Of a stretch of DNA of 64,000 bases, positions 1 to 64,000 are shown piece by piece. Source of the stretch: Myxococcus eversor (lineage in GTDB: Bacteria; Myxococcota; Myxococcia; Myxococcales; Myxococcaceae). Both the position numbers and the translations under genes were made by a program. A model generated the notes under the pieces. That model was not told the origin of the DNA and made no database searches. It saw nothing but the letters and a program-made list of their open reading frames with translations. Position 1 is the stretch's first letter; every line of letters starts with the position of its first letter. The DNA lies in NCBI RefSeq assembly GCF_010894455.1, contig NZ_JAAIXY010000033.1, positions 1 to 64,000 of the forward strand, read 5' to 3'.

Positions 1-1
1 C

Positions 2-622
2 CTCACGCAGCGTGGCGCGCCAGAATCCGGCTCGCTGCTGGACTCCGCGCGACCTGCAACATCCCTTCCCGGCAACCAGCGCGCTCGTCGCGACCGCGAT
101 CTCCATCAACCACTTCGCTCAGCAACACTCGCGCTGTACCACGTCGAGCATACGGCCCGAGACTCCGGGACGCTCGGCTCTCCGGAACACCTCCACGCTC
201 GCCGTACCACCAGCGCACGTGTCCTCGTGCAACTGGCGACATGGGTCGATGAGCAGCTTCCGCTCCATCCTCCCAAGAGCCCCCTCGGCGTGGCCCTTCG
301 CTACACGAAGGGACAATGGAGTGCACTGACTCGCTTTCTGGAGGACCCCTCGCTGCCCCTCGACAACAACGCCGCCGAGCGGGCTCTGCGGGTCATGGCC
401 CTGGGCAGGAAGAACTATCTCTTCGTCGGCAATGACAAGGCCGGTCAGACGCTCGCGGGGCTCGCCTCGCTGGTGGCGACCTGCGAGGCCAACGGCGTCA
501 ATCCCGAGGCGTACCTCGCCGACGTGCTGATGCGGCTTGGCAGTCACCCCGCGGCTCGTCTGGACGAACTGTTACCTCACCGCTGGCGACCGGCCTCCGC
601 CTCCGCACTCGACTCCTCCTGA
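2..622 (+). CDS. IS66-family transposase, C-terminal part (partial, possibly decayed)
   Basis: The frame is open from the window edge to the stop at 622; a GTG at 227 is the first obvious internal start. The last 150 residues match the IS66 transposase C-terminus: an ALYHVEH-like segment near base 130, then LGVALRYTKGQW, DNNAAERALR and GRKNYLFVG, and finally the YLADVLMRL and LLPHRW region. IS66 transposases catalyse DDE-type movement of their element, and the conserved NNxAER block belongs to that catalytic domain. Upstream of about base 125 this frame stops resembling IS66, while another frame shows a weak CWTPRDLQ-like match, so a frameshift may lie there. No terminal inverted repeat is visible. 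The family is clear; whether the copy is intact cannot be judged because most of the gene lies outside the window. Confidence 0.8.
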   Translation, partial: LTQRGAPESGSLLDSARPATSLPGNQRARRDRDLHQPLRSATLALYHVEHTARDSGTLGSPEHLHARRTTSARVLVQLATWVDEQLPLHPPKSPLGVALRYTKGQWSALTRFLEDPSLPLDNNAAERALRVMALGRKNYLFVGNDKAGQTLAGLASLVATCEANGVNPEAYLADVLMRLGSHPAARLDELLPHRWRPASASALDSS

Positions 623-724
623 ATCCACCCAAGCCTCGGTGACCAGCCACTCCGATGCGCGGCTACCTCGCTGCGCGAACGGATAGGTCCCCACGCTACA
701 CGCCGGTCGTCGGTCGGTTACCTT

Positions 725-987
725 CGAGCAGCAGGCATCACCCGAGAAGTGGGCCAAATCGGATGGCACGACCTACGCCATACCTACGGCAGCCACCTCG
801 CCATGAGAGGGGTGCCGCTGAAGGCGAGTCAGGAGCTGATGGGGCACGCGACCATCGAAATGACGATGCGCTTGCCCACCTGAGCCCCGATGCCAGGAGA
901 GATGCGGTCAATCTGCTGGACCGGCCCATTGCGCTGGCGTGCGACATACCTGCAACACAGGGGGATGTCCTCGGTAACCACCTGTAA
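725..987 (+). pseudogene. Tyrosine recombinase (phage integrase) C-terminal remnant, frameshifted
   Basis: Reading from about 725 gives GWHDLRHTYGSHLAMRG, then LMGHATIEMTMR, which is the C-terminal catalytic block of tyrosine recombinases (HxLRH, then LGH). The frame ends at a TGA at 881. Moving to the next frame restores the expected ending: HLSPDARRDAVNLLDRP, running to a stop at 987. The break falls where MRYAHL is expected, so the codon for the catalytic tyrosine is the one destroyed (CGCTTGCCC instead of the expected CGCTACGCCC). The N-terminal half and the start are absent. It lies 16 bases from tRNA-Leu, a typical integration target. It is probably a dead relic of an integrative element. 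Confidence 0.75.
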
Positions 988-1003
988 AGACTGAGCAAAG
1001 AAG

Positions 1004-1089
1004 TGCACGAGCCGGGAATCGAACCCGGACGACCCTTGCGGGTCAGCGGATTTTAAGTCCGCTGCGTCTGCCTGTTCCGCCACTCGTGC
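1004..1089 (-). tRNA. tRNA-Leu (anticodon UAA)
   Basis: On the minus strand the 86-base gene has a perfect 7-bp acceptor stem (GCACGAG with CTCGTGC), followed by discriminator A. The anticodon stem is GCGGA/TCCGC with loop CTTAAAA, which gives anticodon TAA. The variable arm is long (CCCGCAAGGG hairpin), as in class II tRNAs such as Leu. The T-arm is CCGGG-TTCGATT-CCCGG. The 3' CCA is not encoded. It decodes UUA/UUG leucine codons, which are rare in this GC-rich genome. The decayed integrase next door suggests the locus served as an attachment site. Confidence 0.95.
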
Positions 1090-1425
1090 GCCAGCAATTC
1101 CAGCACTTTACCGCACGCCTCTCCTCTTTGCACCCGAGTGAAGGCGTCCAAGACCGCTTGCTACCCAAATTCCCTGACGAGGTGAAGCAGATCGTTTCCG
1201 AGTGGGCCGAAACCCAGGCTGGCGGTAGGCCATACCATGAGTGCGCGTATCGCTTCGTCAGCTCAATGAAGGTGTGTCGAAAGACATGCCATCCATTGCG
1301 GATATGCGGTTCCGTGCGACTGCTCACCGCTGTGAGGCAGCCAGCCCCCAGCAGGTGTGCGCGAGAGCGCCCACACGAAGGTGGCCTCCAGGCTCGAGGA
1401 CACGCATCACGTCACGAACCCTGGG
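1090..1425. other. Intergenic region, no gene recognised
   Basis: This 336-bp stretch between the tRNA and the MgtC gene holds several short overlapping frames on both strands, none with a convincing start, ribosome site or family resemblance. One minus-strand frame contains GWHVFRHTF, which looks integrase-like by chance, but its context is wrong. The promoter of the tRNA should lie just above 1090; no clear -35/-10 pair is visible. Confidence 0.5.
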
Positions 1426-1908
1426 TCAGGACCGCCCGCCTTCCTTCTGCTTCTCACGCAGCTCTCGAAGCTCATGCATGACGCGTCTGCGATGGAAGAC
1501 CTTGAGCTCCAGCAGACCTATCAACCAACTCGAGAGGGCGATGGATGGCGCGACGAGGGCGGCGAGCCGGGGGCTGCCCAGCGCGGCCTCACAGCCCACC
1601 GCCGCGGCAATCCAGATGGATGCGGCCGTCGTGATTCCAAAGATGGAGCTTCCCTTCTTGAGGACACTCGCCGCTCCCACGAACCCGATACCCGACGCCA
1701 CGCCCTGGATGATGCGCAGCGTCTCGGCGGGCTCCGCCCCCACCAGGTTCGCCCCGGAGGTACAGAAGAGCGCGGCGCCGAGCGTCACCAGGTAGTGGGC
1801 CCGAACCCCGCCCGGTCGCTTGCGGTAGGGCAGGCCCAGGATGATGCCCGCGCCTCCCGCCACGAGCAGTCGGATGAGCAGCTCTCCATTTCCAAGCTCC
1901 GCTGCCAT
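1426..1908 (-). CDS. MgtC/SapB family membrane protein, short form
   Basis: This 160-residue protein has four or five hydrophobic helices and the MgtC signature: a glycine-rich first helix (AGGAGIILGL), then RPGGVRAHYLVTLGAALF. The start at 1908 follows AAGGAG six bases upstream, which settles it. MgtC proteins sit in the inner membrane; family members are linked to low-magnesium growth, membrane potential and inhibition of F-type ATP synthase. It is shorter than the roughly 230-residue MgtC because the cytoplasmic C-terminal domain is replaced by a basic tail, as in SapB-like short forms. It lies 72 bp downstream of the DUF2254 gene on the same strand, so the two may be co-transcribed. The substrate or partner is unknown. 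Confidence 0.85.
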   Translation of the reverse strand: MAAELGNGELLIRLLVAGGAGIILGLPYRKRPGGVRAHYLVTLGAALFCTSGANLVGAEPAETLRIIQGVASGIGFVGAASVLKKGSSIFGITTAASIWIAAAVGCEAALGSPRLAALVAPSIALSSWLIGLLELKVFHRRRVMHELRELREKQKEGGRS

Positions 1909-1980
1909 GTCAGGCTCCTTCTCCGCGAGCGCACGCCCAGGAGGGTCTCTCCCGCGGAGTGCTCGCCAGGAGCATTCCGC

Positions 1981-3381
1981 TCAGAAACCGATGGCCGGGA
2001 GCGGCGGCCAGGGCCCGCCCGCGAGCGCCCGCTCCAGGGCTTCCGTGTGCTCGCGAAGGGCTGAAGCTGATGCCGTGCCTGGCTGGGTCTGCTCCGAGAC
2101 TGTCCGGATGGAGTGCAGCAGCTCGCGAGCCACGCGCCGGTCCTCCGCGGCTGTCGCGCGCTGTCCCACGGCTGCTGTCATTCGCAGGAGCCGGAGCACC
2201 ACGGCGGGCTCGGTGGCGCCATAGCGGAGGATCTGGTCTGTCGCCAGCGTGAGGTAGTCGCCCAGCGAGGCCCCTCGCAGGAACACGCGCGGAGTTCCCG
2301 CGTCATCCGCCAGGACGCGAGGACCCAGTCTCATCGTGCTCAGCCCGCACAGCATGAAGGTCAGCTGGTCCACGGCCTCGACGGCCGTGTACGGGTCATT
2401 GATTCCCGGCGACAGCGCCTTGATGGCCACATCCACCAACTGACGCACGCCCAGGGCAATGTCCCGGTCCTCGTCCCGCCAACGGTCCATGCGGATGGCG
2501 CGGAGAATGAGCTCCTCGGCGGCCTCGCGCTGAGCGGATGGTCCAGAAGCTTCCGGCTCGGCCCAGCCCACCTCTTCTCCCTGAAGCACCGGCTCGCCAA
2601 TGGCTCTCTCCAGGTGGATGGCGAGTCGCTTCTCCGTCGCCACGGACAGGAGCGCCCTCGCATCGATGGTGGCGATGAAGCCATCACTCCGGACGAGGAT
2701 CGGCCACGCTTCCGCCAGGCGAGCACGCGCTGGCGGCGGCGCCTCCATGTCTTCCGAGCGGAATCTTTCGAGCATTCGCGCGACGCCCAGCGTGTCATGA
2801 CGTACTCGCCTCACCAGGTTCTCCACGCGCATGAGCTGAAGCGTATTGAGCACCTGGAAGACGAGCGCGCCCTCGCAGGCGATGAGCAAAAGCATGGCCA
2901 GTGCGAGCGCCGGGCGCGGTAGGCTCTCGGAGCCGGAGACAAACCCAAACTCATGTGTCGCCACCAGACAGAAGACGCTCGTGGCGACGAAGACCGGGAT
3001 GACCACGCGGATGCCCGCGCTATGCAGATACAGCCGCAGCAGGCGCGGCGAATACTGGCTCGCGGCGCTCTGCACCACGAGCATGGTCAGCGACAGAACG
3101 ATGCTCAAGGAGGTCAGCGCGATACCCAGCGTGGCCGAGAGCATGCCCCGTGCCTCGCCGGCCGTCGCCTGCCAGGCCGCGCCACTCAGGCCCCTGACCA
3201 CGGTGTGCGGCGCATCCACGAGGAAGACGCCCAGGCAGGCGCCTGCCACCGCCGCCGAGACGGGTGGAATCCACAGTTGATGGCGCATCCACCAGCGGAT
3301 GGCCGGCTCCTCACGCGGGCCCGTCCGTCTGCCCCCGCCAGGTCGTGCCTCCGCTCGGGTCAGCGCTCGAACGCCCGCCAT
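1981..3381 (-). CDS. DUF2254 family membrane protein
   Basis: This 466-residue protein matches the DUF2254 family in layout and length: an N-terminal membrane helix (about residues 33-55), a second at 75-100 containing LTSLSIVLSLTMLVVQSAASQYSPRLL, two more to about residue 165, then a large soluble half. That SQYSPRLL segment is the family hallmark. The start at 3381 is preferred because GGGGGAAGGA lies just upstream; an in-frame ATG at 3423 lacks such a site. The function of the family is not known. The C-terminal half contains DVAIKALSPGINDPYTA, also typical. It is probably the first gene of a unit with the MgtC-like gene. Confidence 0.8.
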   Translation of the reverse strand: MAGVRALTRAEARPGGGRRTGPREEPAIRWWMRHQLWIPPVSAAVAGACLGVFLVDAPHTVVRGLSGAAWQATAGEARGMLSATLGIALTSLSIVLSLTMLVVQSAASQYSPRLLRLYLHSAGIRVVIPVFVATSVFCLVATHEFGFVSGSESLPRPALALAMLLLIACEGALVFQVLNTLQLMRVENLVRRVRHDTLGVARMLERFRSEDMEAPPPARARLAEAWPILVRSDGFIATIDARALLSVATEKRLAIHLERAIGEPVLQGEEVGWAEPEASGPSAQREAAEELILRAIRMDRWRDEDRDIALGVRQLVDVAIKALSPGINDPYTAVEAVDQLTFMLCGLSTMRLGPRVLADDAGTPRVFLRGASLGDYLTLATDQILRYGATEPAVVLRLLRMTAAVGQRATAAEDRRVARELLHSIRTVSEQTQPGTASASALREHTEALERALAGGPWPPLPAIGF

Positions 3382-3743
3382 GTGTCCTTCCCCCTTGGGC
3401 CGGCGGTCCTGCCTGTGCTTCACCCCTCGGGCGCCAGCTCCCGCGGGTTGTCACGGCGGACGAGTGAGTGCTCCATCCTCTGGATGCCGCCAGGACGAAA
3501 CCTCCCTTGACGAAGCTGGGGCCTTCCGCGCGAAGGAGCAATGACTGCCCGACCCGGACAGCAGGCGTTCGCACCGTCAGCCGTGTCATGTCCGCGCGGG
3601 TCCAGCGCGGCCTCGTCCGCCGCATGCGCCAGCGCGTTTGCCTTGGATGAACGAGGTGGACGGGAGCCGCTGTAGGTGCTGCTGCCCGTCCCGCCAGGTC
3701 CGCCACAGAAGGGCGAAGAAACGCGCGAGTGCCGTGGTGCGCG
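3382..3743. other. Intergenic region, nothing recognised
   Basis: About 360 bp between the start of the DUF2254 gene and the end of the BP74-like gene. It should contain the minus-strand promoter of the DUF2254 unit, but I see no strong promoter, hairpin or credible coding frame; the short frames present lack ribosome sites and family resemblance. Confidence 0.4.
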
Positions 3744-4094
3744 CTACGTCACTTCACGCGTGAGCCTGGAGTCCCACGGGCACCAGTGGCTGCCCGGCAG
3801 GAACGCGCCTCCCGCTTCATCCAGGTGGTCCTCCGCGTACAGCATGTTCGCGTCACAGACCTCGATGGCCATCGTGAAGAACGCGATGGTGGACGGGTCC
3901 AGATGGAACGAGAACTTCGGATTGTACGGCTGCGTCCTCTTGATGATTCGCCCATGCACGTGGATTTCGTTCGTCTCCTCGCCAGAGAGAATCCGCCGTG
4001 CATGGGTGTTCGTCTTGTCATCCGTCAGCTCGATGATGAACTCAGCTACAGGCGAGCCTGGCTGGGTGAATGCGAAGCGGACCGCGTTTGCCAT
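3744..4094 (-). CDS. BP74-related protein (BP74 N-terminal-like domain)
   Basis: This 116-residue cytoplasmic-looking protein has no signal peptide. The start at 4094 is set by GGAG six bases upstream; the longer frame to 4232 adds residues unlike the family. It matches the domain found in Dictyostelium BP74 (a calmodulin-binding protein) and its bacterial relatives: an FIIELTD strand, ARRILSG, HVHGRIIKR, YNPKFSFHLDPSTI, FFTMAIEVCDA, EDHLDEAGGAFLPG and WCPWDSRL. The whole protein is this one domain. The role in bacteria is not established, and a calmodulin link cannot be assumed. It stands alone, divergent from the next gene. Confidence 0.75.
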   Translation of the reverse strand: MANAVRFAFTQPGSPVAEFIIELTDDKTNTHARRILSGEETNEIHVHGRIIKRTQPYNPKFSFHLDPSTIAFFTMAIEVCDANMLYAEDHLDEAGGAFLPGSHWCPWDSRLTREVT

Positions 4095-4365
4095 TGTGGA
4101 CTCCGGGGTTGGGAGTTGTGGCTTCTGGCGTTCGAATGGTGTGTCGTGGAAATGAATGACCCACTTGGGGTGGTCATCACCCAGGGGCGGCTCAGCCGGA
4201 CCCCGTTGTGAAACCCACCTCCCAGCAGTCATGTGGGTCTGTCTTGAAGTCGTGGTGGCGCAGATGTGTAGGTCTGACGTGTATCATTCACACTCCGGCC
4301 TCTCGCTGACTCGTTGCGACTGGGGCAGACGCCTTGAGATACAGCCGCCTCATTGGGAGGCGTCG

Positions 4366-4749
4366 ATGCCATTCAGACCGAATCTCGGAAACAGCCTGAG
4401 CAGACTTGGACAAGGGATGAAGCCCTTGTTGAAGCCGCCTGACCTGAAGCACCTCAAGACGAACGTGGGCCCACCGCCCGGGCAAAACAAGCCCGCCCCC
4501 AACGCGCGCCTGGAAGCATTCGCCCCGACGTCCAGGCCGCCATCCACCAGGCCCCTCACCACGGATACCAGGCCGAAGCCCACCACCTCCACGAAGCCTG
4601 ACCCCAGGCCCGGACCGACAGCTTCACCTCTGCCCCGAAACCCAGCAATTCCCCTCCCATCAACCCCAGTGTCTCGGTCCCGACAAGAAGTCGCTCGTCG
4701 CGGACACGCCGTTTGGCCCGGTGACGTTGACGCCATTTCCGAACAATGA
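4366..4749 (+). CDS. Proline-rich N-terminal half of a frameshifted gene
   Basis: The ATG at 4366 has GGGAGG five bases upstream, a strong ribosome site. The frame gives a low-complexity protein rich in Pro, Thr and Lys (stretches such as STRPLTTDTRPKPTTSTKP), probably disordered, and ends at 4749. After about base 4675 its sequence loses sense, while the next frame reads DKKSLVADTPFGPVTLTPF and continues into the ORF ending at 5233. A net one-base change near 4670-4690 would join the two halves into one protein of roughly 288 residues. The function is unknown. It may be a recent pseudogene, a sequencing error or a programmed shift; I see no slippery run that favours the last. Confidence 0.5.
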   Translation: MPFRPNLGNSLSRLGQGMKPLLKPPDLKHLKTNVGPPPGQNKPAPNARLEAFAPTSRPPSTRPLTTDTRPKPTTSTKPDPRPGPTASPLPRNPAIPLPSTPVSRSRQEVARRGHAVWPGDVDAISEQ

Positions 4750-5233
4750 CCGGGGATTCAAGGTCTCCACGCGCGCCGAGAACTTCAACAAGGTCCCGGT
4801 GGGGGACAAGTACACGGACCTGGTCCATGCGCTGCGTGAGAGCAAGGCCAGCGACGCGGCCATCGCCAAGGAGCTTCTGGACGGTATCGAGGGCAGCGCC
4901 CTTCCTCCGCCAGGAAGGCGGGCCATCTCCGAGGGCGCACCGACGAATGCCGCGGCCAAGCTCCTGGCCATCACCCACATCTCCGAGCCTCAGCGGTTCA
5001 ACGGGGCCGACAAGGTGGCGCGCGGCGCACTCCATGCGGTGATGGATGGCTCGATGACGCTGGACCAGGCCTTCGGGAAGGAACGACCCGGCTTCCCCAT
5101 GGCCGATAAAGCCGACTACATGCGCCGCGTCGTCAACCTCGAGAACAAGAATCTCCGAAATCGCCCGGAGCTGCCTCACGGGTTCGAGGACCTCGGCGGT
5201 GACATGACCGATAGCAGCGATGATGAAGCGTAG
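4721..5233 (+). CDS. Hypothetical protein, C-terminal half of the frameshifted gene
   Basis: The open frame extends upstream past the GTG at 4721 with protein-like sequence and no ribosome site, so this GTG is unlikely to be a true start. The 170 residues are charged, mostly helical (DLVHALRESKASDAAIAKELLDGI, then ADKADYMRRVVNLENKNL) and end in an acidic tail (DMTDSSDDEA). No signal peptide, membrane helix or known motif is visible. With the proline-rich part upstream it has the shape of a disordered head joined to a small globular domain. I do not recognise the family. Confidence 0.55.
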   Translation: MTLTPFPNNDRGFKVSTRAENFNKVPVGDKYTDLVHALRESKASDAAIAKELLDGIEGSALPPPGRRAISEGAPTNAAAKLLAITHISEPQRFNGADKVARGALHAVMDGSMTLDQAFGKERPGFPMADKADYMRRVVNLENKNLRNRPELPHGFEDLGGDMTDSSDDEA

Positions 5234-5264
5234 TCCGCTCACCATCGCGGGATGAGGCTCTGCG

Positions 5265-5924
5265 CTACCGGGCCTTCTTCTTCCCTCGGGGTGCCACCTC
5301 GTCGTGATACCCCGCGACGAGCATGCCGAGCGTCTTGGCCAGATGGACCACGGAATCCAACGGCACCCGGGTGTCCTTCATCCGGTTGTGCGCCGGGTCC
5401 AGGAACGCTCCCTGCGTCCCCGAGAAGTCCGTCCGCGTGAGCGTGCAGCCCCGGAAGGTGCTTCCAGTCAGTTCCGTTCCGGTGAAGTCCGAGTCGGTCA
5501 GGTCCAGGTCGAAGAAGTTCACCTCGCGCGCCACGCAGCGCAGGAACTCCATCTTCCTCAAGCTGAGTCCGACGAACGAGCAGTAGGACAGCCCTGAGTC
5601 CGCGAAGGAGAACTCCGGGTTCGACCCGATGTTGCTCCAGTCGATGCCAATCAACTTGCAACTCTCGAATCGCACGTCCCGCAGCGCGACCCGGCCGAGC
5701 TGCGCTCGGGTGATGTTGCTGCCACGGACGATGCATGCCTCCAGGATGGTGTCCTTCCAGCGGCTCTCTTGGAGCTGACAGTTCTCGAAGGTGCAGCGAT
5801 AGAACTCCTTGTCGGCCAGGTCGGCGTTCTGGAGGTCGAGGCTCGTGAAGGTCTCGTTCTCGAAGTACGCCTCTCGCAGCAGGCGCTGCGTTCCCTCGGC
5901 TCCGGCTCCATCGTTCTCGCTCAC
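5265..5924 (-). CDS. Pentapeptide-repeat protein
   Basis: The protein is a series of A(D/N)LxX five-residue steps from about residue 25 to 180, for example TSLDLQNADLADKEFYRCTF and DLTDSDFTGTELTGSTF. Such repeats fold into a right-handed beta-helix. Family members include DNA-gyrase protectors (Qnr-like) and many of unknown role. The likely start is the GTG at 5924 (219 residues) because the sequence above it is not repeat-like and GGAG lies upstream; the frame is open to an ATG at 6146, which would overlap the divergent carbonic anhydrase gene. No signal peptide is seen. The target cannot be inferred. Confidence 0.75.
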   Translation of the reverse strand: MSENDGAGAEGTQRLLREAYFENETFTSLDLQNADLADKEFYRCTFENCQLQESRWKDTILEACIVRGSNITRAQLGRVALRDVRFESCKLIGIDWSNIGSNPEFSFADSGLSYCSFVGLSLRKMEFLRCVAREVNFFDLDLTDSDFTGTELTGSTFRGCTLTRTDFSGTQGAFLDPAHNRMKDTRVPLDSVVHLAKTLGMLVAGYHDEVAPRGKKKAR

Positions 5925-6132
5925 GAAGCCAGTATCTCCATTTCCCCAAGGTCCATCGGCTGCGATGAAGGGAGGCGCCGTCGCGTCGCTTCTGGCGGCA
6001 ATCAGGACTCTGAAGTTGCATCGCGGGGCCCAGGTGTGGGCAACGCGGGCCGCTTCGATGTGGCACGGAGGACGACACTCTTCTCGACATCGGGGTTGTC
6101 GGCGCCCCCGCTCTTGGGGAAGTCTCCTCTCC

Positions 6133-6804
6133 ATGGAGAAACTCATCCCCGGCCTGCATCACTTCCAGACGGAGGTTTTTCGCTCCAAGCAGGAGCTCTA
6201 CTCCCGACTCGCGGAGGCGCAGAGCCCCGAGGTGCTCTTCATCACCTGCTCGGATTCGCGCGTCCTCCCCAACGAGCTGACCAGCGCGGGGCCCGGCGAG
6301 CTGTTCATCATCCGCAACGCCGGCAACATCGTCCCTCCACACGGCACCCCCAACAACGGCGAGGGGGCCACCATCGAATACGCCGTGGCTGCGCTGGAAG
6401 TGCGCCACATCATCGTCTGCGGCCACACCCGCTGCGGCGCCATGCAGGGCCTCCTCCATCCCGAGCAGCTGTCCCGCCTCCCGGAGATGCGCGACTGGCT
6501 TCGCCACGCGGAGAACACCCGCCGCATCGTCCAGGAGAGCTACGGCCACCTGACGGGCCCCGCGCTCCAGGACGCCGCGGTGATGGAGAACGTCCTCGTG
6601 CAGGTCGAGCACCTGCGCTCGCTTCCCGTCGTCGCGGAGGGGCTCGCACGCCGCAAGCTCAACCTCTACGCGTGGGTGTACCAGCTCGAGGACGGCTCGG
6701 TGCACGCCTATGACCCGGACCTGGGACAGTACGCTCCCGTGGTCGCCGTGGACGGTGACTCCGCTCGTGCCCGCGGTCGCTTCGGCCTCCGTCAGGTGTT
6801 CTGA
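6133..6804 (+). CDS. Beta-class carbonic anhydrase
   Basis: This 223-residue enzyme interconverts CO2 and bicarbonate. Zinc ligands are visible: Cys39 (in CSDSR), His98 and Cys101 (in HTRCGAM), with the Asp41/Arg43 dyad. The family motif IRNAGNIVPP is present. The start at 6133 gives the usual family length. It lacks a signal peptide, so it is cytoplasmic. The peroxidase gene begins 2 bp after its stop, so the two are probably co-transcribed, although no functional link is obvious. It is divergent from the pentapeptide gene. Confidence 0.93.
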   Translation: MEKLIPGLHHFQTEVFRSKQELYSRLAEAQSPEVLFITCSDSRVLPNELTSAGPGELFIIRNAGNIVPPHGTPNNGEGATIEYAVAALEVRHIIVCGHTRCGAMQGLLHPEQLSRLPEMRDWLRHAENTRRIVQESYGHLTGPALQDAAVMENVLVQVEHLRSLPVVAEGLARRKLNLYAWVYQLEDGSVHAYDPDLGQYAPVVAVDGDSARARGRFGLRQVF

Positions 6805-6806
6805 GC

Positions 6807-7865
6807 ATGCGCTGGGCCGCGATGGCGGGTCTTTGCCTGACGCTGACGGCATCGGCGTCCGGACCCAATCCTCCGCGCCTGGAGGCTGTCGCCGCCACGG
6901 CTCGGCGGGAGGCCCTTGGTCGCGCGCTGTTCTTCGACTTGTCCTTGAGCGCCGATGGTCGGGTCGGCTGCATGACCTGCCACCTGCCGGAGCGCGTCTT
7001 CTCCGACAGGGATGCTCGCTCACTGGGCGCGCATCTCCGCGTGGGCACCCGGAATGCGCCCAGCCTGCTCGACGTGGCCGAGGCTCGGACGTTGTTCTGG
7101 GACGGTCGGCGCACCTCCCTGGAGGCGCTCATCCTCGACCCGCTCCTGCATCCCCAGGAGCACGCGCTGCCGTCCGCCGAGGAGCTGGTGGTTCGCGTGC
7201 GCAATCGCCATGCGGCGGCCCATGCGCTGGCCTTTCCCGACGAAGAGGTCTCCGCGCGGACCATCACCGGATCCATCGCCGCCTATGTGCGGACGCTCAA
7301 GTCCGGCGAGTCTGCGTTTGCTCGCTTCCATTTCGGCAAGGACTCCACCGCGCTCGACGAGGCCCAGCGCCGGGGACACACGCTCTTCATTGGCCGCGCC
7401 GGCTGCGCTCGCTGTCACACCGCGGGGCCCAAGGCGGCCCCCTTCACGGATGGGGCATTCCACGCGGGTGTGTTGCCGAAAAAGCTCCGCTCCAGGTTGC
7501 CCACCGTGGCCCGCGAGGTGGCGAAGCTGTCCGAGGCCGAGCGCTTCTCCGCCGTGGCCTCACGAGAGGAGGTGGCCGCGCTGGGGCGCTTCGTCGTGAG
7601 CCTGCGTCCGGAGGACATCGGGCGCTTCCGCACTCCCAGCCTGCGCAATGCGGCCCTCACGGCGCCCTACATGCACGATGGCAGTGTCCCCACATTGAGC
7701 GAAGCCGTGGCGCACGAACTGAACTCCCGCGTGAGCCGGCGGACTCCGTTCACCCCTCGAGATCATGCCGACCTGGTGGCCTTCGTCGAGGCGCTCACCA
7801 GCGCCTCGTTCTCCGAGCTGGGGCACACTGAAGTGATTCCGAACCTCAGCAGCGTGAGCCAGTAA
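6807..7865 (+). CDS. Di-heme cytochrome c peroxidase, MauG/CcpA-type
   Basis: This 352-residue protein has a short N-terminal hydrophobic segment (residues 3-18) that should export it to the periplasm. There are two CxxCH heme sites, CMTCH at 55-59 and CARCH at 200-204, plus the C-terminal RTPSLRNAALTAPYMHDG segment typical of bacterial cytochrome c peroxidases, which gives the distal heme ligand Met. Such enzymes reduce hydrogen peroxide with electrons from small cytochromes; MauG relatives instead modify proteins. Which applies is not decidable here. It is tightly linked to the carbonic anhydrase gene upstream and the small unknown gene downstream. Confidence 0.88.
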   Translation: MRWAAMAGLCLTLTASASGPNPPRLEAVAATARREALGRALFFDLSLSADGRVGCMTCHLPERVFSDRDARSLGAHLRVGTRNAPSLLDVAEARTLFWDGRRTSLEALILDPLLHPQEHALPSAEELVVRVRNRHAAAHALAFPDEEVSARTITGSIAAYVRTLKSGESAFARFHFGKDSTALDEAQRRGHTLFIGRAGCARCHTAGPKAAPFTDGAFHAGVLPKKLRSRLPTVAREVAKLSEAERFSAVASREEVAALGRFVVSLRPEDIGRFRTPSLRNAALTAPYMHDGSVPTLSEAVAHELNSRVSRRTPFTPRDHADLVAFVEALTSASFSELGHTEVIPNLSSVSQ

Positions 7866-7873
7866 GGACCTCC

Positions 7874-8260
7874 ATGCCACGGCCTGAAGAGACCACGTTC
7901 CTGAATGTCGACCTGGACCTCAAGAGTTCGTTCGGCATGTCCAAGTTGCTGAGCGCGTTGGGCGACTCGGTTGCCCCGCTTCACGCAGAGGACGGGTTCG
8001 CGTGCCTGGAACTCGACGAGCAACCCGAGTCGCCCGAGGAGGCGGTGACGCGTCTGGCGACACTCATCACCCGCCTCCCCATGGATGCGCGCGAGGAGTG
8101 GGACCGGTGCTCGGAGCGGACGCTGGACATCGGCATCCAATCCGGTGCCACGCCGCATCAGGTGTGCTACCGGCTCCCCGTGGCGGCACTCGCACTGGCG
8201 GCGAGCATCAACGCGGAGGTCGTCATCACGGTCTACGCGTGCCCCGCGCCGTCGCCCTGA
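7874..8260 (+). CDS. Hypothetical protein (128 aa)
   Basis: The start at 7874 has AAGGACC just upstream and lies 8 bp after the peroxidase stop, so the gene is probably the third of that unit. The protein is acidic, begins with a strand-like segment (TFLNVDLDLKSSFGM), continues with an acidic helix (ESPEEAVTRLATLITRL) and has no signal peptide or membrane helix. It has the look of a small soluble alpha/beta protein. I do not recognise a family. Confidence 0.65.
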   Translation: MPRPEETTFLNVDLDLKSSFGMSKLLSALGDSVAPLHAEDGFACLELDEQPESPEEAVTRLATLITRLPMDAREEWDRCSERTLDIGIQSGATPHQVCYRLPVAALALAASINAEVVITVYACPAPSP

Positions 8261-8266
8261 CCTCCG

Positions 8267-9355
8267 TCACCCCGTGAGCGCCGCGCGCCGTCGGTGACGC
8301 AGGGCCACGATGACCATGCTGGCGAACGTCACCACCAGCACGGCGAGTTCCTCCAGGCTGTCGAGCGGAGCCTCGTTCTCGTTGATGAGCGCCAGACTCA
8401 ACAGGCACAGCACCAGGTGGACGCTGAAGACCGGCAGTGACGCGCTCCCCAGGAGCACCAGCATCCTCGGCTTCAGCCAGTGATAGATGTGCGGTGAGCC
8501 CCGGTCCGCGAGCACCGCCAGCGCCAGGAAGTTCACCAGCCGCAGCGGCGCCAACGTCCACTTGTCCAGGAGCACCGGCTCGCTCGCGAGCCACACGAAG
8601 GGCTCCACCTCATACCGCGCCAGGAGGAACAGCACGCCCAACACCCACGCGCTCCCCAGTATCACGGAGGACGCGCGCTCCTCGGGCAGCTTCACACGGG
8701 TCCGCTGACTCCCAGTCCACACACCCAGTACCCAGAGGAACTGCCAGGCGAACAAGTCGAACGCACCGGACTGGTCGATTCTGACCGGCAGCCAGGTGAG
8801 GTCTCCCAACCACGTGTACAGGGCTCTCTTCAATCCGAGCTGCGCCCAGAACCACACCAGTCCACTCAGGCACAACACCTTCGTCCAGCCCGCCGTCCTC
8901 GCCGCGAGCAGGACGAACGGTGTCAGGAACAACAGCACGACATACAGCGGCAGGATGTCGAGCAACGGCGGGCAGTACAGCAGCAAGAGGCTGCTCAACA
9001 GCGCGGTGAGCGGCTCCTGATGGTAGAAGTCGAGCAGGTTGCGGATGGCGGGCCGGTTCGCCAGCCAGCCCACCGTGCCGATGACCGTGAAGGCGAAGAG
9101 CAACAGCCCGACATGGTGCGCGTAGACCTTCAGCGCCCGCCTTCGCAGGCTCGCCCACAGGCTCAATGGCGTTTCCCACGTCTTCCCATGCGAGACGCCC
9201 ACCAGGAACGCCGACAGGAACACGAAGCCCTCGGCCGCCGAGACGAACCCGAACGGCTGGCTGCTGTACGCGTGCAGCCGGGTGGGCAGGTGCGTCAGCG
9301 TCATCAAGACGAGGAGCAACCCCCGCAGGGCATCCAGCTCGGGTCGGCGTGGCAT
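8267..9355 (-). CDS. OpgC-like membrane protein (acyltransferase-3 clan)
   Basis: This 362-residue integral membrane protein has about ten hydrophobic helices. The N-terminus reads RPELDALRGLLLVLMTLTHLP, then FVSAAEGFVFLSAFLVG, the pattern of OpgC, which adds succinyl groups to periplasmic glucans, and of related acyltransferase-3 proteins. The conserved H of the first helix is present. It is 46 bp downstream of the CotH gene on the same strand, so the two are probably one transcript. The acceptor in this organism is unknown. It ends only 6 bp from the convergent gene. Confidence 0.82.
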   Translation of the reverse strand: MPRRPELDALRGLLLVLMTLTHLPTRLHAYSSQPFGFVSAAEGFVFLSAFLVGVSHGKTWETPLSLWASLRRRALKVYAHHVGLLLFAFTVIGTVGWLANRPAIRNLLDFYHQEPLTALLSSLLLLYCPPLLDILPLYVVLLFLTPFVLLAARTAGWTKVLCLSGLVWFWAQLGLKRALYTWLGDLTWLPVRIDQSGAFDLFAWQFLWVLGVWTGSQRTRVKLPEERASSVILGSAWVLGVLFLLARYEVEPFVWLASEPVLLDKWTLAPLRLVNFLALAVLADRGSPHIYHWLKPRMLVLLGSASLPVFSVHLVLCLLSLALINENEAPLDSLEELAVLVVTFASMVIVALRHRRRAALTG

Positions 9356-9401
9356 GAAGACGTGGGGCGTCCGGGCGCGGAGGGCGGGCGCCCTCGGCCC
9401 G

Positions 9402-11375
9402 TCACGGCGCGCCCAGCTCCTGCTCCAGGTGCGCTCGCAGCGCGGCAGGCCGCCGCATCGCGGTGTCTCGCATGGCCTGGATGGCCTCCCTCCAGCGCTC
9501 CATCGAGGACGGGTTGCGCCACCGGCCGATGTGCTCGGGCATCTCGGGCGCGAGCCGCGCCTCCGCCGCGTCGAGCCACGCCACGACGCGCTCCGGTGCG
9601 AAGGTGTTCTCCAGGTGCCAGTGGAAGCGGGCGATGAACAGACCCTTGAAGTCCGGGGACTTCAACAGGCTTCGCAGCAACACCTCGAGGGGCTCACCGA
9701 TGCCGTCGCCACGCAGGAGCCTGCCCAGTGAGTTGACGTCGGGCCCCTTCATGAAGGTCGCGTCCAGGTCATACAGCAACCAGCGCCAACGCCCATCACC
9801 CGGGCCCGGTGTGCCGTCGCCCGTGCGGTTGCGCCAGAACTTGATGTTGTTGTTCGGCCAGTCCTCGTTGTCGAAGTAGAGCTGCGCGATGTGGTAGTCG
9901 ATGAAGTCCTCCACATCCATCCGCTCCAGCACGTGCGCGTAATGCTCGGGCACGGACAGGTCGTGCTCCCGCACATACGTCAGCAGCTCCTCGTACGGCA
10001 GGATGTCCTCCAACTCCCCCGTGTCGAGGCCGCCGGCATTCTCCAGGATGACGATGTCCTTGCGCTTCAGCCCGTGGTGGGCCGCCAGGTAGTACTCGTC
10101 GTACCGCTCGCGCAGTTCGTGCAATCCCCAGTACTCGCCATTGAGGAACACCACCGCGGGCCGACAGGCCTGGAGCGCCAGCGACGTGTCGCGCAAGAGT
10201 CCCTGGAGGACGCAGTCCCTCAACTTGGAGACCTGCTGGTCCTGTCCCGAGGTGCGCACCAGCAGGCGCTTGAACTCGCGCAACGAATGGCCCGGGAAGA
10301 GGTCGGCCTGGAACAGCTCCGGGCCATAATCTTCCTTCGCATACAATCGCAGACTCTTCTGCGGCAGCGCCGCGCTCCCCGAGCCGTGGATGCGCACCCC
10401 CGCGTTCTGCGCAAGCACGGGCGCGCCGGATGTCTCGAACCACTCGACATGGACCGGGCGCTCCCAATCCTTGCCATCCTGCATGTAATTGCCCGTCCCA
10501 TAGCCCTCCGACCAGTCCGGAGTCTCTTCATGGACGCGGCCCGGCACATAGATGCCCTGGACGGAGTCGAAGAAGTTCGCCGCGTCCGTCACCAGGGACA
10601 GCACGGGCAGGGTGTAGGGCCGCTGGCCAATGAGATACGTCCGCGCCTGTCCCGCCCCCACGGGCAGCTCACCCTCGAACCGCTGGACGCGCACCACCGT
10701 GCCGAGTGTCACGGGAGACGTGGGAGGCTGCCAACGCCAGGACTCGGGCGCGTCCTCCGGATTGGTCCGGATGAGGCTCAGCGGGGCCGGCTGTCCGGCC
10801 CGGTTCAACAGCGCCAGCGGCGCGGTGTAGACAGGAGAGGAGGGGCCCGGAGTCGAGCCGTCCAGGGTGTAGCGCGTCGTCGTCTCAGGCGACGTGGGCA
10901 GCGTGAGGAGCGCCTCGGAGGCATACAGTCCCTCCGGCGCCGCGAAGCTCAACCGCTGGAAGTCGAGCCGGGTGCGATTCTCCGTCCCGGTGTCGTGATA
11001 GGCGATGATTTCCAGGGCCTGGCTCTCGTGAGTCGGCTGCCAGGGAATGCTCCACCGCCCATCGGGCTCCAGCACCGCCTCGCCGATGAGCACCGTGCCC
11101 TCATAGACAACCACCCGGACGATGCCCGCATCGACCCGGAAGCCACCACGCAGGACGTGTTGCTCATTGTCCATGGCGTCGATGGTGAGGTCCGCATCGG
11201 GCTTCTGCTCCACCCGCTCGCCGGCGTCCTCACTCGGAGTGTCCCGACACGCTCCCAACGACAGCAGGAGCAGGGCGAGCGCCCCGGGAAGCGTCAGCCT
11301 CCCTGGCGAGCCGTGGCCGCGCGGGCGCGCCAGGACCTGGCGCCCCGGAACTTCGGGAGCTGACGACGGAGTCAT
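9402..11375 (-). CDS. CotH kinase family lipoprotein with chitobiase C-terminal-like domain
   Basis: The start at 11375 gives 657 residues beginning with a basic stretch, a hydrophobic helix and a lipobox (LLLLSLGAC), so the product is an exported lipoprotein. Residues about 150-190 (ALLTLPTSPETTTRYTLDGSTPGPSSP) resemble the chitobiase/hexosaminidase C-terminal domain. From about 250 onward it is a CotH domain: GVRIHGSGSAALPQKSLRLY, FLNGEYWGLHELRERYDEYY, then DNEDWPNNNIKFWRN and LYDLDATF. The last two hold the metal- and ATP-binding Asp residues. CotH of Bacillus is a secreted protein kinase of the spore coat; bacterial relatives outside spore formers are uncharacterised. It lies upstream of the OpgC-like gene. 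Confidence 0.85.
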   Translation of the reverse strand: MTPSSAPEVPGRQVLARPRGHGSPGRLTLPGALALLLLSLGACRDTPSEDAGERVEQKPDADLTIDAMDNEQHVLRGGFRVDAGIVRVVVYEGTVLIGEAVLEPDGRWSIPWQPTHESQALEIIAYHDTGTENRTRLDFQRLSFAAPEGLYASEALLTLPTSPETTTRYTLDGSTPGPSSPVYTAPLALLNRAGQPAPLSLIRTNPEDAPESWRWQPPTSPVTLGTVVRVQRFEGELPVGAGQARTYLIGQRPYTLPVLSLVTDAANFFDSVQGIYVPGRVHEETPDWSEGYGTGNYMQDGKDWERPVHVEWFETSGAPVLAQNAGVRIHGSGSAALPQKSLRLYAKEDYGPELFQADLFPGHSLREFKRLLVRTSGQDQQVSKLRDCVLQGLLRDTSLALQACRPAVVFLNGEYWGLHELRERYDEYYLAAHHGLKRKDIVILENAGGLDTGELEDILPYEELLTYVREHDLSVPEHYAHVLERMDVEDFIDYHIAQLYFDNEDWPNNNIKFWRNRTGDGTPGPGDGRWRWLLYDLDATFMKGPDVNSLGRLLRGDGIGEPLEVLLRSLLKSPDFKGLFIARFHWHLENTFAPERVVAWLDAAEARLAPEMPEHIGRWRNPSSMERWREAIQAMRDTAMRRPAALRAHLEQELGAP

Positions 11376-11557
11376 GTGGGGGGCACGCTGCTGGGGACCT
11401 GGGGGGTGACAAGAACCACGGGTCCAACAGCAATACTCGTGCCTCAAACTATCTCCCTGAATTCATGGAGTAGTGTCGGGAGGGCGTGGCAGTGTGCCAC
11501 GCTGGGGATGGCGGATTGCCATGGCGGCTGCTCACTCGAGCGAGGGTGGGACTTGCG

Positions 11558-11863
11558 ATGACGGAGCCAAGACCCCGGCACTGTGCGACGTGTGGGCGTG
11601 CCCTGAACCCCCGCGAGGTCTACTACCGCTTCAACCTGGTGCTGGAGGGCGAGCAGGACGTGCTCGACTCCGGTGACGAGGCTGAAGACGGGGACAGGGA
11701 CGCACTCGCGGAGCTGGTCCAGCGGTTGGAGGATGGGCCAGAGGACGCCAGCGAGTTGGAAGACCAGGTCCACTGGGAACGTGCGGGCGTGGTGTGTTCG
11801 GCCTGTCGCATCGTGGTGGTGCGCATGCTCGACGAAGGCGCGGGGACGCCGCGGCCCCACTGA
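11558..11863 (+). CDS. Small zinc-ribbon-like protein
   Basis: The ATG at 11558 gives 101 residues; the longer frame from 11486 adds only non-conserved-looking sequence. Two CxxC pairs, CATCG near residue 9 and CSAC near residue 81, flank a very acidic middle (DSGDEAEDGDRD), which suggests one zinc site formed by two distant knuckles. There is no signal peptide. The role is unknown. It stands between the divergent CotH gene and the ferritin-like gene. Confidence 0.65.
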   Translation: MTEPRPRHCATCGRALNPREVYYRFNLVLEGEQDVLDSGDEAEDGDRDALAELVQRLEDGPEDASELEDQVHWERAGVVCSACRIVVVRMLDEGAGTPRPH

Positions 11864-11972
11864 CGTCCCGGGCACCGGGAGGCGTCTTCGCCACCTCAGA
11901 TTTCTGAGCAGGTGGGGAGAAAACGGCGTGCGCTTGTCAGCGTTTCAGACGTCTCTCCGAGTGACGCGCTCC

Positions 11973-11988
11973 TGGCCCCTGCATTGCT
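11973..11988 (+). promoter_or_regulatory. Sigma-54-type promoter candidate (-24/-12)
   Basis: TGGCCC-N5-TTGCT with correct GG-to-GC spacing matches the sigma-54 consensus TGGCAC-N5-TTGCW except for one base (C for A). It ends 33 bp before the start of the ferritin-like lipoprotein gene, which allows a leader of about 20 bases containing the GGGAG ribosome site. Sigma-54 promoters are common in myxobacteria. Activator sites were not identified. Confidence 0.45.
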
Positions 11989-12021
11989 TTTGGCACCGGG
12001 TTCACTCGATGGGAGCCTTTC

Positions 12022-13347
12022 ATGGACTCGAATCAACTGCGGCAGCTCTTCGCGAAGGCCCTGCGAGCGTCGCTGGCCTCTCCATTGTTGTTGGCCGGCT
12101 GCGGTGGCCTGGACCTGAAGGGCTACTCGCCTCCCGTGTGTGAGGATGGTTGGAAGCTCGCGATGAGCGGCCTGTCCCCCGCGACGCAGCCGGACCTGGT
12201 GCAGCTCCGTCGGAGCCAGGACACCGGGGACCAGCGCGACCCGCGCTTCCATGAGGTGCTGTCGTCTTCGGGCACGGCTTGCGCGACGGCGTCCCAGCCC
12301 GCGACGTGTCAGGCGGAGCTCGACGCCCTGGCCCCCGAGGGCGGCTTTCGTTCCTCCTGTGACTTGTTCTGCGAGTCGTATTACCTGGCGACCACGGAGG
12401 GCGACACCGTGGCGGCGAAGGCCTCGCTGGAGGCACTCCTGAGCTTCCTGGGTGCCATCGACACGCCCCAGGAGGCCCTGCTGCGGGTCTTCGCGGACGG
12501 CTACACCGTGAGCTGCTCCCAGTTGGAGCGCGGCGCGGTGAAGGCGAACGGGGACGGCACCTTCAACGTCGTCGCGAGCAAGGGCTTCGCCTGCGGAGAG
12601 GGGACGAAGGAGACGCAATACCTCTTCCAGGTGTCGGCTACGGGCGAGGTGGTCGAGAAGGACAGTGAGGTCCTGAAGCGCGGCGACAAGGGCTGCTCCG
12701 TGGGGCGTCGGCCGGCGGGACTCCAGTCGGATGGCGTCGTCGAGTGCGCGGATACCGTGGGGCGGCACCTGGCGCTCGTCGCCCACCTGGAGGCGGTCTC
12801 CATCCAGGCGTTCCTTCGGCTGCGCGCGGAGCTGGCGCTTCATGGCGCTGACGTCGAGCTCCAGGATGCGGCGCTGCGCGGCGCGATGGACGAGGTGATG
12901 CACACGGAGGTGTCCGGGCGTCTGGCCCGGAAGTACGGCGCGACGCCGGAGCGGCCCCAGGTGGCTTCGCTTCCGCCCCGGCCGCTCGCGGAGGTGGTGT
13001 TGGACAACGCCGTGGAGGGGTGCGTGCGCGAGACGTATGGCGCGCTGGTGGCCCACCACCAGTCCCTGCACGCGGAGGACTCAGAGGTGCGCGAGGTGAT
13101 GGCGCGCATCGCCGAGGACGAGACGCGGCACGCGGACCTGTCGTGGGCCGTCGACCGCTGGGCGAGCGCGCGGCTTGCCGAGAGCGAGCGGACGGCGGTG
13201 CGCGAGGCCCGGCTGCGGGCCGTGGAGACCCTGCGCGCGGAGGTGGCCGAGCCGACTGATGCCGCGCTCATCCGCGAGCTCGGTCTTCCCACGCCGGAGG
13301 TCGCCATGGCGATGGTGGACACGCTCTCGCGCGAGCTCTGGAACTGA
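12022..13347 (+). CDS. Ferritin-like-domain lipoprotein
   Basis: This 441-residue protein has a signal peptide with lipobox (LLLAGC). The first 230 residues are a Cys-containing region unique to this protein. The second half (about 250-400) is a four-helix ferritin-like domain: a Glu in AHLEAVSIQAF, an ExxH in DEVMHTEV, and another ExxH in EDETRHADL, which together form a di-iron-type ligand set. Relatives of this architecture are frequent in myxobacteria and have no known function; iron oxidation or radical chemistry in the periplasm is possible. GGGAG six bases before 12022 supports the start. A sigma-54-like promoter lies just upstream. Confidence 0.8.
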   Translation: MDSNQLRQLFAKALRASLASPLLLAGCGGLDLKGYSPPVCEDGWKLAMSGLSPATQPDLVQLRRSQDTGDQRDPRFHEVLSSSGTACATASQPATCQAELDALAPEGGFRSSCDLFCESYYLATTEGDTVAAKASLEALLSFLGAIDTPQEALLRVFADGYTVSCSQLERGAVKANGDGTFNVVASKGFACGEGTKETQYLFQVSATGEVVEKDSEVLKRGDKGCSVGRRPAGLQSDGVVECADTVGRHLALVAHLEAVSIQAFLRLRAELALHGADVELQDAALRGAMDEVMHTEVSGRLARKYGATPERPQVASLPPRPLAEVVLDNAVEGCVRETYGALVAHHQSLHAEDSEVREVMARIAEDETRHADLSWAVDRWASARLAESERTAVREARLRAVETLRAEVAEPTDAALIRELGLPTPEVAMAMVDTLSRELWN

Positions 13348-13364
13348 GCCGGGAGTCATTCGCG

Positions 13365-14636
13365 TCAGGACGTGGGCGGGGTGCTCGCGAGCACCTCGCG
13401 AAGGCGCTCCTCCAGGAAGCGCCGCTCGGGCTCGGTGCGCACCAGCGCGAGGGCCCTGCGGTACGCCGCCTCTGCTTCGCGCCAGCGCCCCAGGCGGCGA
13501 AGCAGCTCCGCGCGGGCCGCCGGCAGCAGGTGATACGCGGTCAGCCTGCCAGAGGACTCCAGGTCGTCGACCAGCGCGAGTCCCTGCTCCGGGCCGCGCG
13601 CCATCGCCACCGCCGCCGCGCGATTGAGCTCCACCACCGGGCCCGGGGCCAGCTCGGTGAGCCGTCCATAGAGGGCGGCGATCTGCTCCCAGTCGGTCTC
13701 CGCCGCGTGCTTCGCCTGGGCATGGAGCGCCGCGATGGCCGCCTGGACGGTGTAGGGCCCGTGCGCGCCCAGCGCCAGCGCCGCGTCGAACTGCTCCAGG
13801 CCCTCCTTCATCTCCGAGGCATCCCACAAGCTCCGGTCCTGCCGGTCCAACAACACCAGCCCCCCGTCGTCGGCCACGCGCGCGCGGCGACGTGAGTGGT
13901 GAAGCAGCAGCAACGCCAGCAACGAGGCCACCTCGGGATGGCGCGGCAGCAGCGAGCGCGTCAGCCTCGCCAGCCGCAGTGCCTCCGCGCACAAATCCAT
14001 GCGCAAGAGCTCCATGCCCTCCGTCGCGGAATGGCCCTCCGAGAAGAGCAGGTAGATGGCGTGCAGCACGCCCCGGGTGCGCTCGGCCAGCGCGTCCGGC
14101 TCCGGGATGACGTAGGGGATGCGCGCGTCGCGAATCTTGCGCTGCGCCCGCACCAACCGCTGCGCCATCGTCGCGGCGGGCACCAGGAACGCGCGCGCCA
14201 CCTCCTCCGTCGTCAGGCCGCACAGCGTGCGCAGTGCCAGGGCCACCTGGATGTCCTCCGCCAGCGCCGGGTGACAGCAGGTGAAGAGCAGCCGGAGTGA
14301 GTCATCCGGATGCGCCTGCCAGTCCCTGCCGTCGAGCGTCGGGGCGAGCTCCTGCTCCACCCTCGCGATGACCTCCAGCGCGTCCACGCGTGCGCCGAGC
14401 CGGGCGCTTCTGCGCACCCGGTCCACCGCCTTGTTCTTCGCCGCGCGCAACAGCCACGCGCGCGGCTCCGTCGGAACACCCTCGCGCGGCCACTGGAGGA
14501 GCGCCGCCTCGAAGGCCTCCTGCACCACCTCCTCGGCCGAGCCGAAGTCTCCGCCCATGACGCGGATGACCGTGGCGACGATGCGGCCATAGTCGTCGCG
14601 CCAGGTCCGCTCGAGCAGGGACGGCAGGTCCGTCAT
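13365..14636 (-). CDS. ECF sigma factor with C-terminal helical extension (ECF42 type)
   Basis: This 423-residue protein has sigma-70 region 2 at about residues 10-80 (GGDFGSAEEVVQEAFEAALLQWP, then PRAWLLRAAKNKAVDRVRR) and region 4 at about 120-170 (TLCGLTTEEVARAFLVPAATMAQRLVRA). The remaining 240 residues are paired helices like TPRs, the known C-terminal extension of the ECF42 group, which replaces an anti-sigma factor in control. ECF42 genes are typically next to genes for DGPF-motif proteins, and here one lies 52 bp upstream on the same strand. The regulon is unknown beyond that partner. Confidence 0.88.
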   Translation of the reverse strand: MTDLPSLLERTWRDDYGRIVATVIRVMGGDFGSAEEVVQEAFEAALLQWPREGVPTEPRAWLLRAAKNKAVDRVRRSARLGARVDALEVIARVEQELAPTLDGRDWQAHPDDSLRLLFTCCHPALAEDIQVALALRTLCGLTTEEVARAFLVPAATMAQRLVRAQRKIRDARIPYVIPEPDALAERTRGVLHAIYLLFSEGHSATEGMELLRMDLCAEALRLARLTRSLLPRHPEVASLLALLLLHHSRRRARVADDGGLVLLDRQDRSLWDASEMKEGLEQFDAALALGAHGPYTVQAAIAALHAQAKHAAETDWEQIAALYGRLTELAPGPVVELNRAAAVAMARGPEQGLALVDDLESSGRLTAYHLLPAARAELLRRLGRWREAEAAYRRALALVRTEPERRFLEERLREVLASTPPTS

Positions 14637-14688
14637 GAAGGCTCCACCCAGGCCCCGACCTCCACGCCCGGGGCCCGGGCTTCGGGCC

Positions 14689-15051
14689 TCAGCCCATGGT
14701 GCCGGAGAAATCCACCACCGGGCGGATTTCCACGCAGCCCAGCCGCACGCTCGGAATGCGCGAGGCCAGCGCGATGGCTTCGTCGAGGTCCTTGGCCTCC
14801 ACCAGGAAGAAGCCTCCGAGTTGCTCCCGCGTCTCCGCGAAGGGGCCGTCCGTCGTCAGCCGCTTGCCATCGCGCACGCGCACCGTCGTCGCCGTCTGCG
14901 TCGGCTGCAGCGCCTCACCCGAGACGAAGTTGCCGCTCTTCTGGATGGAGTCCGTGTAGGCGGAGTACTCACCCATGAGCTGCTCGGTCTCCGCCTTGGG
15001 CATCGTCTCCCAGGCCTTCTCGTTCTCGTAGATCATCAGCAGGTACTTCAT
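14689..15051 (-). CDS. YCII-related DGPF-domain protein
   Basis: The start at 15051 gives the normal 120-residue size; the frame continues to 15198 without family-like sequence. The family core is complete: MKYLLMIYENE at the N-terminus, the central TDGPFAETREQLGGFFLVEA and DEAIALASRIP. The fold is a ferredoxin-like dimer. DGPF proteins are the usual partners and targets of ECF42 sigma factors; their biochemical role is not settled. The sigma gene follows 52 bp downstream, so the two form an operon. Confidence 0.88.
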   Translation of the reverse strand: MKYLLMIYENEKAWETMPKAETEQLMGEYSAYTDSIQKSGNFVSGEALQPTQTATTVRVRDGKRLTTDGPFAETREQLGGFFLVEAKDLDEAIALASRIPSVRLGCVEIRPVVDFSGTMG

Positions 15052-15154
15052 GGGGTGGGTCCTCTCGATATGGGGGAGCGCAGTCTCCCGCCGAGGAGTC
15101 GATTGGGGATTCGGGAAATCGACAGCGGTTTTCGGGAGGATTTTCCGGACCGCG

Positions 15155-15970
15155 TCAGGAGGGCGTCCCCAAGGGGGAGAAGTGGCTGAAGGGGCCATGG
15201 CCGCGCCCCAGGGCGAGCGGGTGCTCCAGGGCGGAGGTGACGTGGGCCTTGGCGCGCCGGGTGGCCTCCCAGGGGCTCTGTCCCAGGGCGAGCCAGGCGG
15301 CGATGGCGGCGGACAGCGTGCAGCCGGTGCCGTGGGTGTTGTGCGTCTTCACCGCGCGCAGGAACAGCGTCTCCAGCCGCTCGCCGTCGAACCAGACGTC
15401 CAGCCCGCGAAGCTCGCCGGCCATGCCCCCGCCCTTGACGAGCACCGCGCGCGGGCCGAGTTGATGGATGCGCCGCGCGGCCTCCTCCATGTCCTCCAGC
15501 GTGTTCAGCTCCATCCCCGCGAGCAGCTCCGCTTCGTGCCGGTTGGGAGTGACGACGTCGGCGAGCGGGAGCAGGTGTTCCTTCAGGGCCCCGACGGCCG
15601 AGTCGTCGATGAGGCGCGCTCCGGCGCGGGACACCATGACGGGGTCCACCACCAGCGGGCCCAGCTTCAGGGCCTTCAGCCGCCACGCGACGACGGAGAT
15701 GATGTCGGCGTTGACGAGCATGCCCGTCTTCACCGCGCCCACGCCCAGGTCCTCGGCGACGGCGTCCAACTGCGCGGCCACGGCGGCGGCGGGGAGGACG
15801 TCCACGCGGGTGACGCCCCGGGTGTTCTGCGCGGTGATGGCCGTGAGCGCGGTGGTGCCGTGCACGCGGTGGAAAGAGAAGGTGTTCAGGTCCGCCTGGA
15901 TGCCGGCGCCACCACCGCTGTCGGAGCCGGCGATGGTGAGCGCCGTCGGCACGGGCTTGGGAGTCTCCAT
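15155..15970 (-). CDS. thiD: Hydroxymethylpyrimidine/phosphomethylpyrimidine kinase
   Basis: This 271-residue ribokinase-fold enzyme phosphorylates HMP and HMP-phosphate in thiamine synthesis. Visible motifs are [16 protein letters not shown] at the N-terminus (substrate binding), [10 protein letters not shown], and the ATP/anion-hole motif [18 protein letters not shown] near residue 215, with the reactive Cys. The start is ambiguous between ATGs at 15970 and 15979; neither has a good ribosome site. No TPP riboswitch is recognisable in the short upstream gap. It may share a transcript with the genes downstream, although a 103-bp gap separates it from the YCII gene. Confidence 0.92.
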
Positions 15971-16066
15971 GGGCCGCATGCTGCGGCACCCGGAGCGTGG
16001 GAGCCACCCCAAATTCCGGGGGCGGGCCCGCCTCGTCGCGAGCCCGCACCCGGAGTCACCCCGACG

Positions 16067-19000
16067 TCAGATGGCGCTGCCCAGCGTCAGGAAGACGACC
16101 TCCGCCGCGCGCACCTGTCCCAGGCCGGTGAAGCTCGCCGTGTCGATGAGCAGCGTCCACTCGCCCAACAGGCTCCGGTCATGGAAGGAGTTGGTGGCTG
16201 GCGTGGAGCCACCCAGGGCGATGCTGCACGCGTCCACGAACGAGGCCGCCTGGAAGGGCGTGGCGCAGGCCGCGTTGGCGACGTCGCACGCCGGCAGGCC
16301 GGACCCGCAGGCGGAGAAGGACACGTAGTGGAGCACCTGCCGGGTCCCTCCAGAGGTGTAGTTGTCCCTGCTGAGCAGCTCGAACTCGGCGAAGTGGTTG
16401 CCGAGCTTGAAGCCATCCATCGTGTCGCGCACCAGCACGGCCGGCACGGTGGCCGTCGTGCCGCTGGTCGTCACCACGTTGACGCGCACGTTGCGCACGC
16501 GGTGGCCCTTGCGCAGGGCCAGGAGCGGTGAGGCCGCCAGGTCCGTCGCCGTCACCTGGAAGCGCGCGCCCCGGTACGTCGTCGCCCCGTTGACCAGCTC
16601 GCCCAGGGGCTTGAGTCGCTCCAACTCGTTGGCCGACAGCGCATGGAAGTCGCTCGCGGGCAGGCGTCGGTAGTACTGCGCCGGGCTCTGCACGGTGTGC
16701 GAGGCCAGGCTGTCCAGGCCCTCCACCAGCCGCGTCTTCATGTCCGGGTAGTTGCCCAGGTGGAAGTCGATGTTGTCGCGGAACGAGGCGGGAATGGCGC
16801 TGCCACCGGTGCTCGGGTCGAAGGGCAGGTACTGGTACTCCGCCACGCGGATGAGCTCCCAGTAGCGCATCGTGAGCTGGTCCAACGTGCGCAGCGCCCG
16901 TGCGTACACCTGCTGGCCGATGAGGAGCTGGTCGAACTTCCGCAGCTCCGTGCCGCTGCCGAAGTTGAGGATGTCGTTGAGCGCGTCGCGCGCCGCCACC
17001 GCGTTGCGCTGGCGCAGGAGCACCGTGTCGCGCTCCATCAGCGCCAGCTTGTAGTCCGCCTGGGCCTTGACGAGCTGGGCCTGGAGGTCCAGCAGGTCCA
17101 GGGTGATCTCCACCTGGGACTGGGCCAGAATCTCCTTCTTCACCTCGTCCGAGATGACACTGCGCGCCGGGCTCTTCTGGCTGCCGGAGACGACGTCCCA
17201 GAGCTGCGTGCCACCCGTCGTCAGCGTGTCCTTGAAGGGCTTCGTCTTCGCCGCCTCGGTGGCGCTGGTCTTCAGCGCCTCCCACACCAGGGATTGCACG
17301 GACGTGCTCGCGCTGCTCGTCGGCCCGGCGCCGGGCACGGGCGTGGCGCTGGTCTCCGACTTGAAGCTCTTCTTCACCTCACTCCACAGGCTCTCCGCGC
17401 TCTTCCCCGCCAGGGCGGTGGCGAACTGCCCCCCGTACGCGGCGGCCACCTTGCCGATGAGGTCCAGGACGAAGTCTCCGAAGTTCTTGTTGTTGGAGTT
17501 GTAGTGGTTGGTGATGCGGGTGTCCGTCGCCTGGATGCTCTCGGTGAGCTGGGTGATGGCGGCCTTGCGGTTGTTCATGGACGTCTGCAGGGCGGTCAGC
17601 GCCGCGTTCGCCGCGGTGATGCGCTGGTTGGCCACGGCCTCCTCTGCCTCCAGCGCGACGACGTCGGCGTTCATCGCGGCCTGGTTCTGCGTCATCCAGG
17701 CGGACAGCTGCATGCCATTGGAGAGCGCGAGCCACTGGTTCACCGAGCTGTCCAGCACGTCGTAGAGCGAGTCGAACTCCGCGCGGAGCTGCTCGTAGCG
17801 CAGGTGCGAGTTGAAGGGGGTCTCCCTGGCCAGGCCGTAGAAGTTGCGCTGGCCCTGGATGTAGCTCAGGCGGGTGACGTCGTGGGCCATCAGCGGGCAC
17901 AGCGCGCCGTACAGGTACGCGGAGGAGAAGGGCGCCTGCGCGCCGAGCGGCTCGTCACACACCAGGCCCGCCTGGGCGAGGATGCCACCCATCTCCATGA
18001 CGTTCTGCATGTAGATGAAGGCGGCCTTCCGCAGCTCACCGCGCTTGAAGTACGTGTTGCCGTTCGCCTGGGCCACGCGCCATGACTGGGGCGCGAGCAG
18101 CGCGCGGAGCATGTCCACGTCCCGGCGCGCCGAGCGGAGGATGCGCTGCGTGCCAGCGGTACCGGTGGCGCCAGCCGTGCCGGCGGTGGACTTGGTGCCG
18201 ATGAAGCAGGTGCGCTGCTCCTCCCGGGGGGTGCAGAGGTAGGTCTCCCAGTGCTCACACGTGCCAGGAGGGGACTCCAGCACCGTCACCGTCACCGTCT
18301 TGGATGCGCGGTTGCCGCCCAGGCCCTTCTTGCCGCCCACGGGGGCCGCGGTGACGAGCTCCGCGCGCGTGTCCACGTAGCGTCCGTTGTAGGACTCGGA
18401 CAGGGACACGGAATGCCACGTCTGCACCTTGTTCCTGCACGCCAGGTCGCCGATGAAGGGGCTGTTGCGGCAGGTGGTGTCGGCGCAGTCCTTGAACCCG
18501 TCGTTGTCGTTGTCCAGGCCGTCCGTGCACTGCGCATAGGTGTTCTCCTGCGCGCCGCAGACATTCCCCGTCAGGGGGCTGTTGCCGCACTGGAAGTCAG
18601 CGCAGTCCTTGAACCCGTCGCTGTCATTGTCCAGGCCGTCGCTGCACGTGGCCGCGGTGGCTTCCTGGAGGAAGGGATAGTCGTCGGGCTCGCACACCTT
18701 CACGTACGGGTTGTTCGCGCAGTTGGAGTCCTGGCAGTCCGTCTTGCCATCGCCATCGTTGTCGATGCCGTCCGAGCAGGCCTGCGGGGTGCGCTCGGTG
18801 CCACACGCGGAGAGCACGCGAGGGTTGAAGCGGCACTCGTAGTCGTCGCAGTCCTTGTGGCCGTCCAAATCGTTGTCGATGCCGTCCGCGCAGGCCGCGT
18901 CGCTCGCCTCCTCCAGGCCGTTGGTGAGGACCAGCGCCGGGCCCAGGTTGCAGTATGGGTTGCCGAAGCAGCCCGGGTCCGAGCAGTCGCCCAGGCCGTC

Positions 19001-20509
19001 ATTGTCGTTGTCGATGAGGTCCCGACACTCCTCGTCGCCGCCTTCACCCGCCTCCCCGCACGTCGTCGAGTAGTTCTGGCAGGAGAAGTCGGCGCAGTCG
19101 GTGTACCCGTCGCCGTCGTTGTCCTTGTCATCGTCGCAGGCGTCCTCGGAGAACTCGCTGTTGGACGGGCGCGACTGCTGACAGAAGCCGCGCAGGCGGC
19201 ACTTGGTGTCGGCACAGTCCACCGCGCCATCCCCGTCGTTGTCCTTGGCGTCGCTGCACGCCTCGGCGGAGGACTCCTTCTGGATGGGGCTCCACGTCGC
19301 GTCCGAGCACACGGTGACGTGGGGGTTCTTCGAGCAGGCGTAGTCCTGGCAGTCGGCGTAGCCGTTGTTGTCGTTGTCGATGCCGTCGCTGCACTGGGCG
19401 TTGTCCGCCTCCGTCAGCAGGTCGCACAGGGCGATGGCGGGGTTCCACCGGCAGCGCAGACTCTGGCATTGCAGGTCCTCGTCCATGAAGCACTGCTCGG
19501 GCGTCACGGGCGAGGCCTTGTTCGGTTCGTTGACCAGGCCGGGACCGCGCAGGGACGTGTAGCGGATGACGACGTCGCCCGAGCGTCCACCGTTGCCGCC
19601 GTTGCTGCCATTCTGGGGCGCCTTGATGACGGTGCCGGTGCAGTTGAGCTTGGGGTCGGGGCCGTTGTTGCCGGTGATGGTGTGGTTGATGGCGGTCGAC
19701 GTGCCATCCGCGCCCAGCCAGCCGTCCTCGCCGCGCTCGGCCGTGGTGTTGACGCGCACGCCGTTGAGCTCGTTGGTGTAGAGCACGAAGCTGCCGCCGT
19801 TCTGTCCGCCGCGCCCGGGCGGCAACACCGCGTCGTCCGGATTCGGGTCGGCCTGGGCGGTGCGCACGCCGGGGACGGTGCGCAGGGGGAAGCCTCGGGA
19901 CGTGTACGAACCGGAGGCGATGACGAGCGTCGCGCCGCCCGTGTCCACCGGGCCCGCCAGCTCCACGCTGGGGGCGACGATGACGATGGCCGCGTACTTG
20001 CGCTGCGTCGGGTCCTGCTCGGAGACCTCATACAGGTTGGCGCAGGCGTGGCTGAAGCTGCACGCGTTGCCAGGCAGTGTCTGCCAGGTGACGACCGGGT
20101 TCTGCAGGGCTTGGACGCCGTCCGCGTTGGGCAGCAGGGCCTGGTTGCCCTTGAGGAACACCGGATAGTCGCGGGCATACGACGTCAGCACGCGCACCTT
20201 CTCGGTGGGCTGGTGGCGGCCGGTGAGCACGCCCCGCAAGTCGTCGAAGCGGGGGCTGGGGAGCACCGCGAGCAATTCGCCCACCGTGGTGTCCATCGTC
20301 GCCGGGCCCGCGGGCAGGCCGCGCAGCTCCGAGAACTCCATGGGCGAGGAGAACGCCAGCGGCTGCGAGGTGGTGCCCGTCTCCAGCTCCTCCGCCGGAG
20401 GCCCGTCCTCTCCTGGCGGCAGATTGTCTCCACAGGCACTCAACACCAGCGCACAGGCCATTCCCCAGACTCGCCGCCGGCTTTGGCGGATGCTTCCCAA
20501 GAAGTTCAT
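16067..20509 (-). CDS. Large lipoprotein with eight MopE-like Asp-rich repeats
   Basis: The start at 20509 follows AAGGAG eight bases upstream; the frame continues far upstream but would overlap the divergent glycosidase. The 1480-residue product has a lipobox (ALVLSAC, about residue 24). Residues 371-681 hold eight copies of a Cys-flanked repeat of the type [20 protein letters not shown], which resembles MopE-type and thrombospondin-3-like calcium-binding loops. Beyond about residue 720 it is largely alpha-helical with a coiled-coil-like stretch (about 900-960) and a second near 1080-1120. The final segment ([13 protein letters not shown]) resembles a proprotein-convertase-type beta domain. 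It is probably anchored at the cell surface. The function is unknown. Confidence 0.8.
18468..19397 (-). repeat. Eight Cys/Asp-rich repeats inside the large lipoprotein
   Basis: Each unit has the core DGxDNDxDGxxDCxDxxC and is separated by 15-30 variable residues. In order the cores carry [70 protein letters not shown] and [10 protein letters not shown]. The DxDxDG spacing is that of calcium-binding loops, and the paired Cys probably form disulfides. At DNA level the units are alike but not identical, so they are old duplications. Confidence 0.8.
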
Positions 20510-20617
20510 CGTGGTTGCTCCTTTGCTGGCGAGGTGAACGGCGACCCCCGGATTCCTTCTCTGGGAATTCATGGGACGCCGGAAATGGGAGCTGAAACGA
20601 GTTACCATCCCCGCCCC

Positions 20618-21949
20618 ATGGCCCCTCGCCTTCGCCCCACTCGCGGCGTCCTGCTGTTGTTGTGTGCGTTCGTGCTGTTCCCGGCCCTGGCCGCCGAGGC
20701 CCGGACCGCCCTCTCGAGGGTGGACGGGCAATGGCAGCTCCAGGTGGAGGGGCGCCCCTATGTCGCCAAGGGCGTGACCTTCAGCGGCAGTGGCGGCTCG
20801 GCGGCGTATGAGCAGGACTGCGCGCGGCTGGCGGCCCTGGGTGTCAACACGCTGCGCACGTGGGGCGTGGGCGCGGAGACGACGCTGCTCCTGGACGCCG
20901 CGCACAAGCATGGCCTCAAGGTGCTCGTCGGGCTGTGGATGCGGCATGGCCAACCCGGCGCGGAGGATGACGACTCGTTCGACTACCTCACGGACGTGGC
21001 GGGCATGAAGAAGCAGCGCGCGGACACGCTGGAGAGCGTGAAGCGCCTCAAGGACCACCCGGCGGTGCTGGCCTGGGGCCTGGGCAACGAGGTCATCCTC
21101 AACAGCCCCAATGACGCGGCGAAGGAGGCCTACGCGCGCTTCCTGGAGAGCGTGGTCCAGGACATCAAGAAGGCGGATGCAAATCACCCGGTCATCTCCG
21201 TGGACGCTTGGGTGCTCGCGGTGAAGTGGTGGGAGAAGTTCGTCCCGTCGCTCGACGGGTATGGCCTCAATGTCTATGGCCGGGGCGTGCACGTGCTGCC
21301 GGACGCGCTGAAGAAGGAGGGCGGCACCAAGCCCTGGCTCATCACCGAGTTCGGCGCGCAGGGCGAGTGGGAGGCGCCCAAGGACGCGAACGGCATCGCC
21401 CGGGAGCCGGATGACCAGGAGAAGTACGCCGTCATCGTCGACGCGTGGAACAACGCGCTGGCGCCCCACGTGAAGGCGGGCAACTGCCTGGGCCTGTTCG
21501 TCTTCAACTACAGCGCGACGTTCGACCACACCAGCCTCTGGCTCGGCATGATGTCGGGCAAGTCGACGCGGCCCGCGTGGCACGCGGTGCGTGAGGCGTA
21601 CACGGGCCAGAAGCCGGCGACGCCCCTGCCCGAGCTGAAGGGCCTCACCGTGGACGCCGTGAAGAAAGAGCCCACGGGGACCTGGGCCGACGTGCGTCTG
21701 GACGTGAAGAAGGCCGACGACGCGCCGCTGGAGGTCTCCTTCGCCTACAACTTCCGGGGCGCGGCCACCCGGTATGAGCGCGGCGAGGTCATCCGTCTGC
21801 GCGCCAGTCCCGGCGCGACGCCGGACTCGTGGCGCGTGAAGGTTCCCGCCACGGTGAAGGGCCCCATCAAGCTGTATGCGCTGGCCAAGGACGCCTCCGG
21901 CAACCTGCTGATGGCGACCAGCTCCCTGGTGCCGCCGAGCGCTCCGTGA
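20618..21949 (+). CDS. Secreted glycoside hydrolase, TIM-barrel (GH2/GH5-like)
   Basis: The ATG at 20618 gives 443 residues with an immediate signal peptide (LLLLCAFVLFPALAAEA). The barrel starts with VAKGVTFSGSG and RLAALGVNTLRTWGV, the mark of GH2-type catalytic domains and related GH5 enzymes. The acid/base Glu lies in AWGLGNEVIL and the nucleophile Glu in WLITEFGAQG. The last 110 residues form a separate beta domain. The substrate is likely a beta-linked polysaccharide, possibly a glucan. An in-frame ATG at 20585 is less likely because it would displace the signal peptide. It is divergent from the large lipoprotein gene. Confidence 0.8.
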   Translation: MAPRLRPTRGVLLLLCAFVLFPALAAEARTALSRVDGQWQLQVEGRPYVAKGVTFSGSGGSAAYEQDCARLAALGVNTLRTWGVGAETTLLLDAAHKHGLKVLVGLWMRHGQPGAEDDDSFDYLTDVAGMKKQRADTLESVKRLKDHPAVLAWGLGNEVILNSPNDAAKEAYARFLESVVQDIKKADANHPVISVDAWVLAVKWWEKFVPSLDGYGLNVYGRGVHVLPDALKKEGGTKPWLITEFGAQGEWEAPKDANGIAREPDDQEKYAVIVDAWNNALAPHVKAGNCLGLFVFNYSATFDHTSLWLGMMSGKSTRPAWHAVREAYTGQKPATPLPELKGLTVDAVKKEPTGTWADVRLDVKKADDAPLEVSFAYNFRGAATRYERGEVIRLRASPGATPDSWRVKVPATVKGPIKLYALAKDASGNLLMATSSLVPPSAP

Positions 21950-22015
21950 GCCGTCTCCAGCCGCTGAAACACACTCCGGGAGTTGTCGACTGGACTCCTG
22001 GTTTGTGTTGTTGGT

Positions 22016-22027
22016 CGGTAATTACCG
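22016..22027. promoter_or_regulatory. Perfect 12-bp palindrome, possible operator
   Basis: CGGTAATTACCG is a perfect palindrome in an AT-rich patch (GGTCGGTAATTACCGCTTTTTAAGATATC) that stands out from the surrounding GC-rich DNA, 56 bp before the start of the next gene. It cannot form a normal hairpin because there is no loop, so a dimeric regulator site is more likely than a terminator. No regulator is adjacent. Confidence 0.35.
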
Positions 22028-22082
22028 CTTTTTAAGATATCAAGAGGAAGACTCGGAGTCCGCGTAGTAGGGTCGGCGCGGC

Positions 22083-23300
22083 ATGAGTCCCGAATCGTCT
22101 TCGCGTCCTACACCCCCGGACGGGCCCTCGCGCTTCAACCGTCGTCGAGCCATCGCCCTGCTGGGCGGTGGGCTCCTGTTGCTGACCGTGGTGGGGCTGG
22201 TGGCCTCTCGAGGGGGCGACGGGGGTGCCCACGTCGCGCCGGGGGAGCCTCGTTCCGCCTCCGGTGGTTCCGCTTCCGCTCGCGCGCAGGGACGGGCCGG
22301 CGCTGCTCCGGCCGCTGAAGCAGGGGAGGCCGTGGCGGGGGCGCCCCGGTACGACGCCACCACGTGTTGGCGCGACCTGGAGCGCTTCAACGAGGGCGTG
22401 AGTATCGACACGTTCCGTGAGTGGGCCGCGCCGCTGCTGGCTTCCAGGGACCCGCTGGTCCGCATGTATTTGAAGGAGCGGCTGACGGAGCTCATCGGCA
22501 ACGACGCGGGCCGGGCGAGCCAGGTGCTGGAGTGGACGCGCGACGCGGGGCCGAAGGAGTTCAAGGTCTTCGCGATGGCGCTGAAGGACTCGGAGGCCGT
22601 CCACCTGCCAGAGGTCTCCCGGAAGATGCTGGAGCTGGGGATGGACGTGGCGCTGGAGCCGGAGCGGCGCGCCGGGGTGCTGTCCTCACTGGACACCCAG
22701 AAGCAGTTGTCGCCCGACGCGCTCGGGAAGCTGGCGGACTTCGCCAAGGACCCGGCCTCGGGTGAAGCGGGCTGGGCCGCGGCGCGAACCATCGCCCGGG
22801 TGATGAAGAACGACCATGAGCGGTCGGCGAACGCGGCGCCCTACCTGGACAAGCTCTTGAGCATCGGCACGCAGTCGCTCGACGAGCACGTGCGGTACAT
22901 GGCGCTGTCGACGCCCATGGAGACCGCGCCCGTGTTGGACGCGAGTGCCACCGACGGCTTCGCGAAGGTCCTCACCACCGAGGGCAGCCCCGACGGACGC
23001 GGCGCCGCCGCGCACAACCTGTCGCTGTCCGCGGACCGGGCGAAGGTGCTGGAGACCTTCGCGCGCGCCTTCGAGCCGGAGCAGGACGTGTGCGTGCGCT
23101 GGTCGCTGTTCCGCTTCTCCGCGCGCGCCGCGGGCAAGGACGCGCTGCCTGTCATGGCGAACATGGCGCTCGTCGACCCGCGCTTCCAACCGACGTACCA
23201 GGACTTCGAGCGCATCTACGCCAGTGGTGTCCTGGACTTCGAGCGTGTGTGGCTCGCGCTCGCGGACCAGGACCCCTACGGCTGCCTCCACCGCGACTGA
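22083..23300 (+). CDS. Membrane-anchored helical-repeat protein of unknown function
   Basis: This 405-residue protein has a basic N-terminus (FNRRR) and one membrane helix at about residues 26-42 (AIALLGGGLLLLTVVGLV), then an Ala/Gly-rich linker to about residue 85, and then a long run of helices like HEAT/armadillo repeats (DPLVRMYLKERLTELIG, DEHVRYMALSTPMET, CVRWSLFRFSARAAG). Most of it should lie in the periplasm. Seven bases after its stop the next gene begins, so the two are co-transcribed. They share a layout and a similar segment (PLVRMYLKERL here, PAYRRYLRELL there), so they may be distant duplicates. No enzyme motif is visible. Confidence 0.65.
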   Translation: MSPESSSRPTPPDGPSRFNRRRAIALLGGGLLLLTVVGLVASRGGDGGAHVAPGEPRSASGGSASARAQGRAGAAPAAEAGEAVAGAPRYDATTCWRDLERFNEGVSIDTFREWAAPLLASRDPLVRMYLKERLTELIGNDAGRASQVLEWTRDAGPKEFKVFAMALKDSEAVHLPEVSRKMLELGMDVALEPERRAGVLSSLDTQKQLSPDALGKLADFAKDPASGEAGWAAARTIARVMKNDHERSANAAPYLDKLLSIGTQSLDEHVRYMALSTPMETAPVLDASATDGFAKVLTTEGSPDGRGAAAHNLSLSADRAKVLETFARAFEPEQDVCVRWSLFRFSARAAGKDALPVMANMALVDPRFQPTYQDFERIYASGVLDFERVWLALADQDPYGCLHRD

Positions 23301-23307
23301 GCTCTCC

Positions 23308-24285
23308 ATGACGCGCACCTTCCTGCTGGCCCGGGCCCTGTGCCTGCTGACGTTGTCATCTCTCGCGCACGCGACGGAGACGCCGCCGCCTCCCCCCGCG
23401 CTCCAACCCGAGACGTGCTCCGTCGAGGGCTTGATGGACTCCATCCGGCGCGGGCTCCAGTCGAAGTCTCCGGCCTACCGCCGCTATCTGCGAGAGCTGT
23501 TGAAGGAGTCCGCTGTCACGCTGCCGGAGGAGCAGCTCCGCGCGGCCTTCGAGCGCGAGACGGAGCCCGTCATGGTGGAGCACCTGGCGGCGGCGCTGGT
23601 CGCGAAGACGGAGCGGGGTGAGAGCCCGGCCACGCTCCAGCTCGTGGGGAAGCGTGCCTCCACGGACGCGGACCCGGCCGTGCGCGCGGCCTCGACGCGG
23701 GCTCTGCGCCGCACGAGCGCGGAGGAGCACACGGGCGATTTGTACTCGCGGCTGGTGCGCGACGCCTCACCCGAGGTGCGGATGGAGGCAGCCACCAACC
23801 TCATCGAGGACAACCAGTTCGTCTACGCCGGACTGCACGGGCCCGTGTCGGACATGGCGGTGGCGGCGGCCGTGGCGTCGAGTGATTCGAAGGTGACGGC
23901 GCGAATCCTGGACAACATCTCCACGGCGGCCATCAGCAAGGAGTCGGCGGAGCAGCTCCACACGCTCCTGGGCGGAGATGATGCCCAGGTGCGCGCGGCG
24001 GCGGCGAAGGCGCTGGGCGGCGTGCCCGCGCCGGAGATGTCCCGCGCGCGGCAGACGCTGGTGGCGCTGTATCGCGGCGAGTCGGACGTGGGCGTGCGCA
24101 CGGCCATCCTCCAGAGCCTCGCGCGGCTGGGCTTCGCCAGCGCGGTGCCGGAGCTGACGGCCTTGAGGAATGTCGACCCGCGCCTCGCGCCGGAGGTCGA
24201 CGCGTGGGTTCGGGCATTGAGTACAGGTCTTCAGGAGTGGAGCCTGATCCTGAGGGAGAAGCAGCGGTTGCAGCAGGCTCGATGA
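23308..24285 (+). CDS. Secreted HEAT-repeat protein
   Basis: The ATG at 23308, 7 bp after the previous stop, gives 325 residues with a clear signal peptide (FLLARALCLLTLSSLAHA). The body is a series of HEAT-type helical pairs, for example TDADPAVRAASTRALRRTSA, DASPEVRMEAATNLIED and DDAQVRAAAAKALGGVPAPE. HEAT solenoids are protein-binding scaffolds. It is the middle gene of a three-gene exported set; the M23-like protein that follows may be the partner. The exact function is unknown. Confidence 0.75.
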   Translation: MTRTFLLARALCLLTLSSLAHATETPPPPPALQPETCSVEGLMDSIRRGLQSKSPAYRRYLRELLKESAVTLPEEQLRAAFERETEPVMVEHLAAALVAKTERGESPATLQLVGKRASTDADPAVRAASTRALRRTSAEEHTGDLYSRLVRDASPEVRMEAATNLIEDNQFVYAGLHGPVSDMAVAAAVASSDSKVTARILDNISTAAISKESAEQLHTLLGGDDAQVRAAAAKALGGVPAPEMSRARQTLVALYRGESDVGVRTAILQSLARLGFASAVPELTALRNVDPRLAPEVDAWVRALSTGLQEWSLILREKQRLQQAR

Positions 24286-24301
24286 GCAGCAGTCCTTCTG
24301 G

Positions 24302-24319
24302 GGGCCGCACAGTCGGCCC
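24302..24319 (+). promoter_or_regulatory. Hairpin directly before a ribosome binding site
   Basis: GGGCCG-CACAGT-CGGCCC forms a perfect 6-bp GC stem with a 6-base loop, followed at once by AAAGGA and the ATG at 24333. In the mRNA it would sit against the ribosome site of the M23-like gene. It may cause pausing, processing or separate expression from the two genes before it. It could also be chance at this GC content. Confidence 0.3.
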
Positions 24320-24332
24320 GAAAGGAACAACG

Positions 24333-24851
24333 ATGCGTAGCTCCAAGTCGCGCCTCGCGGCGCTGACGGCCCTGGTAGCACTCCCCACCGCGGCGCTCGC
24401 GTACACCGCCGTCGCGCCGTACCCCAGCACCGTGACGGCCACCACCTACTACTCCAGCGGCACGTACCACGGCGCCGTGGACGTCGCGAACTCGCGCTGC
24501 AACTACTGGGGCGCCGAGACGGGCGTCTCCGCCAGCGTCCGTTGGAACGTGACGGTCCGCACCTCCGGCGTCGTCTGCAACGGCAATGGCAGCGGCAACC
24601 AGAACGAGGCGAAGCTCGACCTCGGCAGCGGCTGGTCCTTCCGTCAGTGGCATTGGATCAAGACCAGCGATTCGTATGACCGCACGTGCAATCGCTGCCA
24701 GGTCGGCAACCTGGGTGGCACGGGCAACGCCACCGGTCCCCACTCCCACTTCCAGAAGGACCAGTACGGGACGAAGAACACGTCCTGGTACTCGTCCTAC
24801 ACCTCGAAGGGCGAGGCCTTGGACCGTGCCGAGCTGATGGGCTACATCTGA
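24333..24851 (+). CDS. Secreted M23 (LytM-like) metallopeptidase-type protein
   Basis: The start at 24333 has AAAGGA seven bases upstream and gives 172 residues with a signal peptide (LTALVALPTAALA). The M23 zinc-site pattern is present: His46 and Asp50 in YHGAVDVA, and His137/His139 in GPHSHF. M23 enzymes cut peptide crosslinks of peptidoglycan or glycine-rich peptides. Four further Cys (about 56, 82, 119 and 122) suggest disulfides. The domain is smaller than usual, so an inactive or specialised version cannot be excluded. It is third in the set after the two helical-repeat genes, and a strong hairpin follows it. Confidence 0.68.
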   Translation: MRSSKSRLAALTALVALPTAALAYTAVAPYPSTVTATTYYSSGTYHGAVDVANSRCNYWGAETGVSASVRWNVTVRTSGVVCNGNGSGNQNEAKLDLGSGWSFRQWHWIKTSDSYDRTCNRCQVGNLGGTGNATGPHSHFQKDQYGTKNTSWYSSYTSKGEALDRAELMGYI

Positions 24852-24904
24852 CGGCCCACGGGCTGGCGTCACGCTGCTTGAGCAGGCGTCGTCGGCCCGC
24901 ACCG

Positions 24905-24942
24905 GCCAGGGAGGCAGGGGCCCTGTGTCCCGCCTCCCTGGC
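24905..24942. terminator. Strong 11-bp inverted repeat, probable transcription terminator
   Basis: GCCAGGGAGGC and GCCTCCCTGGC pair perfectly around a 16-base spacer that itself contains a small self-complementary core (AGGGGCCCT). It lies 54 bp after the M23-like gene and 71 bp before the RegB-like gene. There is no T-run after it, so termination may be partly factor-dependent or the structure may protect RNA ends. Confidence 0.55.
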
Positions 24943-25012
24943 TCGGTGACTCGAAGGCCCTGCGTCAACTTGACGCGCTCGCGACGAGGGGACTCCCGGG
25001 GTAAGAAGAGGC

Positions 25013-26371
25013 GTGTTCCGCCCGCTCACCGACTCGCAGGCGGCCCCGCGCGGCCAGCGCTCCGCCTTCCATCGCTCCACCCAGGACGTGGTGGACCTCT
25101 TGTCGTCCAGCGCGATTGCCCTCGGCTGGCTGGTGCGCCTGCGCTGGCACGCCGTCGGGGGCTCGGCGCTGACGGTATTCGTCGCCGTGCGCGGGCTGGG
25201 GTTCGACCTCCCCGTATTGCCGTTGCTCGCGGTGGTGGCGACGACAGGGGTGTCCAACCTGCTCCTCACCCTGTGGCTCCGCCGCGCGCCGGTGGTGAAG
25301 GCCCATCACCTGGGCGGGGTGCTCGCGTTCGACACGATGCTGCTGACGGCGCTGCTCGCGCTGTCCGGAGGGCCCGACAACCCGTTCGCGATGCTGTACC
25401 TGGTGCACGTGACGCTGGCGGCGCTGGTGCTGGGGCCTCGCTGGACGGTGGGCCTGTCGCTGCTGTCCATCCTGGGGCCCGCGCTCCTGCTCCACGTCCA
25501 TGTCCCGCTGCGGGAGCTGGCGCACGTGTCGGGCTCGGCGCCGAGTGGCTCGCGACATGTGCTGGGCATGTGGGTGGCCTTCATGCTGACGGTGATGCTC
25601 ATCGCGCTGATGGTGGCGCGGGTGTCCGCGGCGCTGAGGGACAGGCAGGAGGCCCTGGTGCGCGCCCAGTTGCTCGCGGCGCGCGCTGAGAAGCTGGCGT
25701 CGTTGAGCACGCTGGCTGCGGGCGCGGCGCACGAGCTGGGAACGCCGCTGGGGACCATCGCGATTGCAGCCAATGAATTGGAGGCCCTCATCCTGGAGGA
25801 GCCGCACGAGGCGCTCGAGGATGCGCGCCTCATCCGGGACCAGGTGGAGCGGTGTCGGGACATCCTGGAGCGGATGAGCGCGCGGGCGGGGCAGACCTAC
25901 GGCGAGGTGCCGGAGCAGACGACGACGGGGGTGGTGCTGGAGCGGCTTCGCGAGCAGTTGTCGACGGGGGAGCTGGCGCGCCTGCGCTTCGAGGAGAGCC
26001 CGGACCTGTCGCTCTGCTTCCCCATGCGTGGGTTGGTCCAGGTGCTGGCGAACCTGGTGCGCAACGGCCTGCATGCGAGCGACGCGTCCCAGGCTCCCGT
26101 CACGGTGCGAGTGAGTGGCGACGCGGGGCGGACGACCTTCGTGGTGGAGGACCAGGGCACGGGCATCCCTCGCGAGGTGCTGGAGCGCCTGGGGGAGCCG
26201 TTCTTCACCACCAAGCCCCCAGGGCAGGGGATGGGGCTGGGCTTGTTCCTGGGGCAGACCTTCGCCGAGCTGTGCGGCGGGCGACTGGAGCTGTCGTCGG
26301 AAGAAGGCAGGGGCACGCGCGCCACGCTGGAGCTGCCGTGTCGGAGGGAGCCCATCCATGTCGCCGCCTGA
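25013..26371 (+). CDS. regB: Redox-type sensor histidine kinase (RegB/PrrB-like)
   Basis: This 452-residue inner-membrane kinase has a GTG start at 25013 with AAGAAGAGG before it, and six membrane helices to about residue 205. The quinone-binding heptad GGPDNPF (GGxxNPF) is at residues 119-125. The phosphorylation site is His240 in AHELGTPLGTI, the special H-box of RegB/PrrB/ActS kinases. Cys281 in ERCRDIL corresponds to the redox-active Cys of RegB. The ATPase domain has N (NLVRNGLHASD), G1 (DQGTGI) and G2 (GMGLGLFL) boxes. In proteobacteria RegB senses quinone redox state and controls respiration and carbon or nitrogen metabolism through RegA. The regulator gene overlaps its 3' end by 14 bp. 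Confidence 0.88.
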   Translation: MFRPLTDSQAAPRGQRSAFHRSTQDVVDLLSSSAIALGWLVRLRWHAVGGSALTVFVAVRGLGFDLPVLPLLAVVATTGVSNLLLTLWLRRAPVVKAHHLGGVLAFDTMLLTALLALSGGPDNPFAMLYLVHVTLAALVLGPRWTVGLSLLSILGPALLLHVHVPLRELAHVSGSAPSGSRHVLGMWVAFMLTVMLIALMVARVSAALRDRQEALVRAQLLAARAEKLASLSTLAAGAAHELGTPLGTIAIAANELEALILEEPHEALEDARLIRDQVERCRDILERMSARAGQTYGEVPEQTTTGVVLERLREQLSTGELARLRFEESPDLSLCFPMRGLVQVLANLVRNGLHASDASQAPVTVRVSGDAGRTTFVVEDQGTGIPREVLERLGEPFFTTKPPGQGMGLGLFLGQTFAELCGGRLELSSEEGRGTRATLELPCRREPIHVAA

Positions 26372-26909
26372 GGTGTCGCCGGTGGTGCTCGTCATCGACG
26401 ACGACGAGCCCTATCGCGAGCGACTGGTGAAGGCCTTCGGCCGCAAGGGCTTCGCGGCGCATGGCGCGGGCAGCGCGAAGGAGGCGCTGGAGCGCGCGCG
26501 GGTGTTGCGCCCGGGGTATGCGGTCATCGACCTGCGCCTGCCGGACGGCTCGGGGTTGGACCTGGTCCGCGAGCTGAAGGCGTTGGATTCGCGCACGACG
26601 ATGGTGGTCCTCACCGGTTACGGAAGCATCGCCACCGCGGTGGAGGCCGTGCGCCGGGGCGCCACGCACTACCTCGCCAAGCCGGTGGACGTGGACGACA
26701 TCCTGCTGGCCTTCGCGGGCGCCACGCTGCCGGCGGGCGAGGCCGTGGCGCTGGAGCATCAGGTGCCATCCCTGGCGCGCGCGGAGTGGGAGCACATCCA
26801 GCGCGTCCTCGCGGACTGCGGCGGCAACATCTCCCAGGCCGCCCGCCTGCTGCGAATCCAACGCAGGAGCCTCCAGCGAAAGCTGTCCAAGCACCCCGTG
26901 CGGCAGTGA
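26358..26909 (+). CDS. regA: Response regulator RegA/PrrA-like
   Basis: This 183-residue protein has a receiver domain in residues 9-125 with phospho-acceptor Asp58 (VIDLRLPDG), acidic pair DDDEP, conserved Thr in VLTGYG and Lys in AKPVD. A Fis-type helix-turn-helix follows at 150-178: NISQAARLLRIQRRSLQRKL, close to the DNA-binding helix of RegA, which is nearly invariant in that family. The start at 26358 lies inside the kinase gene, so the two are translationally coupled. Targets are unknown here; the small membrane-protein gene directly after it is an obvious candidate. Confidence 0.88.
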   Translation: MSPPEVSPVVLVIDDDEPYRERLVKAFGRKGFAAHGAGSAKEALERARVLRPGYAVIDLRLPDGSGLDLVRELKALDSRTTMVVLTGYGSIATAVEAVRRGATHYLAKPVDVDDILLAFAGATLPAGEAVALEHQVPSLARAEWEHIQRVLADCGGNISQAARLLRIQRRSLQRKLSKHPVRQ

Positions 26910-26999
26910 TTGACGTGGGGTGCGTCACCAAGACGCACGAGGCGGCGCTCGCGGTCCATTAGGGTGACAGACGTCCGAAGCGCTGGAGAGGTGAGTGCG

Positions 27000-27470
27000 A
27001 TGGCGTATCCGGTGGTGCTCTTCCTCCATTCGTGGCTGCGCTGGGCGGTGGTGGTGCTCGTCCTGCTCGCGCTGGGAAGGGCGCTTCGCGGCTGGCTCGG
27101 TGGAAGGGGCTGGACTCCCGCGGACCGTCGGCTCCAGGTGCTCGTGGTCTCCGCCTTCGACTCCCAGATGTTGCTGGGGCTGATTCTCTACTTCGGCCTG
27201 AGTCCCTTCACGCCTCCCGCGCTGGAGGGCGGCCTGCGCGCGAGCCTGGGCGTCCCCGCGCTGCGCTTCTTCAGTGTCGAGCATCCGACGTTGATGCTGC
27301 TGGCGCTCACCGCCGTGCACGTGTCGTCCGCGCTGAGTCAGCGCGCGGAGGCGCCCGTGGCCCGTCACCGCCTGTGGGCCCTGGGCCTGCTGCTCGCGAC
27401 GCTGCTCGTCTCCTTCGCGATTCCCTGGGCCGGACTGTCCCACGGCCGTCCCCTGTTCCGAGGCTTCTGA
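27000..27470 (+). CDS. Small four-helix membrane protein (unknown)
   Basis: The ATG at 27000 follows GGAGAGGTGA. The 156-residue protein has four membrane helices, the first containing LHSWLRW and the others reading VLVVSAFDSQMLLGLILYF, LMLLALTAVHVSSAL and LLATLLVSFAIPW. Histidines at membrane positions (first helix, EHPTLM and VHVSS) would permit heme binding as in cytochrome b-like proteins, but that is a guess. It lies 90 bp behind regA and may belong to that operon or regulon. I do not recognise a named family. Confidence 0.7.
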   Translation: MAYPVVLFLHSWLRWAVVVLVLLALGRALRGWLGGRGWTPADRRLQVLVVSAFDSQMLLGLILYFGLSPFTPPALEGGLRASLGVPALRFFSVEHPTLMLLALTAVHVSSALSQRAEAPVARHRLWALGLLLATLLVSFAIPWAGLSHGRPLFRGF

Positions 27471-27481
27471 GGTCCGCGTCC

Positions 27482-27676
27482 ATGTACGACTTCCTCTGGC
27501 TGCTGATGATGGTTCCCACCGCCTCCAGCAAGCCGCGCGCGGCGAGGACTCCCGTGCCCCCTCTGTCGGAAGTGCCCCGGCAGGGCCCGCGTCGCGAGCC
27601 GCCCGCGCCTCCCGTGCGTCGCTCGCGGCGCATGCGAGTGCCCGCTCGGCGCCCGCGAGACTCCGCTCCTCGGTGA
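27482..27676 (+). CDS. Small basic Pro/Arg-rich ORF (doubtful)
   Basis: An ATG at 27482, 11 bp after the previous stop, opens 64 codons: a short hydrophobic start (MYDFLWLLMMVPT), then a tail of Pro and Arg without pattern. No good ribosome site is seen. It may be a real small membrane-anchored peptide co-transcribed with the gene before it, or non-coding GC-rich sequence. Confidence 0.3.
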   Translation: MYDFLWLLMMVPTASSKPRAARTPVPPLSEVPRQGPRREPPAPPVRRSRRMRVPARRPRDSAPR

Positions 27677-27776
27677 AGCGCGAAACAGGGGCGTGACTCC
27701 CACCTTCCGTCCGGTGGTGCGCGGCCCTGGAACATTCAGCTTGTGGTGATGGCCGACATGCCGGAACCTCGCCGCG

Positions 27777-28430
27777 ATGATGCGTGCTCTTCCGGTCATG
27801 GCGTCCGTCGTCTTGCTCGCGGGTGCCGGAGGGTGTCGGCGCCAGCCCGACTCCGATGCGACGCGATGGGAGTCGTTACCTCCGGTGGACGCGCGGGACT
27901 TGCGTCCGCTCGACGTGTTCCAGCGCATCGAGGACCCGGCGCAGCGCTCACGCGCGCTGTTCCTGGAGACCAGTCGCGTCTATCTCCATCCGCGCTGCTC
28001 GAACTGTCACCCGGACGGCGACAGCCCCTATCAGGACTCGGGCGAGACGCTCCACAACCCTCCGGTGACGCGAGGCCCCGAGGACAAGGGCGTCGTGGGC
28101 ATGGAGTGCGCGGGGTGTCACCAGGAGAAGAACCTGGAGCTGGCGCGGGTACCGGGAGCGCCCAACTGGCACGTGGCCCCGCGCTCCATGTCGTGGGTGG
28201 GCAAGAGCCCCCGGGAGCTGTGCGAGCAGCTCAAGGACTCCAAGCGGAACGGAGGCAAGACGTTGGAGCAACTGGTCGAGCACAACGCGCATGACGAGCT
28301 GGTGGCGTGGGGCTGGGCGCCGGGTTCGGGCAGGCAGCCGGCGCCGGGGACGCAGGCGCAGTTCGGAGCGCTCGTCGCGGCCTGGGTCGCCACGGGTGCG
28401 CAGTGTCCCAGCGAGGAGGCGCGGCCATGA
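27777..28430 (+). CDS. Di-heme cytochrome c-type lipoprotein of an oxidoreductase operon
   Basis: This 217-residue protein has a signal peptide ending in a lipobox (AGAGGC). Two heme-binding motifs are present, CSNCH at about residue 74 and CAGCH at about 111. Its stop overlaps the start of the 2Fe-2S subunit gene (ATGA), and the molybdopterin subunit follows, so it very probably passes electrons from that enzyme to the respiratory chain. Cytochrome partners of this type accompany several periplasmic isoquinoline 1-oxidoreductase-like or aldehyde dehydrogenase enzymes. Confidence 0.78.
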
Positions 28431-28891
28431 GCATCCGAGTGCGAGTCAACGGCGTCGAGCAGGAGCTGGACGTCGACCCCGAGATGCCGTTGTTGTGGGC
28501 GCTGCGAGACGTGCTCGGCCTCACCGGGACGAAGTACGGCTGCGGTCAGGCGCTGTGCGGCGCGTGCAGCGTGCACCTGGATGGGCAGGTGGTGCGCGCG
28601 TGCGTGACGCCCATCCGTCGCGCGGACGGGCGCGAGGTCACCACCATCGAGGGGCTGTCGCCCGATGGGGGCCATCCGCTCCAGCGCGCCTGGGTGGAGC
28701 TGGGCGTGCCGCAGTGTGGGTTCTGCCAGTCCGGGCAGCTCATGTGCGCGGCGGCGCTGCTGGCGAAGAAGCCACAGCCCACGGACGCGGACATCGACCA
28801 GTCGCTCGCGGGCAACCTCTGCCGTTGTGGGACGTACACGCGCATCCGCGCGGCCGTGAAGAAGGCCGCGGGCGTGCCTGACTCGAAGTAG
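28427..28891 (+). CDS. 2Fe-2S subunit of xanthine-oxidase-family oxidoreductase (IorA-like)
   Basis: This 154-residue protein has two 2Fe-2S domains: the plant-ferredoxin type ([16 protein letters not shown], with a fourth Cys in VVRAC, residues about 40-62) and the helical type ([10 protein letters not shown], then [12 protein letters not shown], residues about 100-145). It is the small subunit of two-subunit molybdenum hydroxylases such as isoquinoline 1-oxidoreductase and membrane-linked aldehyde dehydrogenases. It has no signal of its own and is probably exported bound to the Tat-targeted large subunit. It overlaps the cytochrome gene by 4 bp. Confidence 0.92.
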
Positions 28892-28901
28892 CGAGGATGC
28901 G

Positions 28902-31160
28902 ATGAGCCAGCAGCCCGTGGTGTTCACCCGGCGTTCCTTTCTCGAAGGGCTCAACCTCTCCGTGGGCGGCCTGGCCCTGGGGCTGGTGCCCACGGTGTCG
29001 GCCGAGGCCGCGGCGCCGGGCGTGAAGTCGGCGCCGGAGCTGCGGCCCAACGTCTTCGTGCACGTGGCGGCGGATGGGCTTGTCACCATCGTCTGTCACC
29101 GCTCGGAGATGGGGCAGGGCATCCGCAGCTCCATGCCCGTGGTCGTCGCTGATGAGCTGGGCGCGGACATGGCGCGCGTGAAGGTCGTCCAGGCGGTGGG
29201 AGACGCCGTCTACGGGGACCAGAACACCGACGGCTCCAGCAGCATCCGAGGCGTCTTCCAGGACCTGCGCCGCACGGGCGCCACGGCGCGCACCATGCTG
29301 GTGGCCGCGGCGGCGAAGCGCTGGAAGGTGAAGCCAGAGGCGTGCGAAGCGCGTGAGCACGCCGTGTACCTCCGGGACGGGCAGCGCTCGCTCGGCTTCG
29401 GTGAGCTGGTGGCGGACGCGGTGAAGCTGCCCGTTCCCAAGGCGGAGGCCGTCCAGCTCCGGCCGCTCTCGGAGCTTCGGCGCGTGGGCTCGGAGCTGCC
29501 GCTGTTGGATGGGCCGGCGTACGTCACGGGCAAGGCCGTGTTCGGCGCGGACGTGAAGCTGCCGGGGATGCTCATCGCCGTGGTGGCGCGTCCGCCCGTG
29601 GTCGGCGGGAAGGTGGCGCGCTTCGATGCGACGCGCGCGCTCGCGATTCCGGGAGTGAAGCAGGTGCTGGAGCTGCCCCCGCCCCATCGTCCCTACCTGT
29701 TCCAGGGCTGGGGTGGCGTGGCGGTGCTGGCGGAGAACACCTGGGCGGCGATGCGTGGGCGCCAGGCGCTGGACATCACCTGGGAGAACGGGCCCAACGA
29801 GTCCTACGACTCGGAGAAGTACCGCGTGGCGCTGTTGGAGTCAGTGCGAGCGCCGGGCAAGCCGGCCCGGTCCGTGGGTGACGTGGACAAGGCGCTGGCG
29901 AGCGCGGCGCGCGTGGTGGAGGCGGAGTACTACGCGCCGCACCTGTCCCATGCGCCCATGGAGCCTCCCGTGGCCCTGGCGCGCGTGGCGGGGGGCGTGT
30001 GTGAGGTGTGGGCGGCCACGCAGCACCCGCAGGCGGCGCGCACGGAGGCGGCGAAGACGGCGGGGCTTCCGGAGGACAAGGTGACAGTGAATGTCACGCT
30101 CCTCGGTGGTGGCTTCGGGCGCAAGTCGAAGGCGGACTTCGTCGCGGAGGCGGTGTTCCTCGCGAAGACGGCGGGGGTGCCGGTGCGCGTGCAGTGGACG
30201 CGCGAGGACGACATCCGTCACGACTACTACCATTCGGCCAGTGCGCAGAAGCTCAGCGCGGGGCTGGATGCGCAAGGCAAGCCGACGGCGTGGCTGCACC
30301 GCACGTCCTTTCCCGCCATCCGGTCCACGTTCTCCGAGGACGTGACGGGGCCGGTGGCGAGAGATTTGAATCAAGGCGTGCTGGACCTGGCGCTCGACAT
30401 CCCCAATGTCCGGGCGGAGATGGGTGAGGCGCTCGCGAAGGTGCGCATCGGCTGGCTGCGGTCCGTGAACAACATCTTCCATGCGTACGCGGTGGGCTCG
30501 TTCATGGACGAGCTGGCGCATGCGCGTGGAGTGGACCCGCGTGACAACCTGTTGGAAGTGATTGGCCCCGCGCGGAAGGTGTCCGTGGCGGAGCTGGGGG
30601 TCACGACGCTGCCGAACTATGGCGCGCCGGTGGAGGCGCACCCGGTGGATGCGGGGCGGCTGCGCCGGGTCATCGAGCGTGTCACGGAGATGTCGGGCTG
30701 GAACGAGCGTGCGAAGAACGGGCGCACGCTGGGCCTGGCGGCGCACCGCAGCTTCCTCAGTTACGTGGGAGTGGTGGTGTCGATGACGAAGGACGCGGTG
30801 GGCAAGGCGCGGGTGGACGAGGCATGGGTGGTGGTGGATGCGGGGCTCGTCGTCAATCCGGACCGGGTCCGCTCGCAGATGGAGGGCTCGGTCATCTTCG
30901 GGATGAGCCTGGCGATGTATGGCTCCATCACGATGAAGGAAGGCGCGACGGAGCAGTCGAACTTCCGGGACTACCGGCTGGTGCGCATCGCCGATGCGCC
31001 TCGGGCCATCCATGTCGACATCGTGCGCAGCGAAGAGGCGCCCGGTGGAGTAGGGGAGCCTGGTGTGCCGCCCGTGGCGCCCGCCATCGTCAATGCCATC
31101 TTCGCGCTCACGGGGATTCGGGTCCGCGAGCTGCCCATCATCCGGACGGTGCCTGTGTAG
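28902..31160 (+). CDS. Molybdopterin-binding large subunit (IorB-like, xanthine dehydrogenase family)
   Basis: This 752-residue protein has a Tat signal ([20 protein letters not shown]) for export of the folded enzyme. The domain order is that of isoquinoline 1-oxidoreductase beta subunits: an N-terminal half with [19 protein letters not shown], a middle with [12 protein letters not shown], and the C-terminal catalytic Glu in [19 protein letters not shown]. It hydroxylates an aldehyde or N-heterocycle using water; the substrate cannot be told from sequence. It is the last gene of the cytochrome/2Fe-2S/molybdopterin operon, 10 bp after the 2Fe-2S gene. No molybdenum cofactor insertion gene is nearby. 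Confidence 0.9.
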
Positions 31161-31364
31161 AGTTGGGGTGATGCTGGCCGCGCTATGGGTTTGGGCGCGC
31201 GGCTGGCCGCGTCAATGCGTGGACTTGGGGTGGGGATGCTGGCCCCTCCGTGAAGGTGCCGTCCGAGCCGAGTGTCTTCACGGTGCGTGTGGTTTGATAG
31301 GCATCGAAGTGGCGTTCACGCTTTGAAGTCTGTCTCTCCGCGCAGGACGAGGAACTGAGAGTCC

Positions 31365-31823
31365 ATGAAGAAGACAAGCAGACTGACGCTGTCCATGTTG
31401 GGGGCGGGGATGGTGGTTGTCGCCCTGGGGGGCGTGGGCTGGCATCGCGCGGAGGCCGCTGAGTCGACCTTCGTCGATTCCACGCTGGCACCCGCGCCGT
31501 TCTCGTGTCCCACCGTGCGCACCACCAGTGACCGTGTGGATGGGACCACGGACTACAAGGTGAAGATTCTCTACGTGGTGCCCTCGGATGGCGTGGACCG
31601 TGCGCTCGACACGACTGGGGCCCTCTGTCGCTCGGCGAGAGATTTGATGTACGCGGCGAGGCCCGGAACGTCGGATCCGGGCTGGGATATCTATTCGGGA
31701 GCGGTGGTGCTCGACTCAGGCCGAGACCAGTACTGCGGCCACTCGGGAAGTCAGCTCGACCTGGACCAGAGTGCCTTCCTGTCGCCACTCCCTCCCGGCG
31801 CGCTGGCTCCACCGGGGTGGTGA
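31365..31823 (+). CDS. Short secreted protein, possibly a truncated family member
   Basis: The start at 31365 (GAGGAACTGAGAG upstream) gives 152 residues with a signal peptide (LGAGMVVVALGGVGWHRAEA). A segment TSDRVDGTTDYKVKILYVVPSDGVDR is strand-rich. After about residue 85 the sequence becomes irregular, so this may be the N-terminal remnant of a longer protein lost by a frameshift. I do not recognise a family. Confidence 0.5.
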   Translation: MKKTSRLTLSMLGAGMVVVALGGVGWHRAEAAESTFVDSTLAPAPFSCPTVRTTSDRVDGTTDYKVKILYVVPSDGVDRALDTTGALCRSARDLMYAARPGTSDPGWDIYSGAVVLDSGRDQYCGHSGSQLDLDQSAFLSPLPPGALAPPGW

Positions 31824-31833
31824 GCCGGCTTCG

Positions 31834-32409
31834 CTAGGGTCGGTGTTCGATGTGCAGGGGGCCCTGGAAGGACGCAGGCGGAGTCAACTCCTGCTCGAGC
31901 GCGAGAGGGAAGGCTCCGGATTCTCGGACCGGAGGGAAGCCCTGGAACCCATTGCATGAGCCATCCTCCTGCCAGGCGGAGCGGAACTCGTGCCTGGCCC
32001 ACGGCGCATCATCCGAGCGGACCCGGTACTTGCCCAGCACGAGAAATGGAATGCGCGGGATGATGGGGAGCGCCATGAACGGCGCTCCCGTGCAATCCGC
32101 CGTCTCGAAATAGACACTGCTCGTCAGGTCGGTACGCGTGGTGAATACCCCCGGGTGGGAGAGTTCGTGGGTGGGCTTGCCCGTCTCCAGGTTGAACCTC
32201 CATGTATTCCCTTGCGAATCGACGATGTACGGCGCGCAGACAGGGAAGGCCACGGCCCCCGCCGCATCCACGAAGTACAAATCGCCACACCTGTCGATAT
32301 CCGCCGGGTCACCCTGTTCCGCCGGGGGCCCTTCTGTTCCGGGATCACACCCCGCTACCGCGAACATCACCGCGCACAACCCTCCGCGCATCATCACGGT
32401 TCCACGCAT
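31834..32409 (-). CDS. Hypothetical lipoprotein
   Basis: The ATG at 32409 gives 191 residues with a lipobox (VMFAVAGC). The body is a beta-rich region with Cys pairs (DIDRCGDLYFVD, FPVCAPYI, ETADCTG, DGSCNGF). No known domain is recognised. An ATG pair five codons later is an alternative start. It converges on the secreted protein gene with an 10-bp gap. Confidence 0.6.
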   Translation of the reverse strand: MRGTVMMRGGLCAVMFAVAGCDPGTEGPPAEQGDPADIDRCGDLYFVDAAGAVAFPVCAPYIVDSQGNTWRFNLETGKPTHELSHPGVFTTRTDLTSSVYFETADCTGAPFMALPIIPRIPFLVLGKYRVRSDDAPWARHEFRSAWQEDGSCNGFQGFPPVRESGAFPLALEQELTPPASFQGPLHIEHRP

Positions 32410-32637
32410 GCTGGATTCTCGAGGACAACCATCGGTGTTGAACTCACGGGCACCGGTTCGCTCTTCATGGAGCAACGCGGAGACGCCGTGCCGGCCGACG
32501 TGTCTCGAATGCAATCACCGTGCTGACACGTACCGTGGATGAGGGGCCACGGGCGGGGACGCCGCGAGGTCTCTTTTTGTGCGCCACGGGATGCACGGTG
32601 TGCAGCCGCCTGCTCGACTCCCGCGCCCGTCCGCTCG

Positions 32638-35600
32638 TCAGTGAATGGACGGCGGCGTCACCGGCTCTGGCCCCGTGAGAGGCAATTCGACGACGAACGT
32701 GGCGCCGTGCCCGCGCTGGCTCTCCGCGCGGATGGTGCCCTGGTGGGCCTCGACGACCCTGCGACTGATGAAGAGGCCCAATCCCAGCCCTCCATAGTTT
32801 CGCGAGGACACCGCCCGGCCGAACTTCTCGAAGATGCGGCCCAGGTCCTCGTGGGCGATGCCGATGCCCTCGTCCCGCACGGTCAGCCGCCCGCGGCCGT
32901 CCCGCTCCTCCACCCGGATGCGCACGGGCTTCCCAGGTCCATACTTGATGGCATTGGACACCAACCCCCTCACCACCTGCTCCAGCCTTCGCGCATCCCA
33001 CCAGCCCATCACCGGCACCGAGGCCTGGACCTCCAGCACACAGTCCGCCTGCGCCGCCTGCGAGCGAAGCTGGTCCGCCACCTCGCGAGCCACGGCCGCC
33101 AGGTCCACCCGCCCCAACTGGAGGGGCAGGGGCGCGCCCGTGAGCTGCGTGACGTCCAGCAGGTCATTGATGAGCGCGGCGAGCTTGCGCACCTGCAGCG
33201 ACGTGCTCTCCGAAGCACGCAGCACGCTCTCCCGCAGGTGCTCGTCCGACGTGGGCGCCGCGGCCTCTCTCGCGAGTCCCTGGAGCTTGATTTGGAGCGG
33301 CGTGAGCGGCGTCTTCAGCTCATGCGACGCCACCGTGAGGAACTCGTCGCGCAGCCGCACCGCCTCCTGGAGCCGCACTTCGATATCCTTCAACTGCGTC
33401 ACGTCCTGGAGCGCCAGCACCACGGTGGCCGGATGTCCATGCATCGCGGGCAGTTGCTCCGAGTCCACCAGGAACTCGCGCACCACCCCCGGGTCCATCC
33501 GCAACGTCAGCGGCGTCCGCCGCAACGTCTCTCCCCGCGCGGCTCGTGCCCCCGGAGTCTCCTCGTTGGGAATCGCGACCCCTTGAGGGTCGATGACGTG
33601 GAAGAAGCTGTCGTATCGCTCCACCGGGACTCCCAGCGGGAATTGCCCGCCGAAGAGCTGCTGCGACGCCTGGTTGGCGAAGAGCACCTTGCCACTGTGC
33701 GGCTCCATCAACATCAGGGCGATGGGGCTCAAGTCCAGCACCGACTCCAACCACTTCTGCTGGCTTCCCAGGTGCGCGGCCAGCTCCTCCGCCTGGTGCC
33801 GGGCCAGGACCTGCTGTGTCACATCCAGCGCGAAGGACATCACCGAGTCCACCTGCCCACGCGCGTCGCGCAGGGGTTGGTAGATGATGTTGAAATAGCG
33901 CTGCTCCAGGGGCTCACCCTGGATGCCCAGGAGCAGCGGCATCTCCGTGAGCCGCCGAGGCTTGCCTGTCTGATAGACCTCGTCGAGCGCCTCGGAATAG
34001 ACCCGCCCCTTCTCGTTCCCCACCGAGAGCGCGCGCAGTGACAGACCCACCAAATCCCTGTCGTGGGACATCCGCTTGTAGACGGGATTGACGATGCTGA
34101 AGACCTGCTCGGGCCCGGACAGGATGGCGATGGAGGCCGGGGCATTCATCAGGATGTCGTAGAGCCGCGCCCGCTGCGCCTCCACCTCCGCCTCCGTCCG
34201 CTTCCTGTCCGTGATGTCATTGACCAGCACGACACATCCCTGGATGCGGCCCTGGGCGTCCGTGCTCGGGACATAGGTGGACTGGACATGGAGCCGGCGG
34301 CCGTCATTCAGGGCGAGCGCCGTCTCATAGCTGACGCGCTCTCCCGCCAGCGCCTTGCGCACCCAGTCCTTGAAGAGCGGATAGAGCATCTCCCCGCCGA
34401 CCTCCCGGACGGTCCGGCCCACCACGTCACTCGGGCGCTGGCCGAACCAGGTCTCGAAGGCGCGGTTGCAGAAGAGATAGCGCTCCTCCGGGTCCAGGTA
34501 GGCCACCAGCGCGGGGAGTGCGTCGGTGATGGTGCGCAACTGGTGCTCCTGCTGACGCGCCTGCTCCCGGCTCTGCTCCAGGGCCTCCTGCGCCTGCGCC
34601 TGCTCCGTCACGTCCCGCTGCGTCCCCCAGACTCGAAGGAGCCAACCGTCCTCCACCACGCCAAAGAGGTTGGCCAGCCGCACCCTCGCGGCGCCGTCAG
34701 GGTCCACCAGCCGCGTCTCCAAATCCTGCACTCGGAAGCCGGCCCTGACGAAGCCTCGGATGGAAGTCCCGTCGATGTCGCCGATTCGCGTGACGAGCTG
34801 GCGCAGGGTGCACCCCACCATGTGGCGGGCGGACTCGAAGCCGCTCATCCGGGCCATGACGTCATTGGCCTCCGCGATGTGCCCCGTGTCGGCCATGGCC
34901 TGGACGATTTCGTCCTCCGTCGCGCGCAGGTCGAGCGGTGGGTCCATCTCCAGACGCCAGATGCCCTCCGTGCTCTGGGCGACGAAGGTCCGGTAGCGCT
35001 CGTCGCTCGCGGCGAGTGCCCTCGTCGTGTGGCGCAGCTCCTGCTCCGCCTGCTTGCGCTCGCTGACGTCCTCCGCGGTGGACATCCACTCGCGCACCAG
35101 TCCGTCCTCCTCGAACACCGGCACGCCGCGCACGATGACGTCGCGCCAGGTGCCGTCGTGGAACTGCAACCGAAGCTCCCCCCGGTACGGCTCCCGCGTC
35201 TCCAGCGCGGAGGCCCACTCCTTCAAGAAGCGTCCCCGGTCCGTGGGGTGGATGGCATCCAGCCAGCCCAGGCCCAGGTGGGCTCCGAGCGACTGGCCCG
35301 TGAAGGTCATCCAGCGGGACGCGGGCTCGGTGATTCCGCCCCGCGCATCGGTGGTCCACACCGTCTGCGCGGTGGCCTCCACGAGCGAGCGGTAGCGCTG
35401 CTCGTTCAGCCGGATGGCCTGGTTCGCGCGCTTCTGGTCCGTCGTCTCCACCACCGTGATGCCCACGCCCTGCAGCGCGCCGCCCGCATCCCGCACGGGG
35501 TAGTAATTGATGAGGAAGTCGCGCAGGACGCCGGCCTGCTTGGCGGTGGTGCCGACAATCTCCAGGTTGCGCACCGGCTGCCCGCGGTCGATGACCTGTC

Positions 35601-35949
35601 GGTAGTGCGGCTCGATGATGGGCCACAGGTCCGGCACGACGTCGCGGACCTTGCGGCCCAGGTGGGCCTCGCGTGGCAGGCCGTTCATCTCCGCGAGCGC
35701 GTCGTTGATGTGGATGAAGCGCAGCTCCAGGTCCACGAAGGCCAGGCCCACGGGCGCCCCCGCGACCATCGTCTCCAGGAAGAAGCGCGACTGCTCCGGG
35801 GAGATGCCCTCGATGGATTCTCTCTCCGTCTCGCTGGCGCCTGGTCCCCGCACGGTGCCCCCGGCCGTTCTCACCCTCGACGAGCCGACAGGGTGGGGGT
35901 GCCTGCTCGCTGTTCCGGGAGCACGGCATCCACACATGAGGCTGTGCAT
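32638..35949 (-). CDS. Multi-PAS sensor histidine kinase (1103 aa, no membrane segment)
   Basis: The protein is a chain of about six PAS/PAC units between residues 45 and 865, for example FVDLELRFIHINDALAEMNG, RWMTFTGQSLGAHLGLGWLDAIHPTDR and VAYLDPEERYLFCNRAFETWFGQ. A HisKA domain with phosphorylated His876 (VASHELKTPLTPL) follows, then a HATPase domain with NAIKYGPG (N), DEGIGI (G1) and GGLGLGLFI (G2) boxes. There is no receiver domain and no adjacent regulator, so it is an orphan kinase, a common situation in myxobacteria. The true start is uncertain; a GTG near residue 33 is possible. Ligands are unknown. Confidence 0.88.
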   Translation of the reverse strand: MHSLMCGCRAPGTASRHPHPVGSSRVRTAGGTVRGPGASETERESIEGISPEQSRFFLETMVAGAPVGLAFVDLELRFIHINDALAEMNGLPREAHLGRKVRDVVPDLWPIIEPHYRQVIDRGQPVRNLEIVGTTAKQAGVLRDFLINYYPVRDAGGALQGVGITVVETTDQKRANQAIRLNEQRYRSLVEATAQTVWTTDARGGITEPASRWMTFTGQSLGAHLGLGWLDAIHPTDRGRFLKEWASALETREPYRGELRLQFHDGTWRDVIVRGVPVFEEDGLVREWMSTAEDVSERKQAEQELRHTTRALAASDERYRTFVAQSTEGIWRLEMDPPLDLRATEDEIVQAMADTGHIAEANDVMARMSGFESARHMVGCTLRQLVTRIGDIDGTSIRGFVRAGFRVQDLETRLVDPDGAARVRLANLFGVVEDGWLLRVWGTQRDVTEQAQAQEALEQSREQARQQEHQLRTITDALPALVAYLDPEERYLFCNRAFETWFGQRPSDVVGRTVREVGGEMLYPLFKDWVRKALAGERVSYETALALNDGRRLHVQSTYVPSTDAQGRIQGCVVLVNDITDRKRTEAEVEAQRARLYDILMNAPASIAILSGPEQVFSIVNPVYKRMSHDRDLVGLSLRALSVGNEKGRVYSEALDEVYQTGKPRRLTEMPLLLGIQGEPLEQRYFNIIYQPLRDARGQVDSVMSFALDVTQQVLARHQAEELAAHLGSQQKWLESVLDLSPIALMLMEPHSGKVLFANQASQQLFGGQFPLGVPVERYDSFFHVIDPQGVAIPNEETPGARAARGETLRRTPLTLRMDPGVVREFLVDSEQLPAMHGHPATVVLALQDVTQLKDIEVRLQEAVRLRDEFLTVASHELKTPLTPLQIKLQGLAREAAAPTSDEHLRESVLRASESTSLQVRKLAALINDLLDVTQLTGAPLPLQLGRVDLAAVAREVADQLRSQAAQADCVLEVQASVPVMGWWDARRLEQVVRGLVSNAIKYGPGKPVRIRVEERDGRGRLTVRDEGIGIAHEDLGRIFEKFGRAVSSRNYGGLGLGLFISRRVVEAHQGTIRAESQRGHGATFVVELPLTGPEPVTPPSIH

Positions 35950-36070
35950 CCACGGGACGCCAGGGGAGCCGCGCGTCCGCCAGGAATCGAGCAGGCGGAA
36001 GGCTGGCCCCGCCCCGAAAGCGAGGCGGAAGCGAAGGGCTGGCGCTCGACGGGCCGCCAGCCCGGGCGCT

Positions 36071-37066
36071 TCAGATTTCGTGGGCCGTCTGCTCGTACAC
36101 GAGCACCTTGTACGACTGGGGCAGGAGGACGACGTACAGCCAGCGCCAGTTGTCTCCGTTGGGGCCCGTGGAGAACGTGCGGTAGTAGCGCTTCACCTGC
36201 ACCGTCTCCGTGCCGTTGCTGTACGTCTCCAGCATGACGGGCAGCAGCGGCTTGAACTGCAGGAACATGGCGTTGCTCATCTCCGTCAGCGTCAACACCA
36301 CCGGCGCCGGGTCGCCGCGGTAGCCGCTGTAGCGGCTCTGGGCGAGCACCGCCGCGGCGGCCTGGTTGAGCGTGGCCTCACCCGCGTACGGCCACTGGTA
36401 GTCGAGCCGACGCACGTACGACACCATGTCCTCGCGCACGGTGTTGGCCGTGTCGAGCGCGTACTGGAGCCGCTCGGTGAGCGGCTGCTCCACGTACGTG
36501 AGCGTGGCGCCCGCGGGCGCCGGCTGCGGGTTGGGCAGGCAGGTGCCGCCGATGCACGTCGCCTGGAGCCGGAACTGCTTGTCCACCGCGTTCACGAAGC
36601 CCACCACCACCAGGTACTCGCCCGTCTTCGGAATCGTCACCAGGCCCAGCTTGCTCAGCGTGCCGTAGCCGGCGTCGTCATCCTGCGCGTGCAGGGTGGA
36701 GCCGTAGCTGCCGTTGGCGTCCTTCGGGCCGTAGAGGAACAGCCCGGTGTCCAGGTACATGGAGCTGCCCAGGTGCGTCACCTCCAACGCCAGCTGCGCG
36801 CCCGCGTTCGCCTGGAGCGTGTAGCCGAAGTATCCCGGGAAGGTGGTCGGATAGCCCGCCACCGCGCCGCCAATGGTCAGCGGTCCCTTGAGCGTGGTGC
36901 TGTCCGCGATGTTGCCGCTGGGAGGAATCGGCGGCGCGGAGATGAGCGCCTGGGCGCCTTCCTCCAGCGTCCCGTCTTCGAGCATGGCCTCGGGCGCGCC
37001 ACCACAGGCGCTCAGGAAAGCCACCGGCAACATCCACAGCCAGGCTTGCTTCAGGTTTCGGCGCAT
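36071..37066 (-). CDS. Secreted lipoprotein of unknown function
   Basis: This 331-residue protein has a lipobox (LPVAFLSAC). Residues 45-160 resemble a bacterial pre-peptidase-type beta-sandwich (GYTLQANAGAQLALEV, LDTGLFLYGP, KTGEYLVVVGF). The second half is helical then strand-rich (ALDTANTVREDMVSYVRRL, VQVKRYYRTFSTGPNGDNWRW). No enzyme motif is seen. It is divergent from the M28 peptidase gene; both products are exported. Confidence 0.65.
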   Translation of the reverse strand: MRRNLKQAWLWMLPVAFLSACGGAPEAMLEDGTLEEGAQALISAPPIPPSGNIADSTTLKGPLTIGGAVAGYPTTFPGYFGYTLQANAGAQLALEVTHLGSSMYLDTGLFLYGPKDANGSYGSTLHAQDDDAGYGTLSKLGLVTIPKTGEYLVVVGFVNAVDKQFRLQATCIGGTCLPNPQPAPAGATLTYVEQPLTERLQYALDTANTVREDMVSYVRRLDYQWPYAGEATLNQAAAAVLAQSRYSGYRGDPAPVVLTLTEMSNAMFLQFKPLLPVMLETYSNGTETVQVKRYYRTFSTGPNGDNWRWLYVVLLPQSYKVLVYEQTAHEI

Positions 37067-37276
37067 CGTCTCGGCCCCGTGTCAGTGAGGACGGAGGCGC
37101 GGGTTGCTTCGCTCTTCCGGCGACCGCCCTGGGTGTTCGCGCCCGTCTGCCACCCTTGAAACTGAAACTCAAGCAATCAAAGTGAAACGAAGTTTGTGCT
37201 GGTAGTCGGATGTGCCGAGAAAGCCTTGGCACTCCGCGCCTTGAATGAAACCCGTGAGGCTGGGAAAGCTGGGGGC

Positions 37277-38806
37277 ATGACGCCATTCCCCAGGTCGTGG
37301 AGTTGGAGCGCCGCATTGCTGTCGCTGGTCCTCGTGTCACCCGCGCGAGGGGAGGCCCCGGAGCCCGGGGTGCGCGAGCGCGAGGCGATGGTGTTGACGG
37401 GGGCCGTGCTGGGGCCCACGCCGATGGTGGAGGACCTGCGCTCGCTGGTGGACGAGGTGGGTGGGCGCGCGACGGGCTCGGAGTCCAACCGTCGCGCGGT
37501 GAAGTGGGCGCTGGAGCGTTTCCGCGCGGCGGGTGTGCCCGCGACGGCGGAGTCCTTCCGGATGCCCGCGCTGTGGTTGGAGCAGTCCGCGAGCGCGACG
37601 GTGCAGGGACAGGGCGTGGGCTTCGCGCCCCGCGTGGCGGCGATGCCCTTCTCCGCCGCGACGCCGAAGGGCGGCCTCACCGCGCCGCTGCTGGATGTCG
37701 GCCGGGGCACCGAGGCGGACTTCACGCGCGTGGGCTCGAAGGCGAAGGGCGCGTTCGTCCTGGTGGAGACGGAGGAGCTGCGGGACGTGGACGGCCTCTT
37801 CCGCGAGTACGCGGAGGCGGTGGGAGTCGAGGCGCGCGCGGCGAGCGCTGGCGCGGTGGGCGTCGTCTACATGGGCAGTCGCCCGGGCAATCAGCTCTAC
37901 CGTCACAACGTGTCGACGGGGCCGAAGAACACCCGGCCCATGCTGGTGATGGAGCGCGATGGCGCCAGTCGCGCGCAGCGACTGTTGCGAGCGGGCACCG
38001 CGCTCACGCTGAAGGCCGCGCTGGAGCTGAAGACAGGCGGGCCCTACGAGGCGCAGAACGTCATCGGGGAGCTGCGCGGCACCACGCGGCCGGAGGAGGT
38101 CGTCGTGCTGGGTGCGCACCTGGACAGTTGGGATTTGGGCGGCGGCGCGCTCGACAACGGGGCCAACGTGGCGATGCTCATCGACCTGGCGCGGCAGATG
38201 AAGCGGCTGGGGCTCAAGCCCGCGCGCACCCTCCGCTTCGCCCTGTGGAATGGCGAGGAGCAGGGCATGTACGGCTCGGCGGGTTACGTGCGCTCGCACG
38301 TGGCGGAGCTGGATGGGCATGCCATGGCGCTGTCCGTGGACATCGGCTGTGGTCGCATCAACGGCTTCTTCACCAATGGCCGGCCGCCGCTGGTGCCACT
38401 GGTGGAGCGCGCGCTCGTCCCGGTGGCGGGCCTGGGGCCCTTCACGCAGGTGGACGTGCCGGTGGTGGGCACCGACAACCTGGACTTCATGCTGAGCGGC
38501 GTGGCCAACCTCATCGCCAACCAGGAGTCCGCCACTTACGGGCCCAACTACCACGCGCGCTCGGACGAGTTCGCCCAGTGCGACACGCGCACGCTGCGCG
38601 CCAATGCCGCGGTGGTGGGCGCGCTGGCATGGGGCTTCGCCAACATGGACGAGCGACTGGCGCGACAGGGCCGAGCGGAGGTGGAGGCGCTCATGAAGGC
38701 CACCGACCTGACCGAGCAGATGAAGTCCTTCAACGTCTGGGACGAGTGGGCGGCGGGAACCCGCGGCCGCCCCGCCGAGCGTCAGGTGTCCCCCACGCCG
38801 CGCTGA
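37277..38806 (+). CDS. Secreted M28-family aminopeptidase
   Basis: The ATG at 37277 gives 509 residues with a signal peptide (SAALLSLVLVSPARG). The double-zinc site of M28 peptidases is complete: His and Asp in LGAHLDSWDLGGGALDNGAN, Glu-Glu in WNGEEQGMYGSAGY, Asp in ALSVDIGCG, and the last His in YGPNYHARSDEF. A PA-like insert lies between about residues 125 and 250. These enzymes remove N-terminal residues from peptides, which suits the predatory, protein-digesting life of myxobacteria. A patch of A/T-rich sequence 100 bp upstream (GAAACTGAAACTCAAG) probably holds the promoter. It converges on the Ser/Thr kinase gene. Confidence 0.88.
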   Translation: MTPFPRSWSWSAALLSLVLVSPARGEAPEPGVREREAMVLTGAVLGPTPMVEDLRSLVDEVGGRATGSESNRRAVKWALERFRAAGVPATAESFRMPALWLEQSASATVQGQGVGFAPRVAAMPFSAATPKGGLTAPLLDVGRGTEADFTRVGSKAKGAFVLVETEELRDVDGLFREYAEAVGVEARAASAGAVGVVYMGSRPGNQLYRHNVSTGPKNTRPMLVMERDGASRAQRLLRAGTALTLKAALELKTGGPYEAQNVIGELRGTTRPEEVVVLGAHLDSWDLGGGALDNGANVAMLIDLARQMKRLGLKPARTLRFALWNGEEQGMYGSAGYVRSHVAELDGHAMALSVDIGCGRINGFFTNGRPPLVPLVERALVPVAGLGPFTQVDVPVVGTDNLDFMLSGVANLIANQESATYGPNYHARSDEFAQCDTRTLRANAAVVGALAWGFANMDERLARQGRAEVEALMKATDLTEQMKSFNVWDEWAAGTRGRPAERQVSPTPR

Positions 38807-38821
38807 GCGTGGACGACAGGC

Positions 38822-41821
38822 TCAGCGGAGCTTGTGCTTCGCGAGCCAATCGTTGATGAGGGGGAGCGTCTTCTCCGAGGGGTCGTCCTTCATGGCCATG
38901 TTCCGCGCCTCGGCGACGAGCTTCAGGGCGCGAGCGCGGTCCTTGCCGGACTCCCACAGCGCCTGGGCGAGCAGGAACTTCACCTCGGTGCGCTGGCCGG
39001 GCCCCGGCGTCGCCTTGTCCCAGCCGGCGACGACCCGCTCCAGGGGCACGAGCGCCTCCGCGGGCCGGTCCAGCTTGAGGAAGGCGGTGCCCAGGTCCCG
39101 CAGGCTGAGGGTCCACTGCCCGGAGCTGTCATCCGGTTGCAGGAGCATGATGTCCACGGCCCGCTGGCAATAGTGCGCCATGTCCGCGTAGCGCTCCTTG
39201 AGGAGCATGATCTTCCCGACGAGGCGCAGCGGGCTCACCAGCGACGGGTCCATCGGGCCGCGCGACTTGTCGCGAAGGGCGATGGTCCGCAGGAAGTGCT
39301 CCAGGGACGGGTCGAAGAGGCTCTTGTGGAAGTAGAGGACGCCCAGGTTGGCGTGGATGACGGACGCGCCATAGCTCTCCGCCCCGTCCGTCTTCGCGAC
39401 GATGCTCAAGGCGCGCTCGTAGAGGGGGAGGGCCTCGTCCATGCGCGATTGGACGACGAACGTGGAGGCCAGGTCGTTGAGCGCGTCGTAGACGCGAGGG
39501 TGGTCCGGGCCGAGCGTGCGCTCGAAGACGCCGAGGGCCTCGCGGGCAATCAACTCCGCCAGCTTCAGGTCATCCTGATCTCGGAGCACGGGGACCACGG
39601 CCAGTCGCACCCGGGCGACCTCGGGGTGCTCGTCGCCCAGGGCCTGCCGGGTGATGGTGGCGGCGCGCTCCAGGTGGGCCCGGGCCTCGGCGAGTCGGGG
39701 GTGGACCCACTGCGTGGCCCCCAGCTCCAGGAGCACATCCGCCACCTCCAGGCTGTCCGGACCGAAGGTGCTCTCCGCGATGAGCAGGGCCTGCTCCTGC
39801 AACGCCACCGCCTCCTCGAAGCGTCGCTGCTTGCGCAGGACGGTTCCGGAGTAGGTGAGGAGGTTGACGCGGGTCAGCTCGTTGCCACCGCCCAGTCGTT
39901 CGATGGCGGCGGCGGCGCGGTCCTTCCAGCGTGAGGCCAGCTCGTACTCGTCCAGACCGATGCAGGACACGCGGACCAGCAGCGTCCAGGCGCGCGCGGC
40001 CACGGCGTCCTGGCGCGTGGCCTCCGCCGCGTTCAGCGCCTCGAAGAGCGACGCCTCCGCGCCCCGCCAGTCTCCGGCCCCTTCGCGCAGCTCACCGAGC
40101 AGCAGGGAGATTTCAGCGCTGTCGTGACGGTTCGCCGCCCGCTTCGCCGCGAGCGCCGTCGGCTCCACCAGCGCGACACCTTCCGCGTAGCGCCCGGTGG
40201 CCAGGAGCGCTCGGCCTCGTGCGAGCGTCGCGCGCAGCGCCGCGTGGCGCTCGCGTGCTTCAGGGCCCTCGGGCAGCGTGGCCCCGCCGGGAGCCAGCGC
40301 CTCCGAGCAGCCGGACAATGGTGGCAGGCCCTTCACCGCGCGATGCGACTCGTCCACCGTCCTGGCGTCCGCCTGGGACAGCAGGCGCGTGAGGGCGGAG
40401 ACATCCGCCAGCCGGTTGTCGAGGCAGCGCATGCGCCACGCCATCACCTCTTCGGGCTGCTCGCCCCGGACGCGGGTGGCCTCGCAGGCGGTGGTGCGCG
40501 TCGTCGTCCAGGCGGCGGTGTACGCGTCCAGCTCCCGGCGCACGCGCTCCCAGGCGGCGGAGGCATAGGGGCGGCCGGTGGCGGTGAACGCGGCCTGGAT
40601 GGCGGCGGCCTGCTCGGCGCCCCAGACGGTGGTCATCTCGTGCGGTGCGCTCGCGCAGGCGCGGGCGCCGCTGGTGTGCACCGCGTGGGTGACTCCCACC
40701 GCGGCGGCCAGCACCGCCACCGCGCCGGTGAGCTGGAGCCCTCGCTTCCATCGCGCGGCCGGGTCCTTCTGGAGCGCGTCGAGCAGGGCCAAGAGGTGGG
40801 GGAAGCGGTCCTCCGCGCGCCGGGAGAGTCCGCGCAGCAGCACGCGGCGCAGCCACGGAGGAACACGCGTGCCGGCGGGTGGAGGACGCATCTGTCCCGA
40901 GGACACCTGCGCGGCCAGCTCCGCCAGGGTGGTGCCCTCGAAGGGGCGCGCGCCATAGAGGGCTTCGTGGAGGGCCACGCAGAAGGAGAACTGGTCTCCG
41001 GAGGCGCCGGCGCGAGTCTCTCCGAGCAACTGCTCCGGTGCCATGTAGGCCGGCGTGCCGCCCGTCAGTGAGCGCTCCACCACCTGGGTGTCCGTGCGCG
41101 CGGGCAGCGAGCTCTCGCGCGTGGTGGAGGTGCCCAGGCGCGCGAGTCCGAAGTCGGTGACGTGGACGTTGTCGTCGCCGCCGATGAGGAGGTTGGCGGG
41201 CTTGAAGTCGCCGTGCACCACGCCCGCGGCGTGTGCGGCCGCGAGGCCTCGGCCCGCGTCCAGGAAGAGGTCCAACACCTGGCGCCAGGGGCGGGGCGCG
41301 GCCTGGAGCCACTCGCCCAGCGTCTGGGCCTCCACCCGCTCCATGGCGAGGAACACGTGCTGGCCGAAGGTGCCCACGTCATAGACGGCCACCACGTTCG
41401 GGTGGGAGACACGGGCCATGGCCTGCGCCTCGCGCAGCAGGTGGGCGCGCTCCTTCTCCACGTCCAGGCCCAGGGCGCCGGTGCGCAGCAGCTTGAGCGC
41501 GACGCGGCGGTCCAGCTCCGGGTCATAGGCGCCGTACACGACGCCCATCGCCCCGGCGCCCAGCAGCTCCAGGACGAGATAGCGCCCCACCGCCGTGCCC
41601 TTCTCCAACGCCGAGTCGTCACGGCGGAGGGTGGCCGGCGGCTGGGGCTCGGTGGGCGTCGCGGTGCTGGTGATGTCCGGAGACTGCGCGCGCAGTCCCT
41701 CGGCGACGAGCGTGCGACAGGCGGCGCACGTGTCGAGGTGGGAGTCGACCTCGGCGGTCTCCTCGGGCGACAGCTCGCCCAACAGCAGCTTCATGAAGAC
41801 GGTCTCGTCGACGCAGCGCAT
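38822..41821 (-). CDS. Ser/Thr protein kinase with N-terminal zinc finger and TPR tail
   Basis: The protein has 999 residues. An anti-sigma-type zinc finger opens it (His28, Cys32 and Cys35 in HLDTCAACR). The kinase domain spans about 78-345: glycine loop LGAGAMGVVYGAYD, Lys in VALKLLR, catalytic loop VHGDFKPANLL and DFG in TDFGLARLG. The loop has HGD in place of HRD, so it is a non-RD kinase that should not need activation-loop phosphorylation. A membrane helix follows (LTGAVAVLAAAVGVTHAV), then about 500 residues of TPR-like helices. Such kinases are abundant in myxobacteria; the target is unknown. Confidence 0.9.
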   Translation of the reverse strand: MRCVDETVFMKLLLGELSPEETAEVDSHLDTCAACRTLVAEGLRAQSPDITSTATPTEPQPPATLRRDDSALEKGTAVGRYLVLELLGAGAMGVVYGAYDPELDRRVALKLLRTGALGLDVEKERAHLLREAQAMARVSHPNVVAVYDVGTFGQHVFLAMERVEAQTLGEWLQAAPRPWRQVLDLFLDAGRGLAAAHAAGVVHGDFKPANLLIGGDDNVHVTDFGLARLGTSTTRESSLPARTDTQVVERSLTGGTPAYMAPEQLLGETRAGASGDQFSFCVALHEALYGARPFEGTTLAELAAQVSSGQMRPPPAGTRVPPWLRRVLLRGLSRRAEDRFPHLLALLDALQKDPAARWKRGLQLTGAVAVLAAAVGVTHAVHTSGARACASAPHEMTTVWGAEQAAAIQAAFTATGRPYASAAWERVRRELDAYTAAWTTTRTTACEATRVRGEQPEEVMAWRMRCLDNRLADVSALTRLLSQADARTVDESHRAVKGLPPLSGCSEALAPGGATLPEGPEARERHAALRATLARGRALLATGRYAEGVALVEPTALAAKRAANRHDSAEISLLLGELREGAGDWRGAEASLFEALNAAEATRQDAVAARAWTLLVRVSCIGLDEYELASRWKDRAAAAIERLGGGNELTRVNLLTYSGTVLRKQRRFEEAVALQEQALLIAESTFGPDSLEVADVLLELGATQWVHPRLAEARAHLERAATITRQALGDEHPEVARVRLAVVPVLRDQDDLKLAELIAREALGVFERTLGPDHPRVYDALNDLASTFVVQSRMDEALPLYERALSIVAKTDGAESYGASVIHANLGVLYFHKSLFDPSLEHFLRTIALRDKSRGPMDPSLVSPLRLVGKIMLLKERYADMAHYCQRAVDIMLLQPDDSSGQWTLSLRDLGTAFLKLDRPAEALVPLERVVAGWDKATPGPGQRTEVKFLLAQALWESGKDRARALKLVAEARNMAMKDDPSEKTLPLINDWLAKHKLR

Positions 41822-42113
41822 GAAGGGGAGGGGTCCGGCACCAGGTGGGGAGTGGGCGTCGGCGACGATAGCAGAGTGTCTCCGGGCGACAGGAGATGCG
41901 TGTCACGCTGGAGCCTCGTCACCTCCCGGTGACAGCGCGGCGCGGCCCATCGCGGAGGGCGAACGGGCAGGCGGGCACGGGCTCCACGACGTGAGCAGCC
42001 GTACTGCTTCCGAGCGCCGGTCGCGGATCCGCCTCCTCCCTTCGACGAATTGGCGAGCCGACGCGTGCGTTCGCTGTCCCGTCATGGCAGCGTCATCGGC
42101 GGGAGGGTTCCCC

Positions 42114-43064
42114 ATGCGAGTCGCCATCCTGGATGACTACCTGGACGTCGCGAGAATCTCCGCGGATTGGTCGCTTCTTCCCTCCAGCTTCGAGCCGCGC
42201 TTCTTCCAGGCGCTGCTCGCCGGAGAGGACGCCGTTGCGCAGTCGCTCCAGGAGTTCGAGGTCATCGTCGCGATGCGCGAGCGCACGGCCTTCCCCGCGT
42301 CGCTCCTCGTGCGGCTGCCTCGACTGCGCCTGCTGGTGACGACGGGCATGCGCAACGCGGCCATCGACCTGGACGCCTGCCGACGCCAGGGCATCATCGT
42401 GTGTGGCACGGGTGCGGTGGGTGCCCCCGCCGCCGAGCTGACGTGGGCGTTGATTCTCGCGCTGCTCAAGCGCATCCCCGCCGAGGACCAGTCGCTGCGC
42501 TCCGGGGGCTGGCAGACGGGGCTGACGGAGACGGTGTCCGGCAAGCGCCTGGGCGTCGTGGGGCTCGGCAAGCTGGGGACGCAGGTGGCGAAGGTGGGAC
42601 TCGCCTTCGGCATGGATGTGGTGGCCTGGAGTCCTCGCCTGACCGCCGAGCGTGCCGAGGCCGCCGGAGTACACCTCGTCGACAAGGCCACGCTCTTCGC
42701 CTCGTCGGATGTCGTCACACTGCACCTCGTGTTGGGAGAGCGGACACAGGGCGTGGTGGGCGCGTCGGAGCTGGGGGCGATGAAGCGCTCGGCCTACCTC
42801 GTCAACACCTCGCGCGGCGGGCTCCTGGACGAGGAGGTCCTGGTCTCCGCCCTCCGCGAGCGACGCATCGCCGGCGCGGGGTTGGATGTCTTCTCCGTCG
42901 AGCCGCTGCCGCGCGAGCACCCGTTGAGGTCCCTCCCCAACACGGTGCTCACGCCGCATCTCGGTTACGTCACGCGGGAGAACCAAACCGTCTATTACCG
43001 CGACGCGGTGGAGGACATCCTGGCGTGGAGCCAGGGCCGTCCCGTGAGACTGCTTGGTGCGTGA
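42114..43064 (+). CDS. D-2-hydroxyacid dehydrogenase family protein
   Basis: The ATG at 42114 follows GGGAGGG; 316 residues. The NAD-binding fold carries GLGKLGTQVAKVGLAFGMDVVAW (GxGxxG). The catalytic triad is visible: Arg in LVNTSRGGLLDE, Glu in DVFSVEPLP and His in LTPHLGYVT. Family members reduce 2-keto acids or oxidise D-2-hydroxy acids; the substrate here is not known. It converges on the third AAA+ gene with one base between the stop codons. Confidence 0.9.
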   Translation: MRVAILDDYLDVARISADWSLLPSSFEPRFFQALLAGEDAVAQSLQEFEVIVAMRERTAFPASLLVRLPRLRLLVTTGMRNAAIDLDACRRQGIIVCGTGAVGAPAAELTWALILALLKRIPAEDQSLRSGGWQTGLTETVSGKRLGVVGLGKLGTQVAKVGLAFGMDVVAWSPRLTAERAEAAGVHLVDKATLFASSDVVTLHLVLGERTQGVVGASELGAMKRSAYLVNTSRGGLLDEEVLVSALRERRIAGAGLDVFSVEPLPREHPLRSLPNTVLTPHLGYVTRENQTVYYRDAVEDILAWSQGRPVRLLGA

Positions 43065-43065
43065 A

Positions 43066-45369
43066 TCACGTCCGGGCCTCCAGCTCCAGCTGCCCCTGTG
43101 TGCCCACGCGCAACATCACCTGGCGGTGCGGAGTCCCCGCATGCGTCGCGAGCCACTGCGCCAGCGGGACGATGGCGTGCTGCTCCACCGCGCGCTTCAG
43201 CGGGCGCGCACCGTAGCGCGCGTCGAAGCCGGCCTTCGCGAGGAAGTCCACCACGTCCTCGCCGAAGCTCACCTTCACCCCGCGCCGTGAGAGCCCCTCG
43301 CGGCCCAGCGCCGCTTCCAGGGTGCGTCGCGCGAGCGTCCTGATGACGTCCGGCGCGAGGGCGCGGTAGGGCACCACCTGGTCCAGCCGGTTGAGCAGCT
43401 CCGGCCGGAAGAAGGCCGTGGCCGCGCCCAGGTAGTGCGCTTCCATGTCCCGAGGCGTGTCCCCGCCAAAGCCCAGCGAGCGTGACGCGGACTCCGCGCC
43501 CAGGTTGCTGGTGAGCAGCACCACCGTGTTCCGGAAGCTGACGGTGCGGCCCGTGCCGTCCGTCAGCCGTCCTTCACCGAGGACCTGGAGCAGCAGGTCA
43601 TGCACGCCCGCGTCCGCCTTCTCCACCTCGTCCAGCAGCACCACGCCGAAGGGCTGCTCCCGCACGCGTCGCGCGAGCCCACCCTGCTGACCACCTCCTT
43701 CGCCCACCAGCCGCCCAGCGCTGCCGGGCGCGGCGTACTCCGCCATGTCGAAGCGGGCCAGACGGGCGACGTCGCCGAAGAGGTACTCCGCCAGCGCGAG
43801 CGCCGACTCCGTCTTGCCCACGCCCGTGGGCCCCAGGAGCAGGAATGCCCCCAGTGGCCGTGAAGGGTCCGCGAGTCCCGTCTTCAGGGTGACGACGAGG
43901 TTGCGCAAGAGCAGCGTGGCCTCGTCCTGGCCGACGATGCGCTCCCGGAAGCGGCGCAGCAGCGCGTCCGGGTCCAGGCGAATCGAGGAGTCCACCAGCT
44001 CCCTCGGGTAGCCGGTGCGCGTGCAGAACGCGGAGGTCACCGCGCCCGCGTCCACTTCCGTCCCCGTCTCGGCCTGCGCCGTCGCGGCGCGGAGCAGCGA
44101 CACCGCGCCACCCGGAGGAGGGCCTTCACCGAAGCGCTCCGTCAGCTCCGCCGCGCGCTCCAGGGAGGCGGGGGTGAAGCGCACCTTGCGAGCCTTCGCG
44201 ACGCGCTGGGAGGCCTGCTGCACCGCGGACCGCGCCTTCTCGGGCACCAGCGGCTCCACGACGACATGCCGCAGTGCCTGGAGGAAGGCGCCATGGGTTC
44301 GCTCCGCGCGAGCGACGTCCTCTGGCGTGGCCTCCAGCACCAGCGCGACTTCGCCCCCTTCCAGCGCGGGCAGCAGGTGCCGCGCGACGTCCAGGCCCGT
44401 GTCGCCGCCGCCCAGGGAGAGCAGCTCGGAGAGGCTGTCCAGGTGGAGCACCGCGCGCCGCACCCGCAGCTCGTTCACCATCAACTGCACGCGCTTCTGC
44501 CACTGCCCCAGATAGCGCATGCCGGCCATGATGCGGCCGCCCGAGGTGCTGAAGACCTCCAGCCCCTGGAGCGAACTCCCCGACGCGGAGGACTCCGCCC
44601 GGTGCACCAGCTCGTGCACCAGAGACGTCTTGCCCACGGAGGGCGGACCCACGAGCAGCACGCTCGCGCGCGCCCGCGCCGTGACGGCCTCCGCCAGCAG
44701 GCCGACCTCCGCGTCACGCTCCCATGCACGCTCCAAGAGTCCCGCACGGGCCTCTTCGTTGAGGCAGCGACTCGCCTCGGCGAGACCGGGAGGAGGGGGA
44801 GGGCGGCGCACCGGCCCTCGGGGCTCCTCGATGACACGCGCGCGGGTCGCCTCACGGGACTTCATCGTCACGGAGAGGGTCTCGACGGTCTCCTCGCCCA
44901 GGTAGGCCAGCGAGTGCAGGCGCTCCAGCGGCGCCATGTAGAGCTCGTGGCGGACCAGTTCCTCCACGTAGGCCTCCAGGTCCGTGAGGTCCTGCAGCGA
45001 GCCCTCCACGTCCACGCGAGGAATCCAGACGTGCACGGGCCCCTTCGCCGCGCCCTTCTTGCTGGTCCGCTCCGTCTTCCCACGTCCCCCGCGCGTCACC
45101 ACGGTGAGCTTGAGGGGCACGGGCAACAGCCGCCCGTGCTGCACCGCGCGCACGGTGAGGTTCATCTTCTTCGTGCGCAGGTCCGGCCAGTGCGTCTGTG
45201 CATCCTTCAGCTCTCCTCGCTTGAGCAGCCGTCCCAGGACCTCCGCCACGTCCAGTCGCGCGGTCGTCAGGTCCTTGGCGAACGAGGCCAGATGCGGGTG
45301 GGTCAACACGTGCGCGGCCACTCCCACGCCAGGGTAGTTCCGCACGAACAGATGGAAGTTCTTGTCCAT
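43066..45369 (-). CDS. Double AAA+ ATPase, ClpA/ClpB-like (third gene of triple cluster)
   Basis: This 767-residue protein is the shortest of three related ATPases. Its N-terminal region (about 1-90) is like those of the other two. The first ATPase module has Walker A GPPSVGKT near residue 240, but its Walker B reads VLHLDSLSELL (about 306), where DE is expected. The second module is complete: Walker A GPTGVGKTE near 513, Walker B LLDEVEKA near 577, sensor-1 TSNLG, arginine finger FFRPELLNRLDQ and sensor-2 YGARPLKRA. It ends soon after, without the C-terminal extension of its partners. Clp proteins are ring-shaped unfoldases. It starts 1 bp after the stop of the second gene, so it is translationally coupled. 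Confidence 0.9.
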   Translation of the reverse strand: MDKNFHLFVRNYPGVGVAAHVLTHPHLASFAKDLTTARLDVAEVLGRLLKRGELKDAQTHWPDLRTKKMNLTVRAVQHGRLLPVPLKLTVVTRGGRGKTERTSKKGAAKGPVHVWIPRVDVEGSLQDLTDLEAYVEELVRHELYMAPLERLHSLAYLGEETVETLSVTMKSREATRARVIEEPRGPVRRPPPPPGLAEASRCLNEEARAGLLERAWERDAEVGLLAEAVTARARASVLLVGPPSVGKTSLVHELVHRAESSASGSSLQGLEVFSTSGGRIMAGMRYLGQWQKRVQLMVNELRVRRAVLHLDSLSELLSLGGGDTGLDVARHLLPALEGGEVALVLEATPEDVARAERTHGAFLQALRHVVVEPLVPEKARSAVQQASQRVAKARKVRFTPASLERAAELTERFGEGPPPGGAVSLLRAATAQAETGTEVDAGAVTSAFCTRTGYPRELVDSSIRLDPDALLRRFRERIVGQDEATLLLRNLVVTLKTGLADPSRPLGAFLLLGPTGVGKTESALALAEYLFGDVARLARFDMAEYAAPGSAGRLVGEGGGQQGGLARRVREQPFGVVLLDEVEKADAGVHDLLLQVLGEGRLTDGTGRTVSFRNTVVLLTSNLGAESASRSLGFGGDTPRDMEAHYLGAATAFFRPELLNRLDQVVPYRALAPDVIRTLARRTLEAALGREGLSRRGVKVSFGEDVVDFLAKAGFDARYGARPLKRAVEQHAIVPLAQWLATHAGTPHRQVMLRVGTQGQLELEART

Positions 45370-45370
45370 G

Positions 45371-48300
45371 TCAGTTCCCTCCTCGCGCCGGTTCGCGCAG
45401 CACCCGCGCCGCCCAGGCCACGGACTCGGAAGGGGGCCTCCCGCTCGCCAGATGAAGGATGTTCTCCAGCCCGCCCTCCACGACGACGTGGCCCTGGGGC
45501 GACTCGGGCGCCTGGCCCGCGCGACGCGCCTCCCGCTCCGCCAGCTTCACCGCGTCGCGCGTCGCCACCGTGCGGGACACGTCCGTCATCAAGTCCGGTG
45601 CCTCCGCGAGCAACTCCACGCGGACCAACGCGGGCCGCGTGTCCAGGTGCACCAGCGCGTAGCCCTCCAGCCGCGCGAGCACCTCCGACAAGCCGAACGC
45701 CGAGAGGCTCACCACCTGTCGTCGCACCCGCACTCCCGCGGGGCGCGTCGTGCCCGGCGCGGCCCACGCGATGCCGCCGTCCGGCTCCACGCGCTCCTCG
45801 TGGATGGCCACGCGTCCCAGTCCCTGGGGAATCGCCTTCACCACGGCCTCCAATGCGGCGACAGGCGAGTCCGCGAGCCCTTCCACCAGCAGCGCGCGCA
45901 CCTCCATCCCGCGGTCCCGGGTGGCGAGCTGATGCGCGAGCCACTCCACCTCGTCGCGCAGGCTCACCACCTTGGGACGACAGCGACGCAGTCGTTCCTC
46001 GGGGGACACCGGCAACGGCGCCGAGCCATAGACGGTCCGGGGGCGCAGTCCGCCCCGTCCCCGGTTGCGCCTCCAGTTGTCCTGGTACCCGACGCGCTCC
46101 TCCTTGCCCGCGGGCTCCTCCGTCTCCATGAAGTCGCGGTCCGCCAGCTCGTTCTCGCGGATGTCCAGGGCCTCCGCCGCCAGGCGCTCCAATCGCTCGC
46201 GAAGCTCCACCGCCTCGGGGCCACCGCGCGGAGTCTCGCCTTCGGAGGGGCGCGGCTCGGCCGCCGCCAGTGCCTCCAGCCGCGCGGTCACCTCCTCCAG
46301 CATCCGAGCCACGCCGGGGAGTGTCCACGCGGTGGGGTCCTGTTCACGCGTCCACGCGGGCTCTCGCATGAGCAGCTCCACCGACAGCCCCATGTCCTCG
46401 CCCCGGCGGAACAGCTCCACGCGGGCCAGGTCCTCGCCGCCGCGCCGCACCAGGTGATGGGCCAGGGGCACGGTGAGGCGTCGCTCCAGCGCGCGCTTCA
46501 GGGGACGTGCGCCGTAGCGCGGGTCGTACGCCTGCTCCACCAGCAGGTCGAGCAACGCGGACTCCACCTCCACCAGCACGTTGCCCCGGCGGATGCCCCG
46601 CCGCGACAGGAGCGACTCCAGGGCGTGCTCCACGACGACGCGCAGCGCGGCGGGCGTGAGCGAGCGGAAGGGCACCACGCGGTCCAGGCGGTTGAAGAAC
46701 TCCGGACGGAAGAAGGCCCGCACCGAGGAGAGGTAGTGCGCCTCCGCGCCTTCGGGAGCGCGGTGGAAGCCCGTGCGGGCGGCGGCCTCGCGCACGCCCA
46801 GGTTGGACGTGAGCACCACCACCGCCTGCCGCGCGTCCACGGTGCGGCCCGCGCCGTCCGTCAGTCGCCCCTCGCCGAGGAACTGGAGGAGCGCGTCGAA
46901 GATGCGCGGGTGCGCCTTCTCCACCTCGTCGAACAGCACCACGCAGAACGGCTGGGTGCGCAGCGCCGTCGTCAGCTCGCCATCCGGCGCGCCGGGCAGA
47001 CCCAAGAGGCGGGTGATGCTGGAGGCGGAGACGAACTCCGACATGTCGAAGCGGACCATCCGCTCCTCGCTGCCGAAGAGGGTGCGCGCCAGCGCCTTGG
47101 CCGTCTCCGTCTTGCCCACGCCGGTGGGCCCCACGAAGAGGTAGGTGGCCAGCGGTTTGTCCGGAGGCTGCAGCGAGCGCTGGAGCGTGAGGATGGCGTC
47201 CACCACGGCGGCGACGGCCTCCGGCTGTCCGGCCACCTGCGCGGTCAGCTCGCGCTCCAGCACCTCCCGGGGCTTCGGCGGCGCGCTGCCCAGCACGAAG
47301 TCCGGCAGGCCCGTCTGCGCGCGCATCGCGGCGGTGACGTCCTCCTCCGTGAAGCGGCGCACGTTCTGGTCCACCGTGCCCGGCCTCGCGAGCACCCGGC
47401 GCAAGAGCCGCACCGCCTTGCCCGGGAAGGACTCGTGCGCGACGAAGCGCTCCTGAAGGTCCAGCAGGGTCTCCAGCGCCAGGGGGGACAGGCGCACCGC
47501 GGGCCCGCCTTCGCCCGAGCCCTCCAGCTCCCGCAGCGTCCCCAGCAGGGCCGGCAGCGTCGTGCGCGGCTCCAGCGCGGGTACGTGCACCACGCGGAAC
47601 AGCGAGGCGAGCGTGGGCGCCTCCTCGCGCACCCGCTCGAAGCGCTCGGGCGTGGACTCGGCCAGCACGGTCAGCTCGCCGCGCGCCATGTGGGGCTCCA
47701 GGAACTGCGCGACGTTGGTGCGCTCGCTGGAGGTGCGGCCCGCGTAGACGAGCGAGGCCAGGTCGTCCACGTAGAGCAGGTCGCCCACCTCCACCAGCTC
47801 CTTCACCACGCCCCGCGCGCGAGCCTCCCACTGGCCCACGTACATCATCCCCGCGATGAACTGATTGCCGTCCACGCGCCACACGTCCCGGCGCTGTCCC
47901 GCGGCGTCCTGGCGCGCGGTGAGCCGGCGCACCACCTCGTGCACCAGCGCCGTCTTGCCGGAGCCGGGAGGGCCCACCAGGACGATGGCCGCGCCCTCGC
48001 GGCCTTCCAGTGCGTCCACCACCTCGCGCACCAGCGCCTCGCGGCCGTAGCAGTGCTCCAGTCCGTCATCTCGCGCGGCGTGGCTCAGGTTGCGCGCCAC
48101 CTCCCGCAGCTCGGTGAGCGTGAGGCGTCGGCGGTTGCGGCGGGCCTCGCGCTGCTCCGGCGTCTCCGGCGGGGGGCTCTTCGTCTCCTTCCCCGTGGTG
48201 CGGCGGCGCCTGGGTGGCTTGGGCGGCTTGGGCGGCGTCCGGGGGAGGATGGAGGGCGGATAGGCATCCACCTCCAGCAGCTCCAGTCGCTCGCGGCCCT

Positions 48301-48754
48301 GCGCCCAGAAGCCCTCCAGGTTCGTCAGCCCGTGCTCCAGGCACCACGCTCCCAGCCTGCGCCCGAGCGCGAGGGGCAGGGCCTCCGTGTCGGGAATCGC
48401 GAAGCGGGCCTCCGCGAGCCGCGTGGGCGTCACCACCCAGAAGTCATCCCGAGGCCACTTCTCCAGCAGCACGGCCATGCGGCCCTTGAGCACGACGCGC
48501 AGGCCCTTCTCGCGGTCTCTCACGTCGATGTCTACCTTCACGTGCTTGAGCGCCAGGTGGGGCGGCAGCTGGTAGCTGGCCACGCGCGACGGGTGCTCCT
48601 TCTCGAAGCGCTCCATGACGGCGAGCGCCAGGTCGTCCCTCAATGAGGACAGGCTGGGACCCACGCGGTGGATTCGAGGCCAGAAGGCGGGGACCCACGC
48701 CTCGACGAGACGGCCGCCCAGGGGCGCGACGACCAGGGGGAGTTTGAGTTCCAT
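45371..48754 (-). CDS. Double AAA+ ATPase, ClpA/ClpB-like, with long C-terminal extension (second gene)
   Basis: The start at 48754 is given by GGAGGAGGA upstream; the 1127-residue frame could extend to 48955 but would overlap the gene before. After an N-terminal region and a Pro/Arg-rich linker (about 185-225), module 1 has Walker A GPPGSGKT near 260 and Walker B LLYVDDLASLV near 324 (DD for DE). Module 2 is complete: GPTGVGKTE near 540, VVLFDEVEKA near 605, TSNLG, FFRPEFFNRLD and YGARPLKRA. About 370 further residues include a helical stretch and a segment (VVSLSAFGLSEVLARLEGYALVH) that weakly recalls a release-factor PCRF domain. It begins 2 bp after the first gene's stop. Confidence 0.9.
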   Translation of the reverse strand: MELKLPLVVAPLGGRLVEAWVPAFWPRIHRVGPSLSSLRDDLALAVMERFEKEHPSRVASYQLPPHLALKHVKVDIDVRDREKGLRVVLKGRMAVLLEKWPRDDFWVVTPTRLAEARFAIPDTEALPLALGRRLGAWCLEHGLTNLEGFWAQGRERLELLEVDAYPPSILPRTPPKPPKPPRRRRTTGKETKSPPPETPEQREARRNRRRLTLTELREVARNLSHAARDDGLEHCYGREALVREVVDALEGREGAAIVLVGPPGSGKTALVHEVVRRLTARQDAAGQRRDVWRVDGNQFIAGMMYVGQWEARARGVVKELVEVGDLLYVDDLASLVYAGRTSSERTNVAQFLEPHMARGELTVLAESTPERFERVREEAPTLASLFRVVHVPALEPRTTLPALLGTLRELEGSGEGGPAVRLSPLALETLLDLQERFVAHESFPGKAVRLLRRVLARPGTVDQNVRRFTEEDVTAAMRAQTGLPDFVLGSAPPKPREVLERELTAQVAGQPEAVAAVVDAILTLQRSLQPPDKPLATYLFVGPTGVGKTETAKALARTLFGSEERMVRFDMSEFVSASSITRLLGLPGAPDGELTTALRTQPFCVVLFDEVEKAHPRIFDALLQFLGEGRLTDGAGRTVDARQAVVVLTSNLGVREAAARTGFHRAPEGAEAHYLSSVRAFFRPEFFNRLDRVVPFRSLTPAALRVVVEHALESLLSRRGIRRGNVLVEVESALLDLLVEQAYDPRYGARPLKRALERRLTVPLAHHLVRRGGEDLARVELFRRGEDMGLSVELLMREPAWTREQDPTAWTLPGVARMLEEVTARLEALAAAEPRPSEGETPRGGPEAVELRERLERLAAEALDIRENELADRDFMETEEPAGKEERVGYQDNWRRNRGRGGLRPRTVYGSAPLPVSPEERLRRCRPKVVSLRDEVEWLAHQLATRDRGMEVRALLVEGLADSPVAALEAVVKAIPQGLGRVAIHEERVEPDGGIAWAAPGTTRPAGVRVRRQVVSLSAFGLSEVLARLEGYALVHLDTRPALVRVELLAEAPDLMTDVSRTVATRDAVKLAEREARRAGQAPESPQGHVVVEGGLENILHLASGRPPSESVAWAARVLREPARGGN

Positions 48755-48756
48755 GG

Positions 48757-51700
48757 TCAGTCCTCCTCCGTCTCGCCGAACACACGCCAGTTCATCCAGG
48801 GCTCCAACAAGGAATCCAACTCCAGGCCTCCGCCGCCGTAGCGCACGCGGGTTCCGGTGCGCATGTCCTCCACCGAGCCGCCCGCGGTGTCCGTCGAGCC
48901 CGGACGGATTCGCCGGACCTCGGTCTTCGGCAGCTGCGCCTCCAGCTTCTCCCACTCGGGCAGCACGTCCCGGCTGCGAGGATTGGCGGTGAAGAGCGCG
49001 CGCACCAGCGCCGCCTGACTGCCCTCCACGAAGCGGTGTACGCCGTGCTCGGCGGAGAGCAGCAACGGGCGCGTCTCGCCGGAGATCTGAATGGCATATG
49101 CCAAGGGCGTGGGCTGGAGGTCCAGCAGCTCATCCACCCTCGGGTAGACCCAATCCGGCGGAGGGGGAATGCGTGGCGCCTTCGCTCCGTCCGCGGGCTT
49201 GGGCGTCCAGAGCAGGGCGCGCTGGAAGGCGAGCGAGTAGCGGTTGCACCAGCGCTCATAGATTTTCGCCAGGAAACAGAGCTGCGGCCACGCGCCACGG
49301 CCAGGCACCAGTATCAGGGTGGCGCCTCGCGAGTAGTGGTAGAGGCTGGAGTAGAGCCGCTCCCTCAAGGGCTGGAACGTGGAACGCAGCGTGGCCACGT
49401 CGCGCGCGAGCGACTCCGCCTGACCCACCGCGCGTGACAGGTGGGCCTCGAAGAGCAGGTCTTCGATGGCCTCCGTCTGCTGCGAGCACTCACGGAAGGC
49501 CTTGTCCAGCTCGCGGGCGTCTCCGGCCTTCCTCGCGGCCTCCTTCGCCAGCGAGCGCTCCTCCCAGTACGAGGCCTGTCGGGACACCTTGTCGAAGACC
49601 GCCAGCTCCCGCCGCAACGCAATCATGGGAGGCGAGCGGCTCCAGCGCTGCACCTCCGCGCGCAGCGTGGCGGCGTCCTCCAGGACCTGTTCGATGGCCT
49701 GCCGTCCCACGCCCTCCGCCGCGCCGCCCACCGCCTCCGCGCGCAACGCAAGCCCGCCGTCTCCAGCCTCCGCGTGCAGCACGACGGGCCCCGTCTTTGG
49801 ATGTGCCGCGAGCCATGCCGCCACCGGCACCACCAGCTCCCTCTCCAGCGCGCGCTTCAGGGGCCGCGCGCCGTAGCGCGGGTCGAAGCCGCGCGCCGAC
49901 AGCCAGTCCAGCGCGGACTCGGAGACGACGAGGCTGGCGTCATGGCGAGACAGCCCGGCTCGCTTCCGGATGGCGTCCACCTCGCGCACCACCAGCTTGC
50001 GCAGCAGCTCCTCGGAGAGCGGCGAGAAGACGACGGTGTCGTCGAGGCGATTGAACAGCTCCGGACGGAAGAATCTCTGCACCTCCGCCAGGTAGTGCGT
50101 GCGCAGCGCGGCGACGTCGGGCACGCCGCCCAGCGAGTCGAAGCCCACGCGCGCGCGCCACGTGTCCGCGCCCAGGTTGCTGGTGAGCACGAGCACGGCG
50201 TTGCGGAAGTCGGTGAAGCGGCCGGACGCGTCGGTGAGGCGCCCCTCGCCGAGCACGCCCAGGAGCGCGTCGTGCACGGCGGGGTGGGCCTTCTCGATTT
50301 CGTCCAGCAGCACCACGCAGAAGGGCTGGCGGCGCACGGCCGCGGAGAGGTAGCCCGGCGTCGCGCCGTCGCCCAAGAGGCGCAGCAGCGCGTCCGGCCC
50401 CGCGTACTCGCCCATGTCCAGGCGCACCATGCGCTCGCGCGAGCCGAAGAGCAGCTCCGCCAGGGCCTTGGACAGCTCCGTCTTGCCCACGCCGGTGGGG
50501 CCCACGAAGAGCAGCACACCCAGCGGCCTGCGCGTGTCGGCGAGCCCCGCCTTGAGGACGGACACCACGGAGGAGACGCGCTCCACCGCGGCCTGCTGTC
50601 CCAGCACGCGCGTGGTGAGGAACGCACGGACCTGGGCCGGCTCCAGTGGCATGTCGTCGCGCAGCAGCGCCTCGGGGATGCCGGACTCGGACGCGAACTG
50701 GCGCACGGCGTCCAGCCGGATGACCCGGGGCTGGGCCGCGTGGGCGCACGTCGCAATCAGCCTGCGGAGGAAGGCCACCGCGTTTCCCACCTGCGCGCCA
50801 TAGGGCAGGAAGCGACGACACAGGAAGCGGCACTCCTCCAGCGCCTCGGGCAGCACCTCCAGGGGCGTGGTGCTCGGAGTGTCCTGGGCCACGCGCGTCA
50901 GGATGCGGGCGAGCGCCTCCGGTGTCGGCTCCTCCACGCGGACGACGGAGAACAAGCGGGCGAAGCTGGCGTTGCGGCGCTCCACCTGGGCCCAGGCCTC
51001 GGGAGTGGCCTCGGCCACCACGGACACCTCGCGGGTGACGAGCAGCGGCAGGAGGAGCTGGGCCACGTTCTGGTCGCTGTGCGCGCTCTTGCCCGCGTCG
51101 AGCAGGTCGATGGCGTGGCCCAGCGAGAGGATGGCGCGGGACTCATTCGCCTCGCGGAAGGACTTCAGCACCTGCTGCTGCCAGTCGCCCCACATGCCCT
51201 CGCCGGCGATGAGGCGACTGCCGTCGACGAAGAAGAAGGGACGGGCCTTCTCGGCGGGAGTGGCGGTGGAGGCCTGGAGCGCCTCCGCGAGCGCATGGAG
51301 GACCGCGGACTTGCCCACGCCCGAGGGGCCCACCAGCACCACGGCCTCCGCGTCCTTCGCGGCCAGCCGGGCTCGCAGCAGCGTCACCAGGGCATCCTGC
51401 TCATAGGCGGGGTCGAGCTGTCCCTCGGTCGCCAGCCGATGCCAGGGCACCGCGATGCGGTCCAGCGTGGGCGTGGGCGGCGGCTTCTCCGGCTTCGCCC
51501 CTGGCTCGCGACGGCGGGAGCGCTTTCGGGGCTCCCACGTGTCTTCGTCGAGCGCGTCCTCGTCTTCCTCATCGATGCTTATCGAGAGGCCCGAGGTGGG
51601 GGGCGGCTCTTCGGGCGCCGCGTCCGGTGGGCGGGGAGGCGGGCGGATATCCAGGTGGAGCTGGCGAGGGGTGAGGGCCGACAGTCGCGTCGGCGTGGCC

Positions 51701-52173
51701 TCCACCTCCAGGTCAATCAGGGCCTCGCCACCGTCCGCGCGCAGGGAGAGGAGCCGCGCATCGGGGAGTCCTTCCAACTGTTCGCGCAGTCGCTCGGCGG
51801 CATCCTCGGGCACCTTCTTGCCCTGGAACCACAGGTGCGTCTCCAGCCGGGGCGCATGCAGTCCGAGATAGGACTGGTGCGTGGGCGCGACGGCGGAGGC
51901 GAAGGTGAGGGGCGCGAGGGTGTTCTCTTCGGTGCCCCAGACGGGAATCGCGTCCAGCTCCAGCGTGTGCAGCGTGCCTCCCGTCGCGGCGATGAACTCA
52001 GGTACGCGACGCGGATGGATGCGGGTGAGCTGGTCATCCAGCGCGAGCGTCAACTCCTCGGTGGCCTTCTCCAAGGTGTCCGCGTGCACCGCGAGATGAG
52101 GCAGGGACAGGGGTGTGAGCGTCACTCGACCGCTGGCGTGACGCTGCACCCAGCACTGGAAGCGAAAGTTCAT
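48757..52173 (-). CDS. Double AAA+ ATPase with release-factor-2-like C-terminal region (first gene)
   Basis: The protein has 1138 residues. After the N-terminal region and an acidic/basic linker (about 195-235), module 1 has Walker A GPSGVGKS near 281, but the Walker B position reads AILSLGHAIDLL, with no acidic pair, so it should bind but not hydrolyse ATP. Module 2 is intact: GPTGVGKTE near 555, VVLLDEIEKAHP near 621, TSNLG, FFRPELFNRLDD and YGARPLKRA. Residues about 833-1138 follow the order of bacterial RF2: helical head, ILVPGRGAW as in IQAGSGGTE, YERWCNR as in YLRWAES, SAEHGVHRF as in TETGVHRL, VEDMRTGTRV as in IKDLRTGVET, then LDSLLEPWM as in LDGSLDQFI. The GGQ catalytic domain and SPF codon-reading loop are missing. 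It leads a three-gene unit with its promoter in the 143-bp gap to the divergent PLP gene. Confidence 0.9.
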   Translation of the reverse strand: MNFRFQCWVQRHASGRVTLTPLSLPHLAVHADTLEKATEELTLALDDQLTRIHPRRVPEFIAATGGTLHTLELDAIPVWGTEENTLAPLTFASAVAPTHQSYLGLHAPRLETHLWFQGKKVPEDAAERLREQLEGLPDARLLSLRADGGEALIDLEVEATPTRLSALTPRQLHLDIRPPPRPPDAAPEEPPPTSGLSISIDEEDEDALDEDTWEPRKRSRRREPGAKPEKPPPTPTLDRIAVPWHRLATEGQLDPAYEQDALVTLLRARLAAKDAEAVVLVGPSGVGKSAVLHALAEALQASTATPAEKARPFFFVDGSRLIAGEGMWGDWQQQVLKSFREANESRAILSLGHAIDLLDAGKSAHSDQNVAQLLLPLLVTREVSVVAEATPEAWAQVERRNASFARLFSVVRVEEPTPEALARILTRVAQDTPSTTPLEVLPEALEECRFLCRRFLPYGAQVGNAVAFLRRLIATCAHAAQPRVIRLDAVRQFASESGIPEALLRDDMPLEPAQVRAFLTTRVLGQQAAVERVSSVVSVLKAGLADTRRPLGVLLFVGPTGVGKTELSKALAELLFGSRERMVRLDMGEYAGPDALLRLLGDGATPGYLSAAVRRQPFCVVLLDEIEKAHPAVHDALLGVLGEGRLTDASGRFTDFRNAVLVLTSNLGADTWRARVGFDSLGGVPDVAALRTHYLAEVQRFFRPELFNRLDDTVVFSPLSEELLRKLVVREVDAIRKRAGLSRHDASLVVSESALDWLSARGFDPRYGARPLKRALERELVVPVAAWLAAHPKTGPVVLHAEAGDGGLALRAEAVGGAAEGVGRQAIEQVLEDAATLRAEVQRWSRSPPMIALRRELAVFDKVSRQASYWEERSLAKEAARKAGDARELDKAFRECSQQTEAIEDLLFEAHLSRAVGQAESLARDVATLRSTFQPLRERLYSSLYHYSRGATLILVPGRGAWPQLCFLAKIYERWCNRYSLAFQRALLWTPKPADGAKAPRIPPPPDWVYPRVDELLDLQPTPLAYAIQISGETRPLLLSAEHGVHRFVEGSQAALVRALFTANPRSRDVLPEWEKLEAQLPKTEVRRIRPGSTDTAGGSVEDMRTGTRVRYGGGGLELDSLLEPWMNWRVFGETEED

Positions 52174-52316
52174 GGAGTGTGCTCAGGCTAACATGGGGCG
52201 GCGCAGGGACGACGAGTGCCGAGCGTGGCTGACGCGCTCCGTCGCGTGCATTGTTCCCCACGCGCTGGACAGTCGGGGAGGTTCGGCGGGATCCTCACTC
52301 CATCGAGAGGTGCGAG

Positions 52317-54077
52317 ATGGAAGACGCCTGTTCGAGGTTGGTCGAATCCGTCAGGAACGCCATCCTCGGGGACGGGCGGCTGCTCCAGGGGCCCTACGGG
52401 CCGCGCCGGCTCACCTACGCGGACCATGCCGCCTCCGGGCGCTCGCTGGGCTTCATCGAGGACTTCATCCGCGAGCACGTCCTCCCGCTCTACGCCAACA
52501 CGCATACGGAGACGTCGGGCACGGGCGCCCAGACGACGCGCTATCGCGAGGACGCGCGGGAGCTCATCCACCGCGCGGTGGGAGGCGGGCCCGACGACGT
52601 CGTCCTCTTCTGCGGCTCCGGTGCGACGGCCGCCATCTGCAAGCTCATCGACATCCTCAACCTGCGCATCCCCGCGGACCTGGATGCGAGGTTCGACTTG
52701 AGCTCGCGCATTCCGCTCGAGCAGCGCCCCGTCGTCTTCGTGGGCCCCTACGAGCACCACAGCAATGACCTGCCCTGGCGCGAGTCCATCGCGGAGGTCA
52801 TCACCATCGACGAGGACGCTGACGGGCGCATCGACCCGGCCCACCTGGAGCGCGAGCTGGTGCGCTATCAGGACCGGCCGCTGCGCATCGGCAGCTTCTC
52901 GGCGGCGAGCAACGTGACGGGCATCCTCAGCGACCAGGAGGAGATCGGCGCGCTCCTGCGTCGGCATGGAGCGCTCTGCTTCTGGGACTTCGCGGCGGCG
53001 GGGCCGTATGTCCACGTCGACATGAACGGGCGGGAGGAGGGCCCCGCGAGGGCGTGCGTGCGCAAGGACGCCGCGTTCCTGTCGCCACACAAGTTCATCG
53101 GCGGGCCGGGCACGACGGGGGTGCTCGTCGTCAAGCGGTGGCTGCTGGGCAATCGCATCCCGACCGTGCCCGGCGGAGGCACCGTGTCGTACGTGAGTGG
53201 CCGCGCGCACGTGTATCAGCTCGACCCCGTGCATCGCGAGGAAGGGGGCACGCCCGCCATCGTCGAATCGATTCGCGCGGGCCTGGTCTTCCAGCTCCGC
53301 GAGGCGGTGGGCGTGGAGGCCATCGACGCGCGGGAGCAGGACTTCTCCCAGCGGGCCCTCGCGCGCTGGGGCGCCAATCCCAACCTGCGCATTCTCGGCA
53401 ACCCGCTGCTCCGGCGTCTGCCCATCTTCAGCTTCCTGGTTCGATACGGGGACGCGTACCTCCACCACAACTTCGTGGTGGCCCTGCTCAACGACTTGTT
53501 CGGCATCCAGGCGCGCGGAGGATGCTCCTGCGCGGGGCCCTATGGCCACCGGTTGCTGGGCATCGACTCCGTCACCAGCCACCGCTTCCAGGACGTCATC
53601 CTGCGAGGCACGGATGGCGTGAAGCCCGGCTGGGTGAGGCTGGGCTTCAACTACTTCCTCTCCGAGACGACCTTCGGCTTCCTGCTGGATGCCGTGGACT
53701 TCGTCGCCCAGGAGGGCTGGAAGCTCCTGCCGCACTACGTGCTCGAGCCCTCCACCGGACAGTGGCGCCACCGCGACCACGCGCGGAGACTGGGACGGCT
53801 GAGCGACGTCACCTACGCGAGCGGCGAGTGCGCCTTCCCGTCTCCGGGGCCCTCCGCGCCGGAGCGGGAGCTGGAGGACTACCTCGCGCGGGCCCATCGC
53901 GTCGTCGAGCAGGCGCTCCACGAGGTGGGCGACAGGACGGTGGAGGACGCTCCGCTCACACCAGAGGCGGAGCGCCTTCGCTGGTTCCCGCTGCCCTCCG
54001 AGGTGCTGGAGGTGCTCCAGCGCGAGCACGCCGGCACGACGTCAGAGGCCCCCTTCCGACTCCAGGGGGCCCCATGA
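52317..54077 (+). CDS. Class V aminotransferase-fold PLP enzyme (cysteine-desulfurase-like)
   Basis: The ATG at 52317 follows GAGAGG; 586 residues. The N-terminus has YADHAASGRSLGFIEDFI and ANTHTETSGTGAQTT, typical of NifS/SufS-fold enzymes. The PLP Lys lies in LSPHKFIGGPG, with CFWDFAAAGPYV as the cofactor-Asp strand. A Cys-rich loop (RGGCSCAGPYG) sits where desulfurases carry their catalytic Cys. The protein is about 150 residues longer than SufS because of a C-terminal extension. Activity could be desulfurase, lyase or epimerase. It is divergent from the AAA+ cluster and not obviously part of it. Confidence 0.85.
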   Translation: MEDACSRLVESVRNAILGDGRLLQGPYGPRRLTYADHAASGRSLGFIEDFIREHVLPLYANTHTETSGTGAQTTRYREDARELIHRAVGGGPDDVVLFCGSGATAAICKLIDILNLRIPADLDARFDLSSRIPLEQRPVVFVGPYEHHSNDLPWRESIAEVITIDEDADGRIDPAHLERELVRYQDRPLRIGSFSAASNVTGILSDQEEIGALLRRHGALCFWDFAAAGPYVHVDMNGREEGPARACVRKDAAFLSPHKFIGGPGTTGVLVVKRWLLGNRIPTVPGGGTVSYVSGRAHVYQLDPVHREEGGTPAIVESIRAGLVFQLREAVGVEAIDAREQDFSQRALARWGANPNLRILGNPLLRRLPIFSFLVRYGDAYLHHNFVVALLNDLFGIQARGGCSCAGPYGHRLLGIDSVTSHRFQDVILRGTDGVKPGWVRLGFNYFLSETTFGFLLDAVDFVAQEGWKLLPHYVLEPSTGQWRHRDHARRLGRLSDVTYASGECAFPSPGPSAPERELEDYLARAHRVVEQALHEVGDRTVEDAPLTPEAERLRWFPLPSEVLEVLQREHAGTTSEAPFRLQGAP

Positions 54078-54083
54078 GTCACC

Positions 54084-56675
54084 TCAGGGGTTGAGCTTCC
54101 AGGGCACCGTCACGGCGGGCTGGAAGCAGTGCACGTTGGCCTGGCTGCCCGCGCCCAGTTCCTGCACCACGCCCGCGCCATACCCTTGCGTCTGGCACCA
54201 CCGGCTGACCTCCAGCTTGGAGTCGGTGGAGCTGAAGTTGCCCGCGCCCGACGCGGGGCCGAGCAGGTCCTTGCCCACGTCCTGGATGAGCCCGGAGTTG
54301 AAGCAGCCCACCCAGGGGCGCGACGTCACCTCGAATATCTGCCCCGTGCTCCACCCCAGGCTGTTGCACCAGCGGTGCACGGCGGCGGAGCAGTCGAAGC
54401 TCTGCGCGACGCGCTCGTCCACGCAGCCGGCGTGCTTGCGCGCCAGCTCCTCGAAGGTGACGCCCAGGCTCTCATGCTGGATGGGGGCACACGCCACCGT
54501 CACGTCCGTCGTCGTGGCGCCGGCCAGCGCGCCCAGCAGGGAGATGGGCGGACGGTTTCCGATGAGCTGCTGAATCGTCTGGTAGGTGTTGGTGGTGGTG
54601 GCCAGCGCGTCGTGGGCGCCACGTTGCGCGCAGACGCGGTGCATGGCGGACGAACATGCCAGCGTGCCCAGGGCCGCGTGGGTGTTGCAGGCGGGCTGCT
54701 GCTGGCTCATCCCGAACTGGCCCGCGGAGGGAGTCTCCTGGATGGCCTCGTCGCGACAGTCCGCGCCGTGTGAGGACATGCAGACGGAGCGGGCGGAGCG
54801 CGCATGGGAGAAGAAGCGCACTTCGTCGATGGCACCTCGGAAGGAGCCCTCGCCATTGGTGGGGCAGGCCTGCGTGTTCAGCACGTTGCCCGCGCCAATG
54901 GCGAGCGCGCCGGTGGCCAGCCTGAACGTGCCCGTGGCGACGGGCAGCGCGCGCCCGGTGGGCACGCCGTTGACGTACTCACCGAAGACGCCGGTGACGC
55001 CGTCCCAGGTGTAGGCCAGATGGGTCCACGCGCCGAGGGGCAGCGCGGGGCTCCGGCCCAGGCGCACGCGCGTGCCGTTGATGACGAAGGACATCTGCAC
55101 CGTGTTGTCGGACTCGTAGATGAGGTCCAGCGCGTTGCCCTTCTGGAGCAGGTACCGGTAGGGGTTCCCCGTGGTGCAGCCGGTGTGGATGCCCGTGTCC
55201 GGGCGGACCGCGAGCTGCACGGTGAAGCCCCGCGCGAAGCCTCCCACGCCGGGCCGGGTGCCAGAGGCGTCCGTCAGGTTCACCGTGAGCGCCCCGCCGC
55301 CAGGGACGACGAGCGCCTTGCCCTTGCCGTGCGGTTCCCACAGCGAGCCGGACGTCGGCTGCGTCACCGCGTTGCCCGCGGAGATGGAGGCGGTGCCCAC
55401 CAGCGTGCCCGTGTGGAAGTTCCCGGACAGGTCCGGGGTGCGCGTCAGGTCATACGCGCCCGCGCGTGTCACCAACTCGTTCATCGGCAGGGAGAGCACG
55501 TGGAAGGGGTCCACCAACTCGCCGATGTCCACCTCGTTGTAGTCCCCCGTGTTGCTGCCGAAGAGCGCGAGCACGTCATGTGTCTTGGTGACGGGCAGGT
55601 AGTGGCTCTCATTGCTGGAGCCCGGCGGGAAGTTCTGCTCCGGCGCGCGCTCCTGCTCCAGGTTCCACATGGGGCCCGAATAGAAGAGGTGGGCGATGTC
55701 GCTGCGGTCCGTGTTGATGGCGCCATCGATGTGGTACGCCGTCCAACCCGTCTCCGCGCCGATGAGGCTGACGGCCTCTCGTCGCGCTCCGTCCGTGTAG
55801 ATGACGCCGGTGTATGTGACGTTGCGCCCCTCGTGGTCCACCCAGGCGTAGGCGGCTCGGATGAGCGGCCCGGACGTCGTCTCACCGAAGAGCTCGCCGG
55901 TGGAGGCCTTCAGCTTCTGCCACGAGAGCGGGTAGCGCTTCACGCCCGCGGTGGTGTCGCTGTACATCATGGAGAGCGGGCGCGGATTGCTCCACCCCGT
56001 GGCCGCGCAGGGCGTGGCGTTGTACGAGTACATCAGGTGGTCGATGCCGCCGTCGTTGGCGGGGCTGCCCTGATAGATGAGCAGCCGGCCGTCGGAGGTC
56101 ATCGTCGGCTCGATGCCCCGGATGCTCGCGCCGGTGACGGTGGTCAGATATTCCAGGTTGCCGGTGGTGAACGAGGAGATGTCCGCCTGCGGCGTGAAGG
56201 GCTGCGACACCCGGATGTCCACCGGACGCCGGCGGAAGCGGTTGGGCCCGTTGAACATCTGCGAGTCGAAGAGGAAGGGCTGGTACACCGTCAGCCCTCC
56301 CGACAGGACATAGGGCTGGGCCGGGTTGGTGAAGCAGAACGCCAGCGCGTTCTCTCCGTTCGTCACCTGGGTGCTGCGTCCAGCAGAGAAGGCCGCGGAG
56401 AAGCTCGGCTTGCCTTGAGCGTCGTACGTCACCGCCTCCGGTCGGAACACTCGCGCCAGCCAGGTCGTCGTCGTCGTGGCGTGGTCCTCCCGGATGTTGC
56501 CCACGAAGATGCGCCCGTCGATGGTGGAGGAATGCCCGTTCGCACCGAAGGGCGTGGAGATTCGCGTGTTCACCAGGGAGGGGCGCTCAGCTGCGAGGGC
56601 CTCCGGTGCAATCAGCAGCGCGGCGAGCAGCGGCGCGAGTCGTGGAACCCGCGTCGAATTGCGTCGAGTGGACAT
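54084..56675 (-). CDS. Secreted LamG-domain-like protein
   Basis: The start at 56675 follows AGGAGG six bases upstream; 863 residues with a signal peptide (LAPLLAALLIAPEALA). The first 400 residues read as beta-propeller-like strands with repeated YQG/TYTG motifs. Residues about 460-650 form a LamG/concanavalin-like sandwich: FTVQLAVRPDTG, GAWTHLAYTWDGVTGVFGEYVNG and SFRGAIDEVRFFSHARS. The last 210 residues hold many Cys. It may bind carbohydrate or proteins outside the cell. No catalytic motif is seen. Relatives with this order are not known to me. Confidence 0.75.
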   Translation of the reverse strand: MSTRRNSTRVPRLAPLLAALLIAPEALAAERPSLVNTRISTPFGANGHSSTIDGRIFVGNIREDHATTTTTWLARVFRPEAVTYDAQGKPSFSAAFSAGRSTQVTNGENALAFCFTNPAQPYVLSGGLTVYQPFLFDSQMFNGPNRFRRRPVDIRVSQPFTPQADISSFTTGNLEYLTTVTGASIRGIEPTMTSDGRLLIYQGSPANDGGIDHLMYSYNATPCAATGWSNPRPLSMMYSDTTAGVKRYPLSWQKLKASTGELFGETTSGPLIRAAYAWVDHEGRNVTYTGVIYTDGARREAVSLIGAETGWTAYHIDGAINTDRSDIAHLFYSGPMWNLEQERAPEQNFPPGSSNESHYLPVTKTHDVLALFGSNTGDYNEVDIGELVDPFHVLSLPMNELVTRAGAYDLTRTPDLSGNFHTGTLVGTASISAGNAVTQPTSGSLWEPHGKGKALVVPGGGALTVNLTDASGTRPGVGGFARGFTVQLAVRPDTGIHTGCTTGNPYRYLLQKGNALDLIYESDNTVQMSFVINGTRVRLGRSPALPLGAWTHLAYTWDGVTGVFGEYVNGVPTGRALPVATGTFRLATGALAIGAGNVLNTQACPTNGEGSFRGAIDEVRFFSHARSARSVCMSSHGADCRDEAIQETPSAGQFGMSQQQPACNTHAALGTLACSSAMHRVCAQRGAHDALATTTNTYQTIQQLIGNRPPISLLGALAGATTTDVTVACAPIQHESLGVTFEELARKHAGCVDERVAQSFDCSAAVHRWCNSLGWSTGQIFEVTSRPWVGCFNSGLIQDVGKDLLGPASGAGNFSSTDSKLEVSRWCQTQGYGAGVVQELGAGSQANVHCFQPAVTVPWKLNP

Positions 56676-57062
56676 GAGGGCCTCCTGGCATGGAGTTCTG
56701 ACTATACTTGAATTACTGGGTGGGATATGGATTGCACCAGGGTGGCTGCGTGCGCGGCATTTCCGTGGACGGAGGACGTCGCCGACACCGCTGGAAGGGG
56801 AGGGAGTCGGTGGGTTGGTCAGGCGGGGGTGCGTTGACAAGGTCGATGGTGCCGGGCATCGTGGTGAGACTTCATGGCCCGGCTGCTCACCCACGCTTGT
56901 TGCTGCTGTCACGCACCTGCGGTGGGCGCCTGTCGACCCTTGGCCTGATAACCCTGGGTTGAGCTGGTTCGAAGAGCCCACCATCCGCGAGGAGGTGGGC
57001 TTTCGGCTTTCTGGCTCCCGAGTCCACCGTCCATCGCGTTCCTCTCGCAGTCGAGGTCACGC
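56676..57062. promoter_or_regulatory. Control region between divergent LamG gene and sulfate operon
   Basis: This 387-bp gap should hold promoters for both directions. On the plus strand a TTGACA occurs at 56835-56840, but the -10 partner 17 bp later is weak. An 8-bp hairpin lies at 56975-57001. No SAM-type riboswitch core is recognised. The short reading frames across it look non-coding. Confidence 0.45.
56975..57001 (+). terminator. Hairpin in the leader of the sulfate operon (terminator or attenuator candidate)
   Basis: AGCCCACC and GGTGGGCT pair over 8 bp around an 11-base loop, followed by TTCGGCTTTCTGG, which is pyrimidine-rich but not a proper U-run. It lies 62 bp before the porin start, within the probable mRNA leader, so it could end some transcripts or be a folding element. 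It may be chance. Confidence 0.4.
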
Positions 57063-58373
57063 ATGGCAGTTTTCACACCACACCGACTCTCCATCCTCGC
57101 CGCGGGCCTGGCCTGGCTGCTCGCGCCGCACGCGGTGGCACAGACGCCGGCACCCGAAGCGCCTCCCGCCGCGCCGTCACCGACGCCGGGGGGCGTCGCC
57201 GTCAAGGCCACCCCCGAGGGCATCTCCGTCTCGTCCGCCGACAAGGCGTTCCTGCTGAAGCTGCGGGGCTACATCCAGATGGATGGCCGCTTCTTCGAGA
57301 GCAAGGCGGACCGGCCGGGCTCCACCACGCTGCTCATCCGGCGCGCGCGTCCACTTCTGGAGGGGACGCTCTTCAACCTGTTCGACTTCCGGCTGCTGGC
57401 GGACTTCGCGGCCAACGCGCCGCTGCTCTGGGATGCGTACCTGGAGTACCGCCCCAGCAAGGCGGTGCGCGTGCGGGTGGGCAAGTTCCGTCCTCCGGTG
57501 GGGCTGGAGCGCAACCAGTCCGGCATCAACACGCTCTTCGTCGAGCGCGCGCTGCCCACGGACCTGGTGCCCAACCGGGACGTGGGGGTGATGGTTCACG
57601 GCGACCTGTATGACGGCACTCTGAGCTACGCGCTGGGGGCCTTCAACGGCACGGCGGATGGCGCCAGCGCGGACACCAACCTGGACGACAGCTTCGACCT
57701 GGCCGCGCGCCTGTTCGCGCATCCGTTCCGGGCCACGAAGCTCAAGCAGCTCTCCGGCTTGGGGCTGGGCATCGCCGCGTCGCGCGGACAGCAGTTCGGC
57801 TCGGCGTCCACCACGGGCGAGGCGCCGCTGCGCACCATGGGGCAGCAGACGTTCTTCATCTTCCGGACGGGCACGGGAGCGGGGGAGACGGTGATTGCGC
57901 ACGGTGAACACGTGCGGCTGTCGCCCCAGGGGTATCTCTACCTGGGCCCCGTCGGCGCGATGGCCGAGTACGTGTCGTCCACGCAGGAGGTGAACCTGGG
58001 AGCGCGGCACGCGCGGCTGCGCTTCGAGTCGTGGCAGGCCAGCGCGTCATACGTCCTCTTCGGGGGCAAGGCGTCCTATGACGGCGTCAAGCCCACGGAC
58101 CCGCTGGGCGCGGAGGCGGGCGGCTGGGGCGCGGTGGAGTTGGGCGCGCGCTACGCCTCGCTCCATGTGGACCCGGATGCCTTCTCCATCTACGCGGACC
58201 CCACGCGCTCGGCCCGCAACGCGCGAGGGTGGGGCGCGGTCGCCAACTGGTACCTCAACAGCAACGTCCGTGTGGCCACGTCCTTCGACCACACGAGCTT
58301 CGATGGCGGCGCCGTGGACGGCGACCGCATCCCCGAGGATGTCGTCATGTCCCGCTTCCAGGTGAGCTGGTGA
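57063..58373 (+). CDS. Outer-membrane porin, OprO/OprP-type, of the sulfate operon
   Basis: The ATG at 57063 follows GAGG; 436 residues with a signal peptide ([15 protein letters not shown]). The body matches phosphate-selective porins: [58 protein letters not shown], alternating strands, and a C-terminal aromatic strand (RFQVSW). Family members form 16-stranded trimeric barrels selective for anions. It leads the Sbp-CysTWA operon, 11 bp before the Sbp gene, so its natural cargo is probably sulfate or another oxyanion. Confidence 0.85.
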
Positions 58374-58384
58374 AAGGCCCCGCA

Positions 58385-59413
58385 ATGCGCTTCCCTCTCC
58401 GGCTGTCCCTGCTCGTCCTGTTCGCCCTGGGTGGTTGTTCGAAGTCCGGGAGCGAGTCCGCTGCCCCGAGCACCGTCACGCTGCTCAACGTCTCGTATGA
58501 CCCGACGCGGGAGCTGTACGCGGACGTCAACGCCGCCTTCGCGAAGCATTGGGAGACGACTCACGGACAGAAGGTCTCCATCAAGCAATCCCATGGCGGC
58601 TCCGGCAAGCAGGCGCGGGCCGTCATCGACGGGCTCGACGCGGACGTCGTCACGCTGGCGCTGGCCTACGACGTGGACATGCTCCACGACAAGGCGTCGC
58701 TCATCCCGGAGGGCTGGCAGACGCGGCTGGCGAACAACAGCGCGCCGTACACGTCCACCATCGTCTTCGTGGTGCGCAAGGGAAACCCCAAGGGCATCAA
58801 GGACTGGGACGACCTGGTCCGAGAGGGCGTCGCCGTCATCACCCCCAATCCGAAGACGTCCGGCGGCGCGCGCTGGAACTACCTGGCCGCGTGGGGCCAT
58901 GCCCTGCGCAAGCCCGGTGGCACCGAGGAGTCCGCGCGGGCCTTCGTGGCCGCGCTGTTCCGCAACGTGCCCGTGTTGGACTCGGGAGCCCGGGGCGCCA
59001 CCACGACCTTCGCGGAGCGTGGACTGGGCGACGTGCTCATCGCCTGGGAGAACGAGGCCTTCCTGCTGACGGACGAGGTGGGCAAGGAGCGCTTCGAAAT
59101 CATCGTCCCGTCGACGAGCATCCTCGCCGAGCCTCCCGTGGCGGTGGTCGACCGCAACGTGGACAAGCGCGGCACCCGCGCGGTGGCGGAGGCGTATCTC
59201 CAGTTCCTCTACTCGGAAGAGGGGCAGCGGCTCGCGGCGAAGCACCACTACCGTCCCCGCTCGGAGGAGGTGGCGTTGAAGCAGGGGGCGCGGTTCCCCA
59301 AGGTGACGCTCTTCACCATCGACGAGGTCTTCGGTGGCTGGCGCAAGGCGCAGGCGGCCCACTTCGATGACGGGGGCGTGTTCGACCGCATCTACGTCCC
59401 CCAGGCGCATTGA
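58385..59413 (+). CDS. sbp: Periplasmic sulfate/thiosulfate-binding lipoprotein
   Basis: The ATG at 58385 gives 342 residues with a lipobox (VLFALGGC). The family signature [20 protein letters not shown] opens the mature protein. Other markers are [41 protein letters not shown] and [16 protein letters not shown]. It captures sulfate or thiosulfate for the CysTWA transporter. A short gap to the porin gene (GTG-ATG overlap region) shows tight linkage. Confidence 0.92.
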
Positions 59414-59416
59414 GCC

Positions 59417-60259
59417 ATGGGCTCGCTCACTCGCCGCCATGTCCTGCCCGGCTTCAAGCTGTCGCTGGGCTTCACCTGGGCCTATGTCGGGCTGCTCGTC
59501 CTCATTCCGCTGTCCAGCCTGTTCCTCAAGACCTTCTCGCTGACGTGGCTCCAGTTCTGGGAGACGGTGACGGCGCCCCGGGCGCTCGCCGCATACCGGC
59601 TCAGCTTCGGCGCGTCGCTGTCGGCGGCGCTGGCGAACGTCGTCTTCGGGCTCCTGGTGGCCTGGGTGCTCGTGCGCTACCGCTTCCCGGGCCGCTCGCT
59701 GGTGGAGTCGCTGGTGGACCTTCCCTTCGCGCTGCCCACCGCGGTGGCGGGGCTGACGCTCACCACGCTGTTCTCCGCGAAGGGCTGGTACGGCCAGTAC
59801 CTGGAGGCGTGGGGCTTCAAGGTGGCCTACACCTCCGTGGGCGTGGCCGTGGCGCTGACCTTCATCGGCCTGCCCTTCGTGGTGCGCACGGTGCAACCCG
59901 TGCTGGAGGACATCGACGTGGATGTGGAGGAGGCGGCGGCCACCCTGGGCGCGACGCCGTGGCAGACCTTCGCGCGGGTGTTGTTCCCGGCCATCTTCCC
60001 CGCGCTGCTCAGCGGCTTCACGCTGGCCTTCGCGCGGGCGCTGGGGGAGTACGGCTCCGTCGTGTTCATCTCCGGCAACATGCCGCTGCGCACGGAGATT
60101 GTTCCGTTGCTCATCGTCACCAAGCTGGAGCAGTACGACTACGCGGGCGCCACGGCCATCGCCGTCGTCATGCTGATGGCGTCGTTCCTCCTGCTGCTCG
60201 TCGTCAACGTGCTCCAGCGCTGGAGTCATCGCCGGCTGGAAGCCAGGGCGGGGGCGTGA
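59417..60259 (+). CDS. cysT: Sulfate ABC transporter permease CysT
   Basis: This 280-residue protein has six membrane helices, with the ATPase-coupling loop EAAATLGATPWQTFARVLFPAI (EAA motif) near residue 185. It starts 3 bp after the Sbp stop, and its stop overlaps the next coding region. It pairs with CysW to form the inner-membrane channel. The order Sbp-CysT-CysW-CysA matches the usual operon. Confidence 0.94.
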   Translation: MGSLTRRHVLPGFKLSLGFTWAYVGLLVLIPLSSLFLKTFSLTWLQFWETVTAPRALAAYRLSFGASLSAALANVVFGLLVAWVLVRYRFPGRSLVESLVDLPFALPTAVAGLTLTTLFSAKGWYGQYLEAWGFKVAYTSVGVAVALTFIGLPFVVRTVQPVLEDIDVDVEEAAATLGATPWQTFARVLFPAIFPALLSGFTLAFARALGEYGSVVFISGNMPLRTEIVPLLIVTKLEQYDYAGATAIAVVMLMASFLLLLVVNVLQRWSHRRLEARAGA

Positions 60260-60264
60260 CGGAC

Positions 60265-61116
60265 ATGTTCGCTCCGACGATACATCTGCCCCGACGCAAG
60301 ACGCGGACGCTGGAGGGCTCACCGTGGGTCCGGTGGACGCTCATCACCGTGGCGCTGGGCTTCCTGGCCGTCTTCCTCGTCGTTCCCCTGGTCGCCGTCT
60401 TCACCTTCGCGTTCCAGAAGGGATGGGAGGCGTACCTGGCCGCCATCACCGAGCCGGAGGCGCGCTCCGCCATCGTCCTGACGTTGACGGCGGCGGCCAT
60501 CGCGGTGCCGCTCAACCTCGTCTTCGGCCTGGCGGCGGCGTGGCTCCTGGCGCGGTTCCGCTTCCGGGGGCGCGCGTTGCTGCTGACGCTCATCGACCTG
60601 CCGTTCAGTGTGTCCCCCGTCATCGCCGGGCTCATCTTCGTGCTGCTCTTCGGACGACAGGGCTGGCTGGGCCCGTTCCTGTCCGAGCATGACTTGCACG
60701 TCATCTTCGCCGTGCCGGGAATCGTGCTGGCCACGGTGTTCATCACCTTGCCCTTCGTCGTGCGGGAGGTGCTGCCGGTGATGCAGACGCAGGGCAGCGA
60801 CGAGGAGGAGGCGGCGCTCACGCTGGGGGCGAGCGGCTGGCGCACCTTCCTTCGCGTCACGCTGCCGAAGGTGAAGTGGGGTGTGCTCTACGGCGTCATC
60901 CTCTGCAACGCGCGGGCGATGGGGGAGTTCGGAGCCGTGTCGGTGGTGTCCGGGCACGTGCGCGGCGTCACCACCACGCTGCCGCTGCACGCGGAGATTC
61001 TCTACAACGAGTACGACTTCGCGGGAGCGTTCGCCGTGGCGTCGTTGCTCACGCTGCTCGCGCTCGTGACGCTGGTGCTGAAGAAGTACGTGGAGTGGAG
61101 GAGTGAGGCGTCATGA
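60265..61116 (+). CDS. cysW: Sulfate ABC transporter permease CysW
   Basis: The ATG at 60265 gives 283 residues; a GTG at 60256 that overlaps the cysT stop (GTGA) is an equally plausible start. Six membrane helices are present, with EEEAALTLGASGWRTFLRVTLPKV as the coupling EAA loop and GARAMGEFGAVSVVSG-type sequence (here NARAMGEFGAVSVVSG), typical of CysW. The stop overlaps cysA by 4 bp, so the genes are translationally coupled. Confidence 0.94.
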   Translation: MFAPTIHLPRRKTRTLEGSPWVRWTLITVALGFLAVFLVVPLVAVFTFAFQKGWEAYLAAITEPEARSAIVLTLTAAAIAVPLNLVFGLAAAWLLARFRFRGRALLLTLIDLPFSVSPVIAGLIFVLLFGRQGWLGPFLSEHDLHVIFAVPGIVLATVFITLPFVVREVLPVMQTQGSDEEEAALTLGASGWRTFLRVTLPKVKWGVLYGVILCNARAMGEFGAVSVVSGHVRGVTTTLPLHAEILYNEYDFAGAFAVASLLTLLALVTLVLKKYVEWRSEAS

Positions 61117-62177
61117 GCATCATCGTCGAGCAGCTCACCCGGCGGTTCTCCCCGGGCGGCAGTCCCGCCGTCTCGGACGTCTCGTTCCACGCGCCCGCGG
61201 GCGCAATCACTTCCCTGCTGGGGCCGTCCGGCGCCGGCAAGTCCACGCTCCTGCGCCTCATCTGCGGGCTGGAAATCCCGGACGTCGGTCGCGTCCTCAT
61301 CGACGGCGTGGACTGTACGTCGCTGCCCGTGCAGCAGCGCAACGTCGGTGTCGTCTTCCAGAGCTACGCCCTGTTCCGGCACATGACGGTGCGCGAGAAC
61401 ATCGCCTTCGGACTCAACGTGCGGAAGCTTCCTCGCGCGGAGGTGGAGGCGCGCGTGGACGAGATGCTGCGCCTGGTCCAGTTGGAGGCGCTCGGCGAGC
61501 GCCATCCAGGGCAGCTCTCCGGCGGTCAGCGCCAGCGGGTGGCCTTCGCGCGCGCGCTGGCCATCCGCCCCCGGGTGTTGCTGCTGGACGAGCCCTTCGG
61601 CGCGCTCGACACGCGGGTACGCGAGGAGCTGCGCGAGTGGCTCCATCAACTCCATACGCGCACCGGTCTGACGACGCTGCTGGTGACGCATGACCAGCAG
61701 GAGGCCTTGGAGATTTCGCAGCACGTGGTGGTGATGAGTGATGGGCGCGTGGCGCAGGCGGGCTCGCCGGAGGACATCTATGACCGGCCCGCGTCACCCT
61801 TCGTCGCGTCGTTCATCGGCGGGGCGAGCGTCCTGCGCGGTCGCGTCCTGGAGGGCAGGGCATCGCTGGGCTCGCTGGCGCTGACCGTGCCCGCCGCCGC
61901 GCGTGAAGGGGAGGCGGTGCACGCCTTCGTCCGGCCCCACGACATCAAGCTGGCCCGCTCCGTCTCCACGGAGGGCGTCACGCCCTTCACGGGCAGGGTG
62001 CAGCGCTTCAAGCCCGTGGGCGGCTTCGTGAAGGTGCTCCTGCGCATGCCCTCCGGGGACGAGGTCACCGTGCAGGTGCCTCGCTCGGAGTTCGACGCGC
62101 TCGGCGTCGTGGAAGGGGACGCGGTGCGCGCCGATGTGCTCACCGCCTCCGTGTTCGTGGGGGACTACGCCATCTGA
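61113..62177 (+). CDS. cysA: Sulfate ABC transporter ATP-binding protein CysA
   Basis: The protein has 354 residues. The ATPase domain has Walker A GPSGAGKST, Q-loop VVFQSYALF, signature LSGGQRQRVAFARAL, Walker B VLLLDEPFGALD and the switch His in LLVTHDQ. A TOBE-like C-terminal domain (about 240-354) contains RVQRFKPVGGFVKVLL. It powers sulfate import by CysTW. It overlaps cysW by ATGA and is the last gene of the operon; the next gene is convergent. Confidence 0.95.
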   Translation: MSIIVEQLTRRFSPGGSPAVSDVSFHAPAGAITSLLGPSGAGKSTLLRLICGLEIPDVGRVLIDGVDCTSLPVQQRNVGVVFQSYALFRHMTVRENIAFGLNVRKLPRAEVEARVDEMLRLVQLEALGERHPGQLSGGQRQRVAFARALAIRPRVLLLDEPFGALDTRVREELREWLHQLHTRTGLTTLLVTHDQQEALEISQHVVVMSDGRVAQAGSPEDIYDRPASPFVASFIGGASVLRGRVLEGRASLGSLALTVPAAAREGEAVHAFVRPHDIKLARSVSTEGVTPFTGRVQRFKPVGGFVKVLLRMPSGDEVTVQVPRSEFDALGVVEGDAVRADVLTASVFVGDYAI

Positions 62178-62193
62178 ACAAGGAGGCCTTGCC

Positions 62194-62982
62194 TCAGTGG
62201 GCCTCGATGACAGGTCGCGCGTAGGGGCTGTGCGCGGCGAGCCCCTCCGGAATCACCACGGGCTCGCGGGGGCCCACCTTCCACGGAGGCCGCGCCTCGC
62301 CCCGGCGCTGGGCGCGGATGCAGCGCCACAGCTCGTTGGCGTAGGGCAGGACGATGGTGGCGCCGATGCCGAGCAGGATGTTGCGCAGGTAGCCCGCCGG
62401 CAGTCGCTGTTTCTTCAGCGCGAAGCGCCACCGCCCCTTGCGTCCGCCGATGCCCCAGATGGCCAGGAACTGGTCCCAGTGCAGGCAGACGATGGAGGAC
62501 ACGGCCATGAAGGGCAGCACCTCCAGGAAGCTGTGCGTGTGCTGCTCGCGCGGCTCCACGTCCCGCTGGTGGTTGATGGCGTAGGCCACGTCCGCGAAGG
62601 CCGTCGCCTCGTGCACCAGCGAGTGCCCCAGCATGACGGAGAGGGTGAGCGGGTTGATCTCCATCAACAGCCCCATCATCACCGGCACGCCCACCTCGGT
62701 CATCATCAGGCAGTGGATGAGCGACTCGCCCGCGCCGCTGGTGTGCTCGATGTCCGTGCGCTTGTGCCACACCCAGTCCACCACGCCTGGCACCAGCCAC
62801 GCGGGAAGCATGAAGTACAGCAGCACCCGTTGCGTCGCTGACGCCGCGTCGGTGGCTCCGGAGGGAATGCGCAGCCGGGGCCTGCGCAGATAGCCGCGCG
62901 CGGCCTTGGCCAGCTTGAACCGCCAGCTCCGGTGCCCCCAGGGCGTGGTGATTTCCCGGAACATCGCCGCCGTGCCGCGCAT
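62194..62982 (-). CDS. Membrane protein of unknown function, His-rich
   Basis: This 262-residue protein has about five membrane helices: LLYFMLPAWLVPGVVDWVWH, LMMTEVGVPVMMGLLMEINP, TLSVMLGHSLVHEATAFADVAYA, VLPFMAVSSIVCLHWDQFL and NILLGIGATIVLP. Histidines cluster at helix ends (WHKRTDIEH, HSLVHEATA, NHQRDVEPREQHTHSF), which could bind metal or heme. No family is recognised. It converges on cysA with a 16-bp gap. Confidence 0.65.
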   Translation of the reverse strand: MRGTAAMFREITTPWGHRSWRFKLAKAARGYLRRPRLRIPSGATDAASATQRVLLYFMLPAWLVPGVVDWVWHKRTDIEHTSGAGESLIHCLMMTEVGVPVMMGLLMEINPLTLSVMLGHSLVHEATAFADVAYAINHQRDVEPREQHTHSFLEVLPFMAVSSIVCLHWDQFLAIWGIGGRKGRWRFALKKQRLPAGYLRNILLGIGATIVLPYANELWRCIRAQRRGEARPPWKVGPREPVVIPEGLAAHSPYARPVIEAH

Positions 62983-63175
62983 GACGCCTCCCGCTTCGGC
63001 GCCCCTCGGGGCGCCACTGGATGGACGTGTCAGAAGCTAGGCACCGCCCGCGCGCCCACCACCGAGCAACGGCCGGACAGGAGGGCGCCAGCAGGCCATG
63101 GCGAATCCATCGAGACAATGCGGAAATGCTAGGATTTCGTGAAATAGAGGTCTCAACCCATTCCAGGAGGAATGC

Positions 63176-64000
63176 ATGGCAGGACGGACCGAGGCGTGGT
63201 GGGTGGTTGCGGGGCTGGTGCTGGCGGGCTGTGGCAGCGAGGTGGCGGTGGAGCCCGAGGCGGTACCGCTGGAGAGTCAGGCGCAGAAGGAGCAGGCGTA
63301 CGACCCGGGGCCGGGTTGGAGCCTGGCGTGGCAGGACGACTTCGGCGGCACGGGCCTGAACGCGGCCAACTGGAACGTGCTGACGAGCAACCACGACCCC
63401 GTCACGAACAACTGCAACTTCGGCACGGGAGAGCTGGAGTTCCCGCGCGCGCAGAACGTCACGGTGAGCGGGGGCAAGCTCATCCTCACCGCGGAGCGGA
63501 CGTCGGATGGGCCGTATGATTCGCGCTGCGCGGGCTACGGGCCGCGCTCGTTCTACTCGGGGCGCATCCACACCAAGGGCAAGGTGGAGCGGCGCTACGG
63601 CAAGCTCGTCGCGAGCATCAAGGTGCCGTCCGGGTACGGCATGTGGCCGGCGTTCTGGACGCTGGGCGCGAACATCTCCAACGTCGGTTGGCCGGCGAGC
63701 GGTGAAATCGACATCCTGGAGTGGCACTCCAACGAGCCGTCGTGGATGAAGGTGGCCACGCACTCGTCCAACGGGGTGCAGCACTGGGGCTCCGGAGCGA
63801 ACCGGGGCTACAGCGTCGCGGACGCCTTCCACGTCTACGAGGTGGAGTGGACGGCGGACCGGATGATCTTCCGTCTGGACAACCAGGTCCGTGCGAACGC
63901 GGACTTCTTCCACAACGACCCGGCGTTCCAGCAGAACCACTACGTCCTGCTGAACCTGGCGCTGGGCGGGAACTGGTATGGCAACACCTCGCCGGCTTCC
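63176..64000 (+). CDS. Glycoside hydrolase family 16 lipoprotein, incomplete at window end
   Basis: The ATG at 63176 follows AGGAGG. The frame is open to the window end (275 codons seen). A lipobox (LVLAGC) marks a secreted lipoprotein. Residues about 45-275 show a GH16 beta-jelly-roll: WQDDFGGTGLNAANWNV, GYGMWPAFWTLG and the catalytic motif GEIDILEW (Glu, Asp and Glu of the EIDILE signature). GH16 enzymes cut beta-1,3- or beta-1,4-glucans such as laminarin. The C-terminus and any carbohydrate-binding module lie outside the window. Confidence 0.88.
   Translation, partial: MAGRTEAWWVVAGLVLAGCGSEVAVEPEAVPLESQAQKEQAYDPGPGWSLAWQDDFGGTGLNAANWNVLTSNHDPVTNNCNFGTGELEFPRAQNVTVSGGKLILTAERTSDGPYDSRCAGYGPRSFYSGRIHTKGKVERRYGKLVASIKVPSGYGMWPAFWTLGANISNVGWPASGEIDILEWHSNEPSWMKVATHSSNGVQHWGSGANRGYSVADAFHVYEVEWTADRMIFRLDNQVRANADFFHNDPAFQQNHYVLLNLALGGNWYGNTSPAS

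Follow-up and report, generated by a model that had tools for sequence, protein, structure and literature searches.

Results

Genes at the locus

The window analyzed in the present study is a stretch of 64,000 nucleotides from a Myxococcus-like genome of 11.4 Mb, and carries three consecutive genes on the minus strand, each of which encodes a Clp-type ATPase. A1 (48757..52173, minus strand) encodes a double-AAA ATPase of 1138 aa with an RF2-like tail, which matched the families AAA_2 (3e-39) and ClpB_D2-small (7e-14) and was aligned continuously with the ClpA model (226-783). A2 (45371..48754, minus strand) starts 2 nt past the stop of A1 and encodes a second Clp-type ATPase, the tail of which also appears to be RF2-like, and A3 (43066..45369, minus strand) starts 1 nt past the stop of A2 and encodes a third one without a tail. 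The A1-A2-A3 operon showed the same gene order in other genera, with varying flanks, and no translation gene was a conserved operon neighbor in the loci compared across genera. A known defense system is not indicated because PADLOC returned generic AAA matches only. The gene at 52251-54077 on the plus strand, which is divergent to the A1 operon, resembles a class V aminotransferase or cysteine desulfurase by eye, and a gene similar to this neighbor also adjoins the trio at the loci L021 and L063.

The three proteins have in common an N-terminal domain of approximately 170 aa, which was recognized by hhalign and approximately spans 51664..52173 (minus strand) in A1, 48150-48754 in A2, and 44850-45369 in A3. 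The domain of A1 scored 41.7 against that of A2 (null maximum, 21.8) and 47.6 against that of A3 (null maximum, 18.7); since the comparison of A2 with A3 was at noise, the kinship of all three is linked via A1. None of these domains had a Pfam match, and a HicB-like identity, which was an impression by eye, was supported by no tool.

Motor domains

Motor motifs were read from an alignment of A1, A2, A3, and a further protein encoded elsewhere in the same genome, the core Clp-RF2 fusion (939 aa, two AAA modules and an RF2 tail; see below), with ClpB and ClpA from that genome. In all four proteins, D2 (49807..50661, minus strand, in A1, as delimited by this alignment and AAA_2) has intact Walker A, Walker B, sensor 1, arginine finger, and sensor 2 motifs, and its aromatic pore loop, GYVG, is deleted. 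D1 (50674..51468, minus strand, in A1) has a Walker A motif in each of them but lacks both the Walker B glutamate and arginine fingers, with ILSLGHAID in place of ILFIDEIHT and SFARLFS in place of ALERRFQ in A1; in A1, A2, and A3, an aromatic residue persists in the loop of this domain. Based on these motifs, D1 looks hydrolysis-dead, and D2 is apparently the one active ATPase tier. Classical threading through D2 is unlikely due to the deletion of its pore loop. The initial annotation had regarded A1 as an unfoldase; A1 is a Clp-type ATPase with an intact D2, but an unfolding activity is doubtful given the losses in D1 and the D2 pore loop.

Similar to ClpA, ClpC, and ClpB (HSP100 class I), these proteins possess two AAA modules, a D2 small domain, and intact D2 catalytic motifs, and, as in ClpA, there is no M-domain. 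In addition to the motif losses in D1 and the missing D2 pore loop, A1 differs from these chaperones in having an N-terminal domain of its own and an RF2-derived tail. At the position of the ClpP-docking loop, [LIVM]-G-[FL], the residues are VGF, TGF, LGF, or MGF; however, LGF is also found there in two other Clps of the genome, Clp_C36b and Clp_C69, and the site is not diagnostic. The identity of a ClpB disaggregase was rejected (NCBIfam equivalog, 319 bits against a cut-off of 1232), as was that of ClpV of type VI secretion (TIGR03345, 272 bits against a cut-off of 885). The ClpA model aligned in one continuous stretch and the ClpB model in two. A separate Clp-like gene on the same contig, approximately 30 kb from the trio (G000:C51:81785-84307), scored 770 bits to the ClpB model, which is below the cut-off, and might be ClpV.

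Homology of the A1 tail to RF2

The final ~310 residues of A1 are homologous to domains 1 and 2/4 of RF2. The order of RF2 had been read by eye in residues ~833-1138 in the initial annotation, and all of the motifs quoted there were present and aligned with their counterparts when an alignment of the A1 tail with those of 14 homologues was run against a 20-sequence RF2 alignment in hhalign (score 99.6, E 2.9e-13, 171 columns). As controls, 60 RF2 profiles with permuted columns yielded no score above 22.3, and a reversed RF2 profile scored 16.6. After RF2 had been trimmed of its SPF loop and domain 3, a global alignment spanned the entire A1 tail (E 4.7e-20). Paired motifs in A1 and RF2, respectively, were GATLILVPGRG..AW with FMDINAGAGGT..DW, IYERWCNRYSL with MYTRYCETKGW, and LLLSAEHGVHRF with GYLKAEVGVHRLV.

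The part of the tail similar to RF2 domain 1 (49336..49695, minus strand), which was delimited by hhalign, VIA-align, and prfB, comprises a helical head with a conserved Trp. It is followed by a beta-alpha-beta part similar to domain 2 (48985..49323, minus strand; hhalign and residue conservation), from which the SPF loop is deleted and which terminates in AEHGVHRF and the next strand. A segment similar to the RF2 C terminus (48784..48927, minus strand; VEDMRTG...LLEPWM; hhalign) comes last, and domain 3 with GGQ is missing. This segment alone, in which VEDMRTG pairs with VKDLRTG, scored 22.35 in hhalign, against 14.2 or less in 100 permutations. Residues L240, E243, G245, and H247 of the tail were invariant among 15 sequences, and the most conserved residues in the A1 tail, W71, E243, G245, H247, and D304, may merely hold the fold.

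Regarding family models, NCBIfam prfB was the sole one to match the A1 tail (E 2.3e-5; 23.6 bits, which is far below its full-length cut-off). Pfam PCRF reached 13.3 bits on A1 itself (E 0.33, below the cut-off) and 24.5 bits, against a cut-off of 24, on an A1 orthologue from another genus (E 2.6e-5). A single-sequence phmmer search of PDB sequences with the A1 tail returned coiled-coil noise only. In a six-frame search of 195 genomes, the A1-tail profile recovered 41 A1 orthologues; judging from position and ORF length, the remaining matches corresponded to genes for RF2 or RF1 and to the core fusion, besides one further match that was weak and partial.

An AlphaFold model of the A1 tail was built without any release factor sequence, from a shallow alignment of 4 sequences taken from the window and related loci (mean pLDDT 52), and the top 15 Foldseek matches to this model were 15 release-factor chains. 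VIA-align gave a Z of 11.2 between the model and domain 1 of RF2 (chains 7oj0_8 and 8p16_6), in a comparison mainly over domain 1, where unrelated helical bundles score too. We consider the Foldseek ranking of the predicted model to be the stronger evidence of the two.

Parts of RF2 that have been lost

GGQ and the SPF loop, the loss of which had been noted at the outset, were absent from all of the 27 A1 orthologues checked, and PF00472 was absent at the A1-A2-A3 locus. In addition, the alpha-5 tip is altered in A1, in which a shortened PGRG replaces the GAGGT of RF2. As judged from these motifs, the A1 tail is devoid of the elements for peptide release and stop-codon reading. The view in the initial annotation that the part seating a release factor in the A site has been kept without the release activity may be retained in part: the descent from RF2 and the loss of the release parts were borne out, but the codon-contacting parts are gone as well. 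Since the SPF loop and alpha-5 tip, which provide the codon contacts, have been lost, docking at the A site is not deducible from homology alone.

Predicted fold of the A2 tail

The C-terminal ~330 aa of A2 had no sequence match in searches with Pfam, prfB, and hhalign, and the hhalign comparison of this tail with RF2 stayed at the noise level (20.1 and 12.5). The AlphaFold model, which was built from a shallow alignment of 3 sequences (mean pLDDT 64, pTM 0.58), showed a helical part and, after it, the beta-alpha-beta arrangement seen in domain 2 of RF2. RF1 and RF2 occupied the first ten places in Foldseek (best E 1.5e-3), and RF2 was first in VIA-align with a Z of 9.2 (1gqe, rmsd 6.7 A), the rmsd to RF2 ranging from 6.7 to 11.4 A across 173-221 residues. 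The model also superposed on PrfH, a rescue factor for damaged ribosomes (9mq4; Z 8.0, 115 residues, 3.4 A), a value to be read with the caution that a Z near 8 is possible without kinship; in contrast to the A2 tail, which lacks GGQ, PrfH is a stand-alone and catalytically active release factor. Because the A2 tail is at noise by profile, its assignment is derived from the predicted structure, and the evidence for an RF2-like fold at 45596..46321 (minus strand) is good but not conclusive.

Core Clp-RF2 fusion and family history

The core Clp-RF2 fusion (L054:5223-8042, which corresponds to C32:157223-160042 on a genome contig) matched PCRF at 3.2e-14 and prfB at 1.5e-24, and, at the level of these matches, its tail is unmistakably RF2. 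Residues are still found at the position of RF2 domain 3, whereas GGQ was absent from all 28 of the core-fusion tails checked, and there is no SPF loop. This protein was present in most of the genomes tested in the family of the window and in one genome of another family in the same order, and its tail was 69-99% identical between several genera. The core fusion bridges normal RF2 and the strongly reduced tails of A1 and A2. A1 had been taken as a single odd protein in the initial annotation, but this genome encodes at least three Clp proteins with RF2 tails, among them A1 and A2 from one operon (A2 by its predicted fold); neither the core fusion, the tail of A2, nor the change in the alpha-5 tip had been mentioned there.

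In a tree of the AAA cores, A1, A2, A3, and the core fusion were set apart from the classical Clps of this genome (support, 100/100), and the branching order among the four is not settled due to long branches. The simplest reading would be a single fusion event followed by the loss of the tail in A3. A1 was found in all of the 27 genomes sampled in the genus of the window. Diverged A1-like proteins were also observed in two further families of this phylum (L067:3957-7550 in genome G076 and L068:1185-4577 in genome G067), and the trio type is accordingly either ancient or has spread by transfer.

Discussion

The A1 tail resembles RF2 (prfB; TIGR00020, PF03462 and PF00472) in its domain 1, its domain 2/4 scaffold, the order of these parts, and the EHGxHR and DxRTG motifs, and differs from it by lacking the GGQ domain and SPF loop, by an altered alpha-5 tip, and by its location behind a double-AAA motor. 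Considering what has been retained and lost, the most likely function is that the tails dock to the ribosome or a translation factor and that D2 remodels the target using ATP, a proposal for which we see about as much reason to believe as to doubt. We infer that A1, A2, and A3 are three co-translated subunits of one hetero-oligomeric AAA+ assembly, in which the tails of A1 and A2 would retain two portions of RF2, the helical domain 1, which faces the GTPase, and the scaffold of domain 2/4. These tails would most likely be docking modules that set the ring on the ribosome or a translation-factor complex, without a stop codon and without peptide release. The D2 ring would then hydrolyze ATP and remodel the bound target, candidates for which are ribosome complexes that are stalled or idle, bound factors, and nascent chains, with D1 serving as a tier that binds nucleotides without hydrolysis. 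The core fusion, in which more of RF2 has been kept, including a GGQ-less remnant of domain 3, probably performs a general version of this task.

Another hint comes from the orthologues of A1 in a sister clade belonging to another genus (L058:4406-8029 and L059:2853-6635), in which the region corresponding to RF2 domain 2 carries an inserted helical hairpin similar to that of L7/L12. This hairpin matched the C-terminal domain of ribosomal L7/L12 with 29.5 bits in one orthologue (cut-off, 25.9) and more weakly in others. The hairpin of L7/L12 recruits translational GTPases, and hairpins of this type occur in non-ribosomal proteins too. Independently of the RF2 ancestry, the insertion may be taken as a further, albeit only suggestive, sign of a connection with translation. 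Ribosome targeting by the tails may be regarded as likely.

The possibility that the similarity between the A1 tail and RF2 reflects chance or a shared composition may be dismissed as very improbable; the empty phmmer search against the PDB and the PCRF score of A1 below the cut-off are in its favor, but it does not account for the permutation controls in hhalign, the unbiased genome search in which nearly all of the other matches were RF2, RF1, or the core fusion, the orthologue exceeding the PCRF cut-off, or the release factors ranked first by Foldseek. The main rival accepts the homology and, because the codon-contacting parts have been lost, holds that the RF2-derived tail was repurposed and now serves the Clp machine in assembly, in regulation, or as an adaptor, so that the fold remains and the contact with the ribosome does not. 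Such a fate would be consistent with the combined loss of the SPF loop, alpha-5 tip, and GGQ, with the divergence of the A2 tail past sequence recognition, and with a third subunit, A3, that is tailless. It is harder to reconcile with the retention of domain 1, EHGxHR, and DxRTG in A1 orthologues between genera and families, with the hint at translation from the L7/L12-like insertion of one clade, and with the identity of the core-paralogue tail between genera, which is as expected for a constrained binding surface. We, therefore, regard the repurposed tail as unlikely on the present evidence, albeit an explanation to be taken seriously.

Domain 1, the best-conserved part of the tail, is the GTPase-interacting domain in bacterial release factors (PMC6514570), which is in line with a decoy or adaptor that mimics RF2 in order to bind RF3, L7/L12, PrmC, or a rescue factor of the ArfA type instead of the ribosome and thereby controls termination or rescue. 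A pure mimic of domain 1 would not need domain 2/4, however, and the site modified by PrmC, GGQ, is absent; the lack of a conserved translation-gene neighbor also argues against this role, which we consider to be improbable. Docking by the tails for remodeling by D2 remains the reading that we prefer.

The literature searched contained no description of Clp-RF2 fusions, with most subscription papers being outside the reach of this search. The words Clp, PCRF, and myxobacter were absent from a survey of release factors that was built around the peptidyl-hydrolase (GGQ) domain (PMC6514570), and a study on ClpP and ClpX in M. xanthus, in which eight clpA/B/C copies were reported, made no mention of release factors (PMC11423568). 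Dom34/Pelota of archaea and eukaryotes is alike in idea only, as a relative of release factors without catalysis that acts at stalled ribosomes (PMC6514570); its fold is unrelated and no Clp motor is fused to it.

Taken together, we tentatively propose, with somewhat more doubt than belief, that myxobacteria possess a ribosome-directed AAA+ family that arose from a Clp motor fused to a disarmed RF2 and comprises a core protein and a hetero-oligomeric trio, the tails of which dock for the ATP-driven remodeling of stalled or dormant ribosomes. Since Myxococcus is genetically tractable, the genes are genus-wide in the sample, and a paralogue is present in most of the family, this proposal may be examined by gene deletion and ribosome sedimentation. 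These proteins also show that domains of RF2 have been reused after losing their chemistry as well as codon reading. If this proposal is true, these proteins would represent a so far undescribed class of bacterial factors for the rescue or remodeling of ribosomes, and a Clp ring with release-factor docking domains would couple protein remodeling directly to the bacterial ribosome, a link that is otherwise made via tags (tmRNA) or separate factors.
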